Positions 1 through 64,000 of a DNA stretch of 64,000 nt are shown piece after piece. The translations under genes and the position numbers were made by a program. Positions within the stretch are counted from its first letter, which is position 1. Each line of letters begins with the position of its first letter. The notes beneath the pieces were generated by a model. The model saw nothing but the letters and a program-made list of their open reading frames with translations. It ran no database searches and was not told the origin of the DNA. This DNA is from Nannobrachium achirus (Eukaryota; Chordata; Actinopteri; Myctophiformes; Myctophidae). The stretch is taken from NCBI GenBank assembly GCA_963921795.1, contig OY997651.1:54210018-54274017 (forward strand), given 5' to 3'.

Positions 1-154
1 AATTACATTTAGATATCTGATAATATACGTAGGCCTATATTTACGTGATATTGGTTGAAAACAACAAGAATGCAGTGTGATTTAAAATAGCAATCCAACG
101 TGATTGAAAACAACAAGAACCCAGCGTTGAAGGTCCCAATAGTGCCCCCAGTGG
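1..154. other. flank beyond the MHC II alpha stop
   Basis: AT-rich sequence on the 3' side of the MHC II alpha stop. It holds a short direct repeat (gattgaaaacaacaagaa / ggttgaaaacaacaagaa, around 53-117). No polyadenylation signal (TTTATT on the plus strand) is seen, so the mRNA end probably lies outside the window. Confidence 0.5.
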
Positions 155-10505
<10,351 letters not shown>

Positions 10506-10631
10506 CACTGATAAAAACTGAACTGGATAAAGAAATTAAAACCCTGATAAGAATAAACAGGTGTTTACCTCTAGACAAGTTCTGAAGTCTGAGAGAAAAT
10601 GGAGGGTTTGTTCAGTAGTTTAGAAGAATCG

Positions 10632-10671
10632 GGCCAATCAGATTAAAGATACGACATCATCTGTCTCCAGG
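10632..10671 (-). promoter_or_regulatory. MHC class II X1-X2-Y promoter boxes
   Basis: Minus strand: CCTGGAGACAGATG (10658-10671) matches the X1 consensus CCYAGNRACNGATG at 13 of 14 positions. It overlaps a CRE-like X2 TGATGTCG (10652-10659) and is followed by Y box CTGATTGGCC (10632-10641). These bind RFX, CREB/ATF and NF-Y and recruit CIITA in vertebrates. Lies 127-167 bases upstream of the MHC II alpha ATG. An S box was not recognised. Confidence 0.85.
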
Positions 10672-10854
10672 AAGACGACTGTTGAAGAGAAATGCCTTAA
10701 ACAAATAAATAAAGATGTGCGTTTATCACAGATAGGGTGGGGGAGGTAAGGTTGTAAATATACAGTACCAGTCCTGTGACCGGAGGTGTGTGATGAGGGA
10801 TTCAATGTGCGAATTTCGGAAGTAATGTTGGAGAACCCAAACTGGTGCCCGTTG

Positions 10855-11120
10855 GGCCGAACAGTCACCATCCATGTCCAGTTGTGCAATACCCGTTGTA
10901 TCCGTCTGTCTGGCTGGCACTCTTTTATGCCCATATATGGTGTTCCTGTCCATGTCCAGGCCAGTCTGTGATGTCATCTCCAAATTGGGCATGCTGTAGT
11001 GATGTCAGTCAGTGATGTCAGTTGGGCTTTGTTGATGTCAGTTGGGCATTGTTACCATGGTAGCGACACTGTTTAGTATCAGTGATGTCAGCATGACTGC
11101 GGACAGGGGACGGACGGACA
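10855..11120. repeat. dispersed repeat with GATGTCAG motifs
   Basis: Contains cccatatatggtgttcc, repeated gatgtcagttgggc, gacactgtttagtatcagtgatgtcagcat and a short ggacggacgga run. The inverted relative is at 46905-47180. No coding signal. Confidence 0.6.
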
Positions 11121-11227
11121 AACAGACATTCAGTAAATATATACTGTATACGGGAAATGTACTATATGATAACATTTGGCGCTGGGTGAGCGCCGTAGAG
11201 CGTTGTGATCCTTTGAGGCCGACATAC

Positions 11228-11480
11228 ATTATTAGGAGGGTATTATGAGTCACCAGAAAGAATAATGGGTGTTTTTAATGAATCTATCAGGGTTAAAATG
11301 GAGTTTAAAGTTACAATGGGTGTGTATGGGGAGGGGAGGGCCTGATAACATTTACATCAAATATCTAAAAACTGAAAGAAGCAAATTAAAATCTGTCCAG
11401 GGTGTTCATAAAAGCCTGATTATACAGTAGACGATAAAATGACCAAAGGTTTTTTAGAAAGTGAAATATGCCTTTGAGGT
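11228..11480. repeat. partial foldback repeat (agtcaccagaaa family)
   Basis: One arm of the family seen complete at 13183-13722 and 21112-21765: attaggagggta-tatgagtcaccagaaa, aatctatca-ggttaaaatg, gtgttcataaaagcctgatta. The opposite arm is missing. Confidence 0.7.
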
Positions 11481-11899
11481 GCAAATAATTGAGTCAAACA
11501 CAGTTTTGAAAGTGAAAATGTGCCAAGTGTGTTTACTCTTTTAAATGAAAGAACAATAGATACATCCTGCCATCTGACCCATGGCTAAGACAAACAAGGA
11601 AGAAGAAAAAGAGGTAGCTGTTCAAATGTGATGATAGCGTTACTGAGCAAAGCGCCTGAGGATAAGCTCAGCATTTACCTACTGGGAAGTTTTACACTGA
11701 TAGATAACATTTACCTCCTGGGAAGTTTTACTCCACTGATAGAAAAGTAATAGGCCTACTTCACTGTTCTTTCAAAGCATTCATCTTCATCTTCCTCTTT
11801 TACGACTTCCAACAAGTTGTAGAACACATGCAGTTTGACCAGGGACGTGCAGAGAATATTAGAGAGGCAGAGGCTGACATTTCTAAAAGAGCATTTTGG

Positions 11900-13010
11900 T
11901 GAAAATATAGAAAATAGCAGACCTCCAAGCTCGCGACGCGTTGTGAGCTTGGAGGTCAGCTATTTTCGGTGCGTGATACCACCCTGAACTAAGCATAATT
12001 AAGTCAATACTGTATACGACATAGATTTCTACATAGAGAGGGCAATCTTTCAACATGAGAAGCTGCATTCAAGTTCAGGAGAGTTTGGGCAAGGCAATTC
12101 TCTTTTATGCCGCCTTCAGGTATGGCATGGAAAGAGGACATTTGCATTTCTTTCACCATAGTAAAAACTCCATTCATGGTCTGGAGAGGGCAGTTTTTAC
12201 AGACAGATAAAAGGGCAGGGGCTCAAGCCCCCTTTGATGTCTATGTGCACATGTGCCTGAGTTTGACCAACAACTACAATGTCTGAGAGGACGCGTGTGT
12301 GTCAACACCGGGACATATCTGACCAAAAAGGCCTGATTTGTATCGATGTATTCAACAACGTTATTGAATATCACATGCTTTCCTAATATTGTGCCGCCTT
12401 AACATGCATCAATAAAGCTGGCTGCAGGCACCATGGTTGTATTCCTAAGAGCAGAGGTTTTTCACATAGCAACACTGCCACCCTGTGGTCAAGGTGATGC
12501 TGAACTGTCATGTTGTCCCTGAAAATAGCAGATCTACAAGGCAGCTCACGCCCAAGCAGTTTGTTAATCCACTGGTTCTCAAAGTGGGGTCCGGCTGGAG
12601 ACCCCCAGGAGTAACTGAGGGGGTTCCAGGGGGTCCCCAGAAGTAACTCAGATTGTGTCAGACCATGCCCTATAAGGCAGCATTCAAGAGAATTTGCCTT
12701 TTCCAAACTCTCCTGAATTTGAAAGCAGCATCTTATGTTGAAAGAATTTCCCTCTGTGTAGAAGTCCATGCCGTTACCACACACCAATTTATTTACAATT
12801 TATGCATTTAGCAGACGCTCCTAATCAAAAGCGACTTACAATAAAGCAAGGACAGGACAAGGTAATATGTCAAATAAAATGCATAGAAATAGTAGCCTAA
12901 TCTAGGAACGTAGATAAACCAAGAATCTAACATCAGTAGAATAACAAAAAGAATCTCCAGTATTGGCTTGATTATGCTTAGTTCACTGTGGTATCACACA
13001 CCAGAAATAC
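11900..13010. mobile_element. degraded foldback element with inserted repeats
   Basis: Inverted segments 11985-12120 and 12660-12780 share tttctacatagaga / ctctgtgtagaa and ttcaggagagtttgg / ccaaactctcctgaa. Outer pieces gtgataccaccctgaactaagcataat (11972-11998) and attatgcttagttcac-gtggtatcac (12970-12996) also face each other. A hairpin module with paired changes lies at 11910-11968. An unrelated tttagcagacgct...aaagcgacttaca fragment lies at 12805-12842. Confidence 0.6.
12792..12845. repeat. common fish repeat fragment (AGCAGACGCT motif)
   Basis: tttagcagacgctcctaatcaaaagcgacttacaa resembles the widespread teleost repeat core (agcagacgcttttatccaaagcgacttaca). Only a short piece. Confidence 0.65.
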
Positions 13011-13182
13011 CGAGCTCACAACATGTCGCACTTGGACATTTTCCCCAGCGGTGGGTTGGTTCTTGTATTCTTTTATTTGTTTTACTGACGATAGGGTTAG
13101 AAATAAGCTTAGGGTTAGGCATAGTTTTACTGAGGTTAAGATTAGGAATATGGTAATGTTTTGGCACCGTTTTACTGAGGTT

Positions 13183-13722
13183 AAAGGGATATTCCACTTT
13201 CAACAGGGAGCAGTGGTAGGGCCTCTCTCCACATACAAACCCATTGTAACTTCAAACTTCATTTTAACCATGATAGATTCATTAAAAACACACATTATTT
13301 TTTTCTGGTGACTCATTTTACCTTCCTAATACGTGAGCAGGCCGTGTTTTTTCGATAACTTTTTTCATTTATTTTTAATAATTATTTGGGAAAATGGAAA
13401 AAATTAAATACAAAGAAATAATTATTACAAATAAATGAAAAAAGTTATCGAAAAAAACACGGCCTGCTCCACGTATTAGGAGGGTAGTATGAGTCACCAG
13501 AAAAAAATATTTTTTTAATGAATCTATCATGGTTAAAATGAAGTTTGAAGTTACAATGGGTGTGTGTGGGGAGAGGCCCTGGGCTTGGAGGGCCTGGTAA
13601 CATTTACATCAAATATCTAAATATTCAATCAAGCTAATTAAAAACTGTTTAGGGTGTTCATAAAAGCCTGATTAGATGATAAAATTACCAAAAGTTTTTT
13701 TGAATGTGAAAGATCCCTTTAA
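13183..13722. mobile_element. 540-bp foldback MITE, TTAA-flanked
   Basis: Arms AAAGGGATATTCCACTTTCAA... and ...TTGAATGTGAAAGATCCCTTT with long internal complementarity (gagtcaccagaaaa / ttttctggtgactc; cacggcctgctc / gagcaggccgtg). TTAA lies at both edges (ggTTAAaggg, cccTTTAAgtt). It interrupts a ttagggtta-like stretch. Related full copy at 21112-21765. Confidence 0.75.
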
Positions 13723-14143
13723 GTTATAGGAATAAGGTTAGGTTTAACCGTCTAGGTCGAGGCATAGTTTACTGTTACGCTTACGAATACCAGGCAGAGA
13801 CCATTCTACCATCCAAGGTGACTGTGTTTTGAGGCGAGTGTTCTGGTATTTGTTATGTACCACAAACAGAAATATTCATTGAGTGAAAATGTTTCATTGC
13901 AGTTACCAGGTCACTATATGACAACAATATAGAGAACATTATGACAACAATAGACAACATCAGCCTGCATCCCATTTAGTAGTACACAACAATGCAACAC
14001 AATATGACAACAATACAACACAATATGACAACAATGCAACACAAAGGCCTGCTCACTCCTCATGCACTGAATGAATCATGAGCTCAGTTCTGCTCTCCCC
14101 AGTTTGGCCGAGGGAGAGCAGAGCCCAGGATTACAGCTTAGGC

Positions 14144-14589
14144 CAGTGGTTCTCAACCTTTTCAGGCCGCGACCCCTAAAGTAATCATATTTTAACTAGG
14201 GACCCCCATCCTGGTGTGGCAAGCACTAAGAGTTGCGGCATTACATTTTGTATAACATGGTTCTATTGTGAAAATAGCCGATCTACATGCTCACAACGCC
14301 TCGCAGCGCGAGGCGTTGTGAACATGTAGATCGTCTATTTTCAAAATTTTTGTCTCTAATATTTGACAATTTGGCCAATGTTTAATGTGCCATTTTAGAG
14401 GTAATAAAACGTCCTTAAAATGTCACTTTAGAAATGTGCAGATACCCTCTATATACACTTAAACGTTGTTTGCTTCTTTACTGTTGAGTGAGAAAACAAT
14501 GTTGCACATTAGGTTAATCATCTGGGGACCCCTCAAAATAATTTGGAGACCCCCCATGGGGGTCCTGACCCACAGGTTGAGAACCACTG
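14144..14589. mobile_element. hAT-type MITE (family A), perfect 8-bp duplication
   Basis: Ends CAGTGGTTCTCAACC...GGTTGAGAACCACTG, flanked by GCTTAGGC at 14136-14143 and 14590-14597. The 446-bp body carries a central hairpin (14269-14342) and no ORF. Other family A members: 31127-31530, 36447-36864, 39855-40560, 40093-40511. Confidence 0.92.
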
Positions 14590-14779
14590 GCTTAGGCAAC
14601 TGGCACCGGGTGAAAAATGGGTTTCAAAAATCGGGGATAAAAGATGTAAAAGTAACAACAACACAACATGATATAATTTAGCCATGAACAAACTGATTAG
14701 GGCCCTGCTTGGCCTTCTCCGGCCCACCTCATCGCTTATCACTAAATATTAAGCATGGGGTGGCTCACGGTAGCTGACA

Positions 14780-15050
14780 GAGTTTTAGAAGATACACTAC
14801 ACCTCCAAGATACCCATGTACCTGACAAACTACTTCCTAAAGGTCGAGGATATCCACGATTACACCAGAGGCAGCTCAACGGATCAGGTTCAACCCAGAT
14901 TTGTCTCTAAAGAAGGTTCAAATTCGTTCTTCGTTCTCCTGCTATACCACTAACATGTGGAACGCCCTACCGAAGGCCTAAACGAGTGTAAATCCCTAAA
15001 CTCCTACAAAATCGGTCTGAAAAGTCACTTACAGGCAGCTGCTACTCGAA
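14780..15050 (+). pseudogene. degraded LINE reverse-transcriptase tail
   Basis: Conceptual translation with frame changes reads DIHDYTRGS, PRFVSKEG and MWNALPKA, the order of motifs found at the C-terminal end of non-LTR retrotransposon ORF2 proteins. Frames shift within 120 bases. Short dead fragment; no flanking LINE body recognised. Confidence 0.55.
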
Positions 15051-15849
15051 ACTTGGAATAAAAGCCCATACTTACCTCCCCTTTTACACTGTAAATATAT
15101 TGTATTTCTATTCTTCTTTCTTTTATTTTTCTTCTTTATGACTGTTTTCTTTTTACTTTTGCTATTGATGATATCCACTGCATAGTACTGTTTTATCCGT
15201 CTGTCTTTCAATGTTATATAAACGGCTGCCGCCTGTAAGTCTAATGAACTGTTCTACATCACTCCACGACTCAGAAGAAAGACACTTTCCACTTGATTGT
15301 TCTGCTCGGGTTGCTAGTTGAAAGGTTTTGTAGAGGGGAAAAAAAGAAGACAAACATGTTCCTGTTTTGCAATGTGATGAGATGCACAGCACTGGGGTTG
15401 TGCTGTGACGTCTGTCTTCCTCTCATTCAATTTTGTCACACTTCAACCCTTTCTTCTATTTTTCTCTAGACAATATTTTTTCTGCCTTTTTCTCCCCAAT
15501 TTCATTAGGCCTATGCCAATTGATTACACCTCACATACATGTATTGTATTGTTGTATCCTACTGAGGTGCCATGTTGAATACCTCAAAAACTACAAAACA
15601 TTTCAAGATAAAACGTTTGTCTACAGTGAATACAGCTGAATTATAAAACGTGTGAAAGTGTGTTTTGGGGGGGCAAACTCTGCCATAGACCATATTCACA
15701 CAGCGTCCATTTTGCTATTAAATTAATGAAATATCGGCCATAGAATGCTATGATGCATATGGCTTTGTCTACATTGGGCCACCTGTACTCGCCTGGCAGG
15801 TAGGCCTACTGTATCCAAAAAATAACTGCTTTATGCCTATGTAGATGTG

Positions 15850-16165
15850 CGTTCCTGCCTAGTTGGTTGTGCATTGGACAACGAGTGGGAGTCCCGGGTT
15901 CAATCCCTGCTTCCGCGCATCACTGCAATCTGGCGTTGTCGGCGGGACGAGGAGCGTGATATCCTCGCGTGAGGGACAGGTCCACGTCGTGTGCGGCGGT
16001 CTGCGGCGTGAAGTGTGAAACACGAGGGCGACAACAGCCCTGTGAAGCGACAACAGCCCTGCTAATCGGGCTCAGCCCTATTAGCACGACTGGTTGTGCA
16101 TTGGTGGGAGTCCCGGGTTCAATCCCCGCTTCCGCGCATCACTACAAAAGCATCAAATAATGCCC
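15850..16165 (+). mobile_element. two tRNA-like SINE fragments
   Basis: The segment ggttgtgcattgg...gtgggagtcccgggttcaatccc-gcttccgcgcatcact occurs at 15864-15922 and again at 16089-16143, about 225 bases apart. Each contains a B-box-like GGGTTCAATCCC. No cloverleaf can be completed, so not called as tRNA genes. Confidence 0.6.
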
Positions 16166-16787
16166 ATTCTAAAACGGCTAGTTCCATTCCTTGATTCTGA
16201 TTGGCTGGTTGCCGTGGTATATGAGACTATAACCCACACCTTGAATCAGTTTATATCAAAAGCAGGTGAGTTATTTCTTTCCACTGTGCCGTGAGGCTGA
16301 ACTAGAGAAGCGAGCGTTTGATTTTCTCTCAAATCCTGCCGCGCGGTTGCTTCTAAGCACCGCCCGCATGCATAGGACAGTGACTGAATGGCTCCGGGCG
16401 GGGCTTGTAAAGGCAACCAGCGCCCTCTATTCTCCAGGCACATACTCGGCTGTTAGTTTAGGTTGCTATGCTAGCGTTTTTGATGTGATGTTCACCCACA
16501 TAGCAGCTAAATCTGGATGAAAATAAAGATGTGTATGGATCGAATATGGTTCTTAACATGAGACTGATCTAACACATAAGTGTTGTTTCCCTATTTTTTG
16601 GCAAAAAAGAATGACGTGACTTTATAAACACACACTGGCTTCCGTAAGTTCCGTTCCTGGATGTGGCTGGTAAACAAGGAAATGTCTCATCCCAACCTCC
16701 TCTTCCTGGTGGCGGAGAAGTGCACTTTTTTCTTTAATATTGGAACGCTTAGAATTATTTTCATGCTGCCATATTGTGACCGTTTTA

Positions 16788-16944
16788 GAAAAGCAATAAG
16801 CCACGCGAGGCTTGTGGTTACTGGGGTAGTATACACCGGCTGAGAGGGTCGGAAACACTCGGCTGGCGCCTCGTGTTTCCCAACGCCTTTCAGCTGGTGT
16901 ATACTACACCGGTAACCACTCACCTCTTGTGGCTTATTGCTTTA
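16788..16944. repeat. inverted repeat (ataagccac...gtggcttat)
   Basis: aaagcaataagccac...gtagtatacaccggctgagagg faces ccttTCAGCTGGTGTATACTAC...gtggcttattgcttt; loop of about 35 bases. Foldback element, non-coding. Confidence 0.75.
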
Positions 16945-18240
16945 ATATATAATGAAAACCACTGCCCTATTATAGGAATCGTTAAAGGGAACTGTTCCTA
17001 ACCCTACCTGCTTCACACTCTGGCTGTCAATAAATAAGAGTTCCAAGGTTCTGCATTTTGTAACTTTATTGATGGATAAAAACAGTTCATGAAGTGGCAT
17101 CACACAATGTTAAAAACAGCAATCACAGTAAGGCAAACCTTTTCAGGCTCTGACCACCCAAAATAATAATTATTCGAACATTATTGAAACAAATGTTGGT
17201 TTGTTTTCTGTCGAGTGAGAAAGCGAAAATCTTGTAGGTTCCCCAGTTTGGGAAACCACTGACTCATAACATTGTCAGAACGGTATTAAAGCAAAAGATT
17301 GACTTTTGATATCAGATCAGATTAGACACAGGATGGTTAATCCCTCCTCAGTCTGCTCTATCAGACGATAAATACAACAAACAATGCTGTTTAAACAGAC
17401 TCCCCCTGAGAATAAACCCACCCTTAGTTTCTACTTCTACCCCACTACATCTCAGAGGAAAATAATGTACATTTTACTCCACTATAATTATTTGAAAACA
17501 TTTAATTGAACTGTACTGTGCAGATTTATATTATTATAATTACAAAACAATACATTCAAAGTTTAAGGCCTATTTATTACTTTGGCTTTTTGAAAACGGA
17601 AAAGCTCACAACCTGTGATGCATTGTGAACTTGTGGATCTGCTATTTTTGACACATCTTGAAAACCTTTAGAACTTGTGAAATGGGACATTCTGCACACA
17701 TATTGAGCACTTTTGCTTTCGCCAATACGTTCAGTAAATGTTTTCAGTAAATGTTTGAATACAGGGCGTTAACTTTAACCAGTGTTCATTTTTATTTAGT
17801 TTTAGCTATATTTCCGTCCATGCCTTACCTCTTATTCCTAAACTTATTTGCCCTTTTTTACTATTTTGAGTTAATAGTTTGTAGATCAGCTATTTGAATA
17901 ATTCAAAAGGGTTTTTCAAAATAGTACAAAAATTGCAAAAAAAAATGGATAAGGGGTATGGCCTGGATGAAAATAGAGCCCACAGTCTTTTGAATGAAAT
18001 TCCATTTAGTTTCATATTTTAGTAATCTGAAACGTTTAAATATCATTCCCCAACATAGTAATTCAGCTTAAAGGGATAGTTCACTCTCCCCCGCAAAAAA
18101 AAAGAAAGAAAAAATCCTCACCCCATGGAGACTTGAATTTGTGGATATGTTTTTGTTTTTGTCGCATCCCTATAAGGCAATCATTTGAGGAGACTCTTTG
18201 TGTCTCCATAGGGAACAAAGCAGACTCTTTGTGTCTCAAT
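16945..18240. other. repeat-poor intergenic DNA with TE fragments
   Basis: No ORF or RNA gene supported. Contains a decayed hairpin module (17592-17650) inside a tactccactataattatttgaaaac repeat (17445-17700) and one arm of an AGTTCACTC MITE (18070-18140). Confidence 0.5.
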
Positions 18241-18244
18241 AGGG

Positions 18245-18775
18245 CAGGGGTTTTCAAAATGAATTGACAGCACCCCTGTAAATAACCTTTTCATCCACGG
18301 CACCCCTGAATAACACTGTTCATTTTTAGAATCTTACATCATATTGGAGAAATATCTGTTTCCATCAGAACTGACTGAAAATAACGCAAAAAAAGTTAGA
18401 CCAAGGCACTCTTGAACGACTACGCGTTGCAGCATATAATGCCTTCTTCAGGGTGACAAAGCCATGTTTGTTCAAAGCCATGTTTGTCACCTGGCTACCA
18501 AAGAGCACCTTCGTGGGAGATTTTTACTCTACAGCCAAACAGATGCACTCCTTACCCTCTGTTTTCTACACTGACTGAAAATAACGTTATACTTGGCGTT
18601 TAACCACTTGAACCCCAGCGTGCCTATTCTGGGGGAAGGTTCACCAAAAATAGCCGATCTACAAGCTCACAACGTGTCGTAGATGGAAAAAGAACTCATT
18701 AAGTACAGTGAAAATCAGGTCTGTTTTACTAAGCATAGTGAAGTGATATTGATGTAGTGATATTGAAAACCCCTG
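18245..18775. mobile_element. hAT-type MITE, CAGGGGTTTTCAA ends
   Basis: Ends CAGGGGTTTTCAA...TTGAAAACCCCTG; flanking CAATAGGG / CCATAGGG match at 7 of 8. Half hairpin near 18649. Body includes caaagccatgtttgt duplicated at 18460-18490. Confidence 0.82.
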
Positions 18776-18860
18776 CCATAGGGAACCACTGCTGGTCATC
18801 AATTATGATTGGCTTAGGGGTGAGTAATCAATACAAAAAAAGTGAGTAAACTATCCTTAT

Positions 18861-18863
<3 letters not shown>

Positions 18864-18930
<67 letters not shown>
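18864..18930. repeat. (CT)n microsatellite
   Basis: About 33 CT units, interrupted only at the ends. Confidence 0.97.
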
Positions 18931-18934
<4 letters not shown>

Positions 18935-19098
18935 CTCTCAAGGCCTTATCATAGTACAGTCTGCGCTGATAAGTTATCACTGTGGTGTAGTTTCCTAGCT
19001 ATCACCTAGGCTTTGTTATACATTTTTAGGTGATAGCTAGAAAACGACACAGCGGTGAGGTGATAGCTCTTCACCCTGGACTATGTTAGAGGCTTTAG

Positions 19099-19699
19099 AA
19101 CCCATTTAGAACAGGTACACATATTGTGTATCATTATTTTATGCTTTAACTATTGAAAAATAGCAGATATACAAGCTCACAGCGCGGCACCAAGTGCCGC
19201 GCTGCGAGCTTGTAGATCTGCTATTTTAGAAAAATCGTGAAAATTAGAATTTTGACCCGATTCTATAAGTGTCTTTTGAATCCTTCTATTAAAGATTTTT
19301 TGAAAAACCTATGTTTCTATGTCAGCAATCTGGCCAGCCATCGTCAAAGAAAAGGTCCTTTTCACTTAACTGGAGCTCAGTTAGTCTGTTTTTGAGAGAC
19401 TACTATGTCAGTGGTTCTCAAACCTTTACATGTGAAGGACCCCCAAAATTATATGTATTCGGCCACGAACCCCCATCTCAAAACATCTAGTTCCAGCGAC
19501 CACCCAGAAGCAAAATTTGAGTTACAAACATTCGCTTTGAAAATACATAATATTCAAAGATTTGCACACATTTTCACGACTTTTTTCAAAAATAGCAGAT
19601 CTACAAGCTCGCAGCGCGGCACTCGGTGCCGCGCTGTGAGCTTGTATATCTGCTATTTTTCACGGGTTAAAGCATTCAATAATTCTAGGGCCTAAATGG
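19099..19699. mobile_element. two-hairpin MITE (family B) touching melusin stop
   Basis: Ends AACCCATTTAG... and ...GGCCTAAATGG. Hairpins at 19154-19228 and 19586-19661, and CAGTGGTTCTCAAACC in the middle (19409). The element's last base lies 2 bases from the melusin stop codon (19702-19704), so the 3' UTR must start inside it. Confidence 0.75.
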
Positions 19700-19701
19700 C
19701 T

Positions 19702-39358
<19,657 letters not shown>

Positions 39359-39662
39359 GTTGGCCTAGCAGCTGAAAAAACAGCAGTGTAGTTAAGACTT
39401 CTTTGTCTTTGACCTAGAATTGTACACTTCCCTATGTCTGTCTGTCTGTCTGACTGTCTCTCTCTCTGGTGTGTATGGTGGTCGTTCTCCGGGTCTTCTT
39501 AATCCTGCCACAGAACTTCCAGAAGCTTCTCCCCAGACAAGATGAAGTGACTTCCAGAGAGATCCACGAGGACTGATCGCCTTCCAGACTGGAGAGAGTG
39601 GAAGGAACGAAGGGGGCTTCTCTCTCTCTCTGCCTAGTGGTTGGGCTTGAGTTGAATGAATG

Positions 39663-39672
39663 ATAAAAATAG
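39663..39672 (-). promoter_or_regulatory. MEF2-like A/T-rich site upstream of melusin
   Basis: Minus strand CTATTTTTAT agrees with YTAWWWWTAR except at the last base. Lies 305-314 bases upstream of the melusin ATG. Melusin is muscle-restricted in mammals, so a MEF2 site fits; it could instead serve as a TATA-like element. Inferred from motif only. Confidence 0.4.
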
Positions 39673-39854
39673 CACCTCTCCCCCCCTCCCTCTACCTCCT
39701 CTCACTCTCACAGCTGTCAAATCTCATCTAAGGGGGGGAGGGGGAGGGTGGGCACACATTCCCATAGTGCTGTGCTGGCAGGCGGAGGGCAGGGGGGCGG
39801 GGGGCTGCTATCTGTCACTGAGGTGATGGTGTGAACACATTTTGTCATCCTATG

Positions 39855-40580
39855 CAGTGGTTCTCAACCTTTTCAGGCCGCGGACCCCCAAAATGATCCT
39901 ATTTGAACTGGGGACCACCCCCACCCTGACAAGGACTTGGAATTGCAGGAGTTGAGGCATTACAATTTGCTTGACTCTGTTTCACAGATACATATTGTGA
40001 AAACAGCTGCTCACAATTCTTTGCGTTGCGAGGCGTTGTGAGCTTTTAGATTGGCTATTTTCAAAAATGTTTGCCTCTTTCTTATATTATTTCAGTGGTT
40101 TTCAGGCTGCGACCCCCAAAATAATCATATTTTAACTGGGGGACCCTCCCTCCCTGACAAGCACTAAGAGTTGAGCCATTACATTTTGTATAACATGGTC
40201 TTATTGTGAAAATAGCCGATCTACATGCTCACAACGTTGCGAGGTGTTGTGAGCATGTAGATCTGCTATTTTCACAATTTCTGCCAATGTTTTTGGCCAA
40301 TGTTTAATTTGTCATTTTAGAGGTATTAAAAAGTCCTCAAATTGTTATTTTAGAAATGTGCAGACACCCTCTATATACACTTAAACTTTATGTTGGTTTG
40401 TTTACTGTTGAGTGAGAAAACAATGTTGCACATTAAGTTAATCATCTTGGAACCCCTGAAATAATTTGGAGACCCCCCTGGGGGTCCCGACCCACAGGTT
40501 GAGAACCCCTGTATTATTTGACAATGTGGCCAATGTTTGACCAGCTTTTATAGAATAGTTTGTTGATTACTTTTGATGCA
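39855..40580. mobile_element. hAT-type MITE (family A), host of a nested copy
   Basis: Starts CAGTGGTTCTCAACC; hairpin 39996-40063. It is split by a second family A copy (40093-40511), after which gacaatgtggccaatgtttgacc continues the family sequence. The far end is missing; the sequence runs into cacccgggtgtctccacccgggt. Confidence 0.8.
40093..40511. mobile_element. hAT-type MITE nested in another
   Basis: CAGTGGTTTTCAGGC...GGTTGAGAACCCCTG; TATTATTT at 40085-40092 and 40512-40519. Hairpin 40206-40276. 419 bp. Confidence 0.9.
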
Positions 40581-40739
40581 CCCGGGTGTCTCCACCCGGG
40601 TATACGCACTCACTAGGAACAGGTTCAGGGTCTGTTCACTGCAGCTGAGCCACCAGGTAGGCCTAAATCCAGAGTTGTCTAATCAGAGAGTTCTGCCATT
40701 GCGGGGTCAGAAACAGCGCTGGCCACATGGTTCATTGTC

Positions 40740-41060
40740 ACTTTACACATCATAGACTTCAATGCATTCTGTAAACTTCCAGTTTGCGGTTTGTCACTAT
40801 ACGCCCCAAAGGGGCCTTTTCCACCCGCCTATGGGATGAACCAGAGGTGAGCTTTTCCACCGAGAACCAAGTTGGTTCCGAACCGTAAAAGTTGGTTCCG
40901 AACCGTAAAAGTTGGTTCGCGGCCAGTTCCAAGAAATTTGCCATCCCATAGGCGGGAGAAAGAACCCGAACCGGTTCTTTGCCGGTGGAAAAAGCCCCTG
41001 GATGTGTGCGTTGAAGACCTGGCCCCATGAAGTGAACGGAAGTGACACGACTCTCCGTAG
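40740..41060. repeat. partial inverted repeat with ggttccgaaccg duplications
   Basis: ttttccacccgcctatgggatg...ggtgagcttttccacc faces catcccataggcggga...ggtggaaaaagcccc. Between them gttggttccgaaccgtaaaa occurs twice in tandem. Probably a decayed transposon. Confidence 0.6.
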
Positions 41061-41489
41061 TTAGAAGGCTCTGGGCCTATCCTGGTACCCAGGTGGCTCA
41101 AATCAAAGAAGAAAAACTAAATCATCTGTCAAATTTCTGTATAGCATGTCATCAATGTGTTATCTTTTTTTCCTCTGTGTGTTAATAAGCATGTGCAGCA
41201 GTTGTATCTGGTTTGACCATAATGTATTGATCAGTGTTTGGATGTATTGCGCTTTTTGTGCAGATCCGAATGCAATAATTAAAATGTGTGCGTGCGTGTG
41301 CGTGCGTGCGTGCGTGCGTGTGGTGCGTGGTGTTCTGCATGTCATTCGTCTAAAGCATTTATGTTTATCCTTCATTGATCATGTAGGCATGTATTGGCAA
41401 GGTCCTCAGAGGAAAATTATATTAGCTACTTACGATAAAAAGGTGAGATTAAATAAAACATGCTCCCGTGGGGGAGGAATCATGGATAC

Positions 41490-42380
41490 CAATATTATAT
41501 TGTCTCTGTCGGGTGGAAACCTCAAATGTCCAGAACTGTTACTTTTCAGGATTAAAAAAAAGAAAAGAAAGCAAAAGTAGCAGATCTACAAGCTCAAAAT
41601 ACATCACTTTGTACCGCGTTTCGAGCTTGTGGATCTGCTTCTTTTGTGTGACTGTAGTGCGATAAGATTTATGAGAGAAACAAAACAAAACATGGATATC
41701 GTTGTTCTCGGGTGGAAACCTTGTATGTCCAAAACTGTTCGTTTTGTATATATCGTTTATGATTTAAACCAGTGAAAATAGCCGATCTGCAAGCACACAA
41801 CACCTCACATTGTGAGGCGTTGTGTGCTTGTAGATCTGCTATTTTCACTATAGTCTTGTGCGACAGCTTGTATGAAGCTTGTATGAAGCAGGGCTTTACT
41901 TAACGACAAAACGTACAATATGAAACTTGGAGATACAAGGTTTCTATCCGACTGTGATGATATGAGTTTTTTTTCCCGATGGCAACAATATCTCCCATCT
42001 CCTCTGCCTCCTCCTTCCTGATATATGGCCGATTATATCATATTGACCTTCACACTGACCTTGAATGATCCCTTTGAGGCATGCCTGCTGATCATTCCCA
42101 CCAAGTCTCAAGGAAATCCACCATAGATACATATCGTCACTGTCGGGCAGAAACCTTGTACCTCCAAGTTTCAAATGTATGTGTTTCTTCGTAAAGTAAA
42201 GCTCTGCTTCACCATACAAGACTGTCGCACAACACTAGTGAAAATATCCGAGCACACAACGTCTCGCACCGCGAGGCATTGTGTGCATGTAGATTTTCTC
42301 TAGTTTAAATCATTTTTAAAATGATAATACCAAACTAACGGTTTTGGACAAGGTTTCAACCCGAAAATGACAATATACTG
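41490..42380. repeat. array of three family C hairpin blocks
   Basis: Hairpins 41572-41647, 41772-41850 and 42238-42300, each with remnants of gtcgggtggaaacc / acttggagatacaaggtttc flanks. Orientation alternates. Confidence 0.65.
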
Positions 42381-42385
42381 TAGAT

Positions 42386-43023
42386 CACACATGGGCAACA
42401 TACGGCCCGGGGGCCGGACCCGGCCCTTTGACCATCTCAATCAGGCCCTCGAAGTCCTCAAAGAAAAACAAAATGACAAAAAAAAAAAAAAAAAAAAAAA
42501 AAAAGATTAAAACCCACATTCTAAAAGTTTGCTATATGTTAATAGTTTTGAAACATTGATTTAACTCCAATTGATGGTAATTCATATTTACCATTTGAGT
42601 ACATACCTGCATACCTCTGTATAGTCAAATGTTTTATGTTTTTAATGTAACAGTGAAACAGTCAACCTTGAGTCCATATTTATAACGCAATGTGTTTTAT
42701 CAGTGACCTATGAAGTGGTGCATATCAGATAAAATAAGATACAGTATAAATGTATAGGCTAATTTAAAAGTTGATATGACATTGACGCAGATTATTTAAT
42801 GTAACTATAATATTTTTTATTGTAGGCCAGAGTACACCAGAGTGATACAGTTGTCTTGTTGTGAAAGGACCTCTTGTGTAAAGTAGTTTGGCATGTCTAC
42901 CAAATTCATGCACTTTGAACATGATTGTTATGCGTCTCAAGTTTCAATCAAATTGTGCAAAGTATGGCACTCACTTTATGGAGGTCTGTAGGGCCCTCTG
43001 GACATTAATGCTGCCCACCCCTG
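42386..43023. mobile_element. 638-bp hAT-type element with in-window empty site
   Basis: Left end cacacatgggcaacatacggcccggg, right end ...ctgcccacccctg; CTGTAGAT at 42378-42385 and 43024-43031. A (A)n tract is at 42477-42504. The unfilled equivalent of this site is at 43565-43585 (caatatactgtagatgcatgc). No ORF. Confidence 0.85.
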
Positions 43024-43384
43024 CTGTAGATGCATGCATCCAGGTCTGACTGCAGGCCAGGCCTGACCTCAGTCTGAGGGATTACAGCACTGAGGCAGTG
43101 CTGTCAGGATGTTTGAGGAATATGGATCGGTCTCCTGGTTTTGTAAATGTGCAGCGATGGATAAAAGCCTGGGGTGGTTCTAAATCATTCAGCTTTTCTT
43201 TTTTTATCAACTTACCCCCGTTAAAGTAGTTTGGATTATTTACTTATTTGGACCCCTATAGCATCCTTATTCTGCCGGGAATAATGTGGGGAGGCCGCTC
43301 CTGTTCACAGCCGCCCCACGTGTCTTCTTTCACCCGGAGAAGGAAAAATACAACCACGAGTATCCATGAGTCAGATATAGTCCA

Positions 43385-43640
43385 TAGAAAATGGGTCCGT
43401 TTGACCATACAAGACTGTCGCACAACAATACTAGTAAAAATAGCAGATCAACAAGCACACAACGCCTTGCAGTGCGAGGCGTTGTTTGCTTGTAGATCAG
43501 TTATTTTCACTAGTTTAAATCATTTTTTAAATGATAAATACAAAACGAACGGTTTGGAAAACGACAATATACTGTAGATGCATGCATGCCAGCCAGGCCT
43601 GACCTCAGTCTGAATGACTACAGCACAGGGGCATAAAAGA
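43385..43640. repeat. duplicate of the 42210-42385 + 43024-43095 segment
   Basis: ccatacaagactgtcgcacaac, hairpin 43435-43510, gataaatacaaaacgaacggttt, gacaatatactgtagatgcatgc and aggcctgacctcagtctga recur here without the 638-bp insertion. Confidence 0.75.
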
Positions 43641-44266
43641 AGGGCAGTAGTGTGGTCATGCAGTCCCCATGTGTTATAATACAATATCACCACTAGATAA
43701 CTCAATACAACAGTTCTATCATACTACAGGAGATTTTGATTCAAGCCTGAGAATGTGCCATTCTATTGTACCTACCATGTACCATCAATAACCAGTTGAC
43801 CAGGGGCCAGAAAGGACAGCCAATGTAAATATTTAGTCTTTAGTGAGCAGAGGCAATTTTTACACCATGTTTTTTTTTTTTTTTTTTCAGGCCATGGACC
43901 CCTTAGCTGATGAGGCAGGGACCCCCCACTATACACTGTATAAAAGAATATCATAGATTTCATAGATGGCTTCATAAACCTGACATCACTATCATCAGTG
44001 TTGTGTAAACTGGCATATTATGAATTTGTTTGGTTCATGTTAATGTGTATATTTTGACATTTAAGCACTTAAACACTTTGTACGCTTGACCACATGGCTC
44101 TGTTGTCTGTACTTGGTCCGTTTTTTTTCCGTCTACACCAAACCTCTTGCCGTAAATAGACAATCTAAAGTTCACAACGCCTCTCACTGCAAGGCGTTGT
44201 GAGCTTGTAGATCTGCTTTTTTTTTTTAAGCGGTGAAAACCGCTTCCTATGAGTGGCTTTGTGTGT

Positions 44267-44535
44267 ATCACGCCCATATGGTCATTTCAGTCCAGCAGAA
44301 TGAACAGGCTTTTTCAAAAACAGAATGTCCGTTTAATTACCATATATGGTGATCTCAGTCCAGAATGAATAGGGTTTTTCAAAAACACAATGTATGTCAC
44401 CTCATGTCCATATATGGTCACTCCAGTCCAGAATGAATAGGTTTTTTCTGTCCCGTACGTCCAGAATATCAGTCCAGAATGAATAGGCTTTTTCAAAAAG
44501 TCCCATGTCCATATATGGCCATTTCATTCTTTATA
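44267..44535. repeat. tandem array, ~70-base units (cagtccagaatgaatagg)
   Basis: Four units: agtccag-agaatga-caggctttttcaaaaa... at about 44289, 44357, 44425 and 44471, mostly with ccatatatggtca between. Unit lengths 45-70 bases. Confidence 0.8.
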
Positions 44536-45304
44536 TATTCATTCAGAATATATAAAGAATGTAGAATTCAGAATATATAAAGAATGAATAGATCACAGAG
44601 TCCATAACTGTATAGATGTATAGATCACAGAGTTCATAACTCTAGAACACATAGAATAAAGGTTCACCGCTTCACTTCGAACCGAGGTTTGATTTTTTAG
44701 CTTACGTCTGCCCCAGAACAGGGATGCTATAGGTTTAAAGTTAATGTCCCTTTTTTTTACTTACAAAGATTTGGCGGTCCACCTGTAGGAACTCTTAGGA
44801 CCCAGACCCGCTGTTGAAGACCACTGTTGTCTAGACTGTTGGGAAGCAGAAAATCCCATGGGGCTCTTCTGACTGGGTCTCTAATTGCTCTGGGCCCAGA
44901 GGTAGTTCATCTCTTTATCAGAAATGTTCATTATAAATACAATGTATTTTGCATTGTGTTTTACGACAGTTTATATACCGTTGTTTCCTGTTGAGCTTGG
45001 CACATTTCCTGGGGCAAGCCGCCCAGTTCACACGTCTCACGTGTCTTCTTATTTTTGTCACTCTCAAAAAGCACCCACAATGTTGTGCATTTGAAACTAC
45101 ATTGCAGTTCACATCATGGGTTGATCACTGCTTGCCTCCTGTTAATTGTTTTATTTTTATCGTTGTTTATTTATTTTCTGATTATTTTGTTGCTGAGTGA
45201 GGTCAGCAGAAAAAGTGACGTGAGTGAGATGAAAAAGCTTGGGTGAAATGTGCCAATCTCAACAGGAAACATCGGTATATAGTTTATATATAATGTATAC
45301 AGTA

Positions 45305-45307
<3 letters not shown>

Positions 45308-45388
<81 letters not shown>
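45308..45388. repeat. (TA)n microsatellite
   Basis: About 40 TA units; cruciform-prone. Confidence 0.97.
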
Positions 45389-45390
<2 letters not shown>

Positions 45391-45930
45391 TGCATAGTAC
45401 TGTGTTTTATTTGTCAATGTTATTTGAGTTTCAAAAAGGACCCCAATTGAAACAAGCACGAAGCTTTCTTGCGGTGTTACCGGTAATCATTTTAGTTGAC
45501 CTTACCAGTGAACTCTACTGTCATGAAACTGTACCTTTTCCTATGCAAACTTCTAATAAAGTCTTCAATCAATCAATATTTTTTTGTTTTAGCTTCAGGA
45601 TCAGGCAGAACATATAGACTATATGGCTGACCTTTCTGCCCCTGGCCCCCATGCCCATTCAGGGATCCAGATGTAGCTGTATTTTAGTTTATTGACTTTT
45701 ACTTTATTGCTTTACTGCATAAAACACACACTTCTCCTTCTTAAATGTATGGTCTGTTTGGTCAAATACCTGGGCGTCATAGGATTATGTTCCAAGCATC
45801 ACTGCTGGAGGAGATTTAGGTTACCACTTAATAGTGAGTGGCTGAAGTGATTAGTAGAGCATCAATCGCCTTTTCAAACATAAAATATAATGCAAATATT
45901 TATACACACAATTTGTATTTAAGAAATATA

Positions 45931-46225
45931 CAGATCCATCTAAAAAATAGAATATTGTGTAAACAAGCATTGCAGATGCTATAACACCTTCAAATCATAA
46001 CTGACTGCGGATTTCAAGCAACTCTGACTTCAGAACGTTGACATTTCTGTATTATAAATCTGTGCTTTGAGTGGCCTCGTGTAATATAGTAATATTTTTG
46101 TAATATGCACTTTTCATGAGCTATATGCCATACAATGCCACATTTTTGACAAAAAAAAAAAAGATTAGAATGATTCACAGAAAATGTACTTTTACACAAT
46201 ATTCTATTTGTTTTAGATGGATCTG
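45931..46225. mobile_element. mariner-type MITE
   Basis: Inverted ends CAGATCCATCTAAAAAATAG...CTATTTGTTTTAGATGGATCTG with TA on both sides (45929-45930, 46226-46227). The end sequence resembles the vertebrate MITE end CAGATCC-TCT-AAAAAATTAG. 295 bp, no ORF. Confidence 0.85.
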
Positions 46226-46904
46226 TAGGCATATGTTTGCTTTGCAATCTAGATGGCTAGAACCAGTTTAAATTAGTAGACATGACTCAATCTGGTCTGC
46301 TCACTAACTCCACAGGATGCTATTTAATATTAGTAAAAAAGAGAGCTGTGTGGATCTTATGGTGTTGTACCAACATTATCACAAATTCTAGTTAGCAAAA
46401 ACACACAATTTCATATTGTCATATCTCCAGGTCAAGATGCACAGGAAAATCTCATCTTTCTTTAAAAAAAGAAGAAGAGGTAGGTTGCTTTAGGGTGAGA
46501 TTTATCACATCTCCAGGAGGCAGAGCAGATTAGCACTGGAGCAAACTCTGCTACTGTATGTGATGTCTGTGCAGTTTCATGTGTACTTGTGCTGCTTACT
46601 ATACATTGAAAATACTGCTATTATCATGCTGCAGGTCCATGTATTAGTCTGTAAATAATATATACAATTTTCATTTTCAGTTTCATGAACAATGGCAGCA
46701 GAGTAGAAGCTATAGCAGAAGTGTAAATGTCATTCACCATAACAGCACAAATAAATGACATGACATAAAATATATATCTAAATAAATATATAATATTTAC
46801 CCATAATTTAAAGATTACAGAAAAATACCCAGATTTAGTGGAGTTTTAAAAGAATCCTCCATGCAGTCTTTAAACTTAAGAAGCCTATTATGTTCAAGTA
46901 ATCT

Positions 46905-47180
46905 AACTAAAAATGTAGGAATGTCTGTCTGTCCATCCGCCATCTGTCGTATGTCTGCATGCTGACATCGCTGATACAAAACAGTGTCGCCAGCATGGTA
47001 ACAGACAATTTACGGAATGTCTGTCCAAAGATCTGCCCAACGGGCACCCCAACATGGAACACCATATACAGTATGGGCATAAAGATCTTCCCAATAGAAA
47101 CGCCAACATGAATTCTGAGACACCTACATTCAATCCCACATATATCTGATGTTGGGCTGAAAACTCTTAACTCCAAAATG
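46905..47180. repeat. inverted relative of 10855-11120
   Basis: atgtctgtctgtcc, gctgacatcgctgatac-aaacagtgtcgcc-gcatggtaac and aacaccatata-agtatgggcataaa match the complement of the earlier copy. Confidence 0.6.
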
Positions 47181-47184
47181 TTCA

Positions 47185-47460
47185 TTTTCAGGAAAATGAG
47201 CTCAAGTGGAGTTAGGAGGTTTTGACCTCATTGGTTCAATATTATTTGAACCAACACACAGACGTAAAGGGTGTTCAATAGCACATATTTATGAAAAAAA
47301 GAGAGGGCCAATCGGGTGGAATTAGCTGGTTTGGCAGAAAGTGTGGAGTTACGAGGTTTTGTCCCAAGCACTTTTTACTACTTTCCATTGGTTCAATATT
47401 ATTTTAACCAACACTCAGATGTAAAGGGTGTTCAATAGCCCTGATTTATGCCAAAAAATC
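47185..47460. repeat. tandem duplication (aaccaacac...aaagggtgttcaatagc)
   Basis: ggttcaatattattt-aaccaacac-cag-cgtaaagggtgttcaatagc occurs twice (47232-47285, 47390-47440), and once more at 21067-21118 with the same gtggagttaggaggttttgtcc lead-in. Confidence 0.75.
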
Positions 47461-47484
47461 TAAAACTTCAAAAATGCAGTTAAA

Positions 47485-47705
47485 GGAGTAGTTCACCCCC
47501 AAAATGACTTTTTTCCTATTGATTGTGCATGCCATGGAGTTCAATTATATTGTTTTGTATTTGTTGCATTCCAAAGACAAAAATGTGATTATAGTACATT
47601 TACCTCCATTGATTCCGGATGGGGACCCAAATGCATTTGGGTCCCCATCCGGAATCAATGGGGGTACATTTGTTGTAATCAAATTATTGTCTTCTGGCCC
47701 TGTTA
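47485..47705. mobile_element. palindromic MITE, AGTTCACC ends
   Basis: aaaggagtagttcacccccaaaatgactttttt at the left; a perfect inner palindrome ccattgattccggatgggga-cccaaatgcatttgggtccccatccggaatcaatgg at 47607-47661. The right AGTTCACC arm is lost. Confidence 0.75.
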
Positions 47706-47769
47706 CAGATGTTGTCCAAAAATCATGCAGATCGGTACACAGTATCTCTGTAGCCGTTAAATGGAACGG

Positions 47770-48470
47770 GTATTTCTTACATTGATGCTCCTACAATGCA
47801 TGCATGCATCCATGCAAGCACCAGTTAAAGTTACTTTCCATCCCTCATATACTGTGTGCACAGTGCACATCCCATAACCCACACACTGCACATCATTTCG
47901 GAGCTCATATCTTTGAACGGGTAAGGGCTAGTTATATCAAATTGCAGGAATTTTAGGGAGGAAGAATCATGCTCTGGAAAACTATCTTAATACAAAATGC
48001 ATATTTTGTGTAAAATATACACAAAGCTTAAGAACTTGTTTAAAATATTTGTTTTATTAACTAGCTAAAGAAACATCAAATAACAATCACAGCTGATGAA
48101 CAGCTTATAGTAAAATAATCTTGTATTTCACTTTTTCATAACCTGATAGTATCAATCAACATATACAGTATTTATAATGTAGCACATTTTTATATAATAG
48201 GCTAGTGCAAAACAAAATACAACAAACATGAAATAAAACAGCACATTAATAAAAGTAAAGAAAGTAAAGAAAAAGATAGCCATGTGAAAGTCAAATATAC
48301 ATTTAAATTTAAGCATCAACAACACAAAATAAAATGTAAGACTTAAGATTCATATATTTCTGATACATGTCATGATGTGATTCCAATAAAATCAGTAAGG
48401 AAACAAAGTTGACAATATCTTTAAAAGGTTATATAGATTTTGTAATGTAAGAGCATACAACTTTGATAGT
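47770..48470. other. AT-rich DNA, nothing recognised
   Basis: No ORF, no RNA gene and no clear repeat end on either strand. Short cgtgcgatgc-free AT-rich sequence with scattered tgcatgcatgcatcc. Confidence 0.4.
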
Positions 48471-48474
48471 ACCT

Positions 48475-48880
48475 TTCTAAGTAACCCAATTTGCTTTACA
48501 TAGGAAAAAAATATGTTATGTACAAAATAAATGTAATCAAATCAAATTCTGTCTCAAAGTAAAACGGGGGGGGGGGGGGGGGGGGGGGGGGGCGGTGCAA
48601 GAAAGCAATTCTGAACAGGTGGGTTCTGAGTGTCTTGAAGGTGGGGAGCTCTTTAATGTGAATTCCACAGGGATGAGGCAGCAGTTGAGGCAGCAATGTC
48701 ATAGAACCCCAGGCTTGGTGCTGGTCCTGGGGATTTCCAGGGGGGTGGCATCACTGGCCCTGAGGGAGTGGGAGGGGGCACGATGATGTAGGAGGATGGA
48801 GTGGGACAGGGTCGGGAAGTTAGGTTGTCGAAGGTCTTGCAGAAATTTTAACAGAAGCCAGTGAATGTCTTGGAGTATTG
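48475..48880 (-). pseudogene. retroposon/LINE-like 3' fragment
   Basis: Minus strand reads LPTFKTLRTHLFRIAF, resembling the C-terminal end of non-LTR reverse transcriptase ORFs (LPTFKSRLKTHLF-type). A (C)n tract (G-run 48566-48592) interrupts it. No intact ORF. Confidence 0.45.
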
Positions 48881-49157
48881 GTGTCATGTGGGCGCTGGGG
48901 AGGGTACTTGGAGATGTGCGTATTTTGTGCCCATTATTTTCTTTTTCTTCTTTTTTTCCCCCACATTTGATGGTGGTGAAGGAGGTTGAAATGGACATAG
49001 GAGTAGTGGTAGTGCTGTTGAGGGGTTTGTTGTATTTCTGCATGCTTATGTAGTTTGTATTCCTCTGAGTGGACAGTGAGACTGTTGTCTTCTTTCTTTT
49101 GGAAAGGCATTTTAGCTGGTAGCCCGATTTGAGGCGGTGGACTTGGTTGTGTTTCAG

Positions 49158-50042
49158 GCAAAAATCGTGCACTTTATGAAAGAAGCATGCAATTTGGCAC
49201 ACAGTTAGAACATGCCATATGGAACATTTTTGGCTATAGGGGCATCACAGATTTGTCTTGGGAAACTTGTGGGCGCCAATCAAAGTTGGGCTCTCTTTGA
49301 CTTTACTATACAGTAAAATAATACAAAAAAATCAAACCTCGGTTCGAAGTGGAGCGGTGAATTTGAGCAGCTGTACCCTATGTGAGTGAGTGAGTGAGTG
49401 TAAACTGTGCCTGTGAGTGAGTGGTGAGTGTGCCTGGCCTGCACAAAACAGCGCCCCTCCTTTAACTAGTGTTTTGTGTGTGGCCACTCAAGGTATTGCC
49501 AGGCTACGGACACGGCCAGCCACCCAGCCAGCCACCCACCCACATACCCACGGACATACCTGTTCATTGGGAGCGCTTTCACCGCTCCAAAAATAATAAT
49601 GCTTTAAGTAGCATTTGAGGGGTCAAACTAGGTGTTTTTCGGGATTCTGAATCCATTGCAAGCATTTGTTTTGCACAAAATACATTCCTTTCCGAGAAAT
49701 GGCCACAACAAAACTGTGAAAAGTGATGACTCATCACTAATCCATAGTTTATGGGGTCCGTTTTTAGCCCAAGGAATGTTTTTCCTGCTAAACAAAATGC
49801 TTGCATTGGATTCAGAATCCCGAAAAACACCTAGTTTGACCCCTCACATGCTACTTAAAGCATATTTGTTTTTTGTATTATTTTACTGTATAGTAAAGTC
49901 TATGAGAGCCCAACTTTGATTGGCTCCCACAAGTTTCCCAAGACAAATCTGCGATGCCCCTATAGCCAAAAATGTTCCATATGGCATGTTCTAACTGTGT
50001 GCCAAATGTCATGCTTCTTTCATAAAGTGCACGATTCCATCA
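49158..50042. mobile_element. nested foldback element
   Basis: Outer arms 49158-49330 and 49872-50042 are inverted copies (cgtgcactttatgaaagaagcatg...; aacttgtgggcgccaatcaaagttgggctc). An inner, closer palindrome 49600-49862 has arms ctttaagtagca-ttgaggggtcaaactaggtgtttttcggg. Between left arm and inner palindrome lies 49335-49595, starting aacctcggttcgaagtggagcggtgaa, which also occurs at 44660-44695. Confidence 0.8.
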
Positions 50043-50049
50043 AAATACT

Positions 50050-51400
50050 GCCCGAAACGCCTGGACTATGATGAGGAGGTGGGGATAACAATGTCCACAG
50101 TGAGGGCCGGATGATCAGAGATGGTGAGTGCATTGTAGATGTTTTAATGGAAGCAATGAAGGTCTTGGAGTACTGGTGCATGTGTGCTCTGGAACTTTTG
50201 AACATGGGGATAATGGAGTTTATTGAGGATTTTATGGTGGTGCCATGAAGGTCGCTGTTCTATTAATTGATCCAGGATGTAATGAATGAATGAATGAGTG
50301 TTTCAACAGTGGAGAAAGACAGAGAGGTTCAGAGGCTGTCAATGTTCTTTAGGTGGAAAGGGGACGTTAATGTGATCTGGTTTACATGGGGGAGGAATGA
50401 GAGGTTGGGGTCGAGGATCATTCTGATTCCAGATGTAGTTGACAATGAAAGCTGTGAGAATAACGCTGAGAGATAATTCCTGGGTGGAGCAGGTGAGGGA
50501 AATTAGGGAAAATATGATTTATTGCTGTTGCGTTTGAGAAAGTTATTTTGCAGCCATGTTTTTACATTTGTGTATATTGTTATCCCGGGAAGGCCATTTT
50601 ATGCCTAAAGTCCATCTGAGATGAACAGCTTGTTCCAGGATTTTCGAGAGAAGGGAGATTGTGTATTTCTTTTCTTCCCTCTTTCTTTTTTTAATGAAAT
50701 GATTCTCATGTTATGGTTGTGAAGGAGGTTCAGATGGTATCCATAGGTTCAGGATGGTATGTAGGGAAAAGTGATTGTTGCTGCCATACTGGAAGGCAGA
50801 GTGATAGGAGGAGCGCTGAGGAGGGGGTCCTTGTGATGCTGCTGGTGTAGTTTGTATATGTCTCTTTTTTGTTTTGGCAAACAAGGCATTTTAGCTACCA
50901 GCCCTTGGTTTTGAGGTGGTGTGAGGCTGATAAAGACAGGAGGTGAGGTGTAGTTGGTGACCAGTTCAGTTGGATGAGGGTGGGGTCAGAGATGGTGTCA
51001 CCAGGTAAGAAGGAGAGAGAAGGAGTGGATATCAATGTCCATGGTGAGGGCCAGATAATCAGATGGTGAGTATGGAGCTGGTGAGGTTGCTGATGGTGAT
51101 TCCACAGGTGCATCATCAGGGTCAGAGTGTATTCTTTTTATGGATGGGGAAATCTACATATTGAGTGATGCTGAAAAAAAAACTCTGAATGTCCAGGAGT
51201 TCAGTGGTGAGTCAATTGAGTCAACATGTTGACATTGACATTACCCAGTTTGGTCATGTGTCCATATTCATTTCACAACTGTTGTAGTAAGATCAGAATT
51301 GGAAAATAAGTCTGAATAAGCATGCCATTGTAGCATTTTGCAATTGTTTTGGTTCCATATTTCCGAAAAGGTCTAGCTGGCATATCGTGTCTCCAGATAT
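50050..51400. other. non-coding segment downstream of the GTPase gene
   Basis: Several diverged direct repeats on the theme ggtgagggccagatgatcagagatggtgagt (50100-50130; 51045-51070) and cattttagct-ccagccc (49108; 50888). No ORF or exon could be supported; it could hold a 3' UTR of the minus-strand GTPase. Confidence 0.4.
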
Positions 51401-51402
51401 CA

Positions 51403-53530
51403 TTATATGATATTACCTCTCATAGCATATTTTATTGCTTGATTTTCTCTCTCCATGCGATCCTTCACTTCAATCATGTTCTGTGTCCTCTCATCGTTTC
51501 CTCCTGTCTCCTTGAGTTTGTTGATCACAAAATCCAGATGGATATAGGTGTAAAATGAGTCTCTATTCAAAGCAATATACTCCAGTTTGACAATGCACTG
51601 GTATATTCCGCTAATGATGTTTTCTCTCGCATCTTTTGTGTATTGCAGGTCTTTCTCAATTGCTGCCAACAATGCTTTCTTCTGACGTTTCTCCTCACCA
51701 ATTTTATACGTCATCTGGACATCTTCCATTGTTTTCCTAACCTTCCTTGTCCTGGGAACATATTTGTTCTCATCTTTGACATGTTTGGAGTAGTGACACT
51801 TCCCTGTACATGATCTACAGTTTTCACCTCTCATGTACTCACACCTGCAGGCCCATGTGCACCCTGGGTAATGACAGTTTTCCTCACAGATTGTACACCG
51901 GGTGGCCTTGTCCCACCAGCCACCAATACTTTCTAGCGCTTTGTAGACTTCATCAACTTCGACAGTAATTGTTGCTCTGCCAGTATTGTCTAACCCTTAA
52001 GTTCTGTTCAGATTCACTACACCTTCGTTCTGTTCGGGTCATTTTGACCCGGGGGATATTTGGTTTAAAAAAAACAACACTAATATAAATTTTAACTTAA
52101 CAAATCATCATGATACATTGACTTTGACTCAATACCAAACAATTCATATGATATATATGGTAAATGTTTGCATTTCTGCTTTGCTATATCACATTAAACA
52201 CTGAATGAGCTAGGCGTTTTTACTGATTTAGCTGGAATTCATGTAAAAAAAACTACTTCATTTAATACTGAGCAATATTGCTCATGCTTATAGGAAAAAA
52301 TGAAAATCAGACAGGGGGGCTTCGGAAGGGGGTGTTAGAAGGGGGGGGGCTGTGTGTCTGTGTTTTGGCACAATACTGTGTATTTCTGTGCATAATTATG
52401 TGCTTCCGGGTCAAAATGACCCGAACAGCACTTAAGGTTCAAAAAATATGAGGGGGGTGTAGCATGGGTGTAGGGCAAAAATATTTTTTTTACACGTTCA
52501 TCTCAGAAGAATCTTTAAGGCCAGTGAGTTTCAGGTGGAAAAAATGTAAACTTCTACCTTTTTTTTTCAAATGAAAATGTAAAACGGGTCAAAATGACCC
52601 GAACAGAACTTAAGGGCTAACTGACGTATTGCCTCTTTGACATGCCGGATTTCTCCTTGTTTCATCTCTATAAACTCAATCTGTTCCTTCAAATTGTTGC
52701 ACCATGCCTCCAACTGGATACGTTTTGTCAAAACATCAGCTGTCTGTTTCAAATCTTGAGTCTCCACTTTCTTAAGGAACTCCAAGAATTCGTTCATACC
52801 ATCCTGAGATGTTTCCCAAGCATATTTCCTTGCCCGTTTCTCTCTTTTTTTATCACTGGTGAATTTGTTTGGGCAGTTGTTGAATAAGAAGTAGATTGGT
52901 TCGTTTTCATCTCTTGCCATCTTGACCGTAGCAACTTGAAGAGCATGAAGTTCATTAGAGGGAGTTATTCCACTAGAATGAGTGATCAGAGCTACAATGT
53001 TCTTCTCCATGTCTTTCCCAAAAAGAGAGACAACAGAGTCAAAGATGTAATTCTGTCTGTCACGATTTGTACCTGCTTTCAACACCAAGCCAACAGCATC
53101 AAGTTGTTTGACTCCATCTTGAGTTATGAACAAACTTTGTAAACTTCTTGCTATTTGTTGATCTTCAACAACACCTCTGGTGTCTCCAAACCCAGGTGTG
53201 TCAATGATGGTCAGAGAGTATGGGAAGTTTTCATTATGAAGTCCAAAGATGTCATAAACTGTGATGGCTGGAGTTTGGCTCTCTGACTGATTTTGTGCTT
53301 TATCTAGAACCGTACACCATTCGTCTTCATATTGTGTGCCCATCAAGTGGTTCAGCATGGCATCAATCCAAGAAGACTTCCCTGCTCCTGTCTCTCCAAC
53401 CAGTAGGACAGTTTTATTTGGTATAGTTGGATCTTTCTCTCCAATGGTTTCTCTCCTGACTTTAGAATCCTCTTCTTCCTCTTGAACCCCGATTTTAAGT
53501 TTTTTCAGTTTTCCCATTAATCCGCTGTCC
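51403..53530 (-). pseudogene. GIMAP/septin-like P-loop GTPase, split by a transposon
   Basis: Large fish-expanded GTPase family, presumed cytosolic. Acceptor ...TTAACAG precedes 53530; first ATG at 53517 (MGKLKKLKIGVQ). From that ATG: P-loop GETGAGKS 41-48, Walker B/G3 DTPGFGD 106-112, then VALITHSSG where Ras-like proteins have the NKxD motif, and a helical region with KKVETQDLKQTADVLTKRIQ. A 623-bp transposon (51994-52616) cuts the exon after RQL, adding 16 foreign residues and a stop at 52567. Beyond it the same frame resumes: a Cys-rich stretch (RCTICEENCHYPGC, CRSCTGKCHYSKH) and a Lys/Glu helix to a stop at 51403. Without the insertion the exon encodes 495 codons. A donor-like AG|GTAATA lies at the very end. 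Called interrupted; a truncated protein may still be made. Confidence 0.78.
51994..52616. mobile_element. TTAA-class (piggyBac-like) MITE inside the GTPase exon
   Basis: Inverted ends CCCTTAAGTTCTGTTC...GAACAGAACTTAAGGG with subterminal palindrome CGGGTCATTTTGACCCG; CTAA at 51990-51993 and 52617-52620. CCC-starting ends fit piggyBac, although the usual target is TTAA. An internal CCGGGTCAAAATGACCCGAA-CAGCACTTAAGG (52405-52436) looks like the end of a second, nested or tandem copy. G-run at 52339-52349. No transposase. Confidence 0.85.
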
Positions 53531-53559
53531 CTGTTAACGTAAATGTAAACACACATTGT

Positions 53560-55660
53560 ACATTAATATACTGACACGTGACGAATCCATCAAAGCATTG
53601 ATGGTTATCACTGCCAAAATCTGTATTTGAATGCTTAGTTGTTTTGTATATTATTTTGTTACAATAGAAACCTTGAAAAGGTTCTCTGGCTGCACTTACA
53701 GCAACTACCGACTCAGGCACACAACTATACAGGCAACATTCCACTGCAAAACATTGGTGGCACATTGCGCTGCATCTCCGTAGAATCTCAACGCTGCGTG
53801 ATCAACATCCTCTATGACTGAATAAACAACTTCAGGTCACGAAATGGCCCTGGTGGGTAACTTACTCTTAACATCAAAGCCTTTTCCCGTCAAGCGACAT
53901 GGACCAGCACACGGGGGGGGTGAGAAACCCCTCGCAAACTTTTGAACTGGCTGACTGTGTCACAACCAAGGGAGGTAAAGACGGAAAAACACTGAGGCTG
54001 CGTTTCTAAGACAAAGGAACATTTAATGTCTTTTTTTATCTGAGCGTGCGAAAAAACAACAACCAGCCCAGGGAGGAGGCTGTGTTCTTGCACAGCGCTC
54101 TCCTCCGACCACTGCGCATGGCCATGCTGCCGTGTTTGGGACACGGCGCGGAGAGAAAACTGAACTGAACTGTAATCGACTTAAAATCCGTTGCGTTCGC
54201 CCGGCATGAAGAACCGAGGCATATAACGCTTAGTCCCATTTTTGAACATACGGGACATATTTACATTACACGTTACACTCCTTTTGTAACCACACTAACG
54301 GTTTCACAGCAGCATCGTTTTTGTTTTGTTTTTCCTTTTCTCTTTTCCTGTCAACCTAAGGAAGGCTGCAATGCAGATACATTGTCATGTGTCGCAATAT
54401 GATAGAGTTGTCGGCAAAAGCCGTTTGTATTAGTGCAACCCTTGGTCGCAGATTGTTTCCCCATTTAAGGGACAAACCTCACTCTATTTTCATCTCTTTG
54501 ATCTGAATAGTCGATGGAGTACAATAGAACCTTTCTCTTTTCTTTTACTAAGGAGACCGTCTTGATTTAAGTTGTTATAACCCCTATAACCATTCTCATA
54601 TTTTGAGACCATATTCAGTAGTATACATATTCTGTCTTACTAGAGAAACATGTCACGTCCTGAGGTAGGCTACAAGCTTAATTAATTGAGCCGCGGTAAG
54701 CCTCCAGACAGACGCGATTGCCGTCACTTTGATATCTCAGGACGCCACACGACTCTCTCCCTCTTTTCTTTCATCTGTTCTGAAAGTAGTATAGCAATAC
54801 TGTATGCACATCTTTTATGATTTTATAATAAATCACCTTTTTCATTATAACCTTAAGCAAACAGTGTGGACATTGGCTTTCTTTCTGTGGTTTTGAATCA
54901 ATGTGATTGCTACTGGAATCTTAAATGTGACTAATAAAGAATCCGCGTTTCAAACAGTGAATGGGAAGAGAAAATTATATTTTTCCCTAACCCTAACCCT
55001 TTTTTTTTTATTATTATTATTACCACTTAGTTAATTCTGATGGTCTATATACAAATAATAATAATAAAAAAAGACACTTGTGGTGTTACAGGTCAAACAG
55101 TGTGGCGCAATTCCCCCCAAATGTTACCCTTTTTACTGTATTTGCGTATACTTTGACCCGTAACACCACAAGTGAAGTTAAAAAACCATAACAAGTAATT
55201 TATTTTTTGGAAGCGTGTTCTAATATTAGTCTATTATAGCCAGATAACATCATTATCCATTGTCTTCTTTATAGGACATGACTGAATTTTATCATTTTTA
55301 TAATTGAAAATGAGCTATATTAAAAGATGACACCCTAACCCTAACCCCAAATTATATTTTAAAACTGTTTACATGGATATGAATGAACAAAGTCAGCTAA
55401 AATATATATAATTTTTGGAGTAATTAGGGCTGAGTTAAATCACGAGTCAAACACCAAAAGTGTCACCAGGTTTCTAACACAATGCAAGGGTTAAAGCATG
55501 AAGGTACACAGCCTCGTGTGGACGTCCAGTCTCGTCGCGTTTCCATTGTGAGTCAATGAGAAATTACATGACATGTGTATGTGTTGCTGCGCAGGCATCA
55601 AAGCACTCAATTTTACCTTGAGTCTGACGGTCCAGGTTCCATGCTTGTTCTTCTTCTTCT
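53560..55660. other. upstream of GTPase; no gene recognised
   Basis: Contains a moderately CpG-rich stretch (54060-54215) that could be the GTPase promoter or first exon region, two short ccctaaccct runs (54986-55001, 55333-55347) and an inverted repeat cacttgtggtgttac / gtaacaccacaagtg (55076-55175). No ORF with recognisable motifs. Confidence 0.45.
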
Positions 55661-55810
55661 TCCTAAGAATTTAAGGAGGTTGGCAGGTTCCATGCTTATG
55701 TAAGGAGGATCCTTAGACTCACAGCTGGGTGTTGAAGACTGGTCCCTGGATGTGGTGTTCCCTACTCTCTACCCAGGTACACATGCGCACAAACGCACGC
55801 ATGCACGCGT

Positions 55811-55811
<1 letters not shown>

Positions 55812-55892
<81 letters not shown>
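55812..55892. repeat. (CA)n microsatellite
   Basis: About 40 CA units. Confidence 0.97.
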
Positions 55893-55895
<3 letters not shown>

Positions 55896-56219
55896 TAGTT
55901 TAACTTGTGCATATTTTTGCCCTGTTTCATTAACAAGCAGGTCATTGCATTGACAGATTGATACTGATACAAGTGCATTCTGACACTTTCACAAGTTAAT
56001 GTCACACTGTGACGCAGTGTGCAGAGCTTGTAGATCGTCTATTTTCAGCAAAGAGATTCTGTAGTGTTTTGGTGTGGGTGTGAATGAATTGATGATTTAC
56101 CATTCACATCCTTATTGGCCAAAACATCGAACATTGTCAAAATTCTACTTTTGAACACTTGAAAGTATAAAATATTGCTTAAGTGGTTAAACCAGTAAGA
56201 CTCCCTAATCGGGAGATAA

Positions 56220-57036
56220 GCGACCGTCAGGTCGCAGCGTGATTTTAGGGCAAAATGTGTAGGAGCAGTGTCCAAAAATGTGGTTGAAAAAAATCGCCTG
56301 ATGGTGGCGCTGAGTGTAGACATAGTGTGTACCGATTTGTGTGATTTTAGGGCAAAATCTGTAGGAGCAGTGTCCAAAAATGTGTTTTAAAAAGTCGGCC
56401 TGAAGGTGGCGCTATATGGGACAGATCCATGTTGATGACATGAGTGTAGACATACTGTGTACCGATTTGAGTGATTTTAGGGCAAAAATTGTAGGAGCAG
56501 TGTCCAAAAATGTGTTTTGCAAGAATCCGCCACATGGTGGCGCTAGAAGAGGGCCATGTGAGAAATGAGGGGTGGGGTCTCCGCGCCGCCGAGGCGGACG
56601 AATAGGTACCGGCCCCGGCTCTCCCGGTCGCTCCTAGCCCGAGTTACGGCATTTTATGTGCGCTGCAGTGGCAGGGGTCCTCCACTGGGGGCGCCACCAC
56701 TTTTGCATCCGTTCTGGAGCACCAGGAGTCGGTGGTCCCCGGGAATTCCCCGTGAGCAGCCCCGTTGGGGTGGTCATTTGGTCATTTTTGCACATTTGGT
56801 CATTTTTTACATCTGGGGGTCCCCCAGGGACCTGGGGGTCCCTGGAGCTCCGGGGGTCCTTGGAGGTTGTAGTTTGGCAGGCAAGGAGTGCGTGTGCAAA
56901 ATCTGCCATGGATCGGGGCAACGGTTGCGGAGATATGAGCAGGGCAAAAGTGTGACATGTGACATGTGACGGACGGACTGACTGACGGACTCACAGTTTG
57001 TGGAGGTTTTGATAGTAACTGCGACCTGACGGTCGC
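56220..57036. mobile_element. palindrome-ended element with tandem units, copy B
   Basis: Inverted relative to copy A (1954-2867). Ends gCGACCGTCAGGTCGCA (56220) and TGCGACCTGACGGTCGCA (57019-57036). Tandem ~130-base units at 56235-56545, then gggtccccaggga-type block. The CCGT array has shrunk to ggacggactgactgacggac. Host flanks match too: actccctaatcgggagataag before it, as after copy A. Confidence 0.78.
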
Positions 57037-57039
57037 AAC

Positions 57040-57960
57040 TATTCCTCATTGAGCTGGGGACTCCCTGGAATCCCCTCCTCGAGGACCCCTTGGTTCCCCA
57101 GACCCCCAGTATGAGGTATGTAAATACCAGAGGTTAAATAAAAGTATGCAAGAATCGAAGTTGGCCCTTGGTTGCCTTACCTTTATGATCAAACTGGTGA
57201 AAACAACACTTGCTAATATATTGGCCTATGTCAGACAATAGAAAAAAACTGAACCAAACAAACTACAGTGTATATGATAATTGCTTATTCATCATTTCAC
57301 CCAATAGGTTTAAACAACATGGCTGTATTTTGAATGTCTTAAGTACAAGATCTTATGCCTTAACTTTGTTGACTATGTCCCAAAATGGCGATTCAGGTCA
57401 CCCCATGATTATTTTGAGCTTGCACTTTCAGGGGTACAATTCCCTGGAGAGAGAGGCCTTCTGTTAAAGTGTTGTGCGAGTGATTCTAAATGTTGCATAG
57501 ATATACATTCGCAGTAACATAGGAAGGTGCCTTGCAGGTCTCACCAGACTAACCTTGTGTAAACAAGGTTAATAGGCCTTGTGTCAATAGGAGCCATCAG
57601 AGGCAATGAGACGAGTAAATAAGCCAACAGAGTGTTCAACTTTGCACCGTATATTTGGAGCGGTAACCATGATAAAAGGCCCGACCTGGTGTACGATGCA
57701 GGGCTGTGCACGGTGACTAAAGGCCTAAAATATAAAAAACAGAATGCAACAATTGATAAAAGATATAAAAAAATCGATCAAAAGAAAAAATAGGATTTAT
57801 CCTTAAAGATTGTGCCTGCACCTTTTGCAATGAGTAATGGGTGAAGTGAAAGAAAGTGATGGACTGACAGGTTAAGATTTCTTATATATGATTTACAAAT
57901 GAGAAGTAGTCAAGACCTTTATGTTATCACTGTTCATGTAAATAGAATAGACATCAGGAA
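57040..57960. other. no gene recognised
   Basis: AT-rich, low repeat content, no supported ORF. Possible decayed DNA left of the provirus. Confidence 0.4.
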
Positions 57961-57969
57961 TGACAGAAT

Positions 57970-58125
57970 TGAAAAATGGCATAAGCTTGTAGATCGGCTA
58001 TTTAAAAAAAAAAAAAAGACTCAGCTAAAAAATGGCATGAGCTTGGAGATCGGCTATTTTCAAAAGGAAATATAAAGTGCTGATGAGCTTGGAGATCGGC
58101 TATTTTCAAAAGGAAAAATAAAGTG
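57970..58125. repeat. three half-hairpin units in tandem
   Basis: gcataagcttgtagatcggctattt, then twice gagcttggagatcggctattttcaaaaggaaa-ataaagtgctga (48-base period at 58040 and 58085). Lies 140 bases left of the LTR start. Confidence 0.8.
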
Positions 58126-58883
58126 CTGAAAAGCTATCTTTCAAACTGTCATCTCTGAGTTTACTAAAGATGTTGAATGCAGGAGACATACTGTACATGC
58201 TGTGCTCTGGTCTTGTCAACCTATTTTCCACTCATAACTGTATTGATTGACCTTTTGTGGGTTGTTGACACAGAAAACTAAACGTATGTAACCGTTTTTA
58301 TGGCTGAGGCGCCTGAGTGGAAACTCGGCTGTCAGCAATAAAAAAGGGTACTAAGCGAAGGGGCCCTGACCACAATCTCAGAACGACAAGCGAGGGGCCC
58401 CAGCGACAATATGGAATATTGTCAGCAATAATATCTAGGCGATGGGGCGCCGGCGATAATGTACACGACAACGTACGCTTTTACGCCTCTTCATTTCCGT
58501 AGTCAAGTAGGCGCTCGCCTCCTCACGTCCGTAGGTAAATAGGCCACGAGATAGCAATGGTTGCAAAAATTGCAGACAGACTTTGTGGTGAGACGCTTTT
58601 GGCGGGCCGCGCCATAAGAGACAAACATCCATATCTAGCTTTAGTGGCCTTCGACATATGGAGCAAATATATATCTAGCTTTAAATTGAGTATATGACTA
58701 TTGATGGGTTTTTCCACCTTGCTTGACAAACATATTAGCGGGCTATCACTATGGAAGAACAAACATAAATGTACAACTTTTATGTGACTGTTAAAATGAG
58801 TCTTGGTTGTTCAAATATTGATATGTTTCCCGCGAAGATGATCTTGTGGGCGGGTGACCCAGTTAAGCTCTCGGGCAAAGAGG

Positions 58884-58890
58884 TATAAAT
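58884..58890 (+). promoter_or_regulatory. LTR TATA box
   Basis: TATAAAT within gaggTATAAATggg; transcription expected about 25-30 bases on, near agtcagtcttctctaggg, which would be the start of R. Confidence 0.6.
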
Positions 58891-59297
58891 GGGTGTCGCT
58901 GCCAGCTTCTAGTCAGTCTTCTCTAGGGCTGCTTACTTGAAGCATTAAGTCCCTTATTCTCTGACCTTCACTCTATGAGGCTGGACCACCCGTTTGTTCC
59001 TTTTGGCTGAGACTCTTAACTTCTTTTTTACTTAGATTCTTTTTACACTTAGTATTTTTCTGAGATGCATAGGATAGAAAAGGCTCATAGCCACTATTAT
59101 AATCTGCTTTGCTCAATGTTCTAATATTGTGATAAATGTTTAGCATAGTTACTGCAATGTAACTTTTATAACTTTAATGATTTAAACCTTGTAATCCATT
59201 TTTTTTTTTAAACTTTTACATTTTTGAACTTTTACTTGTAAGCCCTTAAGGCCGTTTTCCTTTTTCTTTAAAGACAAAAAATAATATAACTTGATAA

Positions 59298-59303
59298 AAT
59301 AAA
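59298..59303 (+). terminator. LTR polyadenylation signal
   Basis: AATAAA about 385 bases past the presumed start, followed by a T/GT-containing stretch. It would end R near 59320 and leave a ~1-kb U5. A good splice donor match (GAGAG|GTAAGC, 59421-59431) follows. Confidence 0.5.
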
Positions 59304-60377
59304 AAGCGTGTAAAAGCCTTTTTACCAAACCTTCCTCTCCAGTCCTTTTTCTTTCTTATTTCTGAACTAACCACTATATCAAGATCCAAGGGTTCTCCAA
59401 CAGTACCGCGTTCAGCCCCTGAGAGGTAAGCCCTGGAACCACACTACGGCTGTACATCTACTGATACACACTCACATCTCATATAGGTGGATATTTGTAA
59501 TAGAGGTTTATTAAGGAGTATGTCATGATTCACAGTATTGACATTATTAATGCATTGGGAATTGTACTCTGGTTTATTTCATTGTATATGGTATTGAAAA
59601 AGATGAGAATCGTATATATTATCACTGCATGTGGTGGACGGAACTGAATACGCAATCTCTGGACTCTGGCTTTAGGGTTGCATTCTGAGGGTGTTAACAT
59701 ATTACCTAAGATAATTTAGCTAAGGTTTACAGTAATTTTCCTACAGACAAATGTTTTTATTTAGGGGTGACAGTCACCATGTTTAAAGGATAATAATCAA
59801 ATTCGGGGTAAAATATATATATTATTGCCGTTTGTCCAAGGAGATGCGTCCTGGGTTCCTTCCTCCATCCAGTGTATCTGTGTAGGATACTCAGTTGTTT
59901 TGGGAATCGACAGAAAACTTCATATTATTGCATTTATCTAGATTGAGGGAGTAGGACAGGTTTAAAGGTCGATAGATTTTTGAGGAGCCCTCTCAACCTC
60001 TACCTTATCCTCAATAACAGTCCTCTCACATTATTTCCTTCTAGTTCCCTTTCATGAGTTATGGGACTAAGCTAGTTGGAGAGAGGAGTTATTTGAGGGG
60101 TCTATCGGTGGTAACCAGGTTAGGTCTGAGCTCCAGTTGTTTCCCCTGGATGGCCATCCAGGGCACTGGCCGGACTAGCTACGACCTGGAATTACCATAG
60201 GGAAACGATTTGCTGTCTCTTCTTTCCCTACCACAAGCGGCTGCAGTTTCATAGCATACACTTCTGTGTTGACGCTTGTTTTAAAAGGTCCCGGAGGAGG
60301 GCCTCCTGTCTTGCAGTTTACACACCTCTTTCAGGGGTCGTGACCTTAGGGGTCGTGACCTTCTGTCAAGGTCAACA

Positions 60378-60395
60378 TGGCGCCCAACGTGGGGC
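60378..60395 (+). promoter_or_regulatory. primer binding site, tRNA-Lys type
   Basis: TGGCGCCCAACGTGGGGC matches all 18 bases expected for priming by the tRNA-Lys(1,2) 3' end, the primer used by foamy and several other retroviruses. It abuts the LTR CA end, as in retroviruses. This is the strongest evidence that 58263-64000 is a reverse-transcribing provirus. Confidence 0.88.
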
Positions 60396-61181
60396 TGGTA
60401 GAGGCTAGCTTGGTCTGATGTTATAAAGAGTAGGATCTGCTTAGCCTTCTCCAGTTAAACTACAAAAACCCACTAAACTGAGAAAAAGTGTCTTTGCTCA
60501 AACCAGCGAAATCAAGCTGAGGTAGACGTTGAAAATTGCCAGGACAGGGCTGCACCCTGCATTGATGTGTCACATCGCCCGCGGAGAACCGACGGGGCCA
60601 TTTTTGGAGCTCTCACGCTTGCAGCCCTCTCTTGGTCGACCCAACCAAACCGGTACCTGCAGACTGAGGCTATAATTGGACTCCCATAAAAACTTTGTAG
60701 CTCCTCTCAGTGGAGAGGATAGCGCCTTAGTAAAGAGGGAAGAAAAGCGGTCTGTTTTAAAAAGGGGTGAAAGCCTTCTAAGGGTGTCAAAGCCTGGTTG
60801 GTTGGGCCGATAAGCTCACAGGCAAAGCTAAAGGAACTTGTTTTGTTTGTGTGTAGTGAAGATTAAACGTACTACCACCCTAGGTTGTCAGGTACCTAGG
60901 TTGTTGGAATAGGAAAAGTGATAGCCTCACCCTTCTTGTTCTAAAAACAGCGGCCCAAAAAATAGGTCGCTGGCCCGGAGACGTAGTACGACCCTGTGAA
61001 TGATGTTCCACGGGTCTCTCCCGTCCCCCCACCAGCTGTATCCGATAGAGTAGCCTGGAACTAGGTGAAGGTCCAGTTAGAATTGATCACTCCGACGCGA
61101 CGAGACCGAGGAACCGGGATCGAAAAAAGGCACTCACCTGTTTCCTCTCGGGGTCGCTCCGAGGGGAACATTCATAATTTT

Positions 61182-61495
61182 GCAGAAGCCCACCCACCCA
61201 TAGGTACAGCGGTGGGGTTCCTTTTGCTGTTTTTGCAAAGCCCATTAACAAAGTGGGTATCCTTTGCTATTCATTGAGTTTATATTATTGCAAACCCCAC
61301 CAACAGAGTAGGGTGTCTTTGCTGTTTACTATTGAAACTACTGTTCATGATTGAATTGCTGCTTATTATTGAATCGCTGTGTTTGGTTGAATTGTCATTC
61401 ATTATCGAACCTGTTGTGTATTGTTGAAATCGCTGTGTTTTGTTGAATTGCTGCAAAGTCCACCCACCCAAAGGAACAGGGTGGGATTCCTTCGC
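61182..61495 (+). promoter_or_regulatory. four repeated stem-loops in the leader RNA
   Basis: 61182-61229, 61235-61267, 61290-61322 and 61453-61495 share one fold. The outer stem is GCAAAG/CTTTGC (with variants GCAGAAG/CTTTTGC and GCAAAG/CTTCGC). The inner stem is CCCA or CCACCC with TGGG or GGGTGG. An asymmetric bulge on the 3' side (TATC, GGTTC, GATTC) separates the two. Base pairs are kept although sequences differ, which argues for a selected RNA structure. Confidence 0.65.
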
Positions 61496-61735
61496 CGATT
61501 CTACCGTGTAATCGCAAGGCCGGCAGTAGTCCTCATATGTGCGGGGTATCAGACTACTGGTTGTAAATCCACCATACTGTTGATAGGGAAAGTCTGTATG
61601 CGTGGCGAGCTAGCTAGCTCTTTGGTTGTAAACCCACCATACTGTTGATAGGGAAAGTTTGTATGTTGGTAGACCAGTACAACTGATTGTAAAGCCGCCA
61701 TATGGCTGTTGGCTTTGTTGTGTAAATATATATAG

Positions 61736-61738
61736 AAA

Positions 61739-61789
<51 letters not shown>

Positions 61790-61790
61790 A
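61736..61790. repeat. (AAAT)n microsatellite
   Basis: About 13 AAAT units in the proviral leader, 240 bases before the Gag-position ORF. Confidence 0.95.
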
Positions 61791-62027
61791 CAAATAAAAG
61801 ATAAATAAAATATATACTGCTGCACAACAAACGGCAGAGCCCGAGTAGTTTGAACCCAAGACAGAGGACAGTTTTAGGTACCATAGGAAGTATCCCTGTG
61901 AATATACCAGCCAGTAACAAGTTAAATCAAATTAGAATAAAAATAAATAAAAGGACGGATATATATACAGTAAGAAGTATATACCAGAGAATAACTGAAA
62001 ACTGAAAATAAGAAGTTATCATAAATA

Positions 62028-64000
62028 ATGGCCGACGACGCAAGTTATGGCGATGCCGATGAGGCTCAAACCAACTTCGGTTCCTCCCATGAGGACGAGG
62101 GGGGCCAGGCCCTCCCCAATGCCCCTAGAATGGAGGGGACCTTAGGGTTCGGGTCCCCTCCCACCCAGTATCGGTCCTTATCTTCACACCCCCCTCCTTA
62201 TCCAGAAAGTGAGGAACACACCTCAGTGGGGTCGGACAGGCCCCAGAGCCAGATCTACCCTCACCTACCGAGCCTAGTACCCACGCTCTCAATTGCCCAA
62301 CAAGAGATTAGACCGGCCAACCCCCATCAAGGAGGGGGGCTAACCATAATCCGAACTGATATAGTTAACCTGGGGGGGCGCCCCTGTGTAATGGTGAACC
62401 CTGCAAACGACACGTTGTCACATGTCGGAGGGGTGGCCTCTGCACTCGCTCACATGGCAGGGCCAGCTATGCAAGCAGAATCAGACCAACTAGTGACCAA
62501 TAATTCTGGACCCTTTAACCGGGACCAGGTTGTGGTAACCACCGCCTGCCGCAACCAAAATATTTTGGCCATCCTCCACGTTATTCTACACCGGAGGACG
62601 GAAACCCTAGACGAGAATCCCCGCCGCGTCCTAAAGAGGGCGTACGATAATGTCATGCGTACAGCTCAAGAAGTACTCCAGGGAGTCGAAATTAACAATC
62701 TGATTATGACCCCCTTTGGATGTGGGGTTTTCGGCTACTCCCCAATGGACTCCCTAGAGGCCTTTAAGGCCTCCTGGACCGAACACGGGCAGCACCTTAA
62801 CATTAAGCTGTGCGTACGCGAGCCAGAACGCTATGAGCCATGGAGGCGGTCGCTGGCCGAGCCAGTCACCCACGTTCTCGACCCAGACTTCTCTGGGCTC
62901 CAGGCACCACATTCTGGGCGACCCTCACCGGGCCAAACCCATGCTCACCACCCCCCCGAAGAACTTGAGGGGGGCAGGGGCCCTTCCGGCCCCCGAACGC
63001 CCCGACCTGGGCGACCCTCACCGGGCCAAACCCATGCTCACCACCCCCCCGAAGAACTTGAGGGGGGCAGGGGCCCTTCCGGCCCCCAAACGCCCCGACC
63101 TGGGCAGCCCTCCCCGAGCCAGCCTCGATCACACCACACTCCCGGGTCACCCGGGGATCCTAACTTAGGGCAGTTGACCTTAGGCGGCAGAGAAAACCCA
63201 AATCCCCCAGGCGAGGGGGCCTTCACGGTCGGGGATACCAGGGTCCTGATTGAGGTACTGGCACCCGATCAAGTGAACACCCAGCTCGGCCATGGTCCCC
63301 TCCTCACCCTACACCACCCCAATTTAGCTGAAAATGAAGACCACGAGGCAGAGGTGAGGAGACTTCTCGGCCGAGCTCATGCCCGAAGGGCTAGAGCTCG
63401 AGCCAAAGCCTCCCAGGGTGAGGGGGCAAGCCAGCAGCCTAATGGAGACTTAGGAGCAGGGGAAATAGCAGAGGTCGACCCAGGGGACTCTGCAGGCCAG
63501 TTATACACCTCCATTTTTCATGGAGTACTAAGTACCCAGGTTTATAGCAAAACTCACCAACCCCACCCAGAGACCCTAGCCGAAAATTGGAAATTACTCA
63601 TTGAGGAGGCTCTAGGATGGGCTGAGGAGGATGTGTCCCCTATAATGACAATCAGGTGTAGGACCCAGGGGAGGAATTACCAGGGCATATCCACCAAACG
63701 TTTGATTGAAGGACTTGCCCTGGCCGTACCTTTTGATCACGGTATACTTCTGGTGAGAATCCTAGTGGATACTCCAAATTTCAAAACTATCCTTAGGGAT
63801 AAAATCATGGACGCTCACACAGCATGGCTCCAGTCCCTCGATGGGGACCAGGAGGACGAGAATGTCCAAGTGGAAGCCCCACGGAGCTGGAGAAGCGAAA
63901 CAAGGTGCTCTGAGAGGGCGGGAACCCCATTCCCTAGCCCCTCTAGATGTCCTGCACCCGGGAACCCCTCAGTGGGCCATCCCCCGGATATTACTCATAA
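62028..64000 (+). CDS. Gag-position polyprotein with macro domain (partial)
   Basis: Open from ATG 62028 to the window edge (657 codons, no stop), the first long ORF after the primer site, so it sits where gag does. Residues 1-100 are acidic and Pro-rich with PPPY at 55-58, a late-domain motif used by Gag proteins to recruit Nedd4-type ligases. About 105-265 is a macro domain: IIRTDIVN, VNPANDTLSHVGGVASALA (124-142; Asn124, Asn127 and the Gly loop of the ADP-ribose site) and TPFGCGVFGYSP (phosphate loop). Then a 31-residue Pro/Gly/His repeat (2.3 copies, from about 297), an Arg-rich stretch (RAHARRARARAKA), and a folded-looking region (TSIFHGVLS, ENWKLLIEEALGWAEED) that may be capsid-like. 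No CCHC knuckle before the edge. GC-rich compared with flanks. Other reading: a host gene captured by, or lying beside, an LTR. Confidence 0.82.
   Translation, partial: MADDASYGDADEAQTNFGSSHEDEGGQALPNAPRMEGTLGFGSPPTQYRSLSSHPPPYPESEEHTSVGSDRPQSQIYPHLPSLVPTLSIAQQEIRPANPHQGGGLTIIRTDIVNLGGRPCVMVNPANDTLSHVGGVASALAHMAGPAMQAESDQLVTNNSGPFNRDQVVVTTACRNQNILAILHVILHRRTETLDENPRRVLKRAYDNVMRTAQEVLQGVEINNLIMTPFGCGVFGYSPMDSLEAFKASWTEHGQHLNIKLCVREPERYEPWRRSLAEPVTHVLDPDFSGLQAPHSGRPSPGQTHAHHPPEELEGGRGPSGPRTPRPGRPSPGQTHAHHPPEELEGGRGPSGPQTPRPGQPSPSQPRSHHTPGSPGDPNLGQLTLGGRENPNPPGEGAFTVGDTRVLIEVLAPDQVNTQLGHGPLLTLHHPNLAENEDHEAEVRRLLGRAHARRARARAKASQGEGASQQPNGDLGAGEIAEVDPGDSAGQLYTSIFHGVLSTQVYSKTHQPHPETLAENWKLLIEEALGWAEEDVSPIMTIRCRTQGRNYQGISTKRLIEGLALAVPFDHGILLVRILVDTPNFKTILRDKIMDAHTAWLQSLDGDQEDENVQVEAPRSWRSETRCSERAGTPFPSPSRCPAPGNPSVGHPPDITH
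62916..63120 (+). repeat. 93-bp in-frame tandem repeat in the polyprotein ORF
   Basis: Units start at 62916, 63009 and 63102 (third partial and diverged). The first two differ at a handful of bases and encode GRPSPGQTHAHHPPEELEGG followed by RGPSGP-TPRP. The length, a multiple of three, keeps the frame. Confidence 0.92.

Follow-up and report, generated by a model that had tools for sequence, protein, structure and literature searches.

A giant foamy-like provirus of Nannobrachium achirus with an apparently long-kept macro domain in its putative Gag

The window, i.e. the whole stretch of 64,000 nucleotides analysed here (G000:C14:54210018-54274017), runs into a giant foamy-like provirus whose gag-position ORF contains a macro domain. 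On balance we think that this domain is an old component of Gag, kept by vertical descent, and that it probably acts against antiviral PARPs as an eraser of ADP-ribosyl marks. As far as sequence comparison can tell, a macro domain is common to four divergent foamy-like lineages of the host genome, whose 1.66 Gb were searched.

Results

Structure, copies and age of the provirus

The provirus is 24,459 bp long and has paired LTRs, a target site duplication, a primer binding site, a polypurine tract (AGAGGGGG, just before the 3' LTR), RT, RNase H and integrase. The features that lie in the window are given in Table 1. A sequence-only reading of the window had placed a macro domain in the gag-position ORF of an LTR element, behind a perfect retroviral primer site. 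Both proposals hold: the element has paired LTRs, a target site duplication and a pol downstream of the ORF, and the 18 bases TGGCGCCCAACGTGGGGC, which we take to be the complement of tRNA-Lys1,2, start directly after the LTR end. They occur once in the window, both strands counted. Primer sites for tRNA-Lys are described for fish foamy-like elements and for most mammalian foamy viruses (PMC5512871, in excerpts). No Rfam family and no tRNA was found in the window.

Table 1. Features of the provirus within the window
Feature	Position (strand)	Remarks
4-bp target site duplication ACTT	57363..57366	repeated immediately behind the 3' LTR, beyond the window; junction comparison
5' LTR, 3011 bp, TGTTGAC...GTCAACA	57367..60377 (+)	identical to the 3' LTR at C14:54288832-54291842
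Primer binding site TGGCGCCCAACGTGGGGC	60378..60395 (+)	directly adjoins the LTR end at 60377
Leader ahead of the gag ORF, about 1.6 kb	60396..62027 (+)	
gag-position ORF	62028..64000 (+), open at the window edge	657 codons in the window; ends near window coordinate 65123
PPPY, possible late-domain motif	62190..62201 (+)	residues 55-58; chance occurrence plausible
Macro domain	62394..62759 (+)	residues 123-244; Asn127 of VNPAN, loop 2 TPFGCGVFGY
Two 93-bp (31-aa) in-frame tandem repeats, proline-rich linker	62914..63099 (+)	
C-terminal Gag region within the window	63480..63998 (+)	without Pfam match

Three further copies with the same gag were found, of 24,433 bp (C10), 24,208 bp (C7) and 24,244 bp (C2) as judged from LTR positions. 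Copies of the macro-bearing ORF outside LTR elements were looked for, as the sequence-only reading had proposed, and all four sit between paired LTRs. When 12 LTR pairs were compared (1.4-2.4 kb each), nine were identical, two differed by one base and one was 99.3% identical. Because the LTRs of the window provirus show 0 differences in 3,011 bp, at a fish substitution rate of 1.46e-8 per site per year (PMC5512871, in excerpts), this insertion most likely dates to within the last 35,000 years or so, an estimate in which gene conversion could mislead. Identical LTRs would mean that the provirus moved very recently.

The LTR and the leader are common to relatives at G000:C6:4013254-4032984 and to LTR pairs on C2, C20, C1, C3 and C9. 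Where compared with relatives that are without the window-type gag, the leader is 92-98% identical over the stretches that match, and no macro domain was found in these LTR- and leader-sharing relatives. In the C6 and C2 relatives the leader continues into a Pol that comprises the RT tail, RNase H and integrase and is about 50% identical to the window Pol; these two have the look of non-autonomous recombinants that are mobilised in trans. LTR relatives of about 80% identity are located at C3:5830-9040, C6:15552-18394, C12:6539-8568, C255:9308-12616 and C544:8033-10884, i.e. within some 20 kb of contig starts, and are perhaps subtelomeric.

Pol and the frames that follow it

The pol that was looked for past position 64000 is present: downstream of gag lie RT (E 1.2e-25), then RNase H (E 1e-19, above the Pfam cut-off), then an integrase, which matches the PFV integrase (E 4.8e-8, PDB) and stays under the cut-off of Pfam's two integrase models (E 0.003). 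Against solved chains the RT gives E-values of 4e-71 to 2.6e-58 with 7ksf, 7kse ('Peptidase A9/Reverse transcriptase/RNase H') and 7o0h ('Pr125Pol'), which we take to be foamy virus enzymes, 3.8e-33 with Ty3-G (7q5b), 4.5e-24 with the p80 RT chains, presumably of MLV type, and about 1e-11 with HIV-1. The corresponding scores are 243 bits for 7ksf, 118 for Ty3-G, 88 for p80 RT and about 47 for HIV-1. Judged against solved structures alone, this Pol is closest to foamy virus Pol. An epsilonretrovirus was also considered and rejected on the 243 bits obtained with the foamy-type RT versus 88 for the best MLV-type one, the solved chains shown including no epsilon RT.

The pol frame has 1023 codons in the C2 copy and 1179 in the other three. 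The frame after gag holds LDTGAD, presumably a protease-like motif, and Pfam gives no protease match there. Gag-pro-pol frameshifting as a reading of the post-gag frames was dropped in view of the longer gag frames of the sibling copies: from stop to stop, and with frames uncorrected, gag has 1032 codons in the window copy, 1263 in C10 and C7, and 1232 in C2. Given these lengths, the simpler reading is that gag of the window copy has been shortened.

After pol comes an env-like frame of 1134 codons, which has hydrophobic segments close to its two ends, RAKR and 15 N-glycosylation sequons, but no Pfam or PDB match. Its early hydrophobic segment and furin-like site resemble those of foamy Env. 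It is separated from pol by a 432-codon frame and followed by frames of 177, 262 and 692 codons. None of the five frames (432, 1134, 177, 262 and 692 codons) has a Pfam match above cut-off.

The gag-position ORF and its macro domain

We infer from its position that the ORF is Gag. Among the Pfam matches to any Gag piece there is no Gag family, even at E 10, and the same pieces gave one weak, chance-like match against PDB and nothing else. Neither the whole ORF nor the macro segment has a relative at E 1e-3 in the protein databases searched; the whole ORF has none in IMG/VR, where an alignment of the retroviral macros gave 11 pattern matches, 0 of them confirmed. The C-terminal region of Gag, used in a genome protein search, recovers the same four proviruses only. 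At the site of the tandem repeats the C2 sibling shows a 31-aa gap, and repeat copy number varies among the proviruses. The PPPY motif to which the sequence-only reading had drawn attention is indeed present, but it is weak evidence for a late domain because 206 of 2000 shuffles of this proline-rich ORF sequence also contain PPxY.

The macro domain itself, with its ADP-ribose loop motifs, proved genuine: Pfam Macro (PF01661) matches this part of the ORF with 53.8 bits (cut-off 22, E 2.2e-14). The best solved chains for the ORF are 6ln0 ('Non-structural protein 3') and 3vfq (PARP14), with E 4.1e-8 each. PDB chains of MacroD type also match the macro region, as do NCBIfam ADP-ribose-binding models, every one under its curated cut-off. 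Single-sequence structure predictions reached pLDDT values of 36.9 and 34.8, too poor to use.

In macro domains the Asn of VNxxN and the Gly loop are residues of the ADP-ribose pocket. Asn127, singled out early as a conserved residue, is invariant in all six aligned retroviral macros, as are the loop glycine (residue 135) and the other Asn of VNPAN. The Gly loop reads HVGG rather than HGGG, as had been remarked from the window sequence. Since the host PARP14-type macro has HIGG at the same place (its I aligning with V133 of the window macro), HVGG is no sign of a dead pocket. This host macro, on C12, belongs to a PARP14-type gene (PARP14 match E 5.6e-57).

Macro domains upstream of other foamy-like RTs

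A genome protein search with the macro segment gave 64 matches, and all 85 first-look candidates were scored. Lineage A comprises the four window-type copies and lineage B three copies, with 35% identity to the window macro. In lineage C we sorted 18 dispersed rows (31-35% identity), of which 12 show a frame of 384 codons; three copies were read. Lineage D, with about 28% identity, accounts for 31 rows located upstream of foamy-like RT. The remaining macro matches are host-type or unassigned, and include the PARP14-type gene on C12. Pfam Macro (PF01661) gives 47.5 bits for lineage B, 44.6 for C and 34.8 for D.

In the converse search, 149 of 3084 RT candidates were scored, hence the RT counts are lower bounds. 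Foamy-like RTs, defined by an identity of at least 42%, make up 42 rows at 41 loci; the other 107 rows show 28-35%. Among the 149 rows scored, 38 of the 41 foamy-like loci have a same-strand macro domain 3.8-6.1 kb upstream (4/4 for lineage A, 3/3 for B and 31/32 for D), and 39 of 41 when the decayed macro of the C11 locus is counted. The latter is a C-type macro split between two frames upstream; over 97 residues its identity to a further C-type macro reaches 91%. At the C17 locus, a miss, the end of the stretch matches sequence from far upstream in a D copy, and gag looks deleted; at C4, also a miss, reading 2.4 kb brought up no macro. Of the 107 other RT rows scored, 0 have a macro in the same orientation at a distance of up to 12 kb; one of these rows lies 10.7 kb from an opposite-strand macro, which belongs to a D copy.

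One B copy and one D copy were read directly, and each shows a macro-bearing frame followed by Pol. Their Pols are 41.8% (B) and 39.4% (D) identical to the window Pol, and 46.7% identical to each other. The C-terminal part of the D Gag is 36.6% identical to that of the window (E 2.7e-9). The 2.6-2.7 kb read upstream of the B and D macros gave no tRNA-Lys primer site; the best match there is 12/18, and shuffles (best of 100) reach 13-14.

Lineage C at G000:C11:63080500-63089600 gave no window-type pol match over about 6 kb downstream, in one copy read. Lineage C may be a non-autonomous family which has retained the macro ORF only.

History of the macro domain and selection

An unrooted tree was made of ten macro sequences, six retroviral and four host-type, without MacroD, TARG1 and coronavirus macros. 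It splits the retroviral from the four host macros with a support of 100/99, and a long branch divides the two groups. Inside the retroviral group the branching is A,(B,(D,C)), which agrees with the Pol identities between A, B and D given above. Two motifs, VNP(A/T)N and MT(L/P)FG, are common to the six retroviral macros and missing from the four host-type ones. The local identity of the window macro is 33.8% to the host PARP14-type macro (E 1.8e-14) versus 27-33% to the retroviral macros B, C and D. Because local identity to the host macro is thus equally high, a single origin rests on the tree and on the shared motifs. The simplest account would be one capture before the lineages parted, and then descent together with Pol.

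Loop 2 differs by lineage (GVFGY, GSYGH, DAYGY and GTWDY), and part of it is missing from the C7 copy; given this variation, activity may differ or be lost in some lineages. Pairwise dN/dS of the macro domain among the three lineage C copies is 0.38, 0.18 and 0.11 (150-154 codons; dS is above 1 for two pairs). The four near-identical A copies have 6 nonsynonymous versus 1-2 synonymous sites in the macro, too few to judge constraint.

Other features of the window

On the minus strand, an ORF at 52567-53562 has an AIG1/septin-type GTPase match (E 9.4e-10) and is possibly an immune GTPase gene. A C1-set immunoglobulin exon, presumably MHC class II-like, lies at 3713-4096 on the same strand (E 2.6e-23). 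Inverted arms of 51 nt, 78% complementary, at 52027-52077 and 52559-52609 surround 481 nt, with CGGGTCAAAATGACCCG palindromes; this unit (52027-52609) is perhaps a small mobile element.

Discussion

Possible function of the macro domain

Plus-strand RNA viruses are known to use macrodomains against PARP defence, and counter-defence against host ADP-ribosylation appears the likeliest function of the domain described here. Gag would carry many macro copies into assembling and incoming particles, where the domain would bind ADP-ribose and probably hydrolyse ADP-ribosyl links; it would read or strip the mono-ADP-ribose that antiviral PARPs put on viral or host proteins. From the macro family we infer this hydrolase activity and the antagonism to PARPs; the binding of ADP-ribose and the presence in particles are equally putative. 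The first macrodomains (MD1) of PARP14 and PARP9, described as relatives of coronavirus Mac1, cleave off ADP-ribose that is linked to glutamate, and in the view of the authors viruses could conceivably have acquired such a domain to oppose PARP14 (PMC10499325, in excerpts). Because of this hydrolysis and of the invariant Asn127 and Gly135 we favour a Gag-borne eraser, followed by a reader and then by a structural use. Somewhat less likely than not is the fuller version, in which giant foamy-like retroviruses of fish would have an ancestral and enzymatically active macro built into Gag, and every particle would thus deliver an ADP-ribosyl hydrolase to the cell, as an answer to PARP defence that sits in the capsid and acts ahead of viral gene expression.

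It seems rather doubtful to us that the domain is a reader and not an eraser. As a reader it would do no more than bind ADP-ribose or PAR and thereby guide Gag during assembly or integration, e.g. to ADP-ribosylated chromatin or PARP-rich bodies. The variability of loop 2 among lineages, with the first loop and its Asn kept, would fit a binding module, as would AF1521, which is the best solved match of the macro family profile and serves as an ADPr-binding reagent (PMC10499325, in excerpts). But the catalytic-type Asn, which binding alone might not need, is invariant in the six aligned retroviral macros, and both AF1521 and PARP14 MD1 count as hydrolases too, going by their name or by a test. 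We give still less credit to a structural or nucleic-acid-binding use, in which the captured fold would serve assembly or RNA binding and ADP-ribose would be irrelevant. The location of the macro in a putative structural protein, the 25% global identity of a retroviral macro to one host macro and the long branch between host and retroviral macros are compatible with it, but the positions conserved with cellular macros (V-N-x-x-N and the loop Gly) fall in the ligand loops. Finally, a functionless passenger, picked up from a host macro exon recently and by chance, might be suggested by this exact Gag having been found in the genome in only four near-identical copies with no measurable selection among them, and by the local similarity of the window macro, which is as high to the host PARP14-type macro as to retroviral ones, but it is very improbable and was largely rejected: the domain recurs at this position in lineages B and D, whose Pols are about 40% identical to that of the window, and in a decayed C copy, the macro tree agrees with Pol, and dN/dS in lineage C is well below 1.

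A macro retained at the position of Gag by divergent foamy-like lineages would bring retroviruses into the PARP conflict, and it would become testable which step ADP-ribosylation attacks (entry, uncoating, assembly or integration).

Comparison with known systems

The sequence-only reading had proposed that this domain would be a new strategy; to call it wholly new goes too far. Extra ORFs for CNPase or macro domain proteins occur occasionally in ERVs of ray-finned fish, according to excerpts of a 2016 review (PMC4977317, citing Basta et al. 2009), so that a 'first ever' macro in a fish retrovirus is too strong a claim. Like the window provirus, these teleost epsilon-like ERVs are fish retroviruses that encode a macro domain; as that review describes them, the ORFs there are additional ones, whereas here Pol is foamy-like and the macro lies inside the gag-position ORF. 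Searches of the literature on macro domains and on fish, foamy or gene-capturing retroviruses, mostly outside subscription journals and at the level of titles, abstract openings and excerpts, listed no report of a macro in a foamy-like Gag, which is weak evidence. Within that literature, what appears new is that giant foamy-like viruses have a conserved macro at the position of Gag.

The closest known elements are described in excerpts of PMC5512871. AciFLERV and AliFLERV, like the window provirus, have a foamy-type Pol, a tRNA-Lys primer site, an oversized genome, additional ORFs both downstream of env and between it and pol, and young insertions with near-identical LTRs. Among the fish foamy-like ERVs of Aiewsakun and Katzourakis are elements of about 17.4 kb, there called the largest retroviruses known (PMC5512871; up to 17 kb in excerpts of PMC6431247), and their proteins other than Pol have no strong similarity to the mammalian ones. 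Compared by description, the window provirus differs from AciFLERV and AliFLERV by its 24.5 kb versus about 17.4 kb, i.e. about 7 kb more, and by the macro in its gag-position ORF. The main text of PMC5512871 has 'ADP-ribos' 0 times and 'macro-' words four times, shown as macroevolution. An oversized genome together with an ORF between pol and the env-like frame (here of 432 codons) is a trait of the Gigantospumavirus type that the window provirus displays.

The RT, RNase H and integrase have their best matches in mammalian foamy viruses (PFV, SFV), and we know of no macro domain in the Gag of these viruses. Their genomes measure about 10 kb (PMC5512871, in excerpts) versus 24.5 kb for the window provirus. 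The macrodomains of coronaviruses and their relatives and the MD1 of PARP14 and PARP9 share VN(A/P)AN and the Gly loop with the window macro, 6ln0 and 3vfq being its top solved matches, but they sit in a replicase or in a host enzyme, whereas the window macro sits in a retroviral gag-position polyprotein.
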